The position numbers and the translations under genes are program-made. A DNA stretch of 64,000 nt from a virus. The DNA lies in the IMG/VR virus record IMGVR_UViG_3300009180_000041, positions 1 to 64,000 of that record, one strand, 5' to 3'. Below the pieces are notes generated by a model that saw only the letters and a list, made by a program, of their open reading frames with translations, did not search any database and was not told the DNA's origin. Positions 1 to 64,000 of the stretch are shown here, piece after piece; within the stretch, counting starts at the first letter, position 1; every line of letters starts with the position of its first letter.

Positions 1-435
1 AATGTATCAATATTAGGTAAAACAACTTATTGGATGTTAGAACAAGCACATCTTAAATTAAATAATAAAATTGACTATTGTTTTGTGTATGGTGGAGCTA
101 ATGACATGTATACAACTAGTATTACAGTTAAAGAAGCAGTTAATAATATTAAAGGAATTGCGAGAATGTGTAATGGTTTAGGAGTGAAATGTGTTGTTAT
201 AACTGGATTCGATCCAATAAAATGTACTAATACACCTAATAAAAACTATGCTCACAAGTACAGTGAATTTCAAAAAGCATTATTAAGTACAAATATGGAA
301 TTTGCTCAAGTAATTGACACTAGAGTAGTAGCTAAAACAGACTGTTGGGATGGATTATGTCATATGAATCCTAATGGACATAAGAAAATAGCTAACAAAG
401 TAATTTCAGATTTAAATTTTATAGTTTTGAAATAA
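1..435 (+). CDS. SGNH/GDSL-family hydrolase, C-terminal part
   Basis: The reading frame is open from base 1, so the N-terminus lies outside the window. The remaining ~144 residues contain a GGAND block (block III G-x-N-D of SGNH hydrolases, after a hydrophobic strand) and, near the end, DGLCHMNPNGHKKIA, matching the block V D-x-x-H catalytic pair. SGNH enzymes are esterases or acylhydrolases; in phages they often deacetylate polysaccharide or act on cell surface. The substrate cannot be told from this fragment. The block I serine is missing only because of the window edge. A terminator hairpin follows 30 bases downstream, so this is the last gene of its transcript. Confidence 0.75.
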   Translation, partial: NVSILGKTTYWMLEQAHLKLNNKIDYCFVYGGANDMYTTSITVKEAVNNIKGIARMCNGLGVKCVVITGFDPIKCTNTPNKNYAHKYSEFQKALLSTNMEFAQVIDTRVVAKTDCWDGLCHMNPNGHKKIANKVISDLNFIVLK

Positions 436-464
436 ACTACTGGTGGTCCCACATACAAAAAAAG

Positions 465-490
465 AGAGAGTTTGTTTTTTCAAACTCTCT
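465..490 (+). terminator. terminator hairpin abutting a promoter
   Basis: A perfect 10-bp stem (465-474 with 481-490) has a T6 loop and ends only 2 bases before the GTTATATTATA promoter box. It closes the SGNH transcript and may insulate the AAA+ gene from it. No long T-run follows because the promoter box starts immediately. Confidence 0.6.
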
Positions 491-492
491 TT

Positions 493-503
493 GTTATATT
501 ATA
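493..503 (+). promoter_or_regulatory. early promoter box GTTATATTATA
   Basis: Exact copy of the 11-bp box; the start codon of the AAA+ ATPase follows 5 bases downstream. Confidence 0.7.
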
Positions 504-507
504 TAAG

Positions 508-1659
508 ATGAAATTAAAAGATTTAAAAGAAGTTATTAAACACAATATAGATGGTGTTTTAGATGGAGGTAGTTTCAAACCTGAAAATTTAATTCAAATG
601 ACATTTGGAGTTGTTCCACATACATTTAAGTCAAGTTTAACATATGACACTAAAATAATTGAAATATTTGAAAATGACTATGAATTAGTTACTCAATCAT
701 ATAGAATAGACAGTGATAAAAAATTAAGTATTCGTGAAAAACAATTTATTAAGTTTCAAAACAAAGGAGCAATTTGTATATCATTAAATACTAATACTGA
801 AGTACAATGGCCTAAAGGAAAAGGAAACATAAGTAATGATAAAATTGAAGAAATTATTGAAAATCCTAAAGTACTAGGTTCAGTAAGTATTTTAATCACA
901 TATGACAGCAGTAATGAAAAAGAAGTATTTGAGTTAATGGAAAGTTTAAATCAATATGAGTATAAAAACGAAGACATTACTATGTCTCAAATTTACTTAG
1001 TATCACAAGATCGTAATGGTTTTGACTTAGAAGAATTTGACATTGAAAATCCAACATTAGAATTAGAATCAAATTATGGTAGTGATTTTGTTCCTGTAAG
1101 TGAAAAAATTGTAAGTGAATTAAATAAAGATAATAATAGAGGTTTAGTATTATTACATGGTGAACCAGGTACAGGTAAAACAACATACATCAAATGGTTA
1201 GTAAGTCAAATTAAAGATAAGAATGTTATTTTTGTTCCACCATTTTTAACTGAGGCAATTACATCACCTGAATTTATTCCATTTTTAGCTCAAAACAGTA
1301 ATAGTGTATTAGTAATTGAAGATGCAGAACGAGTAGTAAGTGAAAGAGGCAATGGTGGGAGTGCAGTTGGAGTAAGTAATATATTAAATATGACTGATGG
1401 TATTATGGGTGACATTATGAAAATACAAATTATTTGTAGTTTTAATATGAATCGTAATAAAATTGACTCAGCATTGCTTCGTAAAGGTAGATTGATTGCT
1501 GAACATAAGTTTGATGCTTTAGATGTAGATCACAGTAATAAATTATTAAGTAAATTAGGTAGTAAATCAACTACAGATGAACCACTAACATTAGCTCAAA
1601 TCTATAATATTGATGAGGAAGAATACTTAGCTCCTTCTTCTAAAAAAATAGGTTTTTAA
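508..1659 (+). CDS. AAA+ ATPase
   Basis: A 383-residue protein with a central-to-C-terminal AAA+ module. It has Walker A GEPGTGKTT (about residues 218-226), Walker B VLVIEDAE (about 267), a sensor-1-like strand CSFNMNRN (about 309) and a likely arginine finger in ALLRKGR (about 325), the order seen in BCS1/FtsH-type AAA proteins. The N-terminal ~200 residues are unrecognised and may bind the substrate. I chose the ATG at 508, just after the promoter box; an in-frame upstream ATG at 472 lies inside the terminator hairpin and is unlikely. It probably remodels a protein or nucleoprotein complex. The specific partner is unknown. Confidence 0.85.
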   Translation: MKLKDLKEVIKHNIDGVLDGGSFKPENLIQMTFGVVPHTFKSSLTYDTKIIEIFENDYELVTQSYRIDSDKKLSIREKQFIKFQNKGAICISLNTNTEVQWPKGKGNISNDKIEEIIENPKVLGSVSILITYDSSNEKEVFELMESLNQYEYKNEDITMSQIYLVSQDRNGFDLEEFDIENPTLELESNYGSDFVPVSEKIVSELNKDNNRGLVLLHGEPGTGKTTYIKWLVSQIKDKNVIFVPPFLTEAITSPEFIPFLAQNSNSVLVIEDAERVVSERGNGGSAVGVSNILNMTDGIMGDIMKIQIICSFNMNRNKIDSALLRKGRLIAEHKFDALDVDHSNKLLSKLGSKSTTDEPLTLAQIYNIDEEEYLAPSSKKIGF

Positions 1660-1669
1660 AGTAAATTTT

Positions 1670-1680
1670 GTTATATTATA
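1670..1680 (+). promoter_or_regulatory. early promoter box GTTATATTATA
   Basis: Exact box 15 bases upstream of the start at 1695, in the short gap after the AAA+ gene. Confidence 0.7.
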
Positions 1681-1694
1681 TAAAATAAAAAAAT

Positions 1695-2069
1695 ATGAAT
1701 AATTTTTATTACCACATTGATGAAAATGATAGTTTAATATTTAAACCAAATAGATATGGGTTTGAATTGTACACAAAAGGTGAAGCTAGTAAAGAAATTC
1801 ACTTAGCCAACTATGAAAATTACACATGGAAATTTGAAGATATTACTCAACGTAGTACTTTCTTTACCATGTTGAAAATGGATCAAAAATCATTTCAACG
1901 AGCATTTAAAGCATACTGGAAATCAAAAGAAGAAATAGATAATTTTATTATTATCCAATGTGCTAAACGTAAGACTAAAATTGAGATAACAAAAATACTC
2001 CGTAAACTAAGAAATAAATTTAATAGTTGGTTTTATGGATTATATGAAGGAAACAATAGAAATAAATAA
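1695..2069 (+). CDS. hypothetical protein, 124 aa
   Basis: Not recognised. The protein is rich in aromatic and charged residues, with an N-terminal beta-like part and a lysine/arginine-rich helical C-terminal half (residues ~75-115). No membrane segment or metal motif is visible. It has its own promoter box and is followed within 2 bases by the next gene, so the two are probably co-transcribed. Confidence 0.65.
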   Translation: MNNFYYHIDENDSLIFKPNRYGFELYTKGEASKEIHLANYENYTWKFEDITQRSTFFTMLKMDQKSFQRAFKAYWKSKEEIDNFIIIQCAKRKTKIEITKILRKLRNKFNSWFYGLYEGNNRNK

Positions 2070-2070
2070 T

Positions 2071-2328
2071 ATGTCAAATAAACAATTAACACCAGAAGAA
2101 CTAGAACTACTACAAAAAACAGTAGGCGAGTACGAACAAGCATCATTCAATGTAGGTCAATTCACATTAGAAATTGAAAACATGAAAGCAGAACGTCGTG
2201 TATGGCTTGAAAAAGCAAATGAATCATTGTCAAACCGTGAAAGAATTCAAGAAGAATTACAAACTAAATACGGTTTAGGTAAATTAAACATTACCACAGG
2301 AGAAATTACTAGTGAGCAAATCGACTAA
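2071..2328 (+). CDS. small coiled-coil protein, 85 aa
   Basis: Highly charged and predicted helical: residues 5-65 are heptad-like with many E, K and Q, suggesting a coiled coil. The family is unknown. I place the start at ATG 2071, 2 bases after the previous stop. An upstream in-frame ATG at 2035 would overlap the previous gene by 35 bases and add an unlike segment. Confidence 0.65.
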   Translation: MSNKQLTPEELELLQKTVGEYEQASFNVGQFTLEIENMKAERRVWLEKANESLSNRERIQEELQTKYGLGKLNITTGEITSEQID

Positions 2329-2422
2329 CTTACAAAAATTAGCTGTACTTAGAATATGGTTAGCTGATTTAGCGACTAAACGACCAAAGAAAAAAGTTGT
2401 TGTAGTTGAAGAAGAATATTAA
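2312..2422 (+). CDS. small basic protein, 36 codons, GTG start
   Basis: A GTG-started frame overlaps the end of the coiled-coil gene by 17 bases and stops at TAA 2420-2422. The product has a short amphipathic helix followed by a basic stretch (TKRPKKK), a valine run and an acidic end. It is supported only by its position between a gene and the next promoter and by having no competing frame, so it is tentative. Confidence 0.4.
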   Translation: MSKSTNLQKLAVLRIWLADLATKRPKKKVVVVEEEY

Positions 2423-2447
2423 ATTTTAGACTTTTATAAAATCTTTT

Positions 2448-2458
2448 GTTATATTATA
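2448..2458 (+). promoter_or_regulatory. early promoter box GTTATATTATA
   Basis: Exact box 18 bases upstream of the SWIM-protein start at 2477. Confidence 0.7.
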
Positions 2459-2476
2459 ATATAAAGATAAAATAAA

Positions 2477-2902
2477 ATGTCATTACATAGAGAAATTAAA
2501 CACTACAAAGACGGACGGGTTACAGATGAAATCATTTATTCAGAAACTACAACACGAAATTACATTCCTGAAGACAATGTGACGTCTGTAGCCTCCTCTT
2601 GTTTTACTTATGAAGTAGAACACCCATACATGGCACCTGCATTAATGAAACGTGTAGATGGTTTATATATTGTGCCTCAAAATATTAAAGTACATCCACA
2701 AACAACAATTAAAGACATCAAATGGATTAGACCAGTTGATAAAGTAGAAAAAGTTGTAGAAACATTTGAAAGTGGAAGTGGAATGGGTAAATACAAAACT
2801 ACCTACAATCCAAATAATCAAAAGTTTAGCTGTTCTTGTATGGGATATTTTCGTTCAAAAGGTAATTGTAAACATGTTCAAGAACTTAAATCAAAAATTT
2901 GA
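2477..2902 (+). CDS. SWIM-type zinc-finger protein
   Basis: A 141-residue protein whose C-terminus (residues ~117-136) has the SWIM pattern C-x-C-x(n)-C-x-H: FSCSCMGYFRSKGNCKH. SWIM fingers bind zinc and act in DNA or protein binding, often in SNF2-type or MuDR-like proteins. Here the finger stands alone behind an N-terminal domain of unknown fold. It sits upstream of a RadA-like ATPase. The human SWIM protein SWS1 works with RAD51 paralogues, so a recombination-accessory role is possible, but that is inference from context. It ends in TGA. Confidence 0.75.
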   Translation: MSLHREIKHYKDGRVTDEIIYSETTTRNYIPEDNVTSVASSCFTYEVEHPYMAPALMKRVDGLYIVPQNIKVHPQTTIKDIKWIRPVDKVEKVVETFESGSGMGKYKTTYNPNNQKFSCSCMGYFRSKGNCKHVQELKSKI

Positions 2903-2919
2903 TTTTTTTAGTAAAATAA

Positions 2920-2930
2920 GTTATATTATA
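2920..2930 (+). promoter_or_regulatory. early promoter, -35 TTGATT and box GTTATATTATA
   Basis: TTGATT is followed by a 17-base spacer and TATATT. Read as the Bacteroidota pattern it is TTTG-N20-TATATTAT. It drives the RadA-like gene at 2944. Confidence 0.75.
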
Positions 2931-2943
2931 ATAAATAAAAGTT

Positions 2944-3729
2944 ATGAAAAAAAGAGGAAGACCAAGTAAATCAACCACAACTAAGTCTAAAGCGATTGTA
3001 GTTAAAACAGTTAAAATGAATGAATTGTCATTTGACAAGAATTTATTTACACCTATGAAAACTAATACTAAAGTAGATCAATTCTTTAGTGCTGATGGAG
3101 GTGTAATGCCAGGTACTAATATTGTAGTTACAGGTGATCCAGGTGTAGGTAAAACAACTGTATTATTAGATATGTTAGGTGATTTACAAAGTAATAATAA
3201 ATCATGTTTATTTATTTCAGGTGAAATGAATGCTATTGATATGGTAGGTTATGTTAAACGTTATCCTAAATTTGGTAAGTTAGATATTTTGTTTTTAGGT
3301 GACTATGCAGATGAAGATCCAGAACAAGTAATTACTGAAGCATTAAAACCAGGTTATGACTGTGTGTTAGTAGATAGTATGATTGAAGTAGCAGACATGA
3401 TGGTTGATTATCATGGTGGTACTAATAAAGGCGCTTCAGGACGTTTACTACAGTTATTTGAGTATCATAATATGGGCTTAAATAATTCTAAACGTAACAC
3501 ATCATTTTTAATTATACAACAAGTGACTAAGTCAGGTGGGTTTGCAGGTAGTAATAAACTAAAACATATGACTACAGCAATGGCTCATTTAAAATTTGAA
3601 CCAAATGGCGAACGTTATTTACACTTTAGTAAGAATAGACGAGGAGGAAACATGAATAAATTATTTTATAGTTTAAGTTCTGTAAATAGAGTTGGATGGA
3701 TGCATGAAGCACCATTAATAGAAGAATAA
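2944..3729 (+). CDS. RadA/RecA-like ATPase with N-terminal AT-hook
   Basis: A 261-residue RecA-fold ATPase. GG-x-MPG-x(n)-GDPGVGKTT (Walker A about residues 63-71) is preceded by the GG-x-x-PG strand typical of RadA/Sms and DnaB. Walker B is CVLVDS (about 139). A KNRRGG motif near residue 229 matches the KNRxG signature of RadA, which drives branch migration in recombination. The first residues, KKRGRPSK, form a consensus AT-hook for minor-groove binding in AT-rich DNA. The RadA zinc finger and Lon-like C-terminal domain are absent, so this is a minimal ATPase core. It likely acts in phage recombination or replication. Confidence 0.8.
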   Translation: MKKRGRPSKSTTTKSKAIVVKTVKMNELSFDKNLFTPMKTNTKVDQFFSADGGVMPGTNIVVTGDPGVGKTTVLLDMLGDLQSNNKSCLFISGEMNAIDMVGYVKRYPKFGKLDILFLGDYADEDPEQVITEALKPGYDCVLVDSMIEVADMMVDYHGGTNKGASGRLLQLFEYHNMGLNNSKRNTSFLIIQQVTKSGGFAGSNKLKHMTTAMAHLKFEPNGERYLHFSKNRRGGNMNKLFYSLSSVNRVGWMHEAPLIEE

Positions 3730-3767
3730 AAATCTTTAATAAAAAGATGATTTTAACTATTTTTCTT

Positions 3768-3778
3768 GTTATATTATA
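3768..3778 (+). promoter_or_regulatory. early promoter box GTTATATTATA
   Basis: Exact box 15 bases upstream of the start at 3793. An in-frame ATG created by the box itself (3766) is not a credible start. Confidence 0.65.
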
Positions 3779-3792
3779 GTAAGATAAAAGAT

Positions 3793-4248
3793 ATGAGTAA
3801 ATGTATAAAATGTAGAGTAAATTTACCTAATAAAAGAATTGAATTAGGATATAATGAATGTATTGAATGTGCTAATACTGAGGTATATGGAACAGTGAAT
3901 TTAACATTTCATAAGACTGGTAATTCTCTCCAACATACAAGCAAAGAAACTGCACGTAAAATTAATAAAGCCTCACGTAGGAACACTTATGGATCAAATT
4001 TAGGTTCAATTAAACCAGGTGGATATGAGGAATTCAAACGTGACATTCTAATAGGATGTAGCACATCTACAGTAGGTAGTGAAGGTATGTTTAATCGTGT
4101 TGGTGAAGAAGCAATGTTAAAATTAGATTTATTAGGACTTGATAAAGCGTTAGATTTCATTAAACGTAAACATGAATCTGCTAGTCTTAACTTTACTCAA
4201 TATAAAAAATTAAAAGAAGTATTAGAAAATTTTGATTTAATTAAGTAA
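3793..4248 (+). CDS. protein with N-terminal four-cysteine zinc motif, 151 aa
   Basis: The first 25 residues hold CIKC-x(17)-CIEC, a four-cysteine zinc-binding motif of the kind seen in DksA/TraR-like fingers. The remaining ~120 residues, helical towards the C-terminus, are not recognised. The start is taken after the promoter box; a longer frame reads through the box. It may be a nucleic-acid or RNA-polymerase binding protein, which is inference from the zinc motif alone. Confidence 0.65.
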   Translation: MSKCIKCRVNLPNKRIELGYNECIECANTEVYGTVNLTFHKTGNSLQHTSKETARKINKASRRNTYGSNLGSIKPGGYEEFKRDILIGCSTSTVGSEGMFNRVGEEAMLKLDLLGLDKALDFIKRKHESASLNFTQYKKLKEVLENFDLIK

Positions 4249-4252
4249 ATAA

Positions 4253-4263
4253 GTTATATTATA
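4253..4263 (+). promoter_or_regulatory. early promoter box GTTATATTATA
   Basis: Exact box 17 bases upstream of the vWA/metallopeptidase gene. Confidence 0.7.
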
Positions 4264-4280
4264 GTATAAAATAAAAAGAT

Positions 4281-5615
4281 ATGAGTATAAATACACAACA
4301 AGACGTAGCGAAAGCAGGAAGAACATTAATGTTAAAAGAACCATTTTATGGTTATTTCTTAGTAGGACTAAATAAAGACTTTAATACAGCTGTACAAACA
4401 GCATGTGTAGCTAAAGATGGAATTAATATTAAATTAGTAGTTAATCCAGATTACTATGATAAACAAGATATTAATACTAAAGTAGCGATTTTGAAACATG
4501 AATTACTACATATTGCCTTTGAACACTTAGGAATGTTTGATCGGTTTAAAGACAAACAACTACTAAATGTAGCTGCTGATTTAGAAATTAATCAGTTTAT
4601 TGAAGATCATTGGAAAGGTGAGACATGGGAAGGATTAGAAATTGTAAATGGTGAGTTTAAAGGTGTTAAGTTACCACCTAAAGCAGGTACTAGAGTGTAT
4701 TATGATTTACTACAAACTGAACTTGATGAATATGATAAACAACAACAAGGTCAAGGACAAGGTCAAGGACAAGGTGGTGGTGGACAAGGTGAAGGTGAAG
4801 GAGAAGGTGATGGAAATGGAAGTGGAAGTGGTACTGGTGAAGGTGAAGGTCAAGGACAAGGTGGTGGTGGAAGTGAATCATTTGCTGAATGGTTTAGAGG
4901 ACAGGGACACGCTGATGAACATTCATTGTGGGAAGAATTTGAAAATATGTCTGAAGCAGAAAAGAAACTGATTAAGAAACAAATCGATCACCAAATGAAA
5001 GAAGTAGCTGAACAAGTACAACGTTCAAGAGGAACAATACCTGGTGAATTAAGTAGTTATATTGATAAGTTGTTTGAAAAGACTGAAAGTGTTATTGATT
5101 GGAAGTCATATCTAAGACGTTTTGGAGCTAGAGCGAGTAAGATTGAGACTAAAAAGACTCGTAAAAAACCAAATATTCGTTTTGGTTCAGGTCCAGCTAT
5201 TAAAATTAATCCTAAACGTAAAACATTAGTAGCTATTGATACATCAGGTAGTGTTAGTGATAATGATTTAGTTGAGTTCTTTAATGAAATTGAACATATT
5301 TTTAAATCAGGTACTGAAGTAACTATTATGGAGTGTGATTCTTATGTACATAGAACATATGAATACAACGGATTAAAAGAAGAAGCTCTAAGGGTTCAAG
5401 GTCGTGGAGGAACAAGTATGGACCCAGTAATGGAAGAAATATTTAAAACACCCGGTAAATATCAAAATTTAATTTATTTAACTGATCTTTATGTTCCGCC
5501 TCCAGTTAGAACACCATTAATTCCAATGTTATTTGTTGTTTGTAGTAATGGAACAACTGCTAATAGTGAGAATTTTCCAGGTACTGTTATTCAAATCAAA
5601 AATAACAATAAATAA
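4281..5615 (+). CDS. DUF2201-type putative metallopeptidase / vWA protein
   Basis: A 444-residue two-domain protein. The N-terminal half contains HELLHIAFEH (about residue 72), an HExxH zinc signature with a nearby AADLEINQFI segment, as in the DUF2201 N-terminal domain. The C-terminal domain is vWA-like with a DTSGS MIDAS motif (about 319) and a following GRGGTSMDP loop. The domains are joined by a ~45-residue linker made almost only of Q, G, E and S (about 153-197, bases 4739-4873). Such proteins pair with MoxR AAA+ ATPases; a MoxR-type ATPase is encoded 3.2 kb downstream at 8799. The pair presumably acts as a chaperone or peptidase machine; its target is unknown. Confidence 0.85.
   Translation: MSINTQQDVAKAGRTLMLKEPFYGYFLVGLNKDFNTAVQTACVAKDGINIKLVVNPDYYDKQDINTKVAILKHELLHIAFEHLGMFDRFKDKQLLNVAADLEINQFIEDHWKGETWEGLEIVNGEFKGVKLPPKAGTRVYYDLLQTELDEYDKQQQGQGQGQGQGGGGQGEGEGEGDGNGSGSGTGEGEGQGQGGGGSESFAEWFRGQGHADEHSLWEEFENMSEAEKKLIKKQIDHQMKEVAEQVQRSRGTIPGELSSYIDKLFEKTESVIDWKSYLRRFGARASKIETKKTRKKPNIRFGSGPAIKINPKRKTLVAIDTSGSVSDNDLVEFFNEIEHIFKSGTEVTIMECDSYVHRTYEYNGLKEEALRVQGRGGTSMDPVMEEIFKTPGKYQNLIYLTDLYVPPPVRTPLIPMLFVVCSNGTTANSENFPGTVIQIKNNNK
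4739..4873 (+). repeat. low-complexity GGT/CAA/GAA repeat tract
   Basis: An imperfect tandem array of 6-base units (GGTCAA, GGTGAA and relatives) encodes the Gly/Gln/Glu linker of the vWA protein. Arrays like this expand and contract by slippage, so linker length probably varies among relatives. Confidence 0.75.
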
Positions 5616-5622
5616 TATTTAT
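5614..5622 (+). promoter_or_regulatory. AATATTTAT motif, late-type
   Basis: The motif overlaps the stop of the vWA gene and precedes the homing endonuclease start by 5 bases. It is the only such site found in the early region. Confidence 0.4.
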
Positions 5623-5627
5623 ATAAG

Positions 5628-6371
5628 ATGATTGGCATATATAAAATAACATCACCAAGCGGTAAGGTATATATAGGCCAATCTCTTGATATTAATGAAA
5701 GAAAAAAACATTACATAAACATAAACGCTGTTAAAAAGCAAGTAAAAATATTTAACTCATTAAACAAATATGGATGGGATAAACATAATTTTGAAATAAT
5801 TGAAGAATGTAGTGTTGAATTATTAGACGAAAGAGAAACACACTGGAAGCAGTACTATTTAGATCAAATAGATGGTGATTGGAATAAAGTATTATTTTTA
5901 GGTTTATATGATAGTGGTGGAGGACCTAGAGAACAACATACTAAAGATAAAATGTCTGTAGGTATAAAAAAAGCTAAACAATCAATGACTGATGAACGAA
6001 GACAAGAAATAAGTAATAACATCAGTATTGGTCACGCTAGTATGACCAAAGAAGAAAAAGAACAATGGGGTACTAAAATAAGTGAAAGTCATAGTAATAT
6101 GAATGAAGAAGCAAAACAAGAATGGGGAAATAAAATAAAAGAAAAGAAAATAGGACATATGTGTTATAAAGACCCAGAACGTGGAAAGAAAATAGGAGAC
6201 AAAAATAGTATACCAGTACAACAGTATGATATTAATGGTAAATTTATTAAAGAATGGCCATCAGGAGCAGAAGCTTCTAGACAAACAGGAACAAACCATG
6301 GTGGAATCAGTATGTGTTTAAAAGGACAATTAAAATCAGCTAATAAATTTATTTGGAAATACAAACAATAA
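5628..6371 (+). CDS. GIY-YIG homing endonuclease with NUMOD domains
   Basis: A 247-residue protein. The N-terminus has IGIYKITSPSGKVYIGQS (the GIY and YIG strands), then a helix with R and N residues and the family catalytic glutamate region. The middle holds NUMOD3-like repeats (SMTDERRQEISNNIS, SMTKEEKEQWGTKIS, NMNEEAKQEWGNKI). The C-terminus is NUMOD1/IENR1-like (ASRQTGTNHGGISMCLKG...FIWKY), a helix-turn-helix DNA-binding module. This is the layout of I-TevI-like free-standing homing endonucleases. No intron or disrupted neighbour is visible. It sits 12 bases after the vWA gene, behind a late-type motif rather than the early box, consistent with insertion between host genes. Confidence 0.9.
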   Translation: MIGIYKITSPSGKVYIGQSLDINERKKHYININAVKKQVKIFNSLNKYGWDKHNFEIIEECSVELLDERETHWKQYYLDQIDGDWNKVLFLGLYDSGGGPREQHTKDKMSVGIKKAKQSMTDERRQEISNNISIGHASMTKEEKEQWGTKISESHSNMNEEAKQEWGNKIKEKKIGHMCYKDPERGKKIGDKNSIPVQQYDINGKFIKEWPSGAEASRQTGTNHGGISMCLKGQLKSANKFIWKYKQ

Positions 6372-6375
6372 AATA

Positions 6376-6744
6376 ATGGATAAAGAATTTATACCCTACG
6401 AACTTGCTTTAGAGTTAAAGCAACTTGGATTTAATGAACCTTGTTTTGGATATTATGAACCTAATAAAGAGTTTAAGTATGTAAATTGGGAAATATTCAA
6501 AGATTTCCCATATTTAGCAAAAAATAGTGAATGGGTAGATTTAGTTGCGGCACTAACCTACTCACAAGCATTCAGATGGTTTAGAGAGCAATATGGTTTA
6601 TGCTTAGTAATTAAACCAATTGATGATAAGAAACTTGATTTAGGTTATAACTTGTTAAAAAACGGCTTGATTATAAGTGCACATCTTACTTACGAGACAG
6701 CAGAACTTACTTGTCTTAAAAAATTAATTGAAATAGTAAAATAA
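6376..6744 (+). CDS. conserved phage hypothetical protein, 122 aa
   Basis: The N-terminal KEFIPYELALELKQLGFNEP followed by a region rich in W, Y and F (AFRWFREQYGL) is a pattern I associate with a small protein common in Bacteroidota phages and prophages. The function is unknown. It overlaps the next small gene by one base (TAATG), so the two are translationally coupled. Confidence 0.7.
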   Translation: MDKEFIPYELALELKQLGFNEPCFGYYEPNKEFKYVNWEIFKDFPYLAKNSEWVDLVAALTYSQAFRWFREQYGLCLVIKPIDDKKLDLGYNLLKNGLIISAHLTYETAELTCLKKLIEIVK

Positions 6745-6917
6745 TGAAATTAAATGGTCAATTAAGCAAATGGTTCCTCAACTGTAAGGATGAGGAACTG
6801 TTTATGCTTGAATCAATGTCTAAAGGAGCACTGGGTCGAGTATGTTATATGTTGTCTTTAGAACAACAACTTTTATTAGAAAAAAGTAAAAAGAATAAGA
6901 CATCTTCTAAAAATTAA
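6744..6917 (+). CDS. small hypothetical protein, 57 codons
   Basis: Starts at the ATG overlapping the previous stop. The helical N-terminal 45 residues (with a KWFLNCKDEEL segment) end in a lysine-rich tail. No family is recognised. The overlap and the promoter box immediately after its stop support it as a real last gene of the transcript. Confidence 0.6.
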   Translation: MKLNGQLSKWFLNCKDEELFMLESMSKGALGRVCYMLSLEQQLLLEKSKKNKTSSKN

Positions 6918-6928
6918 GTTATATTATA
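6918..6928 (+). promoter_or_regulatory. early promoter box GTTATATTATA
   Basis: Exact box directly after the previous stop codon and 14 bases upstream of the start at 6943. Confidence 0.7.
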
Positions 6929-6942
6929 TTAAATAAAAAGTT

Positions 6943-7671
6943 ATGAACTTAGAAAATAATCTAAACGAGTTAGAACAAATACTTAATGATAAGTACATTG
7001 ATATTATTAATAAACAACAATCAATTATGAACATTTGTTTACAACAGTTTGTTGAAAGTATTAAATGGGATGGGCCTAAACTTGAAGCTAAGATGATTAA
7101 TGAAGACAGAAGATTAGAAATATTCTATTATAGTGACGACTCATATCTAAATAAAAATAGTTTAATAAATATAAATTTAGATTGGACTACTTTTAAAATA
7201 AAACAAATTAAACCAGCATTTGTTTACAATGAAAGTTATGAAGTAAATAATTTTGTTGAATTTAGACATGTTATATATAAATTAATGTATTATATTCAAA
7301 GTATATTAGATGAAGGTTTTATTAATATAAACACTATATTTAAACCTGTAATTGACACTCATATAAATGAATATAATAGTTACTTAGAAATGAAAAAACT
7401 AGGTACCATGTTTAGAAATGGATATAATGGTTATAAACACCAATTGAAATTGGATGAAGTATTTCATAAAGGTGAAGCATATAATAAAAATGGTAGAGAC
7501 ATACCACACAATGAAAAGGGTTGGGTTTATGTAGATAAAATTCAAATGTATAAAAATCCATCAGGAACATATGTTGTAACAGCTTATTTTGGTGATGAAT
7601 TAAAAGCAACATATACTCGTATGAGTGAAGTAACATTAGAACAAACAATAAGAAATTTTATGTTTAATTAA
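6943..7671 (+). CDS. hypothetical protein, 242 aa
   Basis: Not recognised. The N-terminus is a charged helix (residues 1-35) and the rest looks alpha/beta with many N, Y and K. The C-terminal ~40 residues (GTYVVTAYFGDELKATYTR) look like a beta-hairpin. There is no membrane segment or cysteine cluster. It is a single-gene unit between two promoter boxes. Confidence 0.65.
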   Translation: MNLENNLNELEQILNDKYIDIINKQQSIMNICLQQFVESIKWDGPKLEAKMINEDRRLEIFYYSDDSYLNKNSLININLDWTTFKIKQIKPAFVYNESYEVNNFVEFRHVIYKLMYYIQSILDEGFININTIFKPVIDTHINEYNSYLEMKKLGTMFRNGYNGYKHQLKLDEVFHKGEAYNKNGRDIPHNEKGWVYVDKIQMYKNPSGTYVVTAYFGDELKATYTRMSEVTLEQTIRNFMFN

Positions 7672-7699
7672 AAAAAAATAGATTATTTTAAGATTTTAA

Positions 7700-7710
7700 G
7701 TTATATTATA
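7700..7710 (+). promoter_or_regulatory. early promoter box GTTATATTATA
   Basis: Exact box 15 bases upstream of the start at 7726. Confidence 0.7.
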
Positions 7711-7725
7711 TAAGATAAAAAGATT

Positions 7726-8733
7726 ATGAAAATAGAAAAATATTACAGAATGGTAAGACAAGGATGGTCTAACAACATGACTTGGTCATTAGGAACAACT
7801 AGTTGGACCACAAATGATTTTATTGATGAAACTGATGTTAATAAAATTAAAACATTTATTAGTAGTATTAAAGATACTATGCCTACTTTAAAACCAAAAA
7901 CAAATATATTAATTGATAAAAATAGTGACATACCTAGAAATAAACTAAAAGAATTTATTAATGATAATAACTTGAAAAAGGTTACATTACTAAGTAAAGC
8001 TGATGTTATTATTGTTCGTCGTGAAACTATTAAAATGATGTTGAATTGGGAAGTAAAAACACTCAATAAAGTAGATAATAGTGATGTTAAATCAATTAAT
8101 AATGATATGGATGGTATGAATGTTTGGTTGTATCCAAATAATACTCAAGACACTGGATACCAAAATGTATTAAATAATTGTACTGAAGTAAAAGGTTGGA
8201 TGGTTGATGGTTATAGAAATAAAAAACAAAATGAGTCATTAGAATTTATTTATTCATTAATAGGTACTAAAGCTACTTTAGTTTATGATGATATAGCAGT
8301 TGGTACATTAAATAAAGATGGTTTGGATTTAGATGAAGACATTTATGATACATTACAAGGAATGATGTTAGCTAAAGACACAGCTACATTTAATTTAGGT
8401 ATTGAAATGTTAAGTAATATTAATGTTGAAAATAACTTATTTAAAATTAGTTTATTAATGAATGAAACATTTAATAAAACAAGTAGATTCAATGCTATGT
8501 CACAGTATTCTAATAAGAATTTTAAAGCGTTACTAACATATCTAAGTGCTAATAAAATTAGATGGAATCAAAGTTGGGAAGTATTTGGAATGAGTATGTA
8601 TAGTAAGTTTAAATCAAGTGAACATGAAGTGTTTATTAAAAAGTATTTAATTAGTAATATTAATGATCGATTTAAAAAATTAAATAACAATGATACAATT
8701 GAAATTTTAGATCTTGTTTTTAAAGAAGATTAA
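7726..8733 (+). CDS. hypothetical protein, 335 aa
   Basis: Not recognised. The W-rich N-terminus (RQGWSNNMTWSLGTTSWTT) is followed by a long alpha/beta region and a helical C-terminal third. It stands alone between promoter boxes, just upstream of the MoxR-type ATPase. Its place between the vWA protein and MoxR suggests, but does not prove, a link to that system. Confidence 0.65.
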   Translation: MKIEKYYRMVRQGWSNNMTWSLGTTSWTTNDFIDETDVNKIKTFISSIKDTMPTLKPKTNILIDKNSDIPRNKLKEFINDNNLKKVTLLSKADVIIVRRETIKMMLNWEVKTLNKVDNSDVKSINNDMDGMNVWLYPNNTQDTGYQNVLNNCTEVKGWMVDGYRNKKQNESLEFIYSLIGTKATLVYDDIAVGTLNKDGLDLDEDIYDTLQGMMLAKDTATFNLGIEMLSNINVENNLFKISLLMNETFNKTSRFNAMSQYSNKNFKALLTYLSANKIRWNQSWEVFGMSMYSKFKSSEHEVFIKKYLISNINDRFKKLNNNDTIEILDLVFKED

Positions 8734-8760
8734 AAAAATTAGAGTTTTAAAGTAAAAAAA

Positions 8761-8771
8761 GTTATATTATA
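8761..8771 (+). promoter_or_regulatory. early promoter box GTTATATTATA
   Basis: Exact box 27 bases upstream of the MoxR-type gene. Confidence 0.7.
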
Positions 8772-8798
8772 GTATAAAATAAGATAAAAATAAAAGAT

Positions 8799-9971
8799 AT
8801 GAAAAAAGAATTAGTAAGTATTAACCAGAGCGAGTTAAAAGAATTTTTAGGTCACATTATTGACAACAACAGACACTTACAAGCTAATGGTAAGGGACCA
8901 GTTAGTATTGAGGTTATTGGTGAATCAGGTATTGGTAAAACATCTAGTATTGTTCAGTTAGCTGAAGAATTAGATTTGAATTTTGTTAAGTTGAACTTAG
9001 CTCAAATTGAAGAAATTGGTGATTTAGTAGGTTTTCCAATTAGACAGTTTGAAGTTACTAATGGAACAGTTACTAAGTATGTTGATGAACCAGCACTTGA
9101 TGATACTAAATCTGAAGGATTTAAAACTACAGGTAAAAATAGAATGAGTTATTGTCCACCTGAATGGATTGCCAATAAAGAACAAGGTGGTATTTTGTTA
9201 TTAGATGATTGGAATAGAGCTGACACAAGGTTTATTCAAGCTGTAATGGAATTGATTGATAGACAACAATATATTAGTTGGACATTGCCTAAAGATTGGC
9301 ATATCATATTAACCGCCAATCCTGACAATGGTGATTATTTAGTAAACACTATTGACAACGCTCAGAAAACACGATTTATTAGTGTTCAATTAAAATTTGA
9401 TATGGATTGTTGGTCTAAATGGGCTGAGAATAGTAATATAGATGGTCGTTGTATTAATTTTATGTTAATGAATCCAGAACTAATTAATAAAGAAGTAAAT
9501 AGTAGAAGTGCTGTTATGTTCTTTAATAGTATTAGTAGTATTAAATCGTTTGAAGATAGTTTGCCTTTGATTCAAATGGTTGGTGAGGGTTCAGTAGGTA
9601 GTGAATTTAGTAGTATGTTCACAATGTTTATCAATAATAAATTAGATAAAATTATTTCACCTCAGAGTATTATTGAGTCAAGTGATGAGTATGTAGTTAA
9701 AACATTAAAAGAAATTATTGGAATTAAAGAAAAATACAGAGCAGACATTGCCTCTACTATTAGTACTCGATTAGTAAATTATTTAGACAAATTCGCTAAG
9801 GACAATAAGGTTGAAAAATCAATTATTGAACGAATTAAATTAATAGTTAAGTCAGATATATTTACAACTGACATTTGTTTTAATATGGTTAAAGGTATTT
9901 ACAACGCCGACCAAAAGAAATATCAAATGATGTTATTAGATAAAGATTTGGCAACATATGTATTAAAATAA
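8799..9971 (+). CDS. MoxR-type AAA+ ATPase
   Basis: A 390-residue AAA+ protein. Walker A is GESGIGKTS (about residues 41-49), then the MoxR-typical EIGDLVGFPI strand, Walker B GILLLDDWNRAD (about 130-141), and sensor 1 in HIILTANPDNGDY followed by ARF-like QKTRFI. The MoxR/GvpN-like LLDDxNRA sequence separates it from classical AAA proteins. MoxR ATPases act with vWA proteins as chaperones or maturation factors, and the DUF2201/vWA protein at 4281 is the obvious partner. A strong terminator follows 19 bases after the stop. Confidence 0.85.
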   Translation: MKKELVSINQSELKEFLGHIIDNNRHLQANGKGPVSIEVIGESGIGKTSSIVQLAEELDLNFVKLNLAQIEEIGDLVGFPIRQFEVTNGTVTKYVDEPALDDTKSEGFKTTGKNRMSYCPPEWIANKEQGGILLLDDWNRADTRFIQAVMELIDRQQYISWTLPKDWHIILTANPDNGDYLVNTIDNAQKTRFISVQLKFDMDCWSKWAENSNIDGRCINFMLMNPELINKEVNSRSAVMFFNSISSIKSFEDSLPLIQMVGEGSVGSEFSSMFTMFINNKLDKIISPQSIIESSDEYVVKTLKEIIGIKEKYRADIASTISTRLVNYLDKFAKDNKVEKSIIERIKLIVKSDIFTTDICFNMVKGIYNADQKKYQMMLLDKDLATYVLK

Positions 9972-9990
9972 TAATTAATAAACACCATCA

Positions 9991-10018
9991 GCTCCTAACT
10001 AACAAGTTAGGGGCTTTT
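9991..10018 (+). terminator. rho-independent terminator
   Basis: A 9-bp stem (9991-9999 with 10006-10014, one G-T pair) is followed by TTTT. It closes the MoxR transcript. A partly paired outer arm (CACCATC with GGTAGTG) extends the structure. Confidence 0.8.
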
Positions 10019-10033
10019 GGTAGTGAAAATACT

Positions 10034-10264
10034 ATGACACAAGAAATTTTAGATACAATGAATGAGATATTAGATAATTTAAAATCTATCTCAAATGAAT
10101 TAGACGCGGTACAGTTTGACAGTTCAGTTAGTGATGATGTTATTGAAGACATAGACAATCAAGTAACACTTCCACTTGAAAACATTATCGACTCATTAGA
10201 AACTATGTTAATATCAATTGATAAATTTGATGATATTAATTACTATACTGACGAGGACAATTAA
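10034..10264 (+). CDS. small acidic protein, 76 aa
   Basis: Strongly acidic (many D and E, only three lysines) and predicted largely helical. No family is recognised. It lies between two related terminator hairpins with no early promoter box of its own, so it depends on read-through from upstream or an unseen promoter. Small acidic phage proteins often mimic DNA or inhibit host enzymes, but nothing specific supports that here. Confidence 0.6.
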   Translation: MTQEILDTMNEILDNLKSISNELDAVQFDSSVSDDVIEDIDNQVTLPLENIIDSLETMLISIDKFDDINYYTDEDN

Positions 10265-10296
10265 GCTTTTATTTTTTATCTTTTATATCTGCCACT

Positions 10297-10324
10297 GCTT
10301 GTAACTAATAAGTTACGGGCTTTT
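10297..10324 (+). terminator. rho-independent terminator
   Basis: A 10-bp stem (10297-10306 with 10311-10320) is followed by TTTT, with an outer CACTGC/GCGGTG arm. In sequence and design it resembles the hairpin at 9991, so the two look like duplicates flanking the acidic gene. Confidence 0.8.
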
Positions 10325-10334
10325 GGCGGTGACT

Positions 10335-10343
10335 GATTCCTAC
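10335..10343 (+). repeat. GATTCCTAC element, copy 1
   Basis: First copy of the intergenic element, just after the second terminator. Confidence 0.5.
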
Positions 10344-10385
10344 ATTATTAGGTTAGTTTTTAAATTATTTTTTATCTTTTTATTT

Positions 10386-10420
10386 AACTCTAAGGCCAGA
10401 TTATTCTGGCCATTTGAGTT
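10386..10420 (+). other. two-tier hairpin upstream of sigma gene
   Basis: GGCCAG/CTGGCC with an ATTATT loop is nested inside AACTC/GAGTT. No T-run follows directly, so it is less like a terminator and more like an RNA structure or protein site in the 214-base gap before the sigma factor. Confidence 0.55.
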
Positions 10421-10460
10421 GAAAAGTTTTTAAATTTGTTTGTCTTTTTAAGAAAAAAAC

Positions 10461-10471
10461 GTTATATTATA
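10461..10471 (+). promoter_or_regulatory. early promoter box GTTATATTATA
   Basis: Exact box 7 bases upstream of the sigma factor start; with such a short gap the mRNA leader would be nearly absent. Confidence 0.7.
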
Positions 10472-10478
10472 TTATAAA

Positions 10479-11231
10479 ATGATAAAAGAAAAAAGTAGTT
10501 TTGATTTGTACTTAAAAGAATTAAGTCGTATTCCAAAAATGAATACTCAACGTGAGTTAGAAATTAAAAAACTAATTAATGATGATACTGTTGATGAATC
10601 AGTTAAAGATGAACTGAAAAAAGAAATAGTAACAGGTCATTTACGATTTGTAATCCAACAGGCTAAAAGATTTATTGGAAGTGGAATTGAATTTGAAGAC
10701 TTAATTGCTGAAGGTAATGATGGACTATTAAGTGCTATTGAGTCATTTGATTGGAAACGAGGAACTAAATTTAATACACATGCTATTTATTGGATCAGAG
10801 CTAAAATTTACAATGCTATTAATAATAATAGTAGAGTTATTAGATTGCCTCATAATATTTCTCAACAATTAAGTAAAGAAATTATTAAACGAAGAGAAAA
10901 AAACATAGAAATGTCTGATGAAATGACTAATTTACCCACTACAACTGATTTATTTAGACCAATAGGTGAAGACAGTACATTATTAGATGTTATTAATAAT
11001 GATAGAGCTGAATTAGCTGATTCACAAGCAATTTATAATTCAACTGTTGAGTATTTACTCAGTAAATTAAATGATAGAGACAAAAATATTGTTAAATTAC
11101 TATATGGAATTGAAGGCAAACAATTAAATATGGATGAAATAGCTGAAGAATATGATATGAATAAGGAAAGTATTAGGTTAATTAAGAACCGTTCACTCAA
11201 GAAAATGGAAAAATGTTTAACATTAAATTAA
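10479..11231 (+). CDS. RNA polymerase sigma factor, sigma70 family
   Basis: A 250-residue sigma70-family protein. Region 1.2-like YLKELSRIPKMNTQRELEI lies at residues ~9-28. Region 2 spans ~55-115, with the core-binding LIAEGNDGLLSAIESFDWKR and region 2.3/2.4 FNTHAIYWIRAKI. Region 4 (~195-248) has a helix-turn-helix MDEIAEEYDMNKESIRLIKN. Region 3 is shortened. It likely redirects host RNA polymerase to a phage promoter class, plausibly the middle or late set. A second, gp55-like sigma is at 35720. Its gene has an early box, so it is expected to be made early. Confidence 0.9.
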   Translation: MIKEKSSFDLYLKELSRIPKMNTQRELEIKKLINDDTVDESVKDELKKEIVTGHLRFVIQQAKRFIGSGIEFEDLIAEGNDGLLSAIESFDWKRGTKFNTHAIYWIRAKIYNAINNNSRVIRLPHNISQQLSKEIIKRREKNIEMSDEMTNLPTTTDLFRPIGEDSTLLDVINNDRAELADSQAIYNSTVEYLLSKLNDRDKNIVKLLYGIEGKQLNMDEIAEEYDMNKESIRLIKNRSLKKMEKCLTLN

Positions 11232-11353
11232 TAAACAATAAAGAATTTATGAGTTGGGATGATGAATATATATTTGATGGTGAAAGATGGGTACCAATTA
11301 AAGAATATCAAGAAATTTTAGAACTAATGATTGAAGATGACACAACCACATAG
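11213..11353 (+). CDS. small acidic protein, 46 codons
   Basis: Overlaps the sigma factor 3' end by 19 bases and ends in TAG. The C-terminal part (WDDEYIFDGERWVPIKEYQE) is acidic and aromatic. An internal ATG at 11249 could be the real start. It is supported by tight overlap with both neighbours. Confidence 0.5.
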   Translation: MFNIKLINNKEFMSWDDEYIFDGERWVPIKEYQEILELMIEDDTTT

Positions 11354-11513
11354 AATAACTGATAATTCAGCAGTACAACAATCAACTGAGGGCCGAATTG
11401 AATACAATAAACAACCTAAAATTAAATACACTAAACATATAATTGATGGTAAAGATTGGGCCAACTTTTTACATGAAACACTTTTAAAAAATATTTATGA
11501 TATAAAAGATTGA
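11337..11513 (+). CDS. small hypothetical protein, 58 aa
   Basis: Starts at the ATG inside the 3' end of the previous small frame. An in-frame TTG six bases upstream is less likely. The basic N-terminal half leads to a KDWANFLHETLLKNIYDIKD helix. No family is recognised. Its stop overlaps the -35 element of the next promoter. Confidence 0.55.
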   Translation: MTQPHRITDNSAVQQSTEGRIEYNKQPKIKYTKHIIDGKDWANFLHETLLKNIYDIKD

Positions 11514-11530
11514 TTTTTTTAGAAAAATCT

Positions 11531-11541
11531 GTTATATTATA
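11531..11541 (+). promoter_or_regulatory. early promoter, -35 TTGATT, leaderless spacing
   Basis: TTGATT (11510-11515), 17-base spacer, TATATT; the ATG starts 3 bases after the box, where transcription itself should start. Confidence 0.75.
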
Positions 11542-11543
11542 GT

Positions 11544-11684
11544 ATGAAAAATGAGATAAAAAATAATAGACACAGTCAGGAACAACGTCATATGATGCAA
11601 CTCATTAGACGTAATATGACACAGAAAGTAAAAGGAAGTAAAAAGGTATATAATAGAAAAAATAATAAAGGTTATGAAGGGTAA
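11544..11684 (+). CDS. small basic protein, 46 codons
   Basis: Very basic (K, R, N and H rich) and short, with the start codon almost fused to the promoter box. It overlaps the next gene by 11 bases. It could bind nucleic acid, but no family is recognised. Confidence 0.6.
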   Translation: MKNEIKNNRHSQEQRHMMQLIRRNMTQKVKGSKKVYNRKNNKGYEG

Positions 11685-11874
11685 AAAATTAGATAATTTT
11701 GATGTAGAACAAATTAAAGAATTAATTAAAGTTCTAAAAAACGCTGGTGTAGACGCTGATAAAGCAGCTAAAACATACAGTAATGATAATGTAAGTAAAT
11801 TAGCATTTGAAGTAGGTTATTTGAATGGTTATTGTAAAACAGCTTCTGATATATTAGAAGAAATATTAAAATAA
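11674..11874 (+). CDS. small helical protein, 66 aa
   Basis: Predicted all-helical with alternating charges; no domain is recognised. It overlaps the preceding basic protein and is followed 4 bases later by a membrane peptide, so it belongs to a compact small-gene operon running to ~13.44 kb. Confidence 0.6.
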   Translation: MKGKKLDNFDVEQIKELIKVLKNAGVDADKAAKTYSNDNVSKLAFEVGYLNGYCKTASDILEEILK

Positions 11875-11878
11875 AAAT

Positions 11879-11974
11879 ATGAAAAAGATAGTAAATTCAA
11901 GTTATGGTTTAGGTATTACAATGTTATTTGTAATATCAGTTGTGTCACTAGTATTAACAGTGTGTTTTAATTAA
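11879..11974 (+). CDS. single-span membrane peptide, 31 codons
   Basis: Two lysines precede one hydrophobic segment (LGITMLFVISVVSLVLTVCF), giving a typical inner-membrane miniprotein. The next gene starts 1 base after its stop. Such peptides in phages can be holin-like, antiholin-like or superinfection factors; nothing here decides. Confidence 0.55.
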   Translation: MKKIVNSSYGLGITMLFVISVVSLVLTVCFN

Positions 11975-11975
11975 T

Positions 11976-12095
11976 ATGGATAAGTTAAATAAAGTATTAT
12001 ACACAGTTGCTGTTGGTTTAGGAATTGGAATCACAGCATTAGTATCAGCAGTAGTAATTATGTGGGGTTTTATTCAATTAGCAAAATTAATATAA
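11976..12095 (+). CDS. single-span membrane peptide, 39 codons
   Basis: One hydrophobic span (VGLGIGITALVSAVVIMWG) lies between a basic N-terminus and a short tail. It sits between the other membrane peptide and the 86-residue protein with gaps of 1 base, so it is almost certainly translated from the same message. Confidence 0.6.
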   Translation: MDKLNKVLYTVAVGLGIGITALVSAVVIMWGFIQLAKLI

Positions 12096-12096
12096 T

Positions 12097-12357
12097 ATGG
12101 CAAGTATATATTTAAGACAAGACATAGACATTGATGTAGATGAATTTATGGAATCATGTTGTAGTTATGAAATTGATGATGTAATTGATTGGTTAGAAGT
12201 AAATGGTCATTTACCAGAAACTGTTCATATTAGTGAAGATAAGAAAAACTTGATGGACATAGAATGGGACAAAGCAATTACTAAACTTCATTCAAATAGA
12301 ACTCAATTAACTGTAGCTGAAGAAGAATTTATCAAGACTATAGCTAATAGATTGTAA
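12097..12357 (+). CDS. small acidic protein, 86 aa
   Basis: Acidic, helical, unrecognised. The N-terminal IDIDVDEFMESCCSYEIDDVIDWL leads into a lysine-containing helix. Its TAA stop overlaps by one base the ATG of the first microgene, so it is the lead gene of the microgene chain. Confidence 0.65.
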   Translation: MASIYLRQDIDIDVDEFMESCCSYEIDDVIDWLEVNGHLPETVHISEDKKNLMDIEWDKAITKLHSNRTQLTVAEEEFIKTIANRL

Positions 12358-12467
12358 TGACTTGGTCACAAATATCAACATACAAAAACATGGAGTATAT
12401 ATCACATGGTTTTTTGAAATTTAAGTATTTTAATAGAAATAGTTTAGGTGAATGGTTTGATATATGA
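12357..12467 (+). CDS. microgene 1 of 8 (36 aa)
   Basis: Begins at the ATG overlapping the previous TAA and ends in TGA within ATGATA. It is rich in aromatic residues with the C-terminus GEWFDI. It pairs with microgene 2, which also ends WFDI. Confidence 0.65.
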   Translation: MTWSQISTYKNMEYISHGFLKFKYFNRNSLGEWFDI

Positions 12468-12577
12468 TAAGTAAAAGAACAATACAACATTATGCTCGTG
12501 ACGAGTTCACAAATTGGTATTTTTTTAAATACACAATTCATGAACCACATGAGTTAGCAATATGGTTTGATATATGA
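12464..12577 (+). CDS. microgene 2 of 8 (37 aa)
   Basis: 4-base ATGA overlap with its predecessor and again with its successor. The C-terminus LAIWFDI matches microgene 1; both end in the same DNA string around tggtttgatatATGATAAGTAA, suggesting recent duplication of the junction. Confidence 0.65.
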   Translation: MISKRTIQHYARDEFTNWYFFKYTIHEPHELAIWFDI

Positions 12578-12738
12578 TAAGTAACTCTCGTATAAATTGG
12601 ATAGCAGGTGAAAATAGACACAGTGTGGGTGTAATAAATCGGGTATTTAGTACTTACAAAACACAACACTTATATTATTCATTTCAAACAAATACTAAAC
12701 ATATTGTAAATGATATGATAATGTATTTAGACTTATGA
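12574..12738 (+). CDS. microgene 3 of 8 (54 aa)
   Basis: ATGA overlaps at both ends. It shares with microgene 4 the pattern WI(A/S)G(E/D)xxHSVxxIN and a YLDL C-terminus. No membrane span. Confidence 0.65.
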   Translation: MISNSRINWIAGENRHSVGVINRVFSTYKTQHLYYSFQTNTKHIVNDMIMYLDL

Positions 12739-12893
12739 TAGATGAAATTAAAATACGGTGGATATCAGGTGATTATCACCACAGTGTATACGCTATAAAT
12801 AAAGAATTTAGTTTATATAGTAAACAATTAAAATCAAACCCCGTAAATGTAAAGTGGTTTTTGTATGAATTAACAGATTATTTAGACTTATGA
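12735..12893 (+). CDS. microgene 4 of 8 (52 aa)
   Basis: Closest to microgene 3 (same WISG...HSV...IN block). It ends DYLDL, identical to microgene 5, again at an ATGA overlap. Confidence 0.65.
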   Translation: MIDEIKIRWISGDYHHSVYAINKEFSLYSKQLKSNPVNVKWFLYELTDYLDL

Positions 12894-13006
12894 TACACAG
12901 GACTGATATTGAATATATGGCTTATACTAATTATAGAATTCATTGCATACAATCAGTTGGTTCTTACACTAAACACATCAACTTATTAGATTATTTAGAC
13001 TTATGA
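12890..13006 (+). CDS. microgene 5 of 8 (38 aa)
   Basis: ATGA overlaps on both sides; C-terminus LLDYLDL. The N-terminal IEYMAYTNYRIHCI resembles the core of microgenes 6 and 7 (xxDMxxxxY). Confidence 0.65.
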   Translation: MIHRTDIEYMAYTNYRIHCIQSVGSYTKHINLLDYLDL

Positions 13007-13143
13007 TGGAATACAGTAAAATATATGATATGGCTTATGTGAAATACACACCTACCACAATTTATAGATGTTTTAATGATAAGTGGTATAGTGGAATTTA
13101 TGAAGTAAGAAATGTTGTAATGTGTAATTATTTTTATTTATGA
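13003..13143 (+). CDS. microgene 6 of 8 (46 aa)
   Basis: Starts MMEYSKIYDM, nearly the same as microgene 7 (MMEYSKIEDM), showing direct duplication. It ends NYFYL and overlaps its neighbours by ATGA. Confidence 0.65.
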   Translation: MMEYSKIYDMAYVKYTPTTIYRCFNDKWYSGIYEVRNVVMCNYFYL

Positions 13144-13268
13144 TGGAATATAGTAAAATTGAAGATATGACTAAAATTAAATATGAGTTATATGTAATGT
13201 ATGACCATTTTGCTTTTTATCCAGTTCAAGTTAGAATATCAGTATTAGCAAATTATTTAAACTTATGA
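13140..13268 (+). CDS. microgene 7 of 8 (42 aa)
   Basis: Duplicate of microgene 6 at the N-terminus; ends ANYLNL, a variant of the DYLDL tail. ATGA overlaps at both ends. Confidence 0.65.
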   Translation: MMEYSKIEDMTKIKYELYVMYDHFAFYPVQVRISVLANYLNL

Positions 13269-13444
13269 TGATAAAAAAACATGATTGGACATTAGATGAT
13301 GTTATGGGAGACTATGTTGATTATGCATATATAGAAATGTATTTTTTATATGTGGATTTTCATAGAAATGATATGTTTTATGGATCATCACCAAATATAA
13401 ATGAAGATTTATTTAAGTTTTTAGATTTAGATGTAGTAAATTAA
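13265..13444 (+). CDS. microgene 8 of 8 (59 aa)
   Basis: Last of the chain, ends in TAA just before the next promoter. The C-terminal FKFLDLDVVN carries the shared LDL motif with an added acidic tail. Confidence 0.65.
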   Translation: MMIKKHDWTLDDVMGDYVDYAYIEMYFLYVDFHRNDMFYGSSPNINEDLFKFLDLDVVN

Positions 13445-13472
13445 AAAAGATTTGATTTTTAATAAAAAATTT

Positions 13473-13483
13473 GTTATATTATA
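13473..13483 (+). promoter_or_regulatory. early promoter, -35 TTGATT, box GTTATATTATA
   Basis: TTGATT (13452-13457), 17-base spacer, TATATT (13475-13480). The start at 13498 follows a 14-base gap. Confidence 0.75.
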
Positions 13484-13497
13484 TAAGATAAAAAGTT

Positions 13498-13905
13498 ATG
13501 AAAATAGAAAATTTAACACAAGACGAAGTGACACAGTTACAAACACTTTTAAATAAACTAAACCCAGTTGAAGTAAAATCAATTGATCCACTAGTAACAA
13601 TGGTTGATGACATTTTGAATGAATTTGATTTTGAAAAGGTACATGATACTATGGTGGCATTAGATTGGAAATGGTATAGTACACATCCTTCTGTTCCAAG
13701 TATTAGAGACTTAAAAGACACAGCTAGACACTTACTGATTAGTGTTTACAACTTAAGAAAAAACGAATATCAAGACACACTTCCAGAAGTACCTGTTCAA
13801 GTTGCAACTGGTGGATTCAGAGCAATAGCATTATCAAATGATAGTGGTGAAGTTGATTTTTTAAAGTTAGAGTTTGTTGTAAGTGAGTGGGAGGCGGGAG
13901 TATGA
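13498..13905 (+). CDS. conserved phage hypothetical protein, 135 aa
   Basis: The central block VHDTMVALDWKW...VPSIRDLKDTARHLL resembles a small phage family with LDWxW and VP-x-x-x-x-LK-x-TA motifs; the function is unknown. Its TGA stop overlaps the ATG of the next gene by 4 bases (ATGA), so translation is coupled. Confidence 0.65.
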   Translation: MKIENLTQDEVTQLQTLLNKLNPVEVKSIDPLVTMVDDILNEFDFEKVHDTMVALDWKWYSTHPSVPSIRDLKDTARHLLISVYNLRKNEYQDTLPEVPVQVATGGFRAIALSNDSGEVDFLKLEFVVSEWEAGV

Positions 13906-14171
13906 TAGGAGCTATAATATTTTTAACAGTAATAATATTGTTTTTCATAAATGTAGTGTTTCATGATGCTTGTGATGAAGAGGGAATTAAAGGAATATTT
14001 ACAGTTTGTACATTACTGTTAGTTTTATTTACATTTATTCTTGGTTTTGATTTAGCAGAAACTGAATATAAAACGATTGAAACTAAAACACAATTAAAAC
14101 CAACAATGAGAATTGTGTGTAAAGACACAATTTGTGACACAACATACATTTATACACGAATAGAAAAATAA
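13902..14171 (+). CDS. membrane protein, two spans, 89 aa
   Basis: Two hydrophobic segments (residues ~2-18 and ~30-47) are followed by a ~40-residue soluble tail with two cysteines (VCKDTIC). I chose ATG 13902, which overlaps the previous stop; a GTG-started extension would overlap more. It is followed by another membrane protein, hinting at an envelope-acting cluster. Confidence 0.65.
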   Translation: MIGAIIFLTVIILFFINVVFHDACDEEGIKGIFTVCTLLLVLFTFILGFDLAETEYKTIETKTQLKPTMRIVCKDTICDTTYIYTRIEK

Positions 14172-14178
14172 GAAAAAT

Positions 14179-14586
14179 ATGAGTAACATGGCATCAATTT
14201 ATTGGTTGACACGATTGTCAAGCATTCAAGGAATGTTTGCAGCAGCATCAGTTATCACAGGATTAATTATAGGTATTGGAATTATAGGTTATTCTATATC
14301 AATATTTGATTGTTATAATGATGAACGAGAAAAAGAACTAAAAACTAAAAGAAAGTATTTCATAAACAGAGTATGGATACCAGTTTTATTATTAGTATTT
14401 ACTATATTAATACCTAATACTAAAGAAGCAATGTTGATTATCGCAGGTGGTAAAACAATGGACTATGTACAAAAAGACACTTCATTACATAAAATTCCAT
14501 ACAAAACAACTGAGTTGATTTTGAAGAAAATGGATGAGTACATTGATGAAACAGTAAAATCAAACATTAAAGACACAGCAAAATAA
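14179..14586 (+). CDS. membrane protein, two spans, 135 aa
   Basis: Hydrophobic spans lie at residues ~20-42 and ~68-82, the second followed by IPNTKEAMLIIAGG, then a charged helical tail of ~50 residues. This layout (two spans, proline after the second, long cytoplasmic helix) recurs in unannotated phage membrane proteins. The role is unknown. Confidence 0.65.
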   Translation: MSNMASIYWLTRLSSIQGMFAAASVITGLIIGIGIIGYSISIFDCYNDEREKELKTKRKYFINRVWIPVLLLVFTILIPNTKEAMLIIAGGKTMDYVQKDTSLHKIPYKTTELILKKMDEYIDETVKSNIKDTAK

Positions 14587-14587
14587 T

Positions 14588-14764
14588 ATGGACAATTTAG
14601 AACAAAACGCTTCATTTTTTATGGAAAAAGGTGAAAAAGCATTTAATGAAAAGGTAAATGGAATGATGAAAGTAACTATGACACCAACAGAAAAAATAAT
14701 GTGGATAAATGGTTATCTTAATGGATTGTTAGATGGTAAAAAAGAAAAAGTAGAAAATGAGTAA
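14588..14764 (+). CDS. small hypothetical protein, 58 aa
   Basis: Charged helical protein beginning 1 base after the previous stop and overlapping the next gene by 8 bases. The segment TPTEKIMWINGYLNGLLDG resembles a motif near the end of the protein at 11674 (GYLNGYCKTA). No family is known. Confidence 0.55.
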   Translation: MDNLEQNASFFMEKGEKAFNEKVNGMMKVTMTPTEKIMWINGYLNGLLDGKKEKVENE

Positions 14765-14891
14765 CGACAGTTTTAAAAAATCACCAATCCACGACAAGAA
14801 AGCAATTATTGACATGATGGATGAATTAGAACCTGGAGACATGGTTGAAGTTGTGGAATTGATTAAAATAAAATTAAAACAACAAAAATAA
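14757..14891 (+). CDS. small hypothetical protein, 44 aa
   Basis: Overlaps the previous gene; helical, with an acidic centre (MMDELEPGDMVEVVELIKI) and a basic end. It is followed 1 base later by a membrane peptide gene. Confidence 0.55.
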   Translation: MSNDSFKKSPIHDKKAIIDMMDELEPGDMVEVVELIKIKLKQQK

Positions 14892-14892
14892 T

Positions 14893-15075
14893 ATGAAAAA
14901 CTTAATAAAAATAAAATTAGTAAAAATCGCTTTAATCACACTAATAACATTAGTATTTTTAATCTCACTATTACCACAATTTAGTCCAATAGTAAACATA
15001 ATTAGAATGTTAGTTGGAAGTTGTACAATTGGGTGGTTAATAGGTACTTTATGTATGACAATTTGGCATAAGTAA
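14893..15075 (+). CDS. small membrane protein, two spans, 60 aa
   Basis: A basic N-terminus precedes two hydrophobic spans (residues ~10-28 and ~38-56). Last gene of the cluster at 13498-15075; the next promoter follows at once. Confidence 0.6.
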   Translation: MKNLIKIKLVKIALITLITLVFLISLLPQFSPIVNIIRMLVGSCTIGWLIGTLCMTIWHK

Positions 15076-15104
15076 AAAAAGATTTGACTTTTTAAATAAA
15101 AAAT

Positions 15105-15115
15105 GTTATATTATA
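15105..15115 (+). promoter_or_regulatory. early promoter, -35 TTGACT, box GTTATATTATA
   Basis: TTGACT (15084-15089), 17-base spacer, TATATT. Drives the RNA ligase gene. Confidence 0.75.
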
Positions 15116-15129
15116 GTAAATAAAAAGAT

Positions 15130-16245
15130 ATGGAAAATAATAATAGTGTTTGTTTTGTGGCTCGTATTAATGAGATTAAGTCTATTGAAGGCGCTGATAA
15201 CATTGAGTTAGGTGTTATTGGTGGCTGGAATTGTATTATTAAGAAAGACAGTTATAAAGTAGATGATTTAGTTGTAGTAGCCACTACTGACGCTGTTATA
15301 CCTCAAGAATTAAGTGATAAAATGAATGTTACTAATTACTTGAGAAAAGGTCAGAGAGTAAGAACAGTTAAATTAAGAGGAGTTTATAGTGAGTGTTTGA
15401 TTATTCCAATTGGTTTTATACCTGACAAATACCGTTATGAAGGAGCTGATTGTATGGAGTTAATGAATATCTTTAAATACGAGCCGCCAGTAAGACAAGT
15501 ACAATTAGCTTCAGGTCGTAAACTTAAATACAATCAAAATCCAAACTTTGGAATCTACTATAAATTTCCTAACATCAAGAATGTTAATGGGATGTTTAAT
15601 GAAGAAGACACAGTTGAAGTAACTAGAAAGATTCATGGTACTAATGCTCGTTATGGTATTGTTAGGAAAAACAAATTAAGTGTTTGGGACAAAGTAAGAC
15701 GTTTCTTTGGAGACAAATGGGTTGAATATGAATATGTGTATGGTTCTCATAATGTTGAGAAAGGTAGTGATTCACAAGGTTTCTATGATACTGATGTTTG
15801 GAGAACAATAGCTGAAAAACACAACATTAGAGAAAAGTTATGGAATTTCTTTAAATTAACTAAAACTTTATATAATACTAAAGATGGTATTGTGATTTAT
15901 GGAGAAATTTATGGCCCAGGTATTCAAAAGAATTATGATTATGGTTTGACAGAACTTGAATATGCTGGATTTGATGTTACTATTAATGGTGAATACCAAA
16001 GAACTTCTTTAAGTAATGTGGTTCATGAATGGTTAGGACTTAAAAACGTACCTAGTTTAGAATTTAATGTTTGGTCTGAAGATTTACTTACTAAGTATAC
16101 TTTTGACAAAATTGAAGGAACTAAAGTACCTCACGAAGGTGTTGTTATTAAAAGTGTTGACGGTAATAGACATAAAGTAGCTAAAGTAATTAATCCAGAT
16201 TATTTGATCTACGGAGAAAAACACAATGTAGGAGATTCACATTAA
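15130..16245 (+). CDS. RNA ligase with N-terminal OB domain (Rnl5/DraRnl-like)
   Basis: A 371-residue ligase. Residues 1-~130 form an OB-like domain, placed N-terminally as in Deinococcus RNA ligase. The nucleotidyltransferase core follows, with motif I TRKIHGTNARYG (lysine about 167, the adenylated residue), a motif III-like IVIYGEIYG, motif IV EGVVIKS (about 335) and motif V KVAKVINPDY (about 348). These enzymes seal nicked RNA using ATP. In a phage the usual role is repair of tRNAs cut by host anticodon nucleases. The two tRNA-like RNAs at 18.8 and 23.4 kb make that role attractive here, by inference. Confidence 0.9.
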   Translation: MENNNSVCFVARINEIKSIEGADNIELGVIGGWNCIIKKDSYKVDDLVVVATTDAVIPQELSDKMNVTNYLRKGQRVRTVKLRGVYSECLIIPIGFIPDKYRYEGADCMELMNIFKYEPPVRQVQLASGRKLKYNQNPNFGIYYKFPNIKNVNGMFNEEDTVEVTRKIHGTNARYGIVRKNKLSVWDKVRRFFGDKWVEYEYVYGSHNVEKGSDSQGFYDTDVWRTIAEKHNIREKLWNFFKLTKTLYNTKDGIVIYGEIYGPGIQKNYDYGLTELEYAGFDVTINGEYQRTSLSNVVHEWLGLKNVPSLEFNVWSEDLLTKYTFDKIEGTKVPHEGVVIKSVDGNRHKVAKVINPDYLIYGEKHNVGDSH

Positions 16246-16271
16246 AAAAGTAGATTTTATTAAATAAAAAA

Positions 16272-16282
16272 GTTATATTATA
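16272..16282 (+). promoter_or_regulatory. early promoter, -35 TAGATT, box GTTATATTATA
   Basis: TAGATT (16251-16256), 17-base spacer, TATATT; ATG 8 bases after the box. Confidence 0.75.
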
Positions 16283-16289
16283 GTATAAT

Positions 16290-16418
16290 ATGAAAAATAA
16301 AAAAAGAAGTTTAATAACTGTTGATTTGAGTGGTTGTAAAAATTGGAAGGAATGTGAAAAAGTTATTTATATGTTAACATCAAGTCAAGTTAAACTAAAT
16401 GTATCAACAATTAATTAG
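16290..16418 (+). CDS. small hypothetical protein, 42 aa
   Basis: Starts 7 bases after the promoter box and ends in TAG. The first residues are basic (MKNKKRS) and the rest is a short alpha/beta-like sequence (SLITVDLSGCKNWKECEKVI). No family is known. It leads the next two genes. Confidence 0.55.
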   Translation: MKNKKRSLITVDLSGCKNWKECEKVIYMLTSSQVKLNVSTIN

Positions 16419-16419
16419 G

Positions 16420-16647
16420 ATGACAAACAATAAACAACAAACGGCAGTAGAGTGGTTGATTGAAAAACTACAACAAACAAGAGATTGGCAAAGAGTAATT
16501 AATGAGGTAAATCAAAGCACAACTTCGGTAATAGATGTGATTCAACAAGCCAAAGAAATGGAGAAGGAGCAAATCATTGATGCTTGTTGGGCGGGTGGTG
16601 ATGATGGTGTAAGATATTACAGCGAGACATACGGAAATAACAAATAA
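16420..16647 (+). CDS. conserved small phage protein, 75 aa
   Basis: The pattern KQQTAVEWLIEKL...IQQAKEMEKEQIIDA...YYSETYG is one I recognise as a very common short protein in Bacteroidota phages and prophages; the function is unknown. I start it at ATG 16420, 1 base after the previous stop, rather than the in-frame ATG at 16399 inside the upstream gene. Confidence 0.75.
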   Translation: MTNNKQQTAVEWLIEKLQQTRDWQRVINEVNQSTTSVIDVIQQAKEMEKEQIIDACWAGGDDGVRYYSETYGNNK

Positions 16648-16655
16648 TAAAAAAT

Positions 16656-17153
16656 ATGAAAAAACAATATAGAGAATTTAATTTAAAAGAAGCACTACAA
16701 GGTAATGTAGAAGTAGAAACAACGTCAGGAAGAAAAGTAAAATACATTCATTTAGTAGAAAATTATGTAGGTAATTTTCCAGTAATAGTAGTGTTGGAAA
16801 GTGAAAATAAAGGAGGTACTGATGAAATTCTTAATTACACAGTAAAAGGTACATTTTGGTATGAGTCAAATGCAAGTAAATTTGACTTACAAATGTATGA
16901 TAAAGTAGCAGTATGTTATGTAAATATCTATATGTCTAATGATAAAAAATTTCATATTGGTCAAGGACATAAAACAAAACAACAAGCACTTGATGTGATG
17001 TGTGCACCTAAAAACTTTCAATACATCAAAACAATTGAAATCACAGAACAAACAACTGAAGACGTAGTTAATAATAATATGCACAACGAACTAGGTCAAA
17101 ATGACATAGACGGATTAATGAGATATGTAATAAAAAACTTAACAAATAGTTAA
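16656..17153 (+). CDS. phage hypothetical protein, 165 aa
   Basis: Beta-rich in the first two thirds, with the segment HKTKQQALDVMCAPKNFQYIKTIEI resembling C-termini of small Bacteroidota-phage proteins that end in ...IKTIEI plus an acidic tail. The function is unknown. Two GATTCCTRCCATATTTAAC repeats follow directly. Confidence 0.65.
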   Translation: MKKQYREFNLKEALQGNVEVETTSGRKVKYIHLVENYVGNFPVIVVLESENKGGTDEILNYTVKGTFWYESNASKFDLQMYDKVAVCYVNIYMSNDKKFHIGQGHKTKQQALDVMCAPKNFQYIKTIEITEQTTEDVVNNNMHNELGQNDIDGLMRYVIKNLTNS

Positions 17154-17156
17154 AAA

Positions 17157-17234
17157 TAGATTCCTGCCATATTTAACTTATGTTTGATAAAAGTAGTAAA
17201 TAGATTCCTACCATATTTAACTTATGTTAAATAA
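17157..17234 (+). repeat. tandem GATTCCTRCCA repeat, copies 2 and 3
   Basis: Two ~34-base direct repeats (17157-17190 and 17201-17234) share TAGATTCCTRCCATATTTAA and continue CTTATGTTxxATAAA. The second unit can form a 7-bp hairpin, ATTTAAC with GTTAAAT. They lie between a gene end and the next promoter. Confidence 0.7.
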
Positions 17235-17289
17235 AGAGTTTAATTTTTAAAAGAAGGTAATAAGATTTTAGATTTTATTACCTTTTTTT

Positions 17290-17300
17290 GTTATATTATA
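17290..17300 (+). promoter_or_regulatory. early promoter box, leaderless spacing
   Basis: Exact box; the ATG at 17303 starts 2 bases after it, where transcription itself would begin. Confidence 0.7.
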
Positions 17301-17302
17301 GT

Positions 17303-17617
17303 ATGATAAATAATAATAAAAAAAGAGAAATTGTAAGTAAAAAAATAGTGGAATTTACTAAAAATTATTTAAAAAATAAAAATGTTAGTGAGTATTATTT
17401 AGGAACTTTAACAAATGATTTTTTTAAAGAAAAAAGTATTAAATTTGAAATATTAAAAGAAGAATATAGAAATACTATTAATTATGAAAGAAATGGAATT
17501 AAGTATAGTATGAAAATTAACTTTTATGATTATAATGATAGATGTTATAAGTTATTAAGAGATGGGGGTTTGAATATAGTTGTAAGAAATAGAAAAAGAG
17601 TTATTATTTTAGATTAA
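17303..17617 (+). CDS. basic protein, paralogue of the gene at 21311 (104 aa)
   Basis: Lysine/arginine-rich, helical first half, beta-like second half. It shares with the 21311 protein the block YNDRCYKLLRDGG and the layout R-x-x-V(S)KK...EYR-x-T-x-x-Y-RNG. This marks a diverged duplication. No known domain; the basic charge suggests nucleic-acid binding. An in-frame ATG at 17288 is created by the promoter box and was not used. Confidence 0.65.
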   Translation: MINNNKKREIVSKKIVEFTKNYLKNKNVSEYYLGTLTNDFFKEKSIKFEILKEEYRNTINYERNGIKYSMKINFYDYNDRCYKLLRDGGLNIVVRNRKRVIILD

Positions 17618-17640
17618 AATAGATTTTTTAAATAAAATAA

Positions 17641-17651
17641 GTTATATTATA
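17641..17651 (+). promoter_or_regulatory. early promoter, -35 TAGATT, box GTTATATTATA
   Basis: TAGATT (17620-17625), 17-base spacer, TATATT; ATG at 17656, 4 bases after the box. Confidence 0.75.
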
Positions 17652-17655
17652 GTAT

Positions 17656-17931
17656 ATGAAAATAAAAGATATAAAAAAACAGTTTAAAAGTAAATTCGGA
17701 TTAGAAATTTATAACTACAATGACGTTAATAAAGACAAAACAATTAGAAGATATAAAATAACATATATTGGAGACAAATCACATGATATTGATTCTAATC
17801 AAATTGACCAAAACATAACTGAGTATTTTAATTATTTTAAAAATGAGTTGGGATTAAGTAATGTTACATTAGGAACAGGTAATGGATGGTTCGGAAAACA
17901 AACAATAATAATTAAAGTAGATAATAAATAA
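17656..17931 (+). CDS. small hypothetical protein, 91 aa
   Basis: The N-terminal DIKKQFKSKFGLEIYNYND suggests a helix-strand start; the middle is rich in D, N and I and the last ~20 residues look like a beta-strand (KQTIIIKVDN). The family is unknown. It leads a four-gene string to 18494. Confidence 0.6.
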   Translation: MKIKDIKKQFKSKFGLEIYNYNDVNKDKTIRRYKITYIGDKSHDIDSNQIDQNITEYFNYFKNELGLSNVTLGTGNGWFGKQTIIIKVDNK

Positions 17932-17934
17932 GTT

Positions 17935-18132
17935 ATGACAGTACAACAATTAATAGACAAATTAGAACAGATCGAAAACAAACACTTAAATGTAGTAATA
18001 AGTGGAACAGATCACACTGATTGGTTATATCATAATTCAATTACAGAACACGACATTGTAGAAAGAAACGTATTTGAAGAAGATAGGGACCAATTTAGAC
18101 GTAGATTAGTAATTAATGGAGGACAATTTTAA
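17935..18132 (+). CDS. small hypothetical protein, 65 aa
   Basis: Short alpha/beta protein (VQQLIDKLEQIENKHLNVVI then DHTDWLYHNS), a layout common in small phage proteins. It starts 3 bases after the previous stop. Its 3' end contains a GGAGG stretch just before the next start. Confidence 0.6.
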   Translation: MTVQQLIDKLEQIENKHLNVVISGTDHTDWLYHNSITEHDIVERNVFEEDRDQFRRRLVINGGQF

Positions 18133-18133
18133 C

Positions 18134-18310
18134 ATGACACTACAAGACAGAATTGAGATATTACAAGAATTACTTGACAATCAAAAAGTCCTAACTAAAA
18201 CATACAAAGACCATTGTGAAACACTACAGAAACAGGTCAATGAGGCAATTGAATTAATAAATAAATCACAACAAATAATAGATTTTTACCAAAACAATGT
18301 TAGAATTTAA
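18134..18310 (+). CDS. small coiled-coil protein, 58 aa
   Basis: Almost entirely one charged helix. The start at 18134 is preceded 12 bases upstream by GGAGG, one of the few Shine-Dalgarno-like sequences in this region. An in-frame ATG at 18116 would overlap the upstream gene. It overlaps the next gene by 14 bases. Confidence 0.6.
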   Translation: MTLQDRIEILQELLDNQKVLTKTYKDHCETLQKQVNEAIELINKSQQIIDFYQNNVRI

Positions 18311-18494
18311 AAGTCCTATACCTGTCATAGTTGAAACTAATAAAGACGGTTACGCGATTTATGTTGTAAATTCAGGTATGTTTGAAAATGATGTGTGGTG
18401 TGTAGTATTATGTGATGGTGGAATAGTTAGACACTACACAACAGACCAAATTAAAATACATCACAATACTACTTTTGAAATAAATAAAAAATAG
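18297..18494 (+). CDS. conserved small phage protein, 65 aa
   Basis: FKSPIPVIVETNKDGYAIYV...WCVVLCDGGIVRHYTTDQIK is a beta-rich sequence I recognise as a small protein recurrent in Bacteroidota phages; no function is known. It ends in TAG, one of the few clear uses of that stop codon here. Its stop overlaps the -35 element of the next promoter. Confidence 0.75.
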   Translation: MLEFKSPIPVIVETNKDGYAIYVVNSGMFENDVWCVVLCDGGIVRHYTTDQIKIHHNTTFEINKK

Positions 18495-18512
18495 ATTTTT
18501 TTAATAAAAAAG

Positions 18513-18523
18513 GTTATATTATA
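18513..18523 (+). promoter_or_regulatory. early promoter, -35 TAGATT, box GTTATATTATA
   Basis: TAGATT (18492-18497), 17-base spacer, TATATT (18515-18520). Confidence 0.75.
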
Positions 18524-18544
18524 TTATATAAAAAGATATAAGAT

Positions 18545-18784
18545 ATGAAAGTAAATTTAGACCAAAACGAATTAGAACTATTAACAGAATTATTAAATCA
18601 AAACATAACTGTAACATTAAAAGTAGACACAGAATATGATGATGAGTGGGGGTTAGTAGTATTTGAAATAAAAGACTTAAATATATGTCGAGACATTAAT
18701 TGGTTAGTACAGAATGACGATGATATTGAAGAACTAAGGTTTCATGAATTAAACGATCTTATAACGTTCATAAAAGAACGTTAA
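18545..18784 (+). CDS. small acidic protein, 79 aa
   Basis: Acidic protein (many D and E) with a helical start (LDQNELELLTELLNQ) and a WGLVVFEIKDL strand. The family is unknown. Its last codons form half of a perfect 8-bp hairpin (TAACGTTC/GAACGTTA) just before the tRNA-like RNA. Confidence 0.6.
   Translation: MKVNLDQNELELLTELLNQNITVTLKVDTEYDDEWGLVVFEIKDLNICRDINWLVQNDDDIEELRFHELNDLITFIKER
18762..18783 (+). other. 8-bp hairpin at gene end before tRNA-like RNA
   Basis: Perfect inverted repeat TAACGTTC (18762-18769) and GAACGTTA (18776-18783) around a 6-base loop. It overlaps the last codons of the acidic-protein gene. It may terminate or protect the mRNA, or mark a processing site for the RNA starting at 18791. 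Confidence 0.55.
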
Positions 18785-18790
18785 TTAAAT

Positions 18791-18912
18791 TGTCAGGTAA
18801 TACGTAATGTGAAAATGGTTATCACACCCAATCTTAATACCACGGTCTATAACCACTTAGACGCGAGACATTAGGAGGTTGTATTGTTGCGAGTTCGAGT
18901 CTCGCCCTGACA
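18791..18912 (+). ncRNA. tRNA-like RNA with perfect acceptor and T arms
   Basis: TGTCAGG (18791-18797) pairs fully with CCTGACA (18906-18912). Directly inside the 3' half is a canonical T arm: GCGAG, loop TTCGAGT, CTCGC (18889-18905). CCA is not encoded. At ~122 bases it is too long for a normal tRNA, and no good anticodon stem is visible. The body instead folds as nested stems: AATAC/GTATT (18799-18803, 18881-18885), TAATGT/ACATTA (18805-18810, 18868-18873) and GGTTAT/ATAACC (18817-18822, 18849-18854). A short D-arm-like TGTG...CACA with GG in the loop is an alternative. It may be a tRNA-mimicking RNA, or a tRNA carrying an insert. Confidence 0.6.
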
Positions 18913-18955
18913 ACTAAAATAAAGTAAAATAATTTAGAGATTTTAAGTAAAATAA

Positions 18956-18966
18956 GTTATATTATA
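18956..18966 (+). promoter_or_regulatory. early promoter box, leaderless spacing
   Basis: Exact box; ATG at 18969, 2 bases after it. Confidence 0.7.
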
Positions 18967-18968
18967 GT

Positions 18969-19232
18969 ATGATAAATAATAAAGAATTTGATTTAACAAA
19001 TAAATTTGATAAGTTTATATTTGGTTTAATTGAAAGTAGAGCAAATGGTGATTGGAATACTTATGAAGATGAAGAAATTATTGGATATGATTGGGATTTA
19101 AGAGAAGAAGATTGGTTTGATTTAGATTTTAATTTTGAAAGTTTAGAAAAATATATTGGTGAGGGAATATATTATAATGAAAATTGTAATGTAAATTTAG
19201 AAGATTATAAAATGATTGTAAAAATATATTAA
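18969..19232 (+). CDS. acidic protein, paralogue of the gene at 22704 (87 aa)
   Basis: Strongly acidic and aromatic. Shares with the 22704 protein NKFD-x-FI...NGDW-x-TYED, WDLR-x-x-x-WFDLDF and YIGEGI, so they are clear duplicates. Such D/E/W/Y-rich small proteins can be DNA mimics; that is a guess. Codons are strongly A/T-biased like the flanking duplicates. Confidence 0.65.
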   Translation: MINNKEFDLTNKFDKFIFGLIESRANGDWNTYEDEEIIGYDWDLREEDWFDLDFNFESLEKYIGEGIYYNENCNVNLEDYKMIVKIY

Positions 19233-19262
19233 TAAAGAATTAGAATAATTTAAATAAAATAA

Positions 19263-19273
19263 GTTATATTATA
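19263..19273 (+). promoter_or_regulatory. early promoter box GTTATATTATA
   Basis: Exact box 27 bases upstream of the start at 19301. Confidence 0.7.
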
Positions 19274-19300
19274 GTAATAAAAAAATAAAGATAAAATAAG

Positions 19301-19792
19301 ATGGAAAATATATTCACAAGTAAAATCGAGTACATTAAAGTACAATTAAATGAAATTCACCCAAAATTAAGAGTAAATATCACAAATGAAACAGTAGATA
19401 GTTTTGCCAAAATGATTGAACCCGAGTATTGGGACATGATTCAAGAAATAAAAGACGACAATGAACAAGACGAAGAAGACATTGAAGACTACATGACAAT
19501 GGTAGGTAGTGATTATTTAGATCGTGAGTTTATGAAGTACATTTCAGAACAATTCATAAATAACTTAAGTACTAATGGAGTAAAATATGAGGACGGAAGT
19601 TTTACAGTACCAGAACAATTCAAACAAGAATTACATGAGTACTATAAAACAATTAAAGACTGGAGACAAAATCATGAATTAATGACTGACATAACAACTT
19701 ACGGATTAATTTGGGACATGTACTACTCACTAGACACTGACACGAGAGAACAAGTAAGTAGTGTATTAGAAGAGTACTTAATTAATAAATAA
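19301..19792 (+). CDS. acidic hypothetical protein, 163 aa
   Basis: Predicted mostly helical with a very acidic centre (about residues 45-70). No family is recognised. It is followed 33 bases later by a small gene on the same transcript. Confidence 0.6.
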   Translation: MENIFTSKIEYIKVQLNEIHPKLRVNITNETVDSFAKMIEPEYWDMIQEIKDDNEQDEEDIEDYMTMVGSDYLDREFMKYISEQFINNLSTNGVKYEDGSFTVPEQFKQELHEYYKTIKDWRQNHELMTDITTYGLIWDMYYSLDTDTREQVSSVLEEYLINK

Positions 19793-19825
19793 AACACATA
19801 AAAAAATCAAATAAAAAACACAATT

Positions 19826-19969
19826 ATGACAAAACACAGGTATCAATTAACAAGTAAACAAACAGGAGCAAGACAAGAAGTAGTAATTGAAGCAGACATA
19901 GCGAGTACAGCAGACATGATATGTGAAAGTCAATATGGCTCAAGTTTTTACTGGTATAGACTAGCTTAA
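19826..19969 (+). CDS. small hypothetical protein, 47 aa
   Basis: KHRYQLTSKQTGARQEVV...YGSSFYWYRL resembles short beta-rich phage proteins ending in an aromatic YWYR motif. The function is unknown. It is supported by position and its typical phage small-protein pattern. Confidence 0.55.
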   Translation: MTKHRYQLTSKQTGARQEVVIEADIASTADMICESQYGSSFYWYRLA

Positions 19970-20055
19970 ACCACAAAATTCACACGATAGTATTGTGGAT
20001 TATTAACAGTAACCAAGGAAACGTTAAATATATCCAACCCAAAGTACAATGTGGT

Positions 20056-20085
20056 AGACCCATACGAAAGTGTGGGTCTTTATTT
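20056..20085 (+). terminator. rho-independent terminator
   Basis: A 10-bp stem, AGACCCATAC with GTGTGGGTCT, a GAAA tetraloop, then TTATTTAT. Confidence 0.8.
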
Positions 20086-20198
20086 ATATGTATGTGGCTA
20101 ACATATGTGTGGTAATGTATTCCAATGTTAAGTTGTTGTCCACTTTTGTTGTGCCCACTCCTGACCCTGTTATATCCCCATAAAAATATATACAAAAA

Positions 20199-20294
20199 GA
20201 TTCCTACATGTGACTCATTTACAATTTAATTTGGTTAAAGAGATTCCTACATGTAACAGTTAATACTGGGTTTGGGTTAAAGAGATTCCTACCA
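20199..20294 (+). repeat. GATTCCTAC element, copies 4-6
   Basis: Three copies at 20199, 20242 and 20284, spaced 43 and 42 bases. Copies 5 and 6 are preceded by GGTTAAAGA. The regular spacing suggests a repeated unit of about 42 bases whose core alone is conserved. Confidence 0.65.
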
Positions 20295-20369
20295 CATATA
20301 ATTTATATTAAATTTAGGTTTTAATTTTAAAAAAAGATAGTAAAAAACTGGACTTTATTATGGTAGTAT

Positions 20370-20380
20370 GTTATATTATA
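20370..20380 (+). promoter_or_regulatory. early promoter box, leaderless spacing
   Basis: Exact box; ATG at 20383, 2 bases after it. Confidence 0.7.
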
Positions 20381-20382
20381 GT

Positions 20383-20589
20383 ATGAAAAATAATATTAAT
20401 AATTTTATTGACCACAACTTTAACGAGTTTATTAATTTGACTGACAGTGAAGTGTGTCACATTGATCTTAGTGAATTTACACATGATGAAGTACTGTACT
20501 TACAGAGTATTGAAAGACATGATTATAGAAATATATGTGTGTATTATGCTCACTCAGACAATAAAGTGTGGGTTGAAAATATGTCGTAA
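20383..20589 (+). CDS. small hypothetical protein, 68 aa
   Basis: Acidic, with FIDHNFNEFINL and HDEVLYLQSIE segments; no family is recognised. Starts right after the promoter box. It is flanked on both sides by GATTCCTAC elements, so it looks like an isolated cassette. Confidence 0.6.
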   Translation: MKNNINNFIDHNFNEFINLTDSEVCHIDLSEFTHDEVLYLQSIERHDYRNICVYYAHSDNKVWVENMS

Positions 20590-20591
20590 TT

Positions 20592-20648
20592 GATTCCTAC
20601 ACCAATTAGATTGTATTGGATTATGGTGGTAAAAGATTCCTGCCACCA
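20592..20648 (+). repeat. GATTCCTAC element, copies 7 and 8
   Basis: Copies at 20592 and 20635, spaced 43 bases as in the upstream group. Copy 8 sits in the loop and 3' arm of a 7-bp hairpin (ATGGTGG with CCACCAT); copy 7 is followed by CCAAT/ATTGG. Confidence 0.65.
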
Positions 20649-20711
20649 TTATATGTACTTAAAATCCAGTTAAAAATACTAAAAGTAAAAAAGATAATTT
20701 TATGTTAAATG

Positions 20712-20722
20712 GTTATATTATA
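20712..20722 (+). promoter_or_regulatory. early promoter box GTTATATTATA
   Basis: First of three boxes upstream of the AT-hook gene. Confidence 0.65.
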
Positions 20723-20794
20723 GTATGTTAAATAAAAATAATAAAAATATAATTAAAAAGTTATTAAATAAAAAAGATATATTATATAAAATAA

Positions 20795-20805
20795 GTTATA
20801 TTATA
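20795..20805 (+). promoter_or_regulatory. early promoter box GTTATATTATA
   Basis: Second of three boxes, 84 bases before the third. Confidence 0.6.
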
Positions 20806-20878
20806 ATAAATAAAATAATAATATATAAATAAAATAAATAATATATTATAAAAAAAGAAGAATAATAATAATAAAAAG

Positions 20879-20889
20879 GTTATATTATA
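20879..20889 (+). promoter_or_regulatory. early promoter box GTTATATTATA
   Basis: Third box, 27 bases upstream of the AT-hook start. Confidence 0.7.
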
Positions 20890-20916
20890 ATAATAAAAAG
20901 ATAAAAAATAAAAAAT

Positions 20917-21234
20917 ATGAAAAATTTAGAAATTAGAAAACCAGGAAGACCAATTGTTGAAAACAGTAAAAGACAATTAGAATTAAAAAGTAAAGAAGAA
21001 TTAAGAAGTTTAGGTTTAATTAAAAAAGGAAGACCAATTAAAGAAGACTCTAAAAGACAAAATGAGTTAAAAAGAAAAGAAGAATTAAGAAGTAAAGGTT
21101 TATTAAATGGTAAAAAAGGAAGACCAATTAATTTAAATAGTAAAAAACAATTAGAATTTAAAAGAAAAGAAGAATTAAGAAGTAAAGGTTTATTAAAATT
21201 AGGTAGACCAAAAGTTAATAAAGAAGAGGTTTAA
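20917..21234 (+). CDS. multi-AT-hook DNA-binding protein A (105 aa)
   Basis: Built from repeats of about 28-34 residues. Each has a GRP core with flanking basic residues (KPGRPIV, KKGRPIK, KKGRPIN, KLGRPKV) and a helical spacer (SKRQLELKSKEELRSLGL and variants). GRP with flanking K/R is the AT-hook, which inserts into the minor groove of AT-rich DNA, as in HMGA proteins. Four hooks in tandem would bridge or coat this AT-rich genome. A paralogue is at 24084. Candidate roles are a nucleoid-like organiser, transcription regulator or anti-silencing factor. Confidence 0.8.
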   Translation: MKNLEIRKPGRPIVENSKRQLELKSKEELRSLGLIKKGRPIKEDSKRQNELKRKEELRSKGLLNGKKGRPINLNSKKQLEFKRKEELRSKGLLKLGRPKVNKEEV

Positions 21235-21276
21235 ATAACCTCTTTTTTAATTTTTTAGAGTGTTGGTGTTAAATAA

Positions 21277-21287
21277 GTTATATTATA
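21277..21287 (+). promoter_or_regulatory. early promoter box GTTATATTATA
   Basis: Exact box 23 bases upstream of the start at 21311. Confidence 0.7.
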
Positions 21288-21310
21288 TTATATAAAAAGA
21301 TAAAAAAATT

Positions 21311-21607
21311 ATGAATAAAAAAAGACAAGTTGTAAGTAAGAAAGTTAGAGAGTATGTTAGACAAATTATGAATAATAGAAATATTGATGTAATTGGTATG
21401 GAAAAATTGAGAAAAGAATTTAAAAGTAGTAATTGTAAAGTATTATTAGAATTAGATAATGAGTATAGAAAGACTTGTATTTATAGAAATGGAGATGTAA
21501 TGTATAATAGTTTTTATAGTTATAATGATAGGTTTTATAAGTTATTAAGAGATGGTGGGGTTTATATGACTATAATTGGAAATAAGATGGTTATTTGTTT
21601 AGAATAA
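21311..21607 (+). CDS. basic protein, paralogue of the gene at 17303 (98 aa)
   Basis: Shares VSKKVREYVRQ-like start, EYRKT-x-x-YRNGD and YNDRFYKLLRDGG with the 17303 protein. Basic and alpha/beta; no known domain. It is followed by the structured non-coding segment at 21617-21835. Confidence 0.65.
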   Translation: MNKKRQVVSKKVREYVRQIMNNRNIDVIGMEKLRKEFKSSNCKVLLELDNEYRKTCIYRNGDVMYNSFYSYNDRFYKLLRDGGVYMTIIGNKMVICLE

Positions 21608-21616
21608 CCATTTTTT

Positions 21617-21627
21617 GTTATATTTAT
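21617..21627 (+). promoter_or_regulatory. variant promoter box GTTATATTTAT
   Basis: One- to two-base variant of the early box preceded by a T-run. It lies just upstream of a non-coding segment that ends in a terminator, so it may drive an RNA. Confidence 0.45.
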
Positions 21628-21629
21628 CA

Positions 21630-21831
21630 CCGCACACTATTACACACAGTGGTTAGTTAAGACAGGCCTTTGAGCAAGTCCAACGTTAGTACACAGCTGA
21701 GGCACCGTAACACGTTACACAATGAGTAAATTAGTGAGCAAATTGATTCGACGTTCTGACATTAGTAGCTTGATGCATTAGGCAGATGATAGCATATCTA
21801 GTTGCTCGACACTTAATTGTGTTCGGGCTTT
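21630..21831 (+). ncRNA. candidate structured non-coding RNA
   Basis: About 200 bases between a variant promoter box and a terminator, with no frame of interest and a clearly higher G+C content than neighbouring genes. Long-range pairing is possible between GAGCAA (about 21737-21742) and TTGCTC (about 21802-21807). Smaller elements include GATA-GCA-TATC. It does not match tRNA, tmRNA or a ribozyme that I can identify. The candidate rests on composition, boundaries and pairing only. Confidence 0.4.
21804..21831 (+). terminator. rho-independent terminator
   Basis: GCTCG-ACAC, loop TTAATT, GTGT-T-CGGGC with one bulged T, then TTT. Same GGGCTTT ending as the terminators near 10 kb. Confidence 0.65.
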
Positions 21832-21841
21832 CCTTGACTTT

Positions 21842-21850
21842 GATTCCTAT
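21842..21850 (+). repeat. GATTCCTAT element, copy 9
   Basis: Last copy of the element (final base T in place of C), 11 bases after the terminator, a placement similar to copy 1 at 10335. Confidence 0.5.
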
Positions 21851-21929
21851 GTTGATTACCTGTGTACTCAGTACACTGTTCACAGCATGGGAAAGTGTTT
21901 AGATAAATTTGATAAAACTAGTAAAACTT

Positions 21930-21940
21930 GTTATATTATA
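21930..21940 (+). promoter_or_regulatory. early promoter box, leaderless spacing
   Basis: Exact box; ATG at 21943, 2 bases after it. Confidence 0.7.
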
Positions 21941-21942
21941 GT

Positions 21943-22125
21943 ATGTTAAATAAAGATATGAAAATAGGTACTAAAGTAAAAGCAGGTATTAATTTACCAT
22001 TACAAAATATTGGTTATAGTATTGAGTATTTTGATTGTGAAATTGTTAAAATAAATAAAGTTACTTGTTTAGTAAAATTTGAAAATGGTAGTGTTAAGAA
22101 AGTAATGAAGAATTTAATAAAGTAA
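21943..22125 (+). CDS. small basic protein, 60 aa
   Basis: The N-terminal DMKIGTKVKAGINLP is shared with the next gene (DIKIGTKLKAVKDV), showing duplication. The body is small and beta-rich, similar in feel to an SH3-like or KOW fold (VKINKVTCLVKFENGSVKKV). An internal ATG at 21958 is an alternative start. Confidence 0.6.
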   Translation: MLNKDMKIGTKVKAGINLPLQNIGYSIEYFDCEIVKINKVTCLVKFENGSVKKVMKNLIK

Positions 22126-22136
22126 GTTATATTATA
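22126..22136 (+). promoter_or_regulatory. early promoter box, leaderless spacing
   Basis: Box begins on the base after the previous stop; ATG at 22139. Confidence 0.7.
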
Positions 22137-22138
22137 GT

Positions 22139-22417
22139 ATGATAAAAGATATTAAAATAGGTACTAAATTAAAAGCAGTTAAAGACGTTTATTATGTTTC
22201 AAAAGATACGTTTTATGAAGACTGGTATACACAAGAAGAAATAATGAAATGTGTAAATAAGATGATTACAGTAGGTGATGTGTATGAGTTTGTTATTGAT
22301 GATTTTGTTAATGAAGAATGGGAATGTATTGAAGGTAGTATGTTAGGTGAGTTTAGTGATGGTTATTTTGAAATGGCTAGTATGATAAAAAAAGGAGTAT
22401 TTGAAGTAGTAGAATAA
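22139..22417 (+). CDS. small acidic protein, 92 aa
   Basis: N-terminus related to the preceding gene (IGTKLKAV). The C-terminus KGVFEVVE matches the next gene's VFEVVD, so this gene looks like a mosaic of its neighbours. Acidic centre; no known domain. Confidence 0.6.
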   Translation: MIKDIKIGTKLKAVKDVYYVSKDTFYEDWYTQEEIMKCVNKMITVGDVYEFVIDDFVNEEWECIEGSMLGEFSDGYFEMASMIKKGVFEVVE

Positions 22418-22430
22418 GTTGGAGTAATAG

Positions 22431-22441
22431 GTTATATTATA
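22431..22441 (+). promoter_or_regulatory. early promoter box, leaderless spacing
   Basis: Exact box; ATG at 22444. Confidence 0.7.
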
Positions 22442-22443
22442 GT

Positions 22444-22677
22444 ATGATAAAAAATAATTATAATTTAGTAAAAGAAGTTATTGAAAGTTTAGAAAGTACT
22501 AGTATTTTAAATACTTTTTTAAGTACTTTTAAAGTAGGTAAAAATATAAAAAAGAAAGATTATATTGAGTTTTTATGGAAATATATTGATGATGGTAGTG
22601 AAATGTATTATGTTGAATTAAATTGGAAATATATTAAGAGTGGTGGTGATGAAAGTGTATTTGAAGTAGTAGATTAA
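22444..22677 (+). CDS. small hypothetical protein, 77 aa
   Basis: Helical start, then a YIEFLWKYIDDGSEMYYVELNWKYIKSGG pattern and the shared VFEVVD end. No family is recognised. One of three consecutive single-gene leaderless cassettes. Confidence 0.6.
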   Translation: MIKNNYNLVKEVIESLESTSILNTFLSTFKVGKNIKKKDYIEFLWKYIDDGSEMYYVELNWKYIKSGGDESVFEVVD

Positions 22678-22690
22678 GTTAGGTAAATAA

Positions 22691-22701
22691 GTTATATTAT
22701 A
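22691..22701 (+). promoter_or_regulatory. early promoter box, leaderless spacing
   Basis: Exact box; ATG at 22704. Confidence 0.7.
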
Positions 22702-22703
22702 GT

Positions 22704-22979
22704 ATGTTAAATAAGGTTTTAGATTTAAAAAATAAATTTGATTTTTTCATTTATAGTTTAATTGAAAATAGAGAAAATGGTGATTGGGATACTTATGAAG
22801 ATGGAGAAATTATAGAGTATATTTGGGATTTGAGAGATGAAAGTTGGTTTGATTTAGATTTTAGTTTTAATAGTTTAAGTGAGTATATTGGTGAGGGAAT
22901 ATGTTATAGTGATGGTTATAGTGTAGAATTAAAAGATTATAAAATGATTGTTGAGATTGTTTATAAAGAATTAGATTAA
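22704..22979 (+). CDS. acidic protein, paralogue of the gene at 18969 (91 aa)
   Basis: Aligns along its whole length with the 18969 protein (NKFDFFIYSLIENRENGDW, WFDLDFSFNSL, YIGEGI, LKDYKMIVEI). Strongly acidic. Function unknown. Confidence 0.65.
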   Translation: MLNKVLDLKNKFDFFIYSLIENRENGDWDTYEDGEIIEYIWDLRDESWFDLDFSFNSLSEYIGEGICYSDGYSVELKDYKMIVEIVYKELD

Positions 22980-22992
22980 GTTAGTAAAGTAA

Positions 22993-23003
22993 GTTATATT
23001 ATA
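22993..23003 (+). promoter_or_regulatory. early promoter box GTTATATTATA
   Basis: Exact box 14 bases upstream of the start at 23018. Confidence 0.7.
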
Positions 23004-23017
23004 TAAGATAAAAAGTT

Positions 23018-23275
23018 ATGATAGTAAGTATAAAAGATACAATGTGTGACATTAAAACGTTCAATAGTACAAAATACATAAGTGAAAAAGATGTATTTAG
23101 AATAATTAACCGTAAGGTGAGAACAAAGAGGGGCAAAACAATGTCTAAAGAAAAAGTAGCTGATTATGAAAGTCAAGGTTTGAGATTACATAATGAAATG
23201 TACTATGTATTACTATTAGATTTTGATGATTGTTATCACAATAATATGTTAAAAACTGTCAATTACGAGGACTGA
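23018..23275 (+). CDS. small hypothetical protein, 85 aa
   Basis: Contains a basic patch (RKVRTKRGKTMSKEK) after FNSTKYISEKDVFRIIN, which could be a helix-turn-helix-like DNA-binding start, but the match is weak. Ends in TGA overlapping the next promoter box region. Confidence 0.6.
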   Translation: MIVSIKDTMCDIKTFNSTKYISEKDVFRIINRKVRTKRGKTMSKEKVADYESQGLRLHNEMYYVLLLDFDDCYHNNMLKTVNYED

Positions 23276-23276
23276 T

Positions 23277-23287
23277 GTTATATTATA
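23277..23287 (+). promoter_or_regulatory. early promoter box, leaderless spacing
   Basis: Exact box; ATG at 23290, 2 bases after it. Confidence 0.7.
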
Positions 23288-23289
23288 GT

Positions 23290-23391
23290 ATGATGTATGT
23301 ATTTGGAATCGTAGAATTAGTTATTATGGTATTAATATACCGTAATGTAGTTAAAACACTTAATCGTAGTAAGAACACTTACATTAAGTAA
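23290..23391 (+). CDS. single-span membrane peptide, 33 codons
   Basis: One hydrophobic span (VFGIVELVIMVLIY) followed by a basic tail (RNVVKTLNRSKN), giving an N-out/C-in single-pass topology by the positive-inside rule. Starts right after a promoter box. The tRNA-like gene begins 5 bases after its stop and may share its transcript. Confidence 0.55.
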   Translation: MMYVFGIVELVIMVLIYRNVVKTLNRSKNTYIK

Positions 23392-23396
23392 TATAT

Positions 23397-23504
23397 AGTC
23401 AGGTGGCGGAATGGAGCGTGGTGTCCACGCTCGTGGTAGACGCTATACTTAAGCAGTTGAAGCTGGGTAATTCAACAATATAGGTTCGAGTCCTATCCTG
23501 ATTA
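23397..23504 (+). tRNA. tRNA-Leu-like gene with hairpin inserted in the D loop
   Basis: Acceptor AGTCAGG (23397-23403) pairs with CCTGATT (23497-23503). The T arm is ATAGG-TTCGAGT-CCTAT (23480-23496), the D stem GCG/CGC. A long variable arm, GTTGAA/TTCAAC, is typical of class II tRNAs. The sequence GGCGGAATGG...GGTAGACGC is that of tRNA-Leu, and CTTAAG suggests anticodon UAA (23450-23452). Two oddities stand out. A perfect 7-bp hairpin, AGCGTGG-TGT-CCACGCT (23415-23431), interrupts the D loop. Only 12-14 bases remain for the anticodon arm, so a normal 5-bp stem is not evident. CCA is not encoded. It is either a modified functional tRNA or a decoy. Confidence 0.6.
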
Positions 23505-23507
23505 CAA

Positions 23508-23882
23508 ATGAAACAATGTAAAAAATGTGGTACAAATAAACCACTAACTGAGTATGGTAATAAAACAGATGAATCAGATGGTTTACACCTATATTGCAAG
23601 ATATGTGTGAATGGAGAATATGATTCTACTAAATATAAAAAATATAAACTGAATAAACACTATGGCATTACACCTGAACAATATGATAATATGTTAACTG
23701 ATCAACAGGGAAAATGTGCCGTATGTGGGGATATAATGACTCAACCACATGTTGACCATTGCCATACTACAGGTAAGGTACGAGGCTTATTATGCATAAA
23801 CTGCAATCAAGGCTTAGGCAAGTTCAAAGACGACACTAATAAACTCCAGCATGCAATTGATTATCTAAACAAATTTAGTTAG
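23508..23882 (+). CDS. endonuclease VII-like HNH nuclease
   Basis: A 124-residue protein. It has an N-terminal CKKC...CKIC zinc ribbon (residues ~4-35) and a recombination endonuclease VII-type core: YGITPEQYDNMLTDQQGKCAVCG then HVDHCHTTGKVRGLLCINCNQGLG. DHCH supplies the beta-beta-alpha-metal catalytic histidine, and the CxxC pairs bind zinc. T4 gp49 of this family resolves Holliday junctions and debranches DNA; short versions like this are also mobile homing-type nucleases. It starts 3 bases after the tRNA-like gene and ends in TAG. Its higher G+C than neighbours fits acquisition. Confidence 0.85.
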   Translation: MKQCKKCGTNKPLTEYGNKTDESDGLHLYCKICVNGEYDSTKYKKYKLNKHYGITPEQYDNMLTDQQGKCAVCGDIMTQPHVDHCHTTGKVRGLLCINCNQGLGKFKDDTNKLQHAIDYLNKFS

Positions 23883-24043
23883 ACTGCCCTGAGTACCACT
23901 ATGTATATTAGTGTGTCTTTTTATATTATGTTGGTACTTCGTTATGGAGTACTTTCCGTGTGCGTAGTATGGTGCCTTAGATTTTATAGTAACACTACCC
24001 ACAAAAACACTGTACGAAATTTTAGATTTACTTATGCAAGCAA
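23883..24043 (+). other. 161-base non-coding segment with hairpins
   Basis: No gene. Higher G+C than flanking genes. GTACT-TCGTTATGG-AGTAC forms a hairpin, and AGTACC/GGTACT can pair at longer range. It may be a 3' UTR structure of the HNH gene; no family is recognised. Confidence 0.35.
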
Positions 24044-24054
24044 GTTATATTATA
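24044..24054 (+). promoter_or_regulatory. early promoter box GTTATATTATA (last copy)
   Basis: Final exact early box in the window, 29 bases upstream of the second AT-hook gene. Confidence 0.7.
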
Positions 24055-24083
24055 GTATAATAAGATAAATAAGATAAAAAAAT

Positions 24084-24398
24084 ATGAACACACAAACTAA
24101 AAACAAAGTAGGCCGTCCAGTAGTACAAGGTAGTAAAAGACAAATTGAATTGAAATTGAAAGCTGAATTGCGCTCACAGGGCCTACTGAAGAAAGGCCGC
24201 CCGGTAGTTGAAAACAGTAATCGTCAATTAGAATTACAACGTAAAGCTGAACTACGTAGTCAAGGTGTATTGACAGGTCGTAAAGGCCGTCCAGTTGATC
24301 CAAATTCAAGAAAACAGTTAGAATTTAAACGTAAACAAACAATGCGTGAAAATGGTACACTAAAATTAGGTAGACCGAAAATGGTTAAGCAAGATTGA
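24084..24398 (+). CDS. multi-AT-hook DNA-binding protein B (104 aa)
   Basis: Paralogue of the 20917 protein with the same four-hook layout (KVGRPVV, KKGRPVV, RKGRPVD, KLGRPKM) and helical spacers (SKRQIELKLKAELRSQGLL and variants). Its codons use more G and C (CGC, GGC, CTG) than the A-type copy, although the proteins stay alike. This suggests separate histories rather than a very recent local duplication. A terminator follows. See the copy at 20917 for likely role. Confidence 0.8.
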   Translation: MNTQTKNKVGRPVVQGSKRQIELKLKAELRSQGLLKKGRPVVENSNRQLELQRKAELRSQGVLTGRKGRPVDPNSRKQLEFKRKQTMRENGTLKLGRPKMVKQD

Positions 24399-24702
24399 TA
24401 AACGTATACGATATCGAATCGTGGTAAGAGAAAGGGCAAGATCTGCTCTTTCTTTTTTTGTGTGCGTATACGGTACGTGTGTGTCACACTACTGGTGCGA
24501 TACAGTACCCACGCCGAACCGATGTCAATACACGCGTGTGTTTGGTTGTGAGGCTGGTGTTATGAACTTTTACACATAAAACGACTTTTAGCCCACCCGG
24601 CCTTGTATATACTTATATTCCAAACCTTACTTCAATTTCCACAAATCCAACTTTTTCCTTTTGAACAAAAGTACTTTAGGTCGACCAGTATATACTTATC
24701 TA
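24399..24702 (+). other. 304-base convergent intergenic region
   Basis: Lies between the last + early gene and the end of the minus-strand island. It holds one terminator, CGTATACG palindromes at 24403-24410 and 24465-24472, a CACACGCGTGTG-type palindrome near 24532, and three TATATACT strings (about 24606-24709). No gene is seen. G+C is the highest of any gap in the window. Confidence 0.55.
24429..24459 (+). terminator. rho-independent terminator
   Basis: 9-bp stem, AGAAAGGGC with GCTCTTTCT, 7-base loop, then seven T. Closes the early region. Confidence 0.8.
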
Positions 24703-25281
24703 CTAGAATATATACTCAGAGTAAGTCTTCTTAGTAGGAACTACGTTAGGAAAGTAGTACTTTTCCATTAATTCACCATTAAAATAAATAAACTTATAAA
24801 AACCCGTTGGTACCCAAGCACCTGTTGGGAGTACATTTTGTTGTGTAAATGTACAAACAATTTTGACTTTCACATTGCCTGTCATACTTAAGTTTCTCTC
24901 GTGTAATTCCAATACTCTCCACACAGTTCTGTTAAGTTTTTCGTTTTGTAAACAACAATTTAAGTACGAAAACGTTTTCAATAGTATTTCCTTACTACAA
25001 TTAAAACTAGCAGCAGGTGCCATATGACCTTTGTCGTAAACATTGTTTACATAGTCGTTATTGTCAGATGTAATATAACCACTTACAGTGTAAAAATCCA
25101 TTCCTACTCTTGAGGCTTTACCATCAGTACAAAGGACTGTGTATTCTGACCACAATGGTTGTTGTTTAACTTCACTGTACATGGTTTTATAAATACCCAT
25201 GTTAACAAACACACTGTCTCTCTGACTGTATAAACTCAGACTAATGAGACTAAAGACTAATACTAATATATATTTTTTCAT
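24703..25281 (-). CDS. secreted EndoG/NUC-type non-specific nuclease
   Basis: A 192-residue protein with a classical signal peptide: KK, a hydrophobic core to about residue 16, and an SLYSQ cleavage region, as in Bacteroidota exported proteins. The mature part has YDKGHMAPAA (about 82-91), the D-R-G-H catalytic motif of DNA/RNA non-specific endonucleases with K for R. It also has LQNEKLNRTVWRVLE (about 111-125) with the conserved N and E that bind magnesium. It would act in the periplasm or outside the cell. Its orientation opposes the rest of the window. It may degrade incoming rival DNA or scavenge host DNA. Ends in TAG. Confidence 0.85.
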   Translation of the reverse strand: MKKYILVLVFSLISLSLYSQRDSVFVNMGIYKTMYSEVKQQPLWSEYTVLCTDGKASRVGMDFYTVSGYITSDNNDYVNNVYDKGHMAPAASFNCSKEILLKTFSYLNCCLQNEKLNRTVWRVLELHERNLSMTGNVKVKIVCTFTQQNVLPTGAWVPTGFYKFIYFNGELMEKYYFPNVVPTKKTYSEYIF

Positions 25282-25632
25282 TTAATTTTGTTTTACTACT
25301 TTAAATAATGCTTTTTCAATTATGTATCCATTATTAATAAAATACTTTAAACTGTCTACATTACAGTGGGCATACACTGTTTTATTTGTTTCTTTTACTT
25401 TTGAGTCTCTGTAGTTCCATAGGAGTTTATATATGCCTTTACTTCTGTGTTCTTCTTTAACATAAGCATGACAAAGATACACTACTGTAGGATGTTCAAC
25501 ATACGAAACAATACCTACTAATTCATCTTTAATCCAACAACCATAGTACTTTGCTGATTCATCTAGTAAGTCTGGTTTTAAACTACCAAATACTTTTTCT
25601 ACTTCTTTGTATGTAATACTTTTAATTTCCAT
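25282..25632 (-). CDS. GNAT-like acetyltransferase, 116 aa
   Basis: YGCWIKDELVGIVSY...LCHAYVKEEHRSKGIYKLLWNYRDSKVKE...FINNGYIIEKALFKV follows the GNAT order: beta-strand with GI-V, V-x-x-x-x-RSKGI in the acetyl-CoA loop (R-x-x-G-x-G/A variant), helix, then a late NGY-x-x-E strand. It is shorter than usual, lacking much of the N-terminal part. It lies base-to-base with the nuclease gene and overlaps the upstream one, forming an operon. The acceptor is unknown. Confidence 0.65.
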   Translation of the reverse strand: MEIKSITYKEVEKVFGSLKPDLLDESAKYYGCWIKDELVGIVSYVEHPTVVYLCHAYVKEEHRSKGIYKLLWNYRDSKVKETNKTVYAHCNVDSLKYFINNGYIIEKALFKVVKQN

Positions 25633-25816
25633 TTTTTATGCCTAATGCCCAAACTGAGTTTGGAAATAATTGTACTCTTAATTCTAAAATCCTGTCTCTG
25701 TGATTTTGAAACATATCTCCGTAGGAGGGTTTAAAACCACTTAACACCATCTTAGTCATCTCATAATCTAACTTTACTATTTCACTTGTTTTCTTTTGAA
25801 ATTCTGTGTAATTCAT
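25622..25816 (-). CDS. small hypothetical protein, 64 aa
   Basis: First gene of the minus-strand operon, overlapping the GNAT-like gene by 11 bases. Predicted helical (FQKKTSEIVKLDYEMTKMVL); no family is recognised. On the minus strand a TATACT-type -10 lies just upstream (complement of about 25826-25845). Confidence 0.55.
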   Translation of the reverse strand: MNYTEFQKKTSEIVKLDYEMTKMVLSGFKPSYGDMFQNHRDRILELRVQLFPNSVWALGIKNGN

Positions 25817-25872
25817 TACTTTATCTAAATATAGTATAATACAAAAATCTTACAAAACCAAGTCTTTTTTAC

Positions 25873-25880
25873 ATATTTAT
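25873..25880 (+). promoter_or_regulatory. late-type motif ATATTTAT in ATTTA-TCG-TAAAT
   Basis: Perfect 5-bp dyad around TCG, 5 bases upstream of the first late gene at 25886. Confidence 0.6.
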
Positions 25881-25885
25881 CGTAA

Positions 25886-26275
25886 ATGATAAAATTAACT
25901 GAATTAATTACTAATGAAATTGAAGAATACGATGTTGAAAACATTAATGATGTTCGTTCGTTTATTCAATTTATGAGAGAATATAAGTCTACTGACTGTG
26001 GAACTTGTTTAAGAGAAGCAGAATACAAAGGCCGTAAGGTCCAACTAGGCAAGCCTATGCAAGGTGATGTTAAGAAGTTTAAGGTGTATGTTAAAAATCC
26101 TAAAGGTAAAGTAGTTAAAGTTAACTTTGGCTTTGGAGGTACATCTGCTAAAGGCAAACGAATGGTTATTAAGAAAAATAATCCAAAACGTAGGGCAGCT
26201 TACAGAGCAAGACACAACTGTAGTAATCCAGGACCAAGACATAAAGCAAACTATTGGTCTTGTAGAAAGTGGTAA
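25886..26275 (+). CDS. late protein with RARHNC/WSC cysteine motif (129 aa)
   Basis: N-terminal tag MIKLTELITNE matches the family of putative capsid-targeting tags and offers an I-T-N-E junction. The C-terminus KNNPKRRAAYRARHNCSN...KANYWSCRKW is a basic, two-cysteine block that I recall from T4-like marine phage proteins of unknown role. CGTC near residue 37 adds two further cysteines. It is probably a DNA-binding or structural protein of the prohead interior, by inference from tag and charge. Confidence 0.65.
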   Translation: MIKLTELITNEIEEYDVENINDVRSFIQFMREYKSTDCGTCLREAEYKGRKVQLGKPMQGDVKKFKVYVKNPKGKVVKVNFGFGGTSAKGKRMVIKKNNPKRRAAYRARHNCSNPGPRHKANYWSCRKW

Positions 26276-26276
26276 T

Positions 26277-26831
26277 ATGATTAAACTTACAAACATATTA
26301 AATCAAATTAATGAAAGTAAACAAGTAGGTAATTTATATCATTTTACTTATGATAGTTCTATACTTAATATACTTAAAAATGGTTTACGGTTTGCTCCAG
26401 ATAATACAGAATTAGATAAATATAAAGATACATTTTATATATCTACTACAAGAGACTACACAGGACATAAGTTTTATAATGAATTGGAAGCTAAAGTTAG
26501 AATTACATTAGATGGTAATAAAATTTCAGAAAGATATTTAATAAGACCTATTAGTGTAGAAAATATATGGGTAAAAAATAGTGGTTTAGATTGGAATAAA
26601 TCACCTGTTAAAGATGTATTTTATGAAGAAAGAATATTTTCATCAAAAGGAGGATATTTAGATCCAAAATATATAATTAAAATAGATACTACTATTACTG
26701 AAGAGGAAATAAAAAGAGGAATTAATTGGGGTAAAGAAGACAGTAATAGAATAACATATTTTGATAATAGTATACTCGATTATATTAATAGTGGTAAATT
26801 AAATTTTGTTAAAAATTTCAATGTAAAATGA
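26277..26831 (+). CDS. tagged late protein, possible ADP-ribosyltransferase-like
   Basis: I start this at ATG 26277 (184 aa), giving the tag MIKLTNILNQINES that is repeated almost exactly in the next gene. The body LYHFTYDSSILNILKNGL...FYISTTRDYTG...VRITLDGNKISERYLIRPI has a Y-H-F-T then S-T-R-D order, found in phage proteins of the ART/DarT-like type. It also has a late E-E-R-I-F segment. T4 Alt is an ADP-ribosyltransferase packaged in the capsid and injected with DNA. The tag plus this fold suggests an analogue, but the enzymatic call is tentative. Its stop overlaps the next ATG. Confidence 0.5.
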   Translation: MIKLTNILNQINESKQVGNLYHFTYDSSILNILKNGLRFAPDNTELDKYKDTFYISTTRDYTGHKFYNELEAKVRITLDGNKISERYLIRPISVENIWVKNSGLDWNKSPVKDVFYEERIFSSKGGYLDPKYIIKIDTTITEEEIKRGINWGKEDSNRITYFDNSILDYINSGKLNFVKNFNVK

Positions 26832-27466
26832 TTAAACTTACAAACATATTAAACCAAATTCTTCTTGAAGAAAAAACTAAACGTGACAGGTGTCTTAGGA
26901 TAGCTGATCGTAAGTTTGACAAACCATCAGCATATAAGTCTGGGGCTGTGGTTAGATGTCGTAGAGGTAAAATATGGAAAGACTTAAAAGAAGATACTAG
27001 AAATTATATTAATTGGAATGAAAATTATGGTAAAACTTTTAAAATAGTTAATACACCTGAAGGAGCACAATCTGGAGGTGAATGGAATCCTAATTTAGTT
27101 TCAATTGTAACACCAGAAAATAAAAATACTTGGAGTAATTGGAAGGAAGTTTCTCAAGATATTTTAAATAATTTTAAAAAAAATTGGGATGAAATTCAAA
27201 AATCTTTAGGAGACCATAAATACAACCAAATAATTAAAAGTCAACAATTAAACGAAGACGAAAGTCTTCATAAATGGTTCAAACGTCGAGGCCCTAAAGG
27301 TAAAGAAACCGGTTGGGTAGATTGTAACGCACCCGATGGAAAAGGAGGTTATAAGTCTTGTGGTAGAAAAAAAGGTGAGACACGTAGTAAGTATCCTGCT
27401 TGTAGACCTACTCCTAGTGGTTGTAAAAGAAAAGGTAAAGGTAAAACTTGGGGCAAAACAAAATGA
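26828..27466 (+). CDS. tagged two-domain basic cysteine-rich late protein (212 aa)
   Basis: Tag MIKLTNILNQILLEE, then domain 1 with RCLRIADRKFDKPSAYKSG and VRCRRGKIWK. A middle region leads to an internal junction QQLNEDES, then domain 2 with HKWFKRRGPKG...GWVDCNAPDGKGGYKSCGR...SKYPACRPTPSGCKRKGKG. Domain 2 resembles the DUF5872 type of cysteine/glycine-rich phage module. The two domains are separable at an L-N-E site, as in the polyproteins. Very basic; probably DNA- or capsid-associated. ATGA overlaps at both ends couple it to its neighbours. Confidence 0.65.
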   Translation: MIKLTNILNQILLEEKTKRDRCLRIADRKFDKPSAYKSGAVVRCRRGKIWKDLKEDTRNYINWNENYGKTFKIVNTPEGAQSGGEWNPNLVSIVTPENKNTWSNWKEVSQDILNNFKKNWDEIQKSLGDHKYNQIIKSQQLNEDESLHKWFKRRGPKGKETGWVDCNAPDGKGGYKSCGRKKGETRSKYPACRPTPSGCKRKGKGKTWGKTK

Positions 27467-27780
27467 TAAAATTAACTCAACTACTAACTGAAGCAAAACA
27501 ATCTATTGAAAATTTTGCTAGTACTAGATTAAAAGGTGCTGAAAAAATTGCTGATACTACCTTAAAAGCAGGTGGATTATCATTATTAACTTATAAACAC
27601 TATAAAGTTAAATTACCCTATTATAAAAAAGCAGCAGCTAATAAATTAGATAAAGAAACTGCTAAAAAAGAATTTGAAGAAACTTTAAAAAGTATTTCCT
27701 TAGGTATGACTCAAAGCCAATTTCAAATTGAAATGGGACGTTTAGAAGTATTAGGAGAATTATTAATAGAAGAAAAATAA
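27463..27780 (+). CDS. tagged small late protein (105 aa)
   Basis: Start at ATG 27463 gives MIKLTQLLTEAKQ, tag plus L-T-E junction. The rest is a basic, helical body. The next gene starts immediately after its stop. Probably an internal head or scaffold-associated protein, inferred only from the tag. Confidence 0.6.
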   Translation: MIKLTQLLTEAKQSIENFASTRLKGAEKIADTTLKAGGLSLLTYKHYKVKLPYYKKAAANKLDKETAKKEFEETLKSISLGMTQSQFQIEMGRLEVLGELLIEEK

Positions 27781-28860
27781 ATGGAAAAGGTTTTTGATTT
27801 ACATAAATGGAAAGAAAAACAATTGTTCTTAAATGAACAAGACGAAGACTTTACTGTTGACGCACCTCATGAATGGGACACTATTGATTTAAAAGACGGA
27901 GACCTAATTATGCCTAATATGTGGCAACATAATACTAACACAAACCGTCTTTATGTTGATATTACTAAACCATTAATTGTAAAATACTATAAATCTATAG
28001 TATTTGGTGATGATAATGTGCAACTTCAGGATAGAAATGGAGAATATGAGGTTATTGATGTTGATAAATTTAATCAAACTTACTTAAAACCTGGATTTCA
28101 ATTTAGTGTACCAGGGAATTTAAGTGAAAGTAAGGAAGAAGACTTTACTGTTGACGCTCCTGAGGAATGGGGCTACGAGAATTTTAATGGTAATACTGAA
28201 GATTATACTGATTTAGAAAACTGGGCTAGACCTATTTTAATAAACGCTGGAATTGACCTAGAATACATTGATTACTACTTTATATGGATGAGGAATTGGG
28301 GCGATAGTTTAGAAGGATTTAAAAACATTTCACCTGAACAAATACTTCAAGACTTTGAAGAATGGAAAGAATACAATGTGGATGAGGAATTAGACGAGTC
28401 TACTGAAGAAGACTTCACTGTTGACGCGCCTGACGATTGGGATACTACTGATTTAAGAGCTGGTAGTACTATTACTCCTACTATGTGGAATCAAAATTTA
28501 GGTCCTGACTACAACTCTATAGATGATTGGATTGATGATCCTACTGAAAATCAAATAATTGATGATATTTTAAAAGACGATCGTGGAAAAGTATATGTGA
28601 TTTTCACTGGTGTAAACTCTAATATTCAAAATGTATACACATTAACTGATTTTAATAATTTATTAGATCCTAAATACAAAGTTATAACTAATTTAAATGA
28701 ATCTGAAGACGACTTTAATGTTGATGCACCTGATGATTGGAATAAAGAATACTTAACAGTAGGCAGTATTATTAAACCTGAAATGTGGGATCGTGAAAAA
28801 GCTATTAAAGCATTTGATTGGTGGGACGATGAAGAAAGAAAATGGTTAGATTTACCTTAG
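27781..28860 (+). CDS. repeat polyprotein, 5' part, repeats 1-4
   Basis: A 359-residue open frame ending at TAG 28858-28860. After a tag-like start (LHKWKEKQLFLNE) come repeats of about 100 residues. Each opens with L-x-E, an acidic run, then (F/W)(T/N/S)V(D/E)AP-x-(D/E)W and often TITPxMW. Each closes with LLKPGY-x-I-like text. Junctions seen here: FLNEQ, LSESK, LDEST, LNESE. The same frame continues without other stops through repeat 4 into the following gene, so the TAG splits one long coding unit. No enzymatic motif is visible. The junctions match the (L/I)xE sites cut by T4 prohead protease. Confidence 0.75.
   Translation: MEKVFDLHKWKEKQLFLNEQDEDFTVDAPHEWDTIDLKDGDLIMPNMWQHNTNTNRLYVDITKPLIVKYYKSIVFGDDNVQLQDRNGEYEVIDVDKFNQTYLKPGFQFSVPGNLSESKEEDFTVDAPEEWGYENFNGNTEDYTDLENWARPILINAGIDLEYIDYYFIWMRNWGDSLEGFKNISPEQILQDFEEWKEYNVDEELDESTEEDFTVDAPDDWDTTDLRAGSTITPTMWNQNLGPDYNSIDDWIDDPTENQIIDDILKDDRGKVYVIFTGVNSNIQNVYTLTDFNNLLDPKYKVITNLNESEDDFNVDAPDDWNKEYLTVGSIIKPEMWDREKAIKAFDWWDDEERKWLDLP
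28858..28860 (+). other. in-frame TAG interrupting repeat 4
   Basis: The codons before (KWLDLP) and after (EILRFTEVGNVRF) the TAG join smoothly into a normal repeat. Elsewhere TAG ends only a few early or minus-strand genes (18494, 23882, 24703, 11353, 16418) and no other late gene. Confidence 0.7.
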
Positions 28861-28923
28861 GAAATTCTTCGATTTACTGAAGTTGGAAATGTTAGATTTG
28901 CTATAAATGATGAATATTCTAGA

Positions 28924-31900
28924 ATGTTTGGTTTAGATTTTATCAATACGGTACTAAAACCAGGATTTGAAATTACTAAAGAATTAAATGAGTCTGATGA
29001 ATGGTCTGTTGAAGCACCTAAAGATTGGGATAATATTGAATTAAAACAAGGTAGTACTATTACTCCTGAAATGGTAGATATGTCTAATATTCCTGAAAAT
29101 AATTTATACTGGTGGGAAGAAAAGATTATAGAATTAAATGTAGGAAAGATTTGGAAGTTAGATAAAGAATACATTGAATTAAAATATAAAATAACAGATG
29201 ATGAAGATCATAATTATATTTTAATGTATACAATTGACTTTTTAGAAATTTTAAAACCAGGTTATGTATTAGTTTTATCTGATGGAACCGTTTTAGAAAA
29301 ACAAGATTTAAATGAATCTACTGAAGATTTTACTGTTGACGCACCTCAAGATTGGGATGTGGAAATGTTAACAGTAGGTAGTATTATTACACCTGAAATG
29401 TGGATACCCAATATTGAAAGTGAGTTTACTGATACCTGGAATTGGGAAACAGGTTTAGACATAACTTCAATACCTTGGTTAATTACAGTTGTTCGTAAAA
29501 ATGAAGTAGTCTTAAGAAATAATGATGTGTATGGTGAGATGATATTTGGTTTTATAAATGAAATAAATAATTGTTTACAGCCTGAATATAGAATTACTAA
29601 TGACTTAAATGAATCTATTGAAGACGAGTTTAATGTTGAAGCACCTGATGATTGGGGTACATTAAATATAGGTGATCGTATTACTCCTAATATGTGGAAT
29701 ACAGATATTAAACTTAAAACACCTGGTAGTAGGATTATAAAAAAAACTTTAAATAATATGAAACAATCTACTTGGACTATTGAAGATCTACCATTAGATG
29801 ATTTAGATCATGTTTATTTATCAACCCCAGGTGATGAAACAATTATTAGTATAGATCTTTTAAATAATAGTTTAAAACCAGAATATCAAATTTATAATCT
29901 TAAAAAACTAAGAGAATCTACTGATGAATTTAATGTGGTAGCACCTAAAGAATGGGACAATACAGAATTGACTGTAGGAAGTACTATTACACCTGAAATG
30001 TGGAAACCTAATGCACAATGGATGTTTTCTAGTATTGATGTTTCAAAACCTATAACCATAGGTAAGAAAAGTAATCCAAGAATATATTTGTATCTTACTG
30101 ATGTAAAAGGAAGAGGAACTCATATTAACGCAGGTACTTTAAATAAATATTTAAAACGTAAGTATCGAGTTGTAGATGATGAAGCATTATATGAATCTGA
30201 AGACGAGTTTAATGTAGAAGCACCTGACGATTGGAATGTAAAAGAACTAGGAGTAGGTGATGAGGTTACTTGGGATATGTTTAAAACTGAAGAATTAGCT
30301 GACCATTGGATGGATGATTATGATGTAAAAATTATTAAAAATATTTATACTCGCCCAATTCACCCAAGTGCTATAGTATCTTTAACAAAACCTAATGGTG
30401 AGTCTGTTGGTAGTTGGTGGTTAGACAGTGTTGAAAGAGATTTAAAATCTGAATATAAAATTAAAGTACCTGACAATATGAATGAAAATGAAGACGAGTG
30501 GTCAGTTGAAGCTCCTAAAGATTGGGACAATTTTGACATTGAAATTAGAATGTCTAATACATATACTTTTTTCAATATTGAAACTGATGATGAAGCTACA
30601 GTAGATGAAGTAAAACTAGTTAAAACAAACTCAGATGAATTAATAAAGTATTTTGGTGATAATATTCCTTATGATTCAAGTCAAATTGAAGATTTACTTT
30701 ATGAAAAATACTTTAGAGACGATGATTTACAGGATTTTATAAATCAAAATGAAGTTGTTGAAGAAATACCTGATGAATTATATGGTGATGATTGGGACAA
30801 TGAATGGGATGGTGTTGATTTTGATGTTAAAATAGTTGGTAAAGTAAATGAAGTAGAAGATGAATGGTCTGTTGAGGCACCTCGTGATTGGGATTACCAA
30901 CAATTAAGTTTAGATGATACTATTACTCCTGAAATGTGGGATTTAAATAATCCTGAATTGGAAGACTACATTGATGATCCTACTGAAGATTGGAAAATTT
31001 TAGAACTGTATGCTAGTCGTGTAGGTAGTGATGCTTCAATTTTTATTCAATCACCTACTGGAGGTGAATTAGGTACTCAAATGGAAGAAATAAATAAACT
31101 TTTAAAACCAGGATATAAGATAGTTGTTAATAAATTAAATGAAGTAGATGAAGATGAATTTAATGTTGAAGCACCTGTAGACTGGAATAAAGAATACTTA
31201 ACAGCAGGAGATATTATTACACCTAGTATGATAAAACCTAAATTACCTATTGATTATAGATTTTACAAAAATAATACTAAAATTAAAAAAATAATGCCAC
31301 AAAGACATGGAGATGGAATTTTAATTAATACTGTGTTTGTAGATCAAGATGGACATGATCTACCATTTACTGATGACTTTCATTGGATTGAAGAATGGAA
31401 TCATAAATTAATAGAACCATATACAATTAGTCCTGAAAAGAATTTTGGTAGTAGTTTAAATGAATTACTTGATGATGAAGATGAGTTTAATGTAGAAGCA
31501 CCTAAAGAATGGGATACCACTAATTTAGGAATAGGTGATATAATTGAGCCTTTTATGATTGAACCTAAAGCTCAAATTGATACTTACATAGAGAATATTC
31601 CTAAAATTTTAAAATTGATGAAAAAATATCCAACTGAAATTACAGATATTTATAATGAATTCAAGGGAATACAGTTGAAACTTCCACAATGGTCACCACT
31701 TAAATTTACTATGAAATTATCAGATATACAAAGTATTTTAAAACCAGGATATGAAATTAGTAAACCAAGTACTTTAGATGAAGTAGATGAAGATGAGTTC
31801 GATGTTGATGCACCTAAAGAATGGGACATTAAAGTACTCACTACAGGAGACATTTTAACTAATGAACATTTAGGAACTGGTGGTAATACTGCTTATAAAA

Positions 31901-32463
31901 TCATTGGATTTGAAGATAATAGAGTTAAAATTGAAAAAGGAAAAATACTTAAAAGAGATACAGGAGATATTTTTGTTCCAAATACTCCATACATAACAAC
32001 AATACCTTTAAGTACACTTCAAAGAAGACTAAATCCTGGTTATGTTATAGAACCTCCTACTACTAAACTAAGTGAACTTTTAAAAGTAGATGATGAATTT
32101 GATGTAGTAGCACCTGATGAATGGAATGAATATGATAAAAACATAAGAGTAGTTATTGAAGCTGAAGTTTTTTCAGTTGATAATACTAATAATGCTAGTG
32201 AAGAATTAAGATGGACTACTGATAAAATTATTAATATTAATGAATTAGAAAATTATTCTTATGATTTTAAACCATTTTTAGGAAGTCCTCTAGATGTAAA
32301 AGCTTTAAACCAATGGGTTGATACTATTGAATTTGACTGGTGGGACTTTATGTTGAATGAAGGATATGAACCTCATATAATTTATACTGATCCTAATTTT
32401 GAAGAAGGTGATGAAATTGAAGACATGAGTATAGTACATAAAGAGCTACTTCCTGCAGATTAA
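28924..32463 (+). CDS. repeat polyprotein, 3' part, repeats 4-15
   Basis: A 1179-residue frame in the same phase as the upstream gene; the coding frame in fact reopens at 28861, directly after the TAG. It holds the end of repeat 4 and eleven more repeats, with junctions such as LNESD, LNEST, LNESI, LRES, LYES, MNEN, VNEV, LNEV, LNEL, LDEV and LSEL before each DEFNVEAP-type motif. Repeat bodies are strongly diverged while the junction and V(D/E)AP-x-xW block stay constant. The whole protein is very acidic. No initiation signal is evident at ATG 28924, so read-through or one broken gene is as likely as internal initiation. Confidence 0.75.
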   Translation: MFGLDFINTVLKPGFEITKELNESDEWSVEAPKDWDNIELKQGSTITPEMVDMSNIPENNLYWWEEKIIELNVGKIWKLDKEYIELKYKITDDEDHNYILMYTIDFLEILKPGYVLVLSDGTVLEKQDLNESTEDFTVDAPQDWDVEMLTVGSIITPEMWIPNIESEFTDTWNWETGLDITSIPWLITVVRKNEVVLRNNDVYGEMIFGFINEINNCLQPEYRITNDLNESIEDEFNVEAPDDWGTLNIGDRITPNMWNTDIKLKTPGSRIIKKTLNNMKQSTWTIEDLPLDDLDHVYLSTPGDETIISIDLLNNSLKPEYQIYNLKKLRESTDEFNVVAPKEWDNTELTVGSTITPEMWKPNAQWMFSSIDVSKPITIGKKSNPRIYLYLTDVKGRGTHINAGTLNKYLKRKYRVVDDEALYESEDEFNVEAPDDWNVKELGVGDEVTWDMFKTEELADHWMDDYDVKIIKNIYTRPIHPSAIVSLTKPNGESVGSWWLDSVERDLKSEYKIKVPDNMNENEDEWSVEAPKDWDNFDIEIRMSNTYTFFNIETDDEATVDEVKLVKTNSDELIKYFGDNIPYDSSQIEDLLYEKYFRDDDLQDFINQNEVVEEIPDELYGDDWDNEWDGVDFDVKIVGKVNEVEDEWSVEAPRDWDYQQLSLDDTITPEMWDLNNPELEDYIDDPTEDWKILELYASRVGSDASIFIQSPTGGELGTQMEEINKLLKPGYKIVVNKLNEVDEDEFNVEAPVDWNKEYLTAGDIITPSMIKPKLPIDYRFYKNNTKIKKIMPQRHGDGILINTVFVDQDGHDLPFTDDFHWIEEWNHKLIEPYTISPEKNFGSSLNELLDDEDEFNVEAPKEWDTTNLGIGDIIEPFMIEPKAQIDTYIENIPKILKLMKKYPTEITDIYNEFKGIQLKLPQWSPLKFTMKLSDIQSILKPGYEISKPSTLDEVDEDEFDVDAPKEWDIKVLTTGDILTNEHLGTGGNTAYKIIGFEDNRVKIEKGKILKRDTGDIFVPNTPYITTIPLSTLQRRLNPGYVIEPPTTKLSELLKVDDEFDVVAPDEWNEYDKNIRVVIEAEVFSVDNTNNASEELRWTTDKIININELENYSYDFKPFLGSPLDVKALNQWVDTIEFDWWDFMLNEGYEPHIIYTDPNFEEGDEIEDMSIVHKELLPAD

Positions 32464-32465
32464 AT

Positions 32466-32474
32466 AATATTTAT
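32466..32474 (+). promoter_or_regulatory. late-type motif AATATTTAT
   Basis: In the 20-base gap before the start at 32484. Confidence 0.55.
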
Positions 32475-32483
32475 TACCACATC

Positions 32484-33821
32484 ATGATTAAACTTAGAAA
32501 TCTTTTAAATGAAAGTCCTGCTCAACCAGCGCCAGCTAGACCTGAAAGAGCTCCTCAACCAGACGTAATGCCTGGTGCTCCTAAAACAAAACCTGAACCT
32601 CGTAGAAGAAGTACTCCAAATCCTAGTACTAGTCCAACACCTAGTCCTAAAGCTCAAACTAAAACTAAAGAAAGACCTCATCAAGCTCCAAAAGATGGTC
32701 CAAAACCAGGCCCAGTTGGTGAAGGCATAATGGATAAAATTGTAGCTAGATACAAATCTGAATTTAATAAATTACATGAGGTTGACTATGAAAAAATCTT
32801 TGATCCTGAAACTGTAGGTAAATTAAAAGGCAGTGTCACTCAAAGAATGCAAGGTAAAAATCCAATGCAATCAATGCAAACAATGATGCAACTTGCTCCT
32901 CAAATTGCTAGAATTGAAAGAGGATATGAAGATGTTTTAAGTGATTTAGCTAAATCAGTAGTATACGAAGCTTATCCTTATTTGAAATCTAATCAAGATA
33001 TTATTGAAATTGACGCTCAAATAGTTTCTCAAAGTCAAGTACAAGACGCTTTACAACCTGACAGTCCAAATGAAGAAGACATTGAAGACTTAGACGATAC
33101 TGAAAAAGAAGATATTATGGGTGATATGAAAAAAAGACGTATTATCAATAGTATTACAGCAGGTGGAGCAATAGGAAGTAAAACAGCACATTATTTACAA
33201 CAAGAATACTTAGACGTTATAGGTGATAATTTAAGTGACAAATACAGAGACATCAACCAAGCTTCTCTTGATATGATTGATTTTGTAGTTAGTCAAGGTA
33301 AACAAAACGCTCAAAGAATGGGTGGTAGTAAAGAAAGTAGTGTAGGTGCTGAAAGTGTATTTTGGGATTTTGAAAAAGAAAAATGGATTATTAAAGCAAG
33401 AGCAGTAAATTTTGCTGTGTTGATTCATGAAATTACAAAAGGAATGTATGAAATCATTAGTTTATTTGGTTTCAACAACTTAGAACGAGGTGAAAAAGTA
33501 GTAGGTAAAGTAGATAAATTATCTAATGAACCTGAAGACTTAGCTTATGGCCAAATGATTAGTAAAAATTTATTTGATTTAATCAATAAACTTGAAAGTA
33601 ATGTTACACCAGATGAAAGAGACGACTTCTTACAAGACGTTTATAAACTACCTAATGAAGAATTTATTAAACTAATTACTAATGTTATTAATAATAGAGT
33701 AGATACTAACCAAACAAACCAGTTAAAAGGTATGTTTAGTCAAATGAGACAAGACAAAACCGCAGATGATGCTGATAATAGTTTGTTTGAAAGACTACAA
33801 AGAATGGCAGGAATTAGATAA
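32484..33821 (+). CDS. tagged late protein with Pro-rich N-terminus (445 aa)
   Basis: Tag MIKLRNLLNES with an L-N-E|S junction. Next is a ~65-residue linker of P, A, T, K and R (about 12-78), then a helical, soluble ~360-residue body ending LFERLQRMAGIR. A central SITAGGAIGSKTAHY segment and a GGSKESSVGAES stretch are not assigned. The MAGI ending recurs in the late protein at 59132 (MQELAGI). Probably a virion or head-interior protein; the function is unknown. A terminator follows. Confidence 0.65.
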   Translation: MIKLRNLLNESPAQPAPARPERAPQPDVMPGAPKTKPEPRRRSTPNPSTSPTPSPKAQTKTKERPHQAPKDGPKPGPVGEGIMDKIVARYKSEFNKLHEVDYEKIFDPETVGKLKGSVTQRMQGKNPMQSMQTMMQLAPQIARIERGYEDVLSDLAKSVVYEAYPYLKSNQDIIEIDAQIVSQSQVQDALQPDSPNEEDIEDLDDTEKEDIMGDMKKRRIINSITAGGAIGSKTAHYLQQEYLDVIGDNLSDKYRDINQASLDMIDFVVSQGKQNAQRMGGSKESSVGAESVFWDFEKEKWIIKARAVNFAVLIHEITKGMYEIISLFGFNNLERGEKVVGKVDKLSNEPEDLAYGQMISKNLFDLINKLESNVTPDERDDFLQDVYKLPNEEFIKLITNVINNRVDTNQTNQLKGMFSQMRQDKTADDADNSLFERLQRMAGIR

Positions 33822-33848
33822 ATTTATCATTTATCCGTAAAATACTTT

Positions 33849-33878
33849 GGTAGGGAGTTTGGCTTCCTACCTTTTTTT
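33849..33878 (+). terminator. rho-independent terminator
   Basis: 9-bp stem, GGTAGGGAG with CTTCCTACC, 5-base loop, then seven T. Closes the first late block. Confidence 0.85.
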
Positions 33879-33893
33879 CCTTATACTAGTCTT

Positions 33894-34136
33894 ATGTCAA
33901 GTAATGTAGATATTGAAAGCGTTAAAAAATGGATCAGTGAATTAGTAAAAATTGATGGATACAATATATATTATCATCCAGAAAACATAGATCGACCTTA
34001 TTATAAAGTTAAAATAGGAAAATTTTATAACCATAAAAGATACTATGTAAAAACATTAAATGAACAAAAATACATCACATACCAGAAAAAAAATGAAATA
34101 ACATTATTTGAAGTAGGTACCTATAATATTATATAA
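33894..34136 (+). CDS. small basic protein, 80 aa
   Basis: Tyrosine- and lysine-rich, beta-like; no family is recognised. It stands between the terminator and the thioredoxin-like gene without overlap, with a TATACT-type sequence (about 33883-33888) upstream as a possible -10. Confidence 0.55.
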   Translation: MSSNVDIESVKKWISELVKIDGYNIYYHPENIDRPYYKVKIGKFYNHKRYYVKTLNEQKYITYQKKNEITLFEVGTYNII

Positions 34137-34173
34137 ACTTGGCTTTCTTAAAAAACTTTATTATACTATAATT

Positions 34174-34494
34174 ATGATAGAACTAATAGATACTATTAAA
34201 CAATACCAACTAAAAAATGGTAGTGAATTTGATCCTCAAATCATTCTATTTAAACTTTCTAACTGTGCTGTTTGTAAGTCATTAGAAAATGAATTAATGG
34301 TTGATGGATGGAGCTATGAAACATTTGACTGTTTAAATACTAAACACTCAGATATAGCAGACATGTTAGAAGAAACACTTCAAACTAATACTTATCCTAT
34401 AATTTGTATTACTTATCCAGAACCTAAAATCTTAACTATTCAAGACTTTGATACTAACAAATCAGTTTATAAACAATTAACATCATATCTATGA
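34174..34494 (+). CDS. glutaredoxin/thioredoxin-like protein (106 aa)
   Basis: IILFKLSNCAVCKSLENEL carries a C-x-x-C after a beta-strand at residues ~25-43. Later NTYPIICITYPE supplies the strand and cis-proline position (T-Y-P) of the thioredoxin fold. Phage glutaredoxins donate electrons to ribonucleotide reductase; no reductase gene is in this window. A TATACTATAAT-like -10 lies just upstream. Overlaps the next gene by 4 bases. Confidence 0.75.
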   Translation: MIELIDTIKQYQLKNGSEFDPQIILFKLSNCAVCKSLENELMVDGWSYETFDCLNTKHSDIADMLEETLQTNTYPIICITYPEPKILTIQDFDTNKSVYKQLTSYL

Positions 34495-34685
34495 GATACA
34501 GAATACAATATCAAGAAATTTTAAGCACAATTGAATCCTCAGCAAAGGGATTAGAATTCTTCCTTAAAACAAGACCTTCAAACCAACGTGATCAAGAAGA
34601 CATGGCACGTTTAATGTACCAACTACATTCAGCTATTGATCAAGCAAGAACTTATATCAATAACGAACCAGAATTCAATCAATAA
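34491..34685 (+). CDS. small helical protein, 64 aa
   Basis: ATGA overlap with the glutaredoxin-like gene and a 1-base overlap with the HD gene. Charged, all-helical; no family is recognised. Probably co-translated with its neighbours. Confidence 0.6.
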   Translation: MRYRIQYQEILSTIESSAKGLEFFLKTRPSNQRDQEDMARLMYQLHSAIDQARTYINNEPEFNQ

Positions 34686-35455
34686 TGAATAACATCAAAT
34701 TAACTCCAGAACAAATTTTAGAAAATTGGAATCGTTTTCTCTCAACTATAGATCAATACGTATCCTCACCTCGAAAAGAACAATTATTAGGTTTTTATCA
34801 GAAGTATGAGGAACGATTTTGTTTAATGCCAGCGAGTCACAAGCGTGAATATCACAACTGTTTCGAGGGAGGATACATTGATCATGTACTTAGAGTAGTA
34901 GATGCCGCTTTAGAATTAGATAAAGTATGGAGACAATTTGGTGTTAAAGATACTTATAGTACTGAAGAATTAGTGTTTAGTGCTATTAATCACGACTTAG
35001 GAAAATTTGGAGACTTAGAAAATCCAGCAGTATTAGATAATACTGATCAATGGCGTAGGGAAAAATTAGGAGAAATGTATATGTTTAATCAAAAATTAAC
35101 TTATATGTCTGTTCCTGATAGAGGTATTTGGTTGTTAAACGAATTAGGAATTAAAATGACTCAAAATGAAACATTAACAATTAAATTACATGATGGTCTT
35201 TATGATCCAGCTAATGAACCTTACTTAAAATCTTGGTCTCCAGAAACTAAGCCTCGTACTAGTTTAATATTTATTTTACATCAGGCTGATTTATTAGCAG
35301 CTAGAGTAGAATTTGAAAATGAGTGGTTAGATAGTTTTCAAGTTCCTAAACAAGAAAAAGTGAAAACAGTAAATAAACAATCAAGTCAAGAAAAAGCTAT
35401 TAGAAATTTAGGTTCTAAAAACAATACTTTTGCTGACATGTTAAAAAATCTATAA
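34685..35455 (+). CDS. HD-domain metal-dependent phosphohydrolase
   Basis: A 256-residue HD hydrolase: YHNCFEGGYIDHVLRVVDAA (first histidines, about 54-73), then AINHDLGKFG (the HD doublet, about 99-108), and later KLHDGLYDP and ILHQADLLAARVE with the last conserved aspartate. T4-like phages carry similar proteins, thought to cleave nucleotides or signalling nucleotides; the substrate is unknown. The ~30-residue basic C-terminal tail (QEKVKTVNKQSSQEK) is outside the fold. Confidence 0.8.
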   Translation: MNNIKLTPEQILENWNRFLSTIDQYVSSPRKEQLLGFYQKYEERFCLMPASHKREYHNCFEGGYIDHVLRVVDAALELDKVWRQFGVKDTYSTEELVFSAINHDLGKFGDLENPAVLDNTDQWRREKLGEMYMFNQKLTYMSVPDRGIWLLNELGIKMTQNETLTIKLHDGLYDPANEPYLKSWSPETKPRTSLIFILHQADLLAARVEFENEWLDSFQVPKQEKVKTVNKQSSQEKAIRNLGSKNNTFADMLKNL

Positions 35456-35456
35456 T

Positions 35457-35720
35457 ATGGTTTGGATAATTAATATTGGACTGTGGATTTTAAGTATAAT
35501 GGTTTATATCATTATTACCCAGTACCGTAGAAACGAAAAATTAGAAAAAATAGCTCAACAACAAGCTGAGTATATTGAAACAACTCGTAAATCTATTGAT
35601 CAAATTACTAAAACATTTGATGTAATTGATCAGCAAAATTTATTTAGAGCTAATGATTATATAGGTCAAATGTGGATTGATTTGAAGGAATTGAATGAGA
35701 CCTTAAAAAACTTTAAATAA
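35457..35720 (+). CDS. membrane-anchored coiled-coil protein, 87 aa
   Basis: One N-terminal membrane span (IINIGLWILSIMVYIIIT), then a charged helix to the end. The layout resembles a phage spanin or Rz-like inner-membrane component, but there is no overlapping partner. It overlaps the sigma gene by 1 base. Confidence 0.6.
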   Translation: MVWIINIGLWILSIMVYIIITQYRRNEKLEKIAQQQAEYIETTRKSIDQITKTFDVIDQQNLFRANDYIGQMWIDLKELNETLKNFK

Positions 35721-36466
35721 TGAGTACTTTAGATCCAAACATATACACTAAAAAAGGAACACTTAGAAAACGTAAACCAAAAAAGAGTAGAAATTATTTT
35801 ACTCAAGACACTGAAGACGCTATTATAGAATACTTAATTACTGAAGACGATTATTTAAGAAATAAAATATACAGAGAAAGAATTCATTATGCTTTCACTA
35901 AATTAACAGAAAATTTAATTCATACTTACAAATACTACTATACAGATAATTACAGTATTCCTGAAATACAACATGATGCTATTATTTTCTTATTAGAACG
36001 TTTGAAAAAATTCAAACCAGGTAAAGGAAAAGCATACAGTTACTTTGGAACTATAGCTAAACGTTATTTTATATTTAATAATCAAAATAATTATAAAAAA
36101 TTAAAATCACATTCAGATGTTGATGAAGTTAATGATGATAAAGAAGTATCTAAAGAATTTGTTGCTCAAGAAAAAAACACAGATTTAAGTGATTTTATAG
36201 ATGTTTATGTTATGTATATTGAAACTTATATAGATAAATTATTTCCTAAAGACAAAGATCAAAAAATAGTTGACGCAGTTTTAGAAATATTCCGTAAAAG
36301 AGAAAATATAGATATTTTCAATAAAAAAGCATTTTATATCTTTATTAAAGAAATGATTGACTGTGATACAACTCAAATAACTAAAATTATTAAACGAATG
36401 AAAGTATTGTATGTTGATCTTTATAGTCAGTATCAAACTACAGGTGTGGTTAAAAAACTTCAATAA
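35720..36466 (+). CDS. gp55-like late sigma factor
   Basis: A 248-residue protein. The stretch IPEIQHDAIIFLLERLKKFKP and KGKAYSYFGTIAKRYF (about residues 78-118) matches sigma region 2 of T4 gp55-type late sigma factors (Q-D-A-I-x(3)-L-E-K-L-x-x-F-x-P-x-K-G-K-A-x-x-Y-F). The basic N-terminus (RKRKPKKSR) is also usual. gp55 directs RNA polymerase to short late promoters having only a -10-like element. The AATATTTAT motif at late block boundaries is the natural candidate target. A late-type motif follows directly after the gene. Confidence 0.8.
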   Translation: MSTLDPNIYTKKGTLRKRKPKKSRNYFTQDTEDAIIEYLITEDDYLRNKIYRERIHYAFTKLTENLIHTYKYYYTDNYSIPEIQHDAIIFLLERLKKFKPGKGKAYSYFGTIAKRYFIFNNQNNYKKLKSHSDVDEVNDDKEVSKEFVAQEKNTDLSDFIDVYVMYIETYIDKLFPKDKDQKIVDAVLEIFRKRENIDIFNKKAFYIFIKEMIDCDTTQITKIIKRMKVLYVDLYSQYQTTGVVKKLQ

Positions 36467-36470
36467 ATCT

Positions 36471-36478
36471 ATATTTAT
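36471..36478 (+). promoter_or_regulatory. late-type motif ATATTTAT in ATTTA-TCG-TAAAT
   Basis: Same 13-base dyad as at 25873; 5 bases upstream of the start at 36484. Confidence 0.6.
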
Positions 36479-36483
36479 CGTAA

Positions 36484-36822
36484 ATGGATTACAATAAAGA
36501 AATTTTCAAAGGAAAAACTATAGCTAAGTTAATGGAAGAAGCTTATAAAGACAAAAAAGATAAGCAAGAAAAACTTAGTGGATTAATTATGCAATTAAAA
36601 GACATGATTAATGACTCTGGAGATGCTGTGATGATGGTTCCTTTAATTAAGGAATACATGGATTTAAGTATTAAAAATGATGATGTTTTACTAAAACTTT
36701 TAGGTATTATCCAAAAAATAGAAGCTGTTGGTGCTAAAGCAATTGAAGACAACGGTGGAGTAATGTCTGAAAGAGACAAACAATTATTATTTGAAAGTTT
36801 AGACGGTTTAGGAATAGAATAA
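36484..36822 (+). CDS. small helical late protein, 112 aa
   Basis: All-helical, with KTIAKLMEEAYKDKKDKQEKLSGLIMQLK and a KAIEDNGGVMSERDKQLLFESL end. No family is recognised. First gene of the baseplate block; the next gene starts 1 base later, so it may be a tail assembly factor. Confidence 0.6.
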   Translation: MDYNKEIFKGKTIAKLMEEAYKDKKDKQEKLSGLIMQLKDMINDSGDAVMMVPLIKEYMDLSIKNDDVLLKLLGIIQKIEAVGAKAIEDNGGVMSERDKQLLFESLDGLGIE

Positions 36823-36823
36823 T

Positions 36824-37306
36824 ATGCCAAGTATAGGTGGAATAAATACTGGAGGGATATTAATTCCTAGTTCAACTATAAGTAGTTATAATAACTCTTA
36901 TGGTAATACTAATACTCAAAATAATAATGATTTAAATTTATATAGAGTAACAGTATTATATGATGATCATTCTATATCTGTTGAAACTCTTAGTCCAACT
37001 AATTACAGTAAATCAGAGTTAGGTTCAGGATCAAATAACAGATATTATCCATATGATGCTAATATTTCAAGATTTCCTAAAATAGGAGAAATTGTTGAAT
37101 TAAAACTTATGCCTACTCCTAAAGAATTTTCTAATAGTAATAAATCTTCAAGACGAGTATTTGGATATGTTCGAGCTGTAAATGTTTGGAATAATTTAAA
37201 TACAAATAAAATTTTAGATCCAAGTGTTCCTGGAAATAATTCTAATGAAAAAACAGTTAATATAAATACTAAAAATTATCAAAATTCACTTAATGGATTT
37301 GTTTAA
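36824..37306 (+). CDS. baseplate protein, probable OB-fold hub component (160 aa)
   Basis: N- and G/S-rich ends flank a beta-rich centre (YRVTVLYDDHSISVETL...YPYDANISRFPKIGEIVELKLMP). This resembles the N-terminal OB domain of gp5-like central spike proteins. It sits directly before the lysozyme-like tail protein, with which it overlaps by 1 base. Confidence rests on context and beta pattern. Confidence 0.5.
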   Translation: MPSIGGINTGGILIPSSTISSYNNSYGNTNTQNNNDLNLYRVTVLYDDHSISVETLSPTNYSKSELGSGSNNRYYPYDANISRFPKIGEIVELKLMPTPKEFSNSNKSSRRVFGYVRAVNVWNNLNTNKILDPSVPGNNSNEKTVNINTKNYQNSLNGFV

Positions 37307-38526
37307 TGGCTAATGAAATAAATAGTAAATTTATAAAAGTTTCACCTGGTACTACAAGAATACAAGGTGATGGGGGTGCTTATATTGGTATTGATGAAAC
37401 TAATAATATATTCATTGGAGTACCTAGTGAAACATCTCAATCAATGGCTTCTGTAGATGCTGATACTTCACCTTCTTTTTTTGGTATAATAAGTGATGAA
37501 AATACTCCTAATATACAATCAATTACTGTTTTTCCTTCTAATAATTTTCATACCATAAATTTCAATCAAACTTCTATTGATACAAGTTATACTACACCAT
37601 TAATAACTGAAGAAAATTCACCATCTTCAGTAGTAAATGCCACAGAATCTATTCAATTAAATACAATATCTAATGTAACTGAATCTATTCTTCAATCTCC
37701 AGAATTAATTTTAAATGAAGAATTATTTCTTCCTGATATTGAAGCTGAATTGTTTAACTTATATAATACTGGATCTATTTTAGAAGATTATTATATAGGA
37801 ATTTCTGATGAAGAACAAAGACAAATTTCACAAGCACTTAGAAATCCAACAGAAATAGGACCAATAGGTAATATAAGTGTTAGATCTAAACGTAGGTTAC
37901 CAACTAAACCTTCTGAGGTAAATCCACCTCCAGTATGGGGTAAACTAATGAAATTAAATTATGAAAAAGCTTTAAATAATATAAATTCATTTCCGTCTTT
38001 AAATAAATATTCTAAAGGTTTAAAAGTAATCGCTGCGATAACAGCTACTCAAGAAGGGTGGAATCTACCTAGTAGTACACAACATTTACTTCATAATCCT
38101 GGTAATCTAAGAGGTGGAGGAGATTTAGGAAAAAAAAATATTGGTGATTTGGGATTATTTGCTAATTTTAGTACATATGATAAAGGATGGACAGCTATGA
38201 TGAATAGCATAATACAATTATTTAATGGAAATGACGTAAGATTAAATTATGATACTGGAACTAAATGGATAAATTGGTTTATAGATAAAGATAATAATTG
38301 GTATAAAGATAATAATATACCTTACAAACCAATATCAAAATCAATGCCAAATTATTCATCTAAAAACGGTAATCCTCCTACATTTAGACAATTTTATAAT
38401 ATATATGCTCCTTGGAGTGATGGAAATAATCCAACAACATATGCTGGAAATGTAGCTTATACTTTAGGTATAGCTTTAAATAAAAAAGTAAATGTAGATG
38501 ATACTATACTTAATTATACTAAATAA
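37306..38526 (+). CDS. tail protein with peptidoglycan-hydrolase-like domain (406 aa)
   Basis: The N-terminal ~200 residues are low-complexity N/S/T-rich structural sequence. The C-terminal domain (about 230-400) has VIAAITATQEGW, HNPGNLRGG (about 262), LGLFANFSTYDKGWTAMMNSIIQLF and YAPWSDGNNPTTYAGNV. That order, N-P-G-N-(I/L)-R, F-x-x-x-x-x-G-W, then a Y-A-P...Y strand, is that of lysozyme-fold phage muramidase/transglycosylase domains. The glutamate in TQEGW is the likely catalytic acid. It would act during entry as a gp5-type tail lysozyme. Confidence 0.75.
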   Translation: MANEINSKFIKVSPGTTRIQGDGGAYIGIDETNNIFIGVPSETSQSMASVDADTSPSFFGIISDENTPNIQSITVFPSNNFHTINFNQTSIDTSYTTPLITEENSPSSVVNATESIQLNTISNVTESILQSPELILNEELFLPDIEAELFNLYNTGSILEDYYIGISDEEQRQISQALRNPTEIGPIGNISVRSKRRLPTKPSEVNPPPVWGKLMKLNYEKALNNINSFPSLNKYSKGLKVIAAITATQEGWNLPSSTQHLLHNPGNLRGGGDLGKKNIGDLGLFANFSTYDKGWTAMMNSIIQLFNGNDVRLNYDTGTKWINWFIDKDNNWYKDNNIPYKPISKSMPNYSSKNGNPPTFRQFYNIYAPWSDGNNPTTYAGNVAYTLGIALNKKVNVDDTILNYTK

Positions 38527-38933
38527 TGAATGATAAAATAATAATAAAATCAAAAAAATTAGAATTAATTTCATCAAATACTGATATTAAATTAAATTCT
38601 AATACTTATATTCATTTAGGTGCTAAAGAAGGTCTTTATATTGATGTAGGAAGTATAGATGGAGATAATACTCAAAATAAAGTTTGGATTAATGGTCCAA
38701 GAATAGATTTTGGTAAAGAAAATACTGTTGATAAATTAGAACCAGTAGTTAAAGGAGATCAACTAGAATTAATTTTAAATGAAATTTTAGAATTATTAAA
38801 TCAAATTGTTGGTACTCCTGGTGCTTATGTTCCTCAAGGTCAGGCTGTTTTAAAAACTATCACTCAAGCTAAAACAGAAATTATTAAACAAAAAATGAGT
38901 AGGTTTAAATCTAATATAACTTATACTGTATAA
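38526..38933 (+). CDS. tail spike/baseplate protein (135 aa)
   Basis: IIIKSKKLELISSNTDIKLNSNTYIHLGAKEGLYIDVG is a run of short alternating strands as in the beta-helix of gp5/VgrG-type spikes. It is followed by a helical C-terminal half. Base-overlaps on both sides place it in the baseplate operon. It may be the spike that gp5 carries as a C-terminal domain, here a separate gene. Confidence 0.55.
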   Translation: MNDKIIIKSKKLELISSNTDIKLNSNTYIHLGAKEGLYIDVGSIDGDNTQNKVWINGPRIDFGKENTVDKLEPVVKGDQLELILNEILELLNQIVGTPGAYVPQGQAVLKTITQAKTEIIKQKMSRFKSNITYTV

Positions 38934-39964
38934 TGGCAACAATAGAAGAATTAATAGCATTACAAGGTAAACAAATCAATGTAGCTAAACCATTAAATCC
39001 AGTAAGGAAACAGTATACTCAAAATACTAATAATTCTCAAAATACTTTATTAGAATCTGTGGACAAATTAACTCAACAAATGAATAATTTAAATTCAGGA
39101 GTTAAAAGTAGTTCTTTTGATTTAAATAAAGCTTTTAGTTTAGCAGCATGGGTAAGTCAAGTTGTAATAGATATTACAAAAGCTAGATTAGCTGAAGAAT
39201 TAGGAGTAACAACATCTACAGACAATCAATCAAATCAAGCTGGTACAACAAATAGTACACCTCTTACATCTAAAATTTTAAAATCAACTAATGCTGTTAT
39301 ATTAAATATTATTACTTTACAACAACAAATTGATAGTCAAATTTTAAGTCTTGAAAAACAAGTTGATAGTATTTTAAGAAAAATAAATACTAATACTACT
39401 GTTAAATTAGGTGATGGAACTATAGTTCAAGTTCCTATTGCTAACCAACAAACAATAGCAGCATTAAAAAATGTAGAATCTATAGTTAAATCTTTATTAG
39501 ATAAAACAAATAAAGTAACTACTAGACTAAGTAATGACAAACCTATTACTAATTTTGATGATTTTGTAAATAATTTAAGTTTAAAACAAGTAGTAGAATT
39601 TAGTCAATTAGTAATTTCAGCTTTATTATTAATAAAAAACATTCAAAAGAAAAGAAAAGAAGCACAAGCATTAGTAATATTAGCAGAATTATCAATACCT
39701 AGTTCAGTTTATATAACTACAGGTCAAGCATTAGCTGAATTATTAACTAAAAGTGAAAGTTTTCAAAACCAAATAAATGATTTAAATAAAGCATATGAAC
39801 AAATAGTTATTTTAAAAGATAATATTACTTACTTTGGTAAAATAAATCAAAGCCAACAACAAAGTTTAAATAATATTATTAATAAAGTTGATACTTTTAT
39901 TAATCAACAGCAAAATAATACCGCATTACAAGATTTAAAAACTAAATTAACACCCCCTTTATAA
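38933..39964 (+). CDS. long coiled-coil structural protein (343 aa)
   Basis: Helical almost throughout, Q/N/S/T rich, with repeated leucine heptads (about 115-190, 240-335). Length and place between spike and wedge genes suggest a baseplate or tail-tube assembly protein. No specific family is recognised. Confidence 0.6.
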   Translation: MATIEELIALQGKQINVAKPLNPVRKQYTQNTNNSQNTLLESVDKLTQQMNNLNSGVKSSSFDLNKAFSLAAWVSQVVIDITKARLAEELGVTTSTDNQSNQAGTTNSTPLTSKILKSTNAVILNIITLQQQIDSQILSLEKQVDSILRKINTNTTVKLGDGTIVQVPIANQQTIAALKNVESIVKSLLDKTNKVTTRLSNDKPITNFDDFVNNLSLKQVVEFSQLVISALLLIKNIQKKRKEAQALVILAELSIPSSVYITTGQALAELLTKSESFQNQINDLNKAYEQIVILKDNITYFGKINQSQQQSLNNIINKVDTFINQQQNNTALQDLKTKLTPPL

Positions 39965-39967
39965 TTT

Positions 39968-39976
39968 AATATTTAT
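39968..39976 (+). promoter_or_regulatory. late-type motif AATATTTAT
   Basis: In the 17-base gap before the start at 39982. Confidence 0.55.
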
Positions 39977-39981
39977 ATTAT

Positions 39982-40410
39982 ATGAATAAAACTGAATTTA
40001 TACAAATTATTCGTGAAGTTGTGAAAAAAGAAATTCGCTCTGCTATTAGAGAAGAATTACAACGACAGCCTTTACAAGAAGTAAAAAAACCACTTAATAA
40101 TGTGTTAGAAAATATTCCTAAAACTAAAAAACTTGTATCTACAGGTAATATTTTAGAAGATTTAATAAATGAAACTGCTCAAAGTGATTGGCGCTCAGTA
40201 GGAAACTTTACATCAGCTGATGCATCCAATTTTCAATCTATAAATAATCAATCTTTTGAAATGGATTTGGGAAAAACAAAACCATCTTCAGTAGAATCAA
40301 TGTTAAATAATGCTCCTAAAGTAGCATCACCAGAAATGATTCAATCAGTAGCAGAAGTTCCTGATTTTACAGCGATGATGTCAACAATGAAAAATAAAGG
40401 ATTATTATAA
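39982..40410 (+). CDS. hypothetical late protein (142 aa)
   Basis: The N-terminal helix FIQIIREVVKKEIRSAIREEL is amphipathic and resembles starts of small baseplate-locus proteins in marine T4-like phages. The rest is S/N-rich. ATAATG overlap with gp25. Unknown function, likely structural. Confidence 0.55.
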   Translation: MNKTEFIQIIREVVKKEIRSAIREELQRQPLQEVKKPLNNVLENIPKTKKLVSTGNILEDLINETAQSDWRSVGNFTSADASNFQSINNQSFEMDLGKTKPSSVESMLNNAPKVASPEMIQSVAEVPDFTAMMSTMKNKGLL

Positions 40411-40820
40411 TGTCAGTTAGAAATATTTATACATATGCTGATGTAACTAGTAATACTACTATAAAACGAGAAATTGGAATAGGTGTTCAATTTACTGAAA
40501 ATGGTGTTTTCACTTCAACTTATACTACATTATCTCAAGTTAAAAATCAACTTATAAATTATATTCTAACTAATCCTGGTGAATCTTTATTTAATCCTTC
40601 ATTTGGAAGTGGAATAAGACAATTATTATTTGAACCCAATGTTAATTTAGACAATATTGAGTATTCTTTAAAAGAAGGTATTCAAGCATATGTTCAAAAT
40701 ATCATAGTAAATAGTGTCACCGCTACTTCTGATAATAATATTGTTTATATAAATGTAAATTATAGTATAAATAATCAACAAGATGAATTAAATATAGCTT
40801 TAACAACTAATGTAATATAA
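40410..40820 (+). CDS. 25: baseplate wedge protein gp25-like
   Basis: A 136-residue member of the gp25/GPW family: IGIGVQFTENGVFTSTYTTLSQVKNQLINYILTNPGESLFNPSFGSGIRQLLFEP. The E-x-x-x-x-P-x-F-G-x-x-x-x-x-L-F core is the EPR-type signature that docks into the wedge with gp6 and the sheath. Its gene overlaps gp6 by 1 base, the usual order. Confidence 0.9.
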   Translation: MSVRNIYTYADVTSNTTIKREIGIGVQFTENGVFTSTYTTLSQVKNQLINYILTNPGESLFNPSFGSGIRQLLFEPNVNLDNIEYSLKEGIQAYVQNIIVNSVTATSDNNIVYINVNYSINNQQDELNIALTTNVI

Positions 40821-42685
40821 TGAGTATACAATATTTAAATAAAGATTTTAATCAATTAAAACAAGCTTTAACTGATTACATAAAAAACAACTATAATAAT
40901 TATAGTGATTTTGGTCCCTCTTCACCAGGTAATATGTTTAGTGATTTGGCTGCTTATGTAGGTGATGTACTTAGTTTTTATACTGATACTCAAGTTCAAG
41001 AAACTTTATTATTAGAAGCTAAAGAAACAAAAAATATACTTCCTATAGCTTATAGTTTAGGATACAATCCTGTTATAGCTAAATCATCAACTGTAGTATT
41101 AGATGTTTATCAACTAGTACCATCAGATGCTTCTAATAATTTCTTACCTGATTATAGATATACTACTAGAATACCAGAACAAAGTCAAGTACAAAGTACT
41201 TCTCAACCTAATGTTTTATTCTTAACAGAAAATCTAGTTGATTTTGCTTACTCAGGTTCAAATGATCCAACTGATGTAAGTATTTATAGTTACTACTCAG
41301 GAACTAATAATCCTGAATTTTATGTACTTAAAAAACAAGTACAAGCATACTCAGGTCAAGTAAAAACACAAAATTTTAGTTTTACTAATATTCAACAATT
41401 TAGTAAAGTTACTTTAAATGATACTAATATTGTTAAAATTTTAAATGTTACTGACAGTGATGAAAATACTTGGTATCAAGTTCCTTATTTAGCTCAAGAT
41501 ACTATTATAGATAAAACATATAATATCCCTGTTTATGAACCTAATTACTACTATTATAGAGATCAAGCTCCATATATGTTAAGGCTTAAAAAAGTTCAAA
41601 AACGTTTTACAGCTCAATTTGTAGATAATACTAATTTAGAAATTAGTTTTGGAGCTGGAACAACAGGACAAGCTGATGAGTTAATTATACCAAATCCATA
41701 TAATGTAGGTATTGGATTACAAGATGGTATTAGTAAATTTAATACAGCGTTTGATCCAGCTAATTTCTTTTTTACAAACGAATATGGTCAATCACCTGTA
41801 AATACAACTTTAACTTTCACTTATTTAACTGGTTATGGAGCTCAAAGTAATGTTCCTGCTAATGATATTAATATTAATTCTTTAGTAAATCCTCAAATAG
41901 ACAGTTATGGTTTAAATTCATCTGTTGTTCAAACTATTTTAAATTCAATTAGATTTAATAATAATGTTGGATCTACAGGAGGAGGACCTGGTGATACAAT
42001 TGAAGAAATTAGATTAAATGCTTTAGCTAATTTTCCTACTCAATTAAGAAACGTAACTCAAGCTGATTATTTAGTTAGAACATTAAGTATGCCTAGTGAA
42101 TTTGGAACAATTACTAAAGCTTATGTTATTCAAGATCTTAATTTAAATGCTGATAGAGATAGAACATCTGTATTTAATTCAAATCCTTTAGGTTTAAGTG
42201 TTTATGTTTTAACTACTGATATAAATGGTAAATTAACTCAAACAAATCAAGCAGTGAAACAAAATCTTAAAACATATTTAAGTCAATTTAAAATGTTAAC
42301 AGATGCTGTTAGTATTAAAGACGCTTATTATATTAATATAGGTATTAATTTTGAAATACAAGTACTACAAGGATTTAATGCTCAACAAGTATTAACAGGA
42401 GCCATCAGTAGTTTAAAATCATTTTTTGACACACAAAAATGGTCAATTAATCAACCTATTATTTTATCTCAAGTTGAAAATATTATATCAGCTGCTAATG
42501 TAAATGGAGTAGCCGCTGTTAAAAAACTTGAATTTGTAAATAAATCTGGAGGTACTTATAGTCCATATTCTTATGATTTAACTGGAGCTAATTTAAATGG
42601 AATTCTTTATCCTAGTTTAGATCCTATGATTTTTGAAATAAGATATCCTGATCAAGATATATTAGGACGAGTTGTTAGTATTTAA
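40820..42685 (+). CDS. 6: baseplate wedge protein gp6-like
   Basis: A 621-residue homologue of T4 gp6 / P2 J family. The N-terminal block LNKDFNQLKQALTDYIK...FGPSSPGNMFSDLAAYVGDVLSFYTDTQVQE is diagnostic. A central domain is followed by RNVTQADYLVRTLSMPSEFGTITKAYVIQD and the C-terminal RYPDQDILGRVV. gp6 dimers form the inner ring of the baseplate. Length is close to the family norm. Confidence 0.9.
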   Translation: MSIQYLNKDFNQLKQALTDYIKNNYNNYSDFGPSSPGNMFSDLAAYVGDVLSFYTDTQVQETLLLEAKETKNILPIAYSLGYNPVIAKSSTVVLDVYQLVPSDASNNFLPDYRYTTRIPEQSQVQSTSQPNVLFLTENLVDFAYSGSNDPTDVSIYSYYSGTNNPEFYVLKKQVQAYSGQVKTQNFSFTNIQQFSKVTLNDTNIVKILNVTDSDENTWYQVPYLAQDTIIDKTYNIPVYEPNYYYYRDQAPYMLRLKKVQKRFTAQFVDNTNLEISFGAGTTGQADELIIPNPYNVGIGLQDGISKFNTAFDPANFFFTNEYGQSPVNTTLTFTYLTGYGAQSNVPANDININSLVNPQIDSYGLNSSVVQTILNSIRFNNNVGSTGGGPGDTIEEIRLNALANFPTQLRNVTQADYLVRTLSMPSEFGTITKAYVIQDLNLNADRDRTSVFNSNPLGLSVYVLTTDINGKLTQTNQAVKQNLKTYLSQFKMLTDAVSIKDAYYINIGINFEIQVLQGFNAQQVLTGAISSLKSFFDTQKWSINQPIILSQVENIISAANVNGVAAVKKLEFVNKSGGTYSPYSYDLTGANLNGILYPSLDPMIFEIRYPDQDILGRVVSI

Positions 42686-42692
42686 TATTTAT
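42684..42692 (+). promoter_or_regulatory. late-type motif AATATTTAT
   Basis: Overlaps the gp6 stop, 6 bases upstream of the start at 42699. Confidence 0.55.
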
Positions 42693-42698
42693 TAACAC

Positions 42699-43937
42699 AT
42701 GGCATTCTATCAACTGTTTCCTTCTAAAGACGCTACATTATATCAAGAATATCCAGCTACTAACACTGGAATTGACGAAATACTAGAACTTTCTAAAACA
42801 TCACAATACAATCCTTCTAGAATTGTAGTAGCTTTTGATCAACAACAAATAGAAAATGTAGTTAATAATAAAATTATTCCTACAATTACTTCAGGTTCAT
42901 GGAATGCTTATTTAAGAATGTATTGTAGTGAAGTAGATTCATTACCTACTCAATTAGATATTAACATAGATCCGGTAGGAAACGCGTGGGATATGGGAAC
43001 TGGAAGACTAGCCAATAGTCCTACCACAGTTGATGGAGTTAGTTGGTCTTTCCCAACAACTCTCACAAGTTGGTCTATTAGTGGATCATATGGTATTACA
43101 GGATCTTATTCAAGTTCAGTTAGTGGAGGTGGTTCATGGTACGAAAATTATACTACAACTCAATCAATTTCAACATATACCCCATTTGATATATTTGCTA
43201 ATATAACAGATCAAGTATTATTACATTATTATAATTTTATTCCTAATTATGGTCATATACTACATGTAGATTCAACTACAGAAAACAATCCTGCTTACCA
43301 ATATCATTTAAGTTATTTTAGTAGAGACACAAATACTATTTATCCTCCAAGTTTAATATTTTATTGGAATGATCAAACATGGAATTTAACTTCTGAAAGT
43401 TACAGTAGAATTCTTTCTAATCAAGATTTTACAGCTACTTTAGGAAACAACAGAAATGAATTTCAATCAAATGAAAAAGTACAATTAAGAGTATATGCTA
43501 GAGAAAGATATCCAGCTAGAACATTTACTACTCAATCATTGTATGCTTACAATAAAATTTTACCTTATAATTCTTGGTATCAAATTGTTGATGTAGATAC
43601 TAATGATATTATTGTTCCTTTTAATAGTACAGGTACTAGACTAAGTGCTGATAATACAAGTAATTTCTTTAATTTAGATATGGATACACTTGAACCTAAT
43701 AGATACTACCAAATTCAAGTTAGAACATATTTAAGTGGTAATTTTTATACATTAACTGATAATTTAAATTTTAAAGTTACTCAAAATTCTGGTCCAACAA
43801 GTGATATATTAAATCCAATACTTTTACCTACACCAGATGCACCTCCAGGTCCTACACCTATACCTACAGGTTCAGTTGTGTACCCATATGTAGATGCGGG
43901 ATGGGTTGAAACTTGTTATATTTCTGAAACTCCTTAA
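42699..43937 (+). CDS. baseplate/tail structural protein (412 aa)
   Basis: Beta-rich, S/T/Y/N-rich. The start YQLFPSKDATLYQEYPATNTGIDEILEL is the DNRLRE-type pattern (K-D-A-T-L-Y...N-T-G-x-D-E) of surface or fibre proteins. It lies between gp6 and the giant tail protein, the place of gp7/gp8-like wedge parts. The exact role is unknown. Confidence 0.6.
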   Translation: MAFYQLFPSKDATLYQEYPATNTGIDEILELSKTSQYNPSRIVVAFDQQQIENVVNNKIIPTITSGSWNAYLRMYCSEVDSLPTQLDINIDPVGNAWDMGTGRLANSPTTVDGVSWSFPTTLTSWSISGSYGITGSYSSSVSGGGSWYENYTTTQSISTYTPFDIFANITDQVLLHYYNFIPNYGHILHVDSTTENNPAYQYHLSYFSRDTNTIYPPSLIFYWNDQTWNLTSESYSRILSNQDFTATLGNNRNEFQSNEKVQLRVYARERYPARTFTTQSLYAYNKILPYNSWYQIVDVDTNDIIVPFNSTGTRLSADNTSNFFNLDMDTLEPNRYYQIQVRTYLSGNFYTLTDNLNFKVTQNSGPTSDILNPILLPTPDAPPGPTPIPTGSVVYPYVDAGWVETCYISETP

Positions 43938-43939
43938 TT

Positions 43940-44263
43940 ATGGCTCAAGTAAACGTTTCAACACAAAAATTAATATACAGCAATAATATAAATAAGGTTG
44001 TAAATACAACTTTAACAAATTATATTCCTCCTATAAATACAACACCTGCTCCTCCAGTTGTTGATGTTCCTCAATTTTTTGAAAATTATGATAATTTATT
44101 TTATAGTATTCCTAAAACTGGAACTAATAGTCATGAAACACTTATAACAAAAAGTAGTGAATATATTGGACTTAATTTACAACAATTATTATTACAGTTA
44201 CAAGAATTACAAATTCAAAATGAATTATTACAAAAACAAATAGATACTTTTAATAATCAATAA
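43940..44263 (+). CDS. small structural protein with C-terminal coiled coil (107 aa)
   Basis: N/T/P-rich start, then a short leucine/glutamine coiled coil (LNLQQLLLQLQELQIQNELL, then QKQIDTFNNQ). 1-base overlap with the giant gene. Probably a trimerising adaptor in the baseplate. Confidence 0.6.
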   Translation: MAQVNVSTQKLIYSNNINKVVNTTLTNYIPPINTTPAPPVVDVPQFFENYDNLFYSIPKTGTNSHETLITKSSEYIGLNLQQLLLQLQELQIQNELLQKQIDTFNNQ

Positions 44264-47200
44264 TGGCAGTTTCAATAAATCCAATAAATTTAAATCCAAG
44301 TATTTTAGATACTCAAGATCAAAATCTTGTAGCATCAAAAGAATTAACCAGATATTTTGGTCTACCACAAGATTATATTCAATTGTATGTTTATAATAAC
44401 AATGATGTTTTATTAAATTCAATTCCTAATTTTCAAAAATATTCTATTACTGATAATAAAGTAGTAAATTTTGATCCTGAATTAGATATTCAAGATTTAG
44501 GTTATAGTATTGGTACATTTAATATGTACTATAATTTTTTAAGACCAATTGTCACTATTAATTCTGATCTTGATTTATTTATTCAAAATATTTCTCAAGA
44601 CAGAACAGAAGTAAAAATAGCAACTACTTTAGAGTCAAATGATGTAGTTTACAGTAATGCTATAAATTATATTGATACAATAAATACAAGAGATTATTTT
44701 GTTGAATTTTATTTAGATTTAGGTCAAAATATTTTAATACCAGCTTCAACATTTTCAGTAGAAAAAGATGTTTTAGGTAATATAAATATTTTAGTTAAAT
44801 TAATAAATCCATTACCCACCAATATTACTGTTAAATCTCCTTTAAATATTGTTGAAAAAATAGTAGATACACAAGGTTATAATGCTTTTTTAACCCAAAC
44901 CCCAACAACTGTTGTTTTACCATCTTTAAGACAAGCTAATTTTAGTTTAAATGTAGATGATCAAAGAATTGGTTCAAGTGATTATTATAATTTTAATCAA
45001 TTAACTGCTTTAACAGGTTCTAATAATCCTCAATTACAAAATTTATTAGGTTTTATTAGTAGTTCAAATCCAACTATTAATGTTGATTATACTGATTATA
45101 GTAATTTTACTCATTTTGGATCACAAACTCAAAAACTAAGTACATTTAAAACTAAAATACAAAAATTAGAATTATATAATAATTATTTACCATCATCAAG
45201 TTTAGATAATATAGTTTATCAAAATAAAATAAATGAAATTATTGAAGGATTTGATGGATATGAAACTTACTTGTATTTTGAATCTACAAGTTTTGCTTGG
45301 CCTAAATCTAATACTCAACCTCCTTTTAACTTATATTCTTCAACTTCATCTCAAGCAATAAACTGGTATAATCTTAATTACACATCAGCTAGTTATTATG
45401 ATGAATTTAACAATAATAATTTAGTTTATGGTTTACCAATTTATTTACAAGAAAGAGATGATTTTGAATATGTAAAACCATTTATTCATTCTATGGGTCA
45501 AATGTTTGATGACATTTGGATTTACATAAGAGCTATTACTGATATTTGGAAAGCAAAAAACAGTTTAATGGATGGTATTTCTAAAGATTTAGTAGGAGAT
45601 GCTTTACAGTCTTTAGGTATTAGTCTTTATACTGATGGTGATCAAGATGATTTAGCTACTTATCTTTATGGTGTAAATCAAAGTGGAAGTTATACATTTA
45701 TGTCTCAACCTTGGCAAACTGCTATAACTGCTTCTAATCCTACTTTATCTGGACAAGATGAAGCTAAATCAGTATTTAAAAGAATATATGCTAATTTACC
45801 AACATTACTTAAATCAAAAGGCACAACCAAATTTGTAAATTATTTAACTACTCTTTATGGTATTCCTGATACAGTATTAGTACCTTTAGAATTTGGTGGT
45901 GTTGATAAAGACTCAAATACAATTGAATACAGTTATCCTAAATTTACATATGCTTTAAGTAGTAGTAAAACAACATATACTCAATTAAGTTTACCTGATT
46001 CAACAAAACAACAAATTCAAACATTAGAATTTAGATTTAAACCTTATCCTAGTGCGTCTTTATATGCTACTCAATCTTTATTTAGTAATTTCGCTACAGG
46101 TTCTTCTAAAAGACCTAATAGTATAATTACATTAAATGGAAAACAAAGTGGAAGTTATCAATATGGAACATTAAATTTTTATTCAAATGATTCTGGGTTG
46201 GCTTTATATAATACTCCTTTACAAGTAACTTTACCATTTTATGTAACTGGTTCTGATGGAGACTATAATTGGTGGAATGTAGTTTTAGAAAGAAACTCTA
46301 CTACTACTAGACTTTATGTAAAATCTGAATTAAGTGGTGAAATAGGACATCAATCTTCTTCATTTACTTCAACTCCATCTAGTAGTAGATTTATTGAAAC
46401 TGGAAGTAATACTTACTTAGGAACAATTCCTCCAAATATTACAGCGTCTTTAATTAATGCTCCTTTCTATAATTTTGGAACTGGTGAATACTATGGTCAA
46501 TTTCAAGAATTAAAAGCATACAATAACTTTATATCAGAGTCTGTAATTAATACTCATACATTAAATCCAGAATCATATGTAGGAAATAATTCAAATTCAG
46601 CTTATAATGATTTATTATTTAGATTTCCTTTAGGAAATGATTTACAAATAAGCGGAAGTAGAATTACAGGTTCACAACCAACTTTAAGATCAGATATTAC
46701 TTTAAATCTTACTGGTTCTAATTATATTTCTTTTACAGAAATGTATCACAGTCAACCAGCTATTGGGGGATACTCTGTTCCTGTTACTAATAAAATTAGA
46801 ATAGTTAGTGAAAGTTTAGCTTCAAATATTCTTCAATTTAATAAATCTGTAGTTTATCCTTCTACTAGTTCTAGAACATTTGATGTTCAAACTGCTCAAG
46901 CAGGATTTAGTCCACAAGATCAAATTAATAATGATATCATAGCTCACTTAGGTAATACTTATAATTTAGATAATATTATAGGAGATCCTTTAACTCTTAC
47001 AGATTCTAGTTATGAAGCTTTAAGTAGATTACAAGAAAATTATTTTACTAAATACAATACCACTTACAATTATAAAGATTTTTTAATATTAATGGAGACT
47101 TTTCATAAGTCTTTATTTAGATATTTGAATGATTTCACCCCAGCTAGAACAGACATGTCTAGTGGTGTGATAATTAAACCTCATATTCTTGAAAGAAATA

Positions 47201-49512
47201 AAGTAGCCAGACATGAACCTAATGTTAGTACAAGTTCTGTGTATTTTGGTGAAACTGAAGTTGTAACTATTGAAGGATCTAATCCTGGAGACTATTGTTG
47301 TTCAAGAAATTCTCCATTAAATGAAGCTTTTTACACAGGAAATATAAGTGGTTCTACTATAAATTTAGACAGTGCTTATGAACAATTAAATCCATTTACA
47401 TCAACTACAGAATGTTATGAATATACAATTCAGTATGATGGACTACTTACTTGGTTAGATTGTAATAATATACAACAAGCATCTGGTTCTAGTGGATTAA
47501 ATCAAATTCAAATTGTAGCTTTAAAAGATCAAATAGGTCATACTTTTGGAACAGGATACACAATAGTAAATTCTAATTCTTATTATGGAACACGATTTGT
47601 TCAACAATATGGAGGATACGATGCTTTAAATAATAATGTTGATAAAGCTATAATTAGTCAATTTAAATTTAAAAAACTTAATACTCAAGTAGAACCAGAT
47701 ACAAGATGTACTTGTGTAAGATATGATGTAAATAGTTTAGATGTAAGTAATGCTCATTATTTATCATATGTAGATTGTGGTGGTAACATACAAATAATAC
47801 TTATTCCTAATGCTCTTTCAGGCGGTAGAAATATACTTATAGATGCATGTGAAGGAAGTTTATACTCATTTGATGGTCCTGGATTTTTATCATGGTTATT
47901 TGTTGAATTTATATTCCAGCCATCAACTATAAATGTTTTAAAAAGCGGAAGTGTTGAATTTCAAGATAGTTTATTAACTGAAACTAGTTGGGATAGAAGT
48001 AGAGTAGAAGGTGTAAAACTTATAGCTCCTGGTTTTAATCAATTTATTAATAATTATCCTTCTTTGTCTTTTAGTAATGTAGAAATAACTACACCATACA
48101 TGTTATTTTATGATTGGGCTAGTAATACTTTACCTGAAAGACAAAATACTAATAATTTTCATATTAGATATTTAATTGATGAAACTGGAAAAATATATTC
48201 ACCTGAACCAACTGGGTCAGAGTACTACGATATTGTAGATCAAGGATTTGGAGCATATGATGAAGTAAATTATACATTATATAATGCTACTTATTACCAA
48301 CAATCTTCTAAATCAGCTACAGTACATAGACCTTTAAGAACCTATTCAACAATACTTTACTCAGATACAGGATCTTGGAATATTCAAAATTCAAATAAAT
48401 TAGCCCCAGGATATTTTTCACCTATTAATTTTCAAACTCCAGATGATTTTAAACTTACAGAAGTAGCATTTACTAGTAGTTTAAGTGGTGATATAAGTAA
48501 AGGATATGATAATAATCCATTCACTGTTAATTTTAATAATATTCAAAAACAACTAAATGGAATCTGGAATCCTACTACTAACACATATACAATAACTGAA
48601 ACACCAACAAACCAAGTAAACATTTCAGCAACTATAGATGGTTATTTTACAGTTCAAGTAAATACAGCTGGAGGTTCAAATAATGTAGATATAACATATA
48701 AACTATGTTTAAAAAGAGGTCCAAAAATTTCTATTCTTTCAACTTACACAACTACTAATTCAGTATCTGCTCCAACAATTCCTTTAACTACTTATAATAG
48801 ATCATTAAATGGTACTGTATCAGCTAATAATCAAAACTTATATGCAGGTGATGAAATATATATAACTGCTGATTTTGCTGGATTAGGAAGTGGTTTTACA
48901 GGACAATATAATGGTTTTATATCTGATGATAATACAATTATAAAATTACAAAGTAATACTACTTTAAATACCGCTATTTCTACTGTATATACTCCATATT
49001 GGTATCCTACTTCTAGTGCTAATGTACAAATAAAAGGAGACATAAATAATCCTCAAGCTTCTGATTTTGAAGTTAGATCTTATATAATTACAGGTTCATT
49101 AAACTTTCAAAATATGTACCAAAATTATCAACAAAATCCAAATATCCCTGGTACAACTCTAAACAGTGGATTTAGTGATCCATTATTATTTACTATTCAA
49201 CCAAATGATGAATTTAGATTTAATGGGGATGAAAGTAAAATATACACAGTAATTACAGCATCTATTAGTATGGTAGATAATGGATCAGGATACTTAGGAA
49301 GTTTATGGGTTCAATTAGATAAAAATCCAAGTTTAGTAGATACAAACTATTTTGTTATAAGGCGATTAACAGATGATCCTGGATTTATAATGATTAATAC
49401 TAAAGATTCCCAAGGTCCAGGATTTATATTACCTAAATATCCTTCTTCAACATTAAAGAAAAATTTTTCAAACATAGTTCAAGATTTAGCATCGAAAAAC
49501 TTATTAATATAA
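44263..49512 (+). CDS. giant baseplate/tail protein (1749 aa)
   Basis: Largest gene of the window. The N-terminal ~550 residues contain YFGLPQDYIQLYVYNNN and a later MGQMFDDIWIYIRAITDIWKAKNSLMDGIS helix typical of large marine-phage baseplate proteins. About 585-770 is a LamG/concanavalin-like domain (LEFRFKPYPSAS...NWWNVVLERN...TTRLYV). Beta-rich repeats and CCSRNSPLNEAFYTGN-type cysteines follow. The C-terminus returns to repeated beta domains ending in PGFILPKYPSSTLKK. Likely analogous to T4 gp7 or a fused fibre-holding wedge with host-glycan binding. Confidence 0.7.
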   Translation: MAVSINPINLNPSILDTQDQNLVASKELTRYFGLPQDYIQLYVYNNNDVLLNSIPNFQKYSITDNKVVNFDPELDIQDLGYSIGTFNMYYNFLRPIVTINSDLDLFIQNISQDRTEVKIATTLESNDVVYSNAINYIDTINTRDYFVEFYLDLGQNILIPASTFSVEKDVLGNINILVKLINPLPTNITVKSPLNIVEKIVDTQGYNAFLTQTPTTVVLPSLRQANFSLNVDDQRIGSSDYYNFNQLTALTGSNNPQLQNLLGFISSSNPTINVDYTDYSNFTHFGSQTQKLSTFKTKIQKLELYNNYLPSSSLDNIVYQNKINEIIEGFDGYETYLYFESTSFAWPKSNTQPPFNLYSSTSSQAINWYNLNYTSASYYDEFNNNNLVYGLPIYLQERDDFEYVKPFIHSMGQMFDDIWIYIRAITDIWKAKNSLMDGISKDLVGDALQSLGISLYTDGDQDDLATYLYGVNQSGSYTFMSQPWQTAITASNPTLSGQDEAKSVFKRIYANLPTLLKSKGTTKFVNYLTTLYGIPDTVLVPLEFGGVDKDSNTIEYSYPKFTYALSSSKTTYTQLSLPDSTKQQIQTLEFRFKPYPSASLYATQSLFSNFATGSSKRPNSIITLNGKQSGSYQYGTLNFYSNDSGLALYNTPLQVTLPFYVTGSDGDYNWWNVVLERNSTTTRLYVKSELSGEIGHQSSSFTSTPSSSRFIETGSNTYLGTIPPNITASLINAPFYNFGTGEYYGQFQELKAYNNFISESVINTHTLNPESYVGNNSNSAYNDLLFRFPLGNDLQISGSRITGSQPTLRSDITLNLTGSNYISFTEMYHSQPAIGGYSVPVTNKIRIVSESLASNILQFNKSVVYPSTSSRTFDVQTAQAGFSPQDQINNDIIAHLGNTYNLDNIIGDPLTLTDSSYEALSRLQENYFTKYNTTYNYKDFLILMETFHKSLFRYLNDFTPARTDMSSGVIIKPHILERNKVARHEPNVSTSSVYFGETEVVTIEGSNPGDYCCSRNSPLNEAFYTGNISGSTINLDSAYEQLNPFTSTTECYEYTIQYDGLLTWLDCNNIQQASGSSGLNQIQIVALKDQIGHTFGTGYTIVNSNSYYGTRFVQQYGGYDALNNNVDKAIISQFKFKKLNTQVEPDTRCTCVRYDVNSLDVSNAHYLSYVDCGGNIQIILIPNALSGGRNILIDACEGSLYSFDGPGFLSWLFVEFIFQPSTINVLKSGSVEFQDSLLTETSWDRSRVEGVKLIAPGFNQFINNYPSLSFSNVEITTPYMLFYDWASNTLPERQNTNNFHIRYLIDETGKIYSPEPTGSEYYDIVDQGFGAYDEVNYTLYNATYYQQSSKSATVHRPLRTYSTILYSDTGSWNIQNSNKLAPGYFSPINFQTPDDFKLTEVAFTSSLSGDISKGYDNNPFTVNFNNIQKQLNGIWNPTTNTYTITETPTNQVNISATIDGYFTVQVNTAGGSNNVDITYKLCLKRGPKISILSTYTTTNSVSAPTIPLTTYNRSLNGTVSANNQNLYAGDEIYITADFAGLGSGFTGQYNGFISDDNTIIKLQSNTTLNTAISTVYTPYWYPTSSANVQIKGDINNPQASDFEVRSYIITGSLNFQNMYQNYQQNPNIPGTTLNSGFSDPLLFTIQPNDEFRFNGDESKIYTVITASISMVDNGSGYLGSLWVQLDKNPSLVDTNYFVIRRLTDDPGFIMINTKDSQGPGFILPKYPSSTLKKNFSNIVQDLASKNLLI

Positions 49513-49519
49513 TATTTAT
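49511..49519 (+). promoter_or_regulatory. late-type motif AATATTTAT in ATTTA-TCA-TAAAT
   Basis: Perfect dyad; 8 bases upstream of the start at 49528. Confidence 0.6.
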
Positions 49520-49527
49520 CATAAATT

Positions 49528-50193
49528 ATGGCATATTTAAATAACGAATTTGTTACTATAGACGCTGTTCTAACCCGTAAAGGTAGAGAATTATTAGCAC
49601 GAAACGACGGTTCTTTTAGAATTACTCAATTTGCATTAGCCGATGATGAAATTGATTATACACTTTATAATCCAAACCATCCATCAGGATCAGCTTTTTA
49701 CGGTGAAGCAATTGAGCGTTTACCTTTATTAGAAGCTTTTGTAGATGATACTCAAGATCTTAAATATCAATTAGTAACTTTACCAAGAGGTACTTCAAGA
49801 CTACCAGTGTTAAATGTTGGTGGTAGAGCTAGTTTTAGTGTACAACAAGGAGCTACAGTGACTTTACAACCTACAACATTAAATTATTTAGGAACTATTG
49901 AAACTGTTGAACCTTTAGGTTATTTAATTACTATTTCTAATCAAAATTTACAATCATCTTTTACAGGTACAGGAATTGATACAACAGCTTTACCAAGTAC
50001 AACAGCAGTTCCAACTACATCAGGAGCTCCTTTAAGTGTTACTCAAATTGGTACAGCATTCACTATCACTGCTACTAGTGTAAATGATATTTTTCCAGCT
50101 GGTGTTACTCAAGTTACAACAACTATTAATATTTTAGGTAGAAATTCAGGTGCTAGAATTAGTATTCCATACACAGTTAAGAAAAAACAATAA
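49528..50193 (+). CDS. conserved tail structural protein (221 aa)
   Basis: AYLNNEFVTIDAVLTRKGRELLARNDGSFRITQFALADDEIDYTLYN is a start I recognise from structural proteins of marine T4-like phages. It is followed by beta-rich domains and a threonine/proline linker (TALPSTTAVPTTSGAP), ending in an Ig-like strand set. Probably a tail or baseplate periphery component. Confidence 0.7.
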   Translation: MAYLNNEFVTIDAVLTRKGRELLARNDGSFRITQFALADDEIDYTLYNPNHPSGSAFYGEAIERLPLLEAFVDDTQDLKYQLVTLPRGTSRLPVLNVGGRASFSVQQGATVTLQPTTLNYLGTIETVEPLGYLITISNQNLQSSFTGTGIDTTALPSTTAVPTTSGAPLSVTQIGTAFTITATSVNDIFPAGVTQVTTTINILGRNSGARISIPYTVKKKQ

Positions 50194-51218
50194 TGGCTTT
50201 TACAACTATACAACCAGATGACCAAACAATTAACAATGAGATACTAGTATCTCCAGCTTGGTCTAATAATGTTTATACATTAAATTCATTTTTTACTAGT
50301 TCTGTTCAAGAAAGTGGAAGTACTGGTAGATTTTATTTAAATGTTTACCAAACTGCTTCAACTGATACTTTTGCTACTAATCAATTTGCTTTAGCTTATG
50401 GGCATGTTAATGGAAGTGGATCATATTATTTTAATAGTTTAGCTCCATACTCAACTCCTACTAAAGATGTTTATGGACAATGGAGAGCATTAGTTTTAGG
50501 AGATGAAAATTCTAAATTTACTTTTGATTATACTTCAGGTTCTGACAGTATTGCTGTAATTTCTGTAGCTAGAAGTAAATATAAACAAGCTTTTAACCCG
50601 GGAAGTTTAACTTTAAAATTAAAAAATGGAGCAAATGAATTAAGTTTAACAGACAATAGTCAAATTCAAACTTCTGCTACATTTATTAATTCAACTCAGT
50701 ATTATACTTTAATAAGCGGAAGTCAAGGAAATGCTTACAGTACAACTGGAACTGCTAGGGGAGCATATGGTTATGTATTTCCTGATTTAGGAGCTATTAT
50801 TTTAAATCCTAATGCTTTAAGTGCATCTGTAGCTGATGGAGGTATTGGTATAAGTTGGAACACAAGTAATTCTTTAACAGCGGAACCAAATCCATTTTAT
50901 AATTATAACAATAGAATATTATTTAATGCTGTGAGTTCTAGTGCTAATTTTAGTTTACAAGCAAGTGAAGTAATTTCTTCAAATTTTATATTTTGTAGAG
51001 CTAAAAATGCTGAAAATAATTACACAGCAAATCCAACTATTATTGACAGTGATGGAAATTTAATTTATAACCAATTAATTTATTCTCCTGTAACTTATAT
51101 TACTACTGTAGGATTATATAATGATAATAATGAATTATTAGCTGTAGCTAAATTAAGTAAACCATTACAAAAAGACTTTACAAAAGAAACACTTGTAAGA
51201 ATTAAACTGGATTACTAA
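50193..51218 (+). CDS. tail structural protein (341 aa)
   Basis: Beta-rich. The C-terminal block VGLYNDNNELLAVAKLSKPL...LVRIKLDY is shared with the gene at 51925 and marks an assembly or trimerisation domain. 1-base overlap with its predecessor. Probably a fibre or baseplate attachment protein. Confidence 0.65.
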   Translation: MAFTTIQPDDQTINNEILVSPAWSNNVYTLNSFFTSSVQESGSTGRFYLNVYQTASTDTFATNQFALAYGHVNGSGSYYFNSLAPYSTPTKDVYGQWRALVLGDENSKFTFDYTSGSDSIAVISVARSKYKQAFNPGSLTLKLKNGANELSLTDNSQIQTSATFINSTQYYTLISGSQGNAYSTTGTARGAYGYVFPDLGAIILNPNALSASVADGGIGISWNTSNSLTAEPNPFYNYNNRILFNAVSSSANFSLQASEVISSNFIFCRAKNAENNYTANPTIIDSDGNLIYNQLIYSPVTYITTVGLYNDNNELLAVAKLSKPLQKDFTKETLVRIKLDY

Positions 51219-51227
51219 TAAAATGGC

Positions 51228-51923
51228 ATGGCAGATACCTTTAATAAAAGATTTGATGTAAGTGATGTTTTTGTTTCTCCTTATGAAGCGAATAAACACT
51301 ATGACATTGTATCTGCTTCATTTAATTCTTATAATATAAAATTTAATATAGGAGAAAAAGCAGGAAGTATTCCTAAAAATCAATACACAACTGAAAATTT
51401 ACTTTATCAATCTGTATTAAGTAACTATTATCCTGAATTTTATCCTACTGAGTCTCATAGTACTTCTTCTTATTTTCAAACTAATAATTTAAATAGTACT
51501 TTAAAACAAAATATTGATTATAATGCTTTACAAAGACTAGGAAATGGAGTAACAACAGAAAAATACTTTCCTACAAACATAGGAAATTATATTTTAACAT
51601 TAAACATTCCTAAAAATATTTATTATGAAAAAATCCAACCAGGCAGTATTAGATTAGAAGTTAGTGGAGGAGTAATTTATGATGATGGAGAATACAATTT
51701 AAGATGGTCAGGAAATAATATTTCTAGTTCTGTAAATAATACAATATTAAGTCAATCAAGTTATGTTGGGAATGTGTGGTATGAACAAGGTTTAGCTACA
51801 TTAACTATTATTCCTATCACATTAATAACAGCGAATATTTGTACAACATCTTATTTCATTCCTGATTTTTACACTCCTGATGTGACACCACAAAACAATC
51901 AAGGTTATTACGTATGTAGTTAA
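51228..51923 (+). CDS. tail structural protein (231 aa)
   Basis: N-terminal FDVSDVFVSPYEANKHYDIVSASFN, beta-rich, with ISSSVNNTILSQSSYVGNVWYEQGLATLTII. Its C-terminus lacks the GLYND block of its neighbours. Unknown role, likely in the same assembly. Confidence 0.6.
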   Translation: MADTFNKRFDVSDVFVSPYEANKHYDIVSASFNSYNIKFNIGEKAGSIPKNQYTTENLLYQSVLSNYYPEFYPTESHSTSSYFQTNNLNSTLKQNIDYNALQRLGNGVTTEKYFPTNIGNYILTLNIPKNIYYEKIQPGSIRLEVSGGVIYDDGEYNLRWSGNNISSSVNNTILSQSSYVGNVWYEQGLATLTIIPITLITANICTTSYFIPDFYTPDVTPQNNQGYYVCS

Positions 51924-51924
51924 T

Positions 51925-52323
51925 ATGGCATTATTTACAGTAAATACCAGCAGTATATATAATTTACAGGTAAATAACACTTACCCTGTTTATGAACAAA
52001 CTATAAAATGTGTTGTTAAAGACTATGAATTTAACACAAGTTACAATCCAACTTTAACTACAGGATCAGTAGGTTATGTGTATTTATCTGGATCAGATTG
52101 GATTACAGGTAGTGTACTTCCAACACCATATACAAGTAGTTATTATACACAGCCAGATACCCAAATAAAAGATTTTGCTACTGGATCAGATTTTAGTCCT
52201 TATATGTCAGTAATAGGATTGTATAATGATTCAAATCAACTTTTAGCAATAGCTAAAATGGCTCAACCTGTTCCTTTATCAAATAACACAGATATGACTT
52301 TTATAATTAAAATGGACTGGTAA
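51925..52323 (+). CDS. short tail structural protein with GLYND block (132 aa)
   Basis: The C-terminal IGLYNDSNQLLAIAKMAQPV...FIIKMDW is clearly homologous to the end of the 341-residue protein, fused to a much shorter beta-rich N-terminus. Overlaps the next gene by 1 base. Confidence 0.65.
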   Translation: MALFTVNTSSIYNLQVNNTYPVYEQTIKCVVKDYEFNTSYNPTLTTGSVGYVYLSGSDWITGSVLPTPYTSSYYTQPDTQIKDFATGSDFSPYMSVIGLYNDSNQLLAIAKMAQPVPLSNNTDMTFIIKMDW

Positions 52324-52778
52324 TGTGGTACGAATTTAAAAATGACTTAAAATATTATAATACAATCAATGATTTTCCTGAAAATTCGTTGGGTTTTGTG
52401 TATAAAATAACACATAAAACATCAAATCGATATTATATTGGAAAAAAGATTTTATTTAATAATACCAAACAAAAACTTGGTAAAAAAGAATTATTAGAAC
52501 AAACAGGAAGAGGTAGAAAACCACTAACTAAAATTGTTACTAAAGAAAGTACTTGGAAAGACTATTGGGGTTCTAGTAAAGAATTCTTAAATTATATAAA
52601 ACAAGAAGGTAAAGACAACTTTAAAAGAGAAATTTTAGCAATTTGTCCTAATAAAAAACTTCAAACATACAATGAATTAAAGTATTTATTTAAATACAAT
52701 GTTTTAGAAGATCCACTTAGTTTTAATGACAACATTTCTGGACATTTTTTCAGAAAAGATTTGGTTCTTCCAAGTTAA
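52323..52778 (+). CDS. GIY-YIG-like putative endonuclease (151 aa)
   Basis: LGFVYKITHKTSNRYYIGKK carries the (G)-x-V-Y and Y-I-G strands of a GIY-YIG fold. TKESTWKDYWGSSKEFLNYIK then resembles phage proteins in which W-K-x-Y-W-G-S-S follows. Unlike homing enzymes it has no DNA-binding tail, and it is embedded with overlap between tail and replication genes. It may be a housekeeping nuclease for replication or packaging. Confidence 0.65.
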   Translation: MWYEFKNDLKYYNTINDFPENSLGFVYKITHKTSNRYYIGKKILFNNTKQKLGKKELLEQTGRGRKPLTKIVTKESTWKDYWGSSKEFLNYIKQEGKDNFKREILAICPNKKLQTYNELKYLFKYNVLEDPLSFNDNISGHFFRKDLVLPS

Positions 52779-52796
52779 TTTATTATATTATTGGTA

Positions 52797-53723
52797 ATGG
52801 AAAATATTCTATTACTAAATTGTTTAGAAGGTGTTTTAGGTAAAAGTAAAAAAACAGCTAGTGGAAATTATGCTTTTCACTGTCCTTTTTGTAATCATCA
52901 TAAACCAAAATTAGAAATTAGAATACAAACTAATCTTAAAGGAGAAAATCCATTTAATTGTTGGGTATGTCATAATAAAGGTTTACAATTACCTAATTTA
53001 TTTAAAAGAATAAAAACTCCTAAAGAAAAAATATTTGAACTTCGTTCAATTTTAGGTGTTTCTTCAAAACAAGACTTAGTAAAAGACTATAATCAAGTAG
53101 AATTACCTAAAGAATTTAAACATCTCATTGCAGATACAAGTTTAGAAGCTAGAAGAGCTAAAATGTATTTGAAAAAACGAGGTATTACTGAAACTGAAAT
53201 TATTAAATACAATATAGGACATGCAACTTCTGGACATTATGCTAATAGTATTATTATTCCTTCTTATAACAGTACTTACAATATCAACTATTTTATCAGT
53301 CGCACTATGGATCCGAATAACCCTCGAAAGTACGACACACCAAAATGTAATAAAAATGATATTATTGGATTTGAGGCACTCATCAATTGGGAGATGCCAA
53401 TTATACTTGTTGAGGGATCGTTTGACGCCATGGCTGTTCGTAGGAATTCTATTCCTCTCTTTGGCAAGACACTTTCTACTGCCTTAATGAAGAAACTCGT
53501 TGAGTCTAGTGTAAAAACAATTTATATTGCATTAGATTGTGACGCTCAAAGAGACGCGTTAAATCACGCACAAACACTAATGAATTACGGTAAAGAAGTG
53601 TATTTGGTTGACATGGATGATAAAGATCCTAGTGAAATGGGTTTTGAACATTTTACTGAAAAATTACACAATGCATTTCCACTAACATTTAGTGATTTAA
53701 TGCTTAAAAAAATAAATCTATGA
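52797..53723 (+). CDS. DNA primase, gp61/DnaG-type
   Basis: A 308-residue primase. The zinc finger has CPFC and CWVC (about residues 28 and 54) in a CHC2-like layout. The Toprim domain has LVEGSFDAM (about 204) and IALDCDAQRDA (about 245). An LKKRGITETEIIKYNIG linker is typical of DnaG. I start at ATG 52797; a TTG six bases upstream is less likely. Bases ~53,300-53,510, encoding the start of Toprim, are markedly richer in G and C than the rest, pointing to recombination within the gene. The stop overlaps the next gene. Confidence 0.9.
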   Translation: MENILLLNCLEGVLGKSKKTASGNYAFHCPFCNHHKPKLEIRIQTNLKGENPFNCWVCHNKGLQLPNLFKRIKTPKEKIFELRSILGVSSKQDLVKDYNQVELPKEFKHLIADTSLEARRAKMYLKKRGITETEIIKYNIGHATSGHYANSIIIPSYNSTYNINYFISRTMDPNNPRKYDTPKCNKNDIIGFEALINWEMPIILVEGSFDAMAVRRNSIPLFGKTLSTALMKKLVESSVKTIYIALDCDAQRDALNHAQTLMNYGKEVYLVDMDDKDPSEMGFEHFTEKLHNAFPLTFSDLMLKKINL

Positions 53724-54505
53724 GTATTCAAAAAAATGACAACATCTACAAACACCATTATTTAAAACGTGTTGTAGAACACAAAGGAGAACAAATAAAT
53801 TTCCTTGATCAACGATTTTATAAAACAGAAAATGGAGAATACTACCCATCAGTTACATCTGTACTCAACTTTTATCCAAAAAACAAATTTTTTGAAAGTT
53901 GGTTAAAAGATGTTAGCCATAATAGTGATATTATTGTTAGAAAAGCAGCAGAAGAAGGAACAACAGTTCATGAATCTATTGAAAAATTCTTAGATGGTGA
54001 AGAAATTAAATGGATGGATGAAAATGGACGTGCTAATTTTAGTTTAGATGTATGGAAAATGATTTTAAGATTTAGTGATTTTTGGAAAACTATTAAACCT
54101 GAATTACTAGCTAGTGAAATTCATTTATTAAACCATGATCATAAATACGCAGGAACATGTGATTTAGTAGTAAAAATTGATGGAAAAATATGGCTATTAG
54201 ACATTAAAACATCAAATAGTTTACATACTTCATATAATTTACAATTAAGTGCATACGCTGAAGCGTGGAATTCTTATTATCCTGAAGAAAAAATTGAACA
54301 TGTTGGTATTATTTGGTTAAAATCATCTAAAAGAGGTAAAAAAGAAGACAAAATACAAGGTGATGGTTGGGAAATTATTCAACCTGACAAAACAATTGAT
54401 GAATATTTTAGAATGTTTATGAATATTTATGAAATTTATTTACTAGAAAATCCATATCAAAAACCATTATTTGAAAGTTTCCCAACAACAATTAAATTAA
54501 CTTAA
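53720..54505 (+). CDS. PD-(D/E)XK nuclease, Cas4/RecB-like
   Basis: A 261-residue nuclease. AAEEGTTVHESIEKFL (H-E motif, about 76-91), LASEIHLLNHDHKYAGTCDLVVKI (GTxD, about 145) and IWLLDIKTS (D-x-K, about 158-166), then a YNLQLSAYAEAW QxxxY helix. These are all four elements of the RecB/Cas4 family. 4-base overlap with the primase suggests a role in replication or recombination, such as end resection. No iron-sulphur cysteines, so it is not a true Cas4. Confidence 0.85.
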   Translation: MSIQKNDNIYKHHYLKRVVEHKGEQINFLDQRFYKTENGEYYPSVTSVLNFYPKNKFFESWLKDVSHNSDIIVRKAAEEGTTVHESIEKFLDGEEIKWMDENGRANFSLDVWKMILRFSDFWKTIKPELLASEIHLLNHDHKYAGTCDLVVKIDGKIWLLDIKTSNSLHTSYNLQLSAYAEAWNSYYPEEKIEHVGIIWLKSSKRGKKEDKIQGDGWEIIQPDKTIDEYFRMFMNIYEIYLLENPYQKPLFESFPTTIKLT

Positions 54506-54512
54506 TATTTAT
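54504..54512 (+). promoter_or_regulatory. late-type motif AATATTTAT
   Basis: Overlaps the previous stop; 8 bases upstream of the start at 54521. Confidence 0.55.
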
Positions 54513-54520
54513 TGGCTGAC

Positions 54521-55360
54521 ATGATTTCTCTACGTTCCCTTTTATTAGAAGTATACGGAGGTCCAAAAGCCATTATTTTAGCTGGTGGAGCAGGTGTTGG
54601 TAAATCAACATTTACTAACACTTTAACACCTTTTTTACCTTCAAATTTTAAAATTTTTAATCCTGACACTCATAATCCAGATGACGATCCTAATAGACCA
54701 AATATAGCTAAAAATTCAGCTGATATTAGAAAAAATGCTATTCCTGACGCGATAAAAAACAAACAAAGTTTTGTTTATGATACTACTGGTCAAAATTTTA
54801 AAGAAACAGTTAAAATTATTCAAGAAGCTCAACAAGCTGGTTTTAAAGTAATGATGATTATGCTTTATGCTTCTCCAATTGTTAGTTTTTTAAGAAATTT
54901 TAGTAGAGACAGAACACTTCCTAAAGATGCTGTGTTAAACAATTGGGCTAAAGTTTATGGTTTAATAGATAATTATAAAAAGGTACCAAATCTAGAATTT
55001 GCTTTAGTTCAAACTGAATTAAAACCAAACGAAAGAGAAGATGTAGCTGAATTTAATAAAGCTTACTCAGAAAATGAATTAGAAGAGTATTTTAAACAAT
55101 TAATTCAAACTGATCCTTCAAAATACTATTCATCTTTTAGAAAACCAAAACCATCTGACATTGAAACCGCAGATGATCTACCAGATCCTGAAGAAGTAAA
55201 AGCTAAAGAAGAAAGAAAAAAAGAAAGTGAAAAAAGATTCTCAGATGCTATTAAAAATCTTAAAGATCAATTTAAACAAGTAGAAAAATATTTAAAAATA
55301 ATTAAACCTATGGACTATAAAGAAGTAGTAGGTACAGTGAAAACATTTACAAAACCATGA
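54521..55360 (+). CDS. zeta-toxin-like P-loop kinase with capsid-type tag
   Basis: Start at ATG 54521 gives MISLRSLLLE, matching the tag pattern with an L-L-E junction; a TTG extension (54512) lies in the promoter motif. The core is ILAGGAGVGKST (Walker A, about 18-29), FNPDTHNPD, SADIRKNAIP and VYDTTGQNF, then RDRTLPKDAV, the zeta-toxin/polynucleotide-kinase-like order. The C-terminal ~90 residues are a charged coiled coil (KAKEERKKESEKRF). Phosphorylates a nucleotide, sugar-nucleotide or nucleic acid; a packaged effector by inference. Overlaps the next gene. Confidence 0.7.
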   Translation: MISLRSLLLEVYGGPKAIILAGGAGVGKSTFTNTLTPFLPSNFKIFNPDTHNPDDDPNRPNIAKNSADIRKNAIPDAIKNKQSFVYDTTGQNFKETVKIIQEAQQAGFKVMMIMLYASPIVSFLRNFSRDRTLPKDAVLNNWAKVYGLIDNYKKVPNLEFALVQTELKPNEREDVAEFNKAYSENELEEYFKQLIQTDPSKYYSSFRKPKPSDIETADDLPDPEEVKAKEERKKESEKRFSDAIKNLKDQFKQVEKYLKIIKPMDYKEVVGTVKTFTKP

Positions 55361-58152
55361 TAGACGCTAAAGAAATAGGAAAACAAATAGCTGAAGATGT
55401 AGCTAATCCTCCTTTACCATGTTATTATCCTGGAGGTTTTAAACCACCAACAAAAGGACATTATGCCGCTGCTGAATTTTTAGCTGGTAAAAATTATATT
55501 AATCAAGTAAATGTTTTAATAGGCCAAGGTAAACGAGAAGGATATCCAATATCTGCTCAACAAAGTAAAGCTATTTGGGATCTTTATTTAAAAGCAAATG
55601 CTAATCCAAAAATTAAAGTAGCAGTATCTCAAAAAAATTCACCAATTGGAGACTTATTTACTTACTTTGCTGATTTAAATCATGAAGGTTATGTAGCTGG
55701 TGCTCAAGAAGAAATTGAAAAAGGTTATTTTTCTGTATTAAAAGAAAAATTTCCAGGTCGTGTTCGTGAACAAGTTATTGAAGATCAATTTGTAACAGGT
55801 GGAGAACGAGTTAGTGGAACTCAAACTAGAGAATTATTAGATGAGTTAAAAACTACATTTGATGCTTTACGTCAAGAACAAAAAGGAACTAAAGAATACA
55901 CTATAAAACTTAATGAGTATAATAATGCTTATGAAGCAGTGAAAACTATGGTTCCTGATGCTGTAATTCAAAAAGGATTATATGATGATTTTTTAAGAAT
56001 TTTAGGATTAAATCACCCTGAACCAAAATCATTACAAGAAGACAATAATTACAATAAAGAAAAAAATTGGGTTTGGTTAGAAGAATACAAAAATAAAAAA
56101 CAACTTAATCCAATGTTATTTGATGGTGAAAAATTAGATCCACAAGTAAAAGAATTATTATTAAAAATAGCTACAATATTTTGGGATGGTTTAGAAACTG
56201 ATGAACCTTTTGAAGATGTTGTTTTAACAGGATCATCAGCTAATTACAATTATACTAATAGTTCAGATGTAGACTTACATATTATTATTGATTTCAATAA
56301 GTTTAAAGAGCCAGAAAGAATGAAAAAGTTTTTTGATATGGCGAAAAACAATTGGAATAATACACATGATCCAAAACTTGGTAAACATCCTATTGAAATT
56401 TATGTTCAAGATTCTAATGAAACACACACTTCAACAGGAGTTTATTCAGTAATGAATGATGAATGGGAAAAGAAACCAGAGTATGAATCTATAAACATTC
56501 CTGATGGAAATATTAAGAAAAAATCAAAACCATTTAAAGAAAAAATAAATCAATTATTAAAAACAGGAAATAAAAATCCTGAAAAATCTATAGAACAAAT
56601 AAAAATAATACAAGAACGTTTAAAGAATTTTAGACAAGCTGGATTAGATAAAAACGGAGAATACTCAGTTGAGAATTTAGCATTTAAGGATTTAAGAAAC
56701 ACAGGTTATTTAAATAAATTGAATGATTTAAAAAATGAGTTAATTGATAAAACAATTTCATTAAATGAATCATTTCAAGAGAATATTCAATCATTATTAA
56801 ATAATTTTATGTCTTATGCTTGTCAAGAACTCCAAATTGAAAACCCGCCAACGTTGGAAATCCGAAACGAATTCGGAGAGGAACAACCTAGCTTTGGGGC
56901 TTATGTTCCCTCTGATCATCATATATTTATTAATCCTTCTAGTAGGAACATTGTTGACATTTATAGAACATTAGCTCATGAATTAGTTCATGCTAAGCAA
57001 AATGAGATGGGAATGTTAACACCAAATAGTGGTGAAACTGGTAGTGATCATGAAAATGATGCTAATAGTATTGCTGGTATTATTATGAGAGACTATGGAA
57101 AACAAAATCCAAAAATTTATAAAATTGGTGTATTAAATGAATCTAAGAATGATTGGAAAAAAACATCATGGGAAAATGAAAAAGGCCAAAAAGTAACATT
57201 GCCTCAACTTTTAGATATTATTAAAGATTATCCTATTATACAAGCACCTATTGGAAAAATTAAAAAAATAGTTATTAAAAAAGATACAGGAGGTATTGAA
57301 TCAGATAGATTAAATAAAGCTGATTTTAAACATCCTATTATTGTAGTTGTAGATGATCAAAATAATTTTAAATATATTTTAGATGGTAATCATAGAGCTA
57401 ATAAAGCTATAGATTCTAATTTAAAAACAATTCCTACTAAGTTAGTAAATATAAATAAATTACCTAAAAAATTCCAGAATGTATTAGATGAATCTGAAAC
57501 AAAAACAACTGTAACTTGTGACAACTGTGGTTGGACTTGGAAAAAGAAAGACGGAGGAAAAGATTTATATGTTTGTCATAAATGTGGAAATGATAATACT
57601 CCAAAAAATAAATTGAAAGAAGAAACAGAAAAAAATCCAAAAATTACAAGAATTTACTTTGATTTAGATGGAGTATTAGCTGGTTTTGATGATCAATTCA
57701 GAAAATACAATAAAGAAAAATTAGATTTTAAAGAATACATTGGAAAATATGGTTCAAGTAAAGCTTGGGACATAATTAACAAAGGAACAGACAAATACTG
57801 GTCAGGAATGGATTGGAATCCTGGTAGAAAAGAACTTTATGATTATGTTATGAAAATGGCTCCTCAAAAAAATATTGAAGTATGGGTACTATCAAGTCCT
57901 GGTTTAGATCCTAATGGAGACGCTAAAAAAGGCAAAAACGAGTGGTTAAATAAACATACAAATATTCCACAAAATCGTAGAGTATACAAACAAGCAAAAG
58001 ACAAACACACAGAAGCAAAACCAGGTTATTTATTAATAGATGATATGGGTAAAAATGTTAGTGAATTTATTAATGCTGGTGGAACTGGTATTAAAAACAA
58101 CCCAGAAAATTCCAAAGAATCAATAACAAAATTACATAAATTTGGATTATAA
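55357..58152 (+). CDS. 931-aa multi-enzyme polyprotein
   Basis: Domains in order: (1) HIGH-type nucleotidylyltransferase (YYPGGFKPPTKGH about 23-35; SGTQTRELL about 150-160). (2) Pol-beta-like nucleotidyltransferase (TGSSANYNYTNSSDVDLHI about 290-308). (3) HExxH metallopeptidase (LAHELVHAKQ about 538-547; ENDANSIA). (4) ParB/sulfiredoxin-like domain (LDGNHRANKA about 674). (5) zinc ribbon CDNC...CHKC (about 721-744). (6) HAD/deoxyribonucleotidase-like phosphatase (IYFDLDGVLAG about 766; VWVLSSP; LLIDDMG about 893). Junctions SLNESF, VLNESK and VLDESE separate domains 2/3, 3/4 and 4/5, the same sites as in the repeat polyprotein. Probably cut in the prohead and delivered as separate enzymes. 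Confidence 0.8.
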   Translation: MIDAKEIGKQIAEDVANPPLPCYYPGGFKPPTKGHYAAAEFLAGKNYINQVNVLIGQGKREGYPISAQQSKAIWDLYLKANANPKIKVAVSQKNSPIGDLFTYFADLNHEGYVAGAQEEIEKGYFSVLKEKFPGRVREQVIEDQFVTGGERVSGTQTRELLDELKTTFDALRQEQKGTKEYTIKLNEYNNAYEAVKTMVPDAVIQKGLYDDFLRILGLNHPEPKSLQEDNNYNKEKNWVWLEEYKNKKQLNPMLFDGEKLDPQVKELLLKIATIFWDGLETDEPFEDVVLTGSSANYNYTNSSDVDLHIIIDFNKFKEPERMKKFFDMAKNNWNNTHDPKLGKHPIEIYVQDSNETHTSTGVYSVMNDEWEKKPEYESINIPDGNIKKKSKPFKEKINQLLKTGNKNPEKSIEQIKIIQERLKNFRQAGLDKNGEYSVENLAFKDLRNTGYLNKLNDLKNELIDKTISLNESFQENIQSLLNNFMSYACQELQIENPPTLEIRNEFGEEQPSFGAYVPSDHHIFINPSSRNIVDIYRTLAHELVHAKQNEMGMLTPNSGETGSDHENDANSIAGIIMRDYGKQNPKIYKIGVLNESKNDWKKTSWENEKGQKVTLPQLLDIIKDYPIIQAPIGKIKKIVIKKDTGGIESDRLNKADFKHPIIVVVDDQNNFKYILDGNHRANKAIDSNLKTIPTKLVNINKLPKKFQNVLDESETKTTVTCDNCGWTWKKKDGGKDLYVCHKCGNDNTPKNKLKEETEKNPKITRIYFDLDGVLAGFDDQFRKYNKEKLDFKEYIGKYGSSKAWDIINKGTDKYWSGMDWNPGRKELYDYVMKMAPQKNIEVWVLSSPGLDPNGDAKKGKNEWLNKHTNIPQNRRVYKQAKDKHTEAKPGYLLIDDMGKNVSEFINAGGTGIKNNPENSKESITKLHKFGL

Positions 58153-58155
58153 GTT

Positions 58156-58734
58156 ATGAGTAAAGAAACACTATTAAATCGTCAGTTTACTGAACGTGAA
58201 GTACAAAGAATGAGAAATATTGTCATGAAAAAACATGGTGATAAAACACAAAGCCAAATAGGTTATGAAAACAACATTCAAAGAAAAGAAGGAGACACAT
58301 GGGAAGAACAAGGTAAAACTTGGACTATCAAAAATGGTATTAAAAGAAGTATTCCTAGACTAAGTAAATTTAAAAAACAATTTAATATGCCTCTTACTTG
58401 TCCTGAATGTGATGGATTATTAGATCATAAAAGTGATTATGTAAAATACATGTATAATTTACTACATAAATGTCCAACATGTGTTGCTAAAATGGAAAGT
58501 AATTTAAAATTAGAAGGTACATTTGAAGACTATGCTAAAAATTTACACACTACTAATTTAAATCAAATGTTAGATAACATAGAAATGGAATTTGATGATT
58601 TTTTAAATTTAGGTTTTAGTAAAACTTTAACAGAAGACGGTGAAGTAAATGAATGGGTTGGAAATAGTTTAACTCCAGAACATATTAAAGATGTAAAAGA
58701 TTGGATTAAATCACAAAAAGAAAAAATCCAATAA
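58156..58734 (+). CDS. zinc-finger late protein (192 aa)
   Basis: LLNRQFTEREVQRMRNIVMKKHGDKTQSQIGYE at the N-terminus recurs in marine T4-like phage proteins. The centre has CPECDG...CPTC (about 79-117), a zinc knuckle. The C-terminal half is acidic and helical. It follows the polyprotein by 3 bases. Function unknown; possibly a DNA-packaging or head-completion factor. Confidence 0.65.
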   Translation: MSKETLLNRQFTEREVQRMRNIVMKKHGDKTQSQIGYENNIQRKEGDTWEEQGKTWTIKNGIKRSIPRLSKFKKQFNMPLTCPECDGLLDHKSDYVKYMYNLLHKCPTCVAKMESNLKLEGTFEDYAKNLHTTNLNQMLDNIEMEFDDFLNLGFSKTLTEDGEVNEWVGNSLTPEHIKDVKDWIKSQKEKIQ

Positions 58735-58741
58735 TATTTAT
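58733..58741 (+). promoter_or_regulatory. late-type motif AATATTTAT
   Basis: Overlaps the previous stop; ATTTA-TCA-TAAAC near-dyad; start at 58759. Confidence 0.55.
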
Positions 58742-58758
58742 CATAAACTAATATCATT

Positions 58759-59127
58759 ATGGCACAATATAGAACAGGTACAGGCGATAAAAAGAACTGT
58801 GTTTACAAAGTAACTAAAGAAGGCAAATTAGGAGCTGAAGTTGGATGTAATCGTAAACAAATTAAAGAAAGAATGAAAGGTCTTTATGAGTATGATACAT
58901 CAGCTGCTTCAAACGCTTTGAAAGAAATTGCTAAAGCTTACGAAGTAGGCCAACAACATAATACTTATTTGGACGAAATCGAACAAATGAAAAATGAGTT
59001 GAAATCACACTATGATAATATGAGTCATGATAATTATGAAGATACTTTAAAAGAAATTAAAAAATCTCATGATGATCTAGCTAGTACTTATGCTAATGTT
59101 CGTAAACTTGTAGACACAAACAAGTAA
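58759..59127 (+). CDS. small late protein (122 aa)
   Basis: The first 45 residues, basic with two cysteines (KKNCVYKVTKEGKLGAEVGC), are followed by long charged helices (EIEQMKNELKSHYDNMSHDN). No family is recognised. Likely structural or head-interior. Confidence 0.6.
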   Translation: MAQYRTGTGDKKNCVYKVTKEGKLGAEVGCNRKQIKERMKGLYEYDTSAASNALKEIAKAYEVGQQHNTYLDEIEQMKNELKSHYDNMSHDNYEDTLKEIKKSHDDLASTYANVRKLVDTNK

Positions 59128-59131
59128 AAGT

Positions 59132-60217
59132 ATGAATGAATTAAATAGAATTTTTTTCAAATATCGTGATAAAAATATTATTATGAAATGGACTGATAAG
59201 GATTTTGATAATCTTTATGAGGACTTAGTTCAATATTTTGATGGCGACTCAGATGAAGTAACTGAATTTATGGGGAGTGGACAAGCAGAACCATATTTGA
59301 AAAAATTTAATATTGATTTAATTGAACCTGAAGAATATAATATTAATCAGGATGAATTCCCTGGTCAAGCATCTGGTGATAGTACTATGATGGGACCAGC
59401 TATGGAAGAAGTAAAAAGAATGCAAGAATTAGCTGGTATTAAAGAAGTTGATTTCCCTCAATTATCATTTACTGGTGATCAATGGAAAACTGATCCAAAT
59501 AATCCAAATAAAAAAATACCTAAAGTAATAGCATTTAATTATCCAGCGGTAAAAGAAGCAATTGGTTCTGAAAATATTAAAATGTTTGCTAAAGTAGTAG
59601 GAAAAAACACAAGAGGAAGAGGTGCTGGTAGAGACAAAAAAGAATTTGCTTTATATATTTCAAAAGAATTAAAAACAGCTTTAGATCAAACAACAAGAGG
59701 TAGATCTAGTAGACAAATTGAAAAAGGTAAATGGGATTTAACTAAAAAATTAGATGAAGTTCCAAGTGCTGTAAAAAGTATTCTTAAAAAAGGTACTGAT
59801 GGTGGAAAATTAATGAGTGTAGGAACAGGTCCTCAAATGTATCAAGTTAGTTGGCCAGTTATGGGCCAATCAGTAAAAAATGAAGATCTTTATTGGTTAG
59901 TACCAGCTCATATGAAAGATTGGTTCATGGAAGAATCAGTGTTAAATGAAGAAAAAACAAAAGAAAAAGAAAGTGATTTAAATATAGGTTTAGTATTTGA
60001 CACTGAAGAATTACGTGATAAAGCTATACATAAATTAAAAACTCAAAAATTACCTTTAGTATATCATGCTAAAGACGCAGTTAATATTGAATTTCCTTTA
60101 GATAAAAATTCAAAATACAACAAAGAAAAAATAAAGTCTATAGTAGATAAAATTTCACAACAATTTACAAAAGTAAAATTTCATAACTCACTAACAGAAT
60201 TCTCAAATGAAGGATAA
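59132..60217 (+). CDS. late protein with internal L-x-E junctions (361 aa)
   Basis: The N-terminal ~110 residues are acidic and end KRMQELAGIKE. A basic domain follows (KVVGKNTRGRGAGRDKKEF, TTRGRSSRQIEKGKW). After SVLNEEKTKEKES, a short C-terminal alpha/beta domain begins. The LNE junction and LAGI motif link it to the tagged family. The basic central part could bind DNA. Overlaps the next gene by 11 bases. Confidence 0.6.
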   Translation: MNELNRIFFKYRDKNIIMKWTDKDFDNLYEDLVQYFDGDSDEVTEFMGSGQAEPYLKKFNIDLIEPEEYNINQDEFPGQASGDSTMMGPAMEEVKRMQELAGIKEVDFPQLSFTGDQWKTDPNNPNKKIPKVIAFNYPAVKEAIGSENIKMFAKVVGKNTRGRGAGRDKKEFALYISKELKTALDQTTRGRSSRQIEKGKWDLTKKLDEVPSAVKSILKKGTDGGKLMSVGTGPQMYQVSWPVMGQSVKNEDLYWLVPAHMKDWFMEESVLNEEKTKEKESDLNIGLVFDTEELRDKAIHKLKTQKLPLVYHAKDAVNIEFPLDKNSKYNKEKIKSIVDKISQQFTKVKFHNSLTEFSNEG

Positions 60218-60623
60218 TTTCGATATACACGAATGGCGTATAAAACAAGCCATGATAAATGAAGCAAAATTTAATGCTGAAAAATCAGATTTAAATAATG
60301 ATGATATAATATCACCATATGAAAAAAAACGTGGAATGGCTATTGCTAAAAACATGAATGAAGATGATTGGATGCAATCAGATGATGAAGCTGATATGGC
60401 TCACAGTCAACTTTATAACATTAAAAGATTATCTACAGAATTATGTGATATGATTGATTCTGAAGAACAATTAGACGCTTGGGTTCAAGCTAAATTAACT
60501 AAAGCTGAAGATTATTTACAATCAGTTTATGGTTATCTTTATGGTGAAGAAGCTCATAGTCAAAAAAGAAATGACAATCAAATAAATATCATAACAGGCG
60601 GTCAAGAAGGTCCAGGATACTAA
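60207..60623 (+). CDS. tagged small acidic late protein (138 aa)
   Basis: The start MKDNFDIHEWRIKQAMINEA parallels the polyprotein start (LHKWKEKQLFLNE): D-(L/I)-H-(K/E)-W-x(6)-(L/I)-N-E. The rest is acidic and helical, ending in a glycine-rich tail. Probably processed at INE|A in the prohead, by analogy. Confidence 0.6.
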   Translation: MKDNFDIHEWRIKQAMINEAKFNAEKSDLNNDDIISPYEKKRGMAIAKNMNEDDWMQSDDEADMAHSQLYNIKRLSTELCDMIDSEEQLDAWVQAKLTKAEDYLQSVYGYLYGEEAHSQKRNDNQINIITGGQEGPGY

Positions 60624-62395
60624 TGAATTTAGAAACTTTTAAAAAGATTTTTGCTCAAGAATTTGATAAATTCCAACAAGAAAGGAATCAAGATAAAGAC
60701 TCTTTAGAAAAGTTTGCGGATGACGTTCCTCATGATGAACAATTAGTACCTACTTTTGAAGAAGATCCAATAGGATTTATACTTTATTCATATCCTACTT
60801 TAAAAGAAACATTAGAAACATTATTAACTAAAGATTTTTTAGATTATATTACAGGTATTTATATTATTGCTCCAATACCTACTACTTTTAAAATTATTTT
60901 ACATAATAATCAATTTTTTTACATGATTTACATGGGAAGAACATGGATGGCTAAAGTAAGTGGTAAAAAATACTATTTATTAAACATAGGAGAAAGAGGA
61001 AGAGCAATTGATGCTATAGCTAGATTATTAATGATGGGTGCTCCATTAGGAACAGAACCAAATGGTGAAACTACTGAAAATATTTCAAATGCATCTCCTG
61101 AACCTTTAAGTGGTGATGGTGGTACTGAAGCAGGTGGAAATCCATTTGCTGCTGGCGCTGAAGAAACATCAACTGAAACACCAGCAGGTGAAGAAGAAAC
61201 AAATGCTCCATTAAAAGAATCAAAAATTCAAAAAAAATCAATTCTTTTAGAATTAAAAAATAAATTTCCTCATACATTTAGAACATTAGTAAGTCAAATC
61301 TTATTAACTGAAGCTAGTATGAATACTAACTCAGCTAAAGTAGTTCAAAGAATTATATCTAGTCCAGAAAATGCTGAGTATGGTTTTACTACTATGAAAA
61401 AAAATAATAGAGTAGGAAATTTAAAGCAAGTTCCTAAAGAAAAATTTGAAGAATTATTAAATAAATTATATCCAAACGCTGACATTCAAATAGTTCCACC
61501 AAAAGTAGAACCAAATATTGGTAATTTTGGAAGTAGTAAATTTTCAATGTATTCTTTTAATACAGAATACGGACCTGTAGGTATTGTTTTAGCCGCAGGA
61601 GCAAATAAAGGTGAAAAATACGAAAAAGAATTTTTATTAGCTTTAAAAGAAGCAGCAGGAAAAGAAAAAAGAGACATTAATAATCCAGAAATGATTCAAC
61701 TGTTTGATTATCTTGAATTAAACTCAGAAGAAATTACACCAGATGATGTAAGACAAACAGGAACTGGAAATAATAAACGTCAATTAAGTTTTGATGGACC
61801 TGAAGACATTGGAGAAAAAATAGCTGATATTACTATTGATGCTCCTAATACTACTTATTATTTGTCTATTAAAGATCCTAAAGGAACTGGTATTTACAAT
61901 GGTGGTAATGTTAAATTTGTTAAAGACTCACCTGATGGACCAGTTTTTGATCAAGAATCATTTATAAAAGACAATAGTTTAACAAAAGAATTATTTGAAA
62001 TGTTAAGTATTAATCCACAAAGAATAGCAGATGGATTAAAAGACTACATAAATAAAACAGGAGATGGAGAATCTTGGGAAGACATTCAAGACTATGATGA
62101 TACAGCATTAGTAAATCTATTAGCTTCTAGTTATGGTTATGGATACTACTATGTAAGACAAACTAAACCAGGTAATTTAAAAATAAAAGACTTAGAATCC
62201 CCAGAAGACACATATTCTTTTGTAGGTAGTATTAAATCTGTTAAAATAAAATATGCTAATAAATCAACTAAATCAACTGAAGTTAGAATAGAAACTAGTT
62301 CTCAAGATTTAGGTGATAATATCTATATAATATCAATTAGAAATGCAGCTGGATCTTTACTTCCTGTAGGTCTTAAAATACAAACATTAAAATAA
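60623..62395 (+). CDS. late protein, C-terminal possible PD-(D/E)XK nuclease (590 aa)
   Basis: N-terminal ~200 residues: a beta domain (TFKIILHNNQFFYMIYMGRTWMAKV) then an acidic G/E/T-rich linker. PLKES and SQILLTEAS are L-x-E junctions at about 195 and 230. The C-terminal ~350 residues have GEKYEKEFLLALKEA, EKIADITIDAPNTTYYLSIKDPKGTG and a later alpha/beta part. E...(A)DI...SIK fits the PD-(D/E)XK fold of restriction-type nucleases, though the lysine motif is SIK rather than ExK. A packaged nuclease against host DNA is an attractive but unproved reading. Confidence 0.55.
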   Translation: MNLETFKKIFAQEFDKFQQERNQDKDSLEKFADDVPHDEQLVPTFEEDPIGFILYSYPTLKETLETLLTKDFLDYITGIYIIAPIPTTFKIILHNNQFFYMIYMGRTWMAKVSGKKYYLLNIGERGRAIDAIARLLMMGAPLGTEPNGETTENISNASPEPLSGDGGTEAGGNPFAAGAEETSTETPAGEEETNAPLKESKIQKKSILLELKNKFPHTFRTLVSQILLTEASMNTNSAKVVQRIISSPENAEYGFTTMKKNNRVGNLKQVPKEKFEELLNKLYPNADIQIVPPKVEPNIGNFGSSKFSMYSFNTEYGPVGIVLAAGANKGEKYEKEFLLALKEAAGKEKRDINNPEMIQLFDYLELNSEEITPDDVRQTGTGNNKRQLSFDGPEDIGEKIADITIDAPNTTYYLSIKDPKGTGIYNGGNVKFVKDSPDGPVFDQESFIKDNSLTKELFEMLSINPQRIADGLKDYINKTGDGESWEDIQDYDDTALVNLLASSYGYGYYYVRQTKPGNLKIKDLESPEDTYSFVGSIKSVKIKYANKSTKSTEVRIETSSQDLGDNIYIISIRNAAGSLLPVGLKIQTLK

Positions 62396-62403
62396 AAATT
62401 TTT

Positions 62404-62412
62404 AATATTTAT
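62404..62412 (+). promoter_or_regulatory. late-type motif AATATTTAT in ATTTA-TAA-TAAAT
   Basis: Perfect dyad, 8 bases upstream of the tail-fibre start. Confidence 0.6.
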
Positions 62413-62420
62413 AATAAATT

Positions 62421-64000
62421 ATGCCAGATTTAGGTTCATTAGTATTAAGAAACGTCAAAGGATCACCTCTTACTTTTACAGAAGGTGATAATAATATACA
62501 GTACGCTGCTTTACAATCACAAAGTGTTAGTTATACTACACATTATTTTCAAAGTAATAGTTTAATATTATCAAGATCTAATGGTGGTGGAATTGAAATT
62601 AAAGACTTAGGTACATTTACAGCTTCATATGCTATGAATGCTAGAACTGCTAGTTATGCTTTAAGTGCTTCTAATATAACTAATTATCAATTATACGCTA
62701 CTTATTCAAATTATGTTACTAATTCATTTACTATTTTAAGTGAATCTGTTGGAAGAGGTGGATTTTTTCAATTTACAGGTAGTTTTTCAATAACTAGTAG
62801 TAATGGAACTAGTCCTCAAACAGCTAGTTTTTATTTACCTACTACTTTCTATAGTGATGTGACATTAAGTGGTTCTACAACTAATATTGATGGAAATTTA
62901 CAAGTAGTTACTGGAGATAATTTTTTAAACGGAATAAGAATTTATAGAGGAGAAGAACCCGGTGTTGGATTTAAACAATTTTTAGCTCTAAATTTTGCTA
63001 ATGGAAATGGTAATATACTAGCATATGAACCACAGTATAATTCTCCTCGTATGCATTTTAGATTATCATCAAGCGCGACTGATATACCAGATAGTAAACC
63101 TTTACTTAATGGAAGATCATTACTTTCAATAGAAAAATTAGAAAATGACGATCCACATTTAATACTTGGTGGAACTTGGTTCACTGCAGCTGATTCAGCA
63201 TCATATACAAGTTATTTTAGTGGTTCAGCAGTATTTTTAGCAGGAGCCACAGGATCTTTACGAGGTACAGCGAGTGGAAATTTTGCATCTGCTTCTATAT
63301 CAAGTAATACTGTTACATTTTTCAATGGTTATAATCAAACTGCTGGAACTTTAAATTTAGCAAATAGTACTAATCAAAATTTACAATCTGTAACATCTGT
63401 TGGTAATTCAACTACATCTTCAGTTAATATAGGAGCTAATAATAGTTCATCATTATCATCAGTTGCATTTGGTTTAAATTCTATAGCAGTTGGTAGTTAT
63501 TCATTTTCTAATGGAAATACAGTATCAGCTTCTGGACTTTACAGTCATGCTGAAGGAGGACTTTCAACAGCTAAGGGTAATTATTCCCATGCTGAAGGAT
63601 TTCAGACTACAACTTTAGGCGTATCATCTCATAGTGAAGGAGAATCCACTACAACTATAGGAAATTATTCACATGCTGAAGGAATAAATACAATAGCATC
63701 TGGAAGTTATTCACATGCTGAAGGTTATTTAACAATAGCATCTGGAAGTTATTCACATGCTGAAGGTAGAAGTACAATAGCATCTGGAAGCTTTTCACAC
63801 GCTGAAGGTGGATTTACAATAGCTACAAATTTTGGTTCACATGCTGAAGGTTATACTACAAGAGCTTTAGGTGATTATACACATGCTGAAGGTAGTTTTA
63901 CAACAGCAATAGGACAATTTTCACATGCTGAAGGAGAATCAACAGTAGCTAAAAATCAAGCATCACATGCCGCTGGATTTAAAACCACAGCAAGTGCTGA
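62421..64000 (+). CDS. tail fibre/adhesin with SHAEG repeats, 5' part
   Basis: Open to the window end, so partial (526+ codons). The N-terminal part is S/T/N-rich. From about residue 360 there is a run of ~14-residue units of the form (S/T)HAEG-x-x-T-x-A-x-G-x-(Y/F), e.g. YSHAEGYLTIASGS, at least ten copies. These are the YadA-head-type (Hep/Hag) repeats of trimeric adhesins, common in phage fibres; they form a left-handed beta-roll. It likely binds the host surface. Repeats near-identical at DNA level (63,660-63,800) invite length variation. Confidence 0.85.
   Translation, partial: MPDLGSLVLRNVKGSPLTFTEGDNNIQYAALQSQSVSYTTHYFQSNSLILSRSNGGGIEIKDLGTFTASYAMNARTASYALSASNITNYQLYATYSNYVTNSFTILSESVGRGGFFQFTGSFSITSSNGTSPQTASFYLPTTFYSDVTLSGSTTNIDGNLQVVTGDNFLNGIRIYRGEEPGVGFKQFLALNFANGNGNILAYEPQYNSPRMHFRLSSSATDIPDSKPLLNGRSLLSIEKLENDDPHLILGGTWFTAADSASYTSYFSGSAVFLAGATGSLRGTASGNFASASISSNTVTFFNGYNQTAGTLNLANSTNQNLQSVTSVGNSTTSSVNIGANNSSSLSSVAFGLNSIAVGSYSFSNGNTVSASGLYSHAEGGLSTAKGNYSHAEGFQTTTLGVSSHSEGESTTTIGNYSHAEGINTIASGSYSHAEGYLTIASGSYSHAEGRSTIASGSFSHAEGGFTIATNFGSHAEGYTTRALGDYTHAEGSFTTAIGQFSHAEGESTVAKNQASHAAGFKTTASA
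63580..64000 (+). repeat. tandem ~42-base SHAEG repeats
   Basis: Direct repeats around TCACATGCTGAAGG recur about every 42 bases to the edge of the window. Neighbouring units near 63,690-63,780 share long identical stretches (AATAGCATCTGGAAG). Confidence 0.8.

What the first reader, a model, noticed from the sequence alone, without database searches (positions are those of the whole stretch)
55357..58152. Multi-enzyme chain with the same LNES junctions between domains
One gene carries motifs of a HIGH-type nucleotidylyltransferase, a Pol-beta-like nucleotidyltransferase, an HExxH peptidase, a ParB-like DGNHR domain, a zinc ribbon and a HAD phosphatase. Three domain boundaries carry SLNES, VLNES or VLDES, matching the repeat polyprotein. 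This looks like a beads-on-a-string enzyme precursor processed by the virion protease. NAD- or nucleotide-active domains suggest takeover or anti-defence functions delivered at infection.
Basis: partly seen in the sequence, partly recalled or inferred. Interest (0 to 1): 0.9.

Follow-up and report, generated by a model that had tools for sequence, protein, structure and literature searches.

The report
Self-dividing phage enzyme chain
A T4-like phage gene strings six small enzymes and domains together like beads, with what look like cutting sites for the phage's own head-building protease between them, and related phages swap beads exactly at those sites, which suggests a general way of loading a virus particle with a kit of injected proteins.

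Summary
ORF 55357-58152 (931 aa) carries six modules: NMNAT/NadD-like, Pol-beta nucleotidyltransferase, zincin, ParB-like, zinc ribbon, HAD 5'(3')-deoxyribonucleotidase. All five linkers contain [LI]xE (SLQE|D, SLNE|S, VLNE|S, VLDE|S, KLKE|E). Of 15 [LIVM]xE tripeptides in the protein, exactly these five lie in low-confidence linkers of an AlphaFold2 model. L/I-x-E is the published cleavage rule of the T4 prohead protease gp21. A 77%-identical relative encodes that protease, a gp23 capsid protein and leader-bearing proteins. Among five orthologs the region between zincin and HAD is a cassette site with different contents, each bounded by this motif. Across 34 unrelated contexts the zinc ribbon begins with E at one fixed position (31/34), with L/I/V two residues earlier. 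Stand-alone relatives of the modules begin with short leaders ending in the same motif. In cyanophage S-CREM2 stand-alone relatives of the first two modules were found in virions by published mass spectrometry. Best reading: a precursor of internal head proteins, cut by the prohead protease and injected. Cleavage, packaging and effector function are inferred, not shown for this phage. Each ingredient is known; I found no report of a T4-type protease freeing several enzymes from one chain.

The parts
55357..58152 (+). 931-aa multi-enzyme precursor gene
   Evidence: ORF; second assembly L002 and orthologs L003, L021, L157, L159
55357..55395 (+). N-terminal leader MIDAKEIGKQIAE|D; P3 I11 and P1 E13 invariant, P2 varies in 5 orthologs
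55396..56040 (+). module 1: NMNAT/NadD-like nucleotidylyltransferase (GGFKPPTKGH, VSGTQTR), residues 14-228
   Evidence: NadD matches in Foldseek; stand-alone relatives
56032..56043 (+). junction LQE|D (residues 226-229)
   Evidence: start of pLDDT<50 linker 229-239; L226 and E228 invariant
56041..56769 (+). module 2: Pol-beta-type nucleotidyltransferase with both catalytic Asp, residues 229-471
   Evidence: PHROG 36119 E 2.6e-43, alignment A1
56761..56772 (+). junction LNE|S (469-472); L469, E471 and S472 invariant, 470 is N/T/V
   Evidence: pLDDT<50 at 469-472
56770..57141 (+). module 3: zincin metallopeptidase (HELVH), residues 472-595
57133..57144 (+). junction LNE|S (593-596)
   Evidence: pLDDT<50 592-604; cassette boundary in orthologs
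57142..57492 (+). module 4: ParB-like (LDGNHR), residues 596-712; absent in four orthologs, present in an unrelated 507-aa protein of L004
   Evidence: PHROG 723 and 17560
57484..57495 (+). junction LDE|S (710-713)
   Evidence: pLDDT<50 702-716
57493..57621 (+). module 5: zinc ribbon CDNCGWTW...CHKCG, residues 713-755; highly mobile
57613..57624 (+). junction LKE|E (753-756)
   Evidence: pLDDT<50 749-758
57622..58152 (+). module 6: HAD 5'(3')-deoxyribonucleotidase (DLDGVL, LIDD), residues 756-931
   Evidence: PHROG 2643 E 4e-17; PDB profile and fold matches
54518..55360 (+). upstream zeta-toxin/P-loop kinase-like protein with leader MISLRSLLLE|V
   Evidence: Pfam Zeta_toxin E 7.6e-11
27781..28860 (+). 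repeat polyprotein, first part: 4 units of about 95 aa, each preceded by LxE
28924..32463 (+). repeat polyprotein, second part: 11 units, nearly all preceded by [LMV]xE
   Evidence: unit model with disordered LNES tail
32484..33821 (+). head-region protein with leader MIKLRNLLNE|S and C-terminal LQRMAGIR
26828..27466 (+). leader MIKLTNILNQILLE then DUF5872-like modules with internal QQLNE|DES junction
59132..60217 (+). second gene with a junction-to-junction module: AGIKE|VDFP...SVLNE|EKTK present here, absent in the G001 ortholog
60623..62395 (+). third gene with an extra C-terminal module after PLKE|SK; the L003 counterpart stops there and a different leader gene follows

Best explanation
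The gene encodes a precursor of internal head proteins. It joins the prohead core of a T4-like phage (probably helped by its short N-terminal leader) and the gp21-type prohead protease cuts after the Glu of each exposed [LI]xE in the linkers, at E13, E228, E471, E595, E712 and E755. This releases six small proteins: 14-228 NMNAT-like, 229-471 Pol-beta NTase, 472-595 zincin, 596-712 ParB-like, 713-755 zinc ribbon, 756-931 deoxyribonucleotidase. They stay in the head with the DNA and enter the host at infection, where NAD- and nucleotide-active enzymes would act before new synthesis. Because every module ends at a junction, modules can be inserted, lost or swapped as cassettes. Shown here: module architecture, linker position of the sites, conservation of P3 and P1 with free P2, cassette exchange, leader equivalence, presence of protease, scaffold and capsid genes in a close relative. 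Inferred: cleavage, packaging, ejection, function in the host.
For: Linker placement: 5 of 5 inter-module linkers hold [LI]xE; the other ten [LIVM]xE lie outside the low-confidence segments. Cassette exchange between five orthologs at the motif. Zinc ribbon aligned by its Cys in 34 deduplicated contexts: E at -9 in 31/34 (3.8 bits), L/I/V at -11 in 24, -10 and everything upstream near background. Leader equivalence: stand-alone zincin MNYKQFLRE|S, MKVHEILTE|G, MKIREILSE|G; HAD MGKLKDLLLE|K; NTase MKKLISE|L; NMNAT MKNFSSFLTE|A. Pooled enrichment z about 10; L[ND]E 11-fold at sharp homology breakpoints with no enrichment for LxD or LxK. The relative G001 encodes Peptidase_S77 (E 5.7e-34) and gp23 (2.5e-75); the T4 gp23 stretch FLTE|AE aligns with LIVE|TN there, and the G001 protease carries GGLNE|SK near its own C terminus. 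T4 gp21 cuts after L/I-x-E and a 10-aa leader targets internal proteins (PMC9026906). S-CREM2 virions contain ORF154 (cytidylyltransferase/NMNAT-like) and ORF156 (NTase relative) by MS (PMC10665884).
Against: No proteomics for this phage or any relative with the fused gene. The motif is short and common (ten further copies in the chain). 33 of 118 internal contexts lack [LI]xE within 25 residues. A generic leader pattern is only weakly enriched over the whole G001 proteome (18 against 11 expected, p 0.017) and not over window ORFs. LxD is also raised in N-terminal leaders (z 4.4). The S-CREM2 authors caution that such proteins might be carry-over. The window record is a 65-kb fragment without the protease. 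The ParB-like module is poorly modelled.
Confidence: 0.75

Rival explanations
1. Fusion scars: the genes for leader-bearing internal proteins fused, and the LxE sites are remnants of old leaders. The protein is packaged and works as one uncut polyvalent protein.
For: Stand-alone relatives do carry leaders ending at the same place, so fusion would leave such traces; multi-domain packaged phage proteins that stay whole are known (N4 virion RNA polymerase, PMC5512222).
Against: At internal junctions only P3 and P1 are kept while P2 and the targeting part of the leader are not; scars would decay evenly. New cassettes arrive already bounded by the motif on both sides.
Confidence: 0.13
2. The embedded zincin module cuts the chain, before packaging or after injection, as proposed for polyvalent proteins.
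For: A zincin with HELVH is in all five orthologs; Iyer et al. propose such processing.
Against: The same motif ends leaders and junctions in proteins without a zincin, in the repeat polyprotein, the scaffold, the capsid protein and the prohead protease; L/I-x-E is the demonstrated rule of gp21, whereas I know of no cleavage site for a zincin of this group.
Confidence: 0.06
3. The motif is a recombination or linker-composition effect: AT-rich, acidic linkers share short DNA such as GTATTAAATGAATCT, which promotes module exchange without any protease.
For: Two junctions in the window share 14 of 15 bases.
Against: Synonymous codons vary (TTA/TTG/CTA, GAA/GAG, TCT/TCA) while the residues stay; shuffles that keep local composition do not reproduce the motif and LxD, LxK, LxQ are not enriched at internal junctions; the motif also ends N-terminal leaders, where no fusion is involved.
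Confidence: 0.05

Closest known systems
T4 internal head proteins (IPI, IPII, IPIII, Alt) with capsid targeting sequence, cut by prohead protease gp21
   Same: Short N-terminal leader ending in L/I-x-E; internal head location expected; T4-like protease, scaffold and gp23 capsid protein in a close relative
   Different: Published cleavages remove short propeptides or degrade scaffold; here several folded enzymes would be freed from one chain
Polyvalent proteins of phages and conjugative elements (Iyer et al. 2017, PMC5512222)
   Same: Many unrelated enzymatic domains in one chain, with zincin, ParB-like and Pol-beta NTase domains; exchangeable architecture; predicted delivery with the DNA
   Different: They propose embedded zincins or C-terminal assemblin-like peptidases; no [LI]xE junction code is described in the parts read; their Pol-beta NTases are reported only from conjugative elements; NMNAT and deoxyribonucleotidase modules were not found mentioned
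phiKZ/SPN3US head proteins cut by gp175/gp245
   Same: Many head and ejected proteins cut after Glu in a three-residue motif
   Different: phiKZ motif is S/A-x-E (PMC9026906); 13 of 14 mapped SPN3US sites remove N-terminal propeptides, the other is autocleavage (PMC10052503)
Polyproteins of eukaryotic RNA viruses
   Same: Functional proteins released from one chain by a virus protease
   Different: No homology; here the protease is a separate structural-assembly enzyme and modules are optional cassettes
Stand-alone NMNAT-like and NTase virion proteins of cyanophage S-CREM2 (ORF154, ORF156)
   Same: Homologous modules, leaders ending in LTE and ISE, detected in virions
   Different: Separate genes, not a chain

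Membership tests
T4 gp21-type prohead protease substrate | L/I-x-E at accessible sites | tested here: met
   Five linker sites plus leader, all in low-confidence linkers or the leader
T4 gp21-type prohead protease substrate | Cognate S77 protease encoded by the same phage | tested here: inconclusive
   Absent from the 65-kb window record, present in the 179.7-kb relative G001 and in phage immuto
T4 gp21-type prohead protease substrate | Cleavage observed | not testable with these tools
   Needs proteomics or an in vitro assay
T4-like internal (CTS-bearing) head protein | Short N-terminal leader ending in the protease motif | tested here: met
   IAE|D leader, I11 and E13 invariant in five orthologs; clearer MKxxxxLxE leaders in stand-alone relatives
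T4-like internal (CTS-bearing) head protein | Present in virions | tested here: inconclusive
   Only for relatives of modules 1 and 2 in S-CREM2 (PMC10665884)
Polyvalent protein | Two or more unrelated enzymatic domains in one chain of a mobile element | tested here: met
   Six modules
Polyvalent protein | Membership of the MPTase, DdrB-ParB or NTase families as defined by Iyer et al. | not tested
   Their profiles are not in the libraries at hand
Polyvalent protein | Transfer with DNA into the host | not testable with these tools
   Inferred only

The most novel reading that the evidence does not exclude
T4-superfamily phages of freshwater and marine bacteria use their prohead protease as a general polyprotein processor: injected proteins are encoded as interchangeable cassettes, each starting right after an [LI]xE site that serves as leader end when the cassette is a separate gene and as cutting site when it is joined to others, so the injected kit can be re-assorted without changing the packaging signal.
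Probability: 0.65. Interest if true: 0.87.

Novelty: new variant of a known kind. Interest (0 to 1): 0.78.

Why it matters
If true, a capsid-maturation protease has been turned into a processor of multi-enzyme effector precursors, and the motif becomes a reading key: it can predict, from sequence alone, which proteins of T4-like phages are packaged, where they are cut and which modules are delivered into the host. It would also explain why unrelated enzymes (NAD synthesis, nucleotide hydrolysis, nucleotidyl transfer, peptidase) recur fused in changing orders in uncultivated phages. Flavobacterium phage immuto is an isolate with a related chain, so the idea can be tested directly.

Tried and rejected
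Searching for a full-length fused relative in isolate genomes: none covers 80% of the query; only single modules, and immuto with a partial chain plus a separate HAD gene. Homologs of the repeat polyprotein in named phages: none. First all-against-all breakpoint test with loose homology limits diluted the signal; it appeared with sharp breakpoints. Genome-wide leader test with a generic pattern was weak for G001 and null for the window, so leader claims rest on homologous stand-alone modules. NCBIfam added nothing useful. Repeat-unit fold had no significant PDB match. PDB search with the NTase profile gave no significant match. Literature searches for prohead-protease polyproteins, capsid targeting in cyanophages and immuto virion proteomics found no prior report in the held open-access library; subscription papers are not held.

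Full report
WHAT IS THERE. The window is most of a 65-kb virus record from IMG/VR, 28% G+C. ORF 55357-58152 codes for 931 residues; a second assembly, L002, holds the same gene almost unchanged. Profile searches and an AlphaFold2 model with fold comparison give six modules: a NadD/NMNAT-like nucleotidylyltransferase, a Pol-beta-type nucleotidyltransferase (PHROG 36119, E 2.6e-43, ending at residue 469), a zincin with HELVH, a ParB-like domain with LDGNHR, a zinc ribbon, and a HAD 5'(3')-deoxyribonucleotidase (PHROG 2643, from residue 762).

THE JUNCTIONS. In the model (mean pLDDT 78.8, pTM 0.38, i.e. confident domains with no fixed mutual arrangement) the segments below pLDDT 50 include 229-239, 469-472, 592-604, 702-716 and 749-758. 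Of 15 [LIVM]xE tripeptides in the chain, exactly the five junction ones lie in or within three residues of these segments. Part of the low-confidence sequence is the ParB-like module itself, for which few relatives were available.

CASSETTE EXCHANGE. Five orthologs (four relatives at 65-79% identity to the window in aligned parts) keep NMNAT, NTase, zincin and HAD in order, but the stretch between zincin and HAD differs: ParB-like plus zinc ribbon (window); zinc ribbon only (L003, GVLNE|SETKK); nothing (L157, GMLNE|SKETNPPITRI); zinc ribbon plus a second peptidase-like module with HELAH (L021); an unrelated module (L159, MLNE|SRNGW to WLNE|SKQ). At these sites the P3 aliphatic residue and P1 Glu persist while P2 is N, D, Q, K, T or V, and codons vary synonymously. 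Two neighbouring genes show the same thing: 59132-60217 has a module between IKE|V and LNE|E missing in the relative, and 60623-62395 has an extra module after PLKE|S.

STATISTICS. (a) For stretches just upstream of the six modules in about 300 fetched loci, deduplicated, [LI]xE is present in 87 of 116 N-terminal leaders (40.7 expected from shuffles, z 9.9) and 85 of 118 internal contexts (37.5 expected, z 10.3); LxD, LxK, LxQ are at expectation internally (LxD z 4.4 in N-terminal leaders). (b) The zinc ribbon, aligned by its cysteines and not by the motif, in 34 contexts with dissimilar upstream sequence: Glu at -9 in 31, L/I/V at -11 in 24, -10 and positions upstream of -11 near background. 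This is an L/I-x-E profile obtained without choosing sites by motif. (c) In an all-against-all comparison of 829 ORFs, L[ND]E is 11 times enriched at sharp homology starts, with no enrichment for LxD or LxK. (d) A generic leader pattern over whole proteomes is weak or null; the leader claim therefore rests on homologous modules only.

LINK TO THE PROHEAD PROTEASE. T4 gp21 cuts after L/I-x-E and the first ten residues of IPIII suffice to target a protein into the head (PMC9026906). The relative G001 encodes a Peptidase_S77 protease and a gp23 capsid protein. In alignment with T4 gp23 the T4 sequence FLTE|AE (the maturation site by my own knowledge) corresponds to LIVE|TN in G001 and IVSE|AN in immuto; the proteases of both carry LNE near their C termini (GGLNE|SK, ISLNE|GK), as expected for the C-terminal processing reported for gp21-type proteases. 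Stand-alone relatives of the modules begin with leaders such as MNYKQFLRE|S, MKVHEILTE|G, MKKLISE|L, MKNFSSFLTE|A, and the leader end coincides with the internal junction of the fused chain.

VIRION EVIDENCE FROM RELATIVES. In cyanophage S-CREM2 the published virion proteome lists ORF154 (cytidylyltransferase, NMNAT homolog; 3 unique peptides), ORF155 (5) and ORF156 (6) (PMC10665884 Table 3). ORF156 at 126012-126725 is the NTase relative found here. The authors note possible carry-over.

MECHANISM. Most likely the chain enters the prohead core, is cut by the S77 protease during maturation, and its small products leave with the DNA. Small size matters: T4 IPI is thought to pass the roughly 30-angstrom portal while folded (PMC9026906). 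Architecture, exchange and motif are shown; cutting, packaging, ejection and host effect are inferred. Catalytic residues of the NTase and HAD look intact, so activity is plausible but untested.

COMPARISON. It works like T4 internal proteins and like polyvalent proteins. Membership in the first rests on motif and leader (met) but cleavage was not testable; membership in the second by architecture (met), while their specific profiles were not available. The differing point is several enzymes freed from one chain by the capsid protease: mapped SPN3US cleavages remove N-terminal propeptides apart from autocleavage (PMC10052503), and Iyer et al. point to embedded peptidases. No report of this arrangement was found in the library at hand, which lacks most subscription papers.

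VERDICT. Observation confirmed and extended; interpretation supported on processing, open on function. New variant of a known kind, interest 0.78.

Noticed in passing
window 27781-28860 and 28924-32463: About 15 units of 90-120 aa, divergent (30% mean column identity), each with [FW]xV[EDV]AP..W at its start and nearly all with [LMV]xE just before. G001 has a counterpart with a different unit start (FELGDEDLELAK) but the same junction scheme. One unit models as a small beta-rich domain with a disordered LNES tail, no significant PDB match. No relative in named phages.
   Followed up: partly
window 59132-60217 (residue 97) and 32484-33821 (C terminus); G001 124718-126100 C terminus; L005, L021, L024, L039, L157, L159, L288 N termini: A motif RMQKLAGI, often followed by xxE, sits at the very C terminus of the gp22-like scaffold and in N-terminal leaders or ends of other proteins: possibly a second head-targeting signal that copies the scaffold tail.
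   Followed up: partly
window 54518-55360: Zeta-toxin-like P-loop kinase (Pfam Zeta_toxin E 7.6e-11) with leader MISLRSLLLE|V directly upstream of the chain, possibly also packaged.
   Followed up: no
window 26178-26831: Leader MIKLTNILNQINE|S followed by YHFT..ILKNGL, resembling the start of ADP-ribosyltransferase-type domains; no Pfam match.
   Followed up: no
L022, L031, L034, L035, L038, L042: Other recurring cassettes bounded by the motif, e.g. PLNE|DDPKKGTGKKPKGSGRRLYT and EGRYDxEVTMISRMI (also in immuto gp182), in changing orders.
   Followed up: partly
L021 residues about 640-840: A second HELAH-containing peptidase-like module inserted as a cassette between zinc ribbon and HAD.
   Followed up: no
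window 62421-63998: Repeated SHAEG units (head-domain-of-trimeric-adhesin style) in a structural protein near the window end.
   Followed up: no
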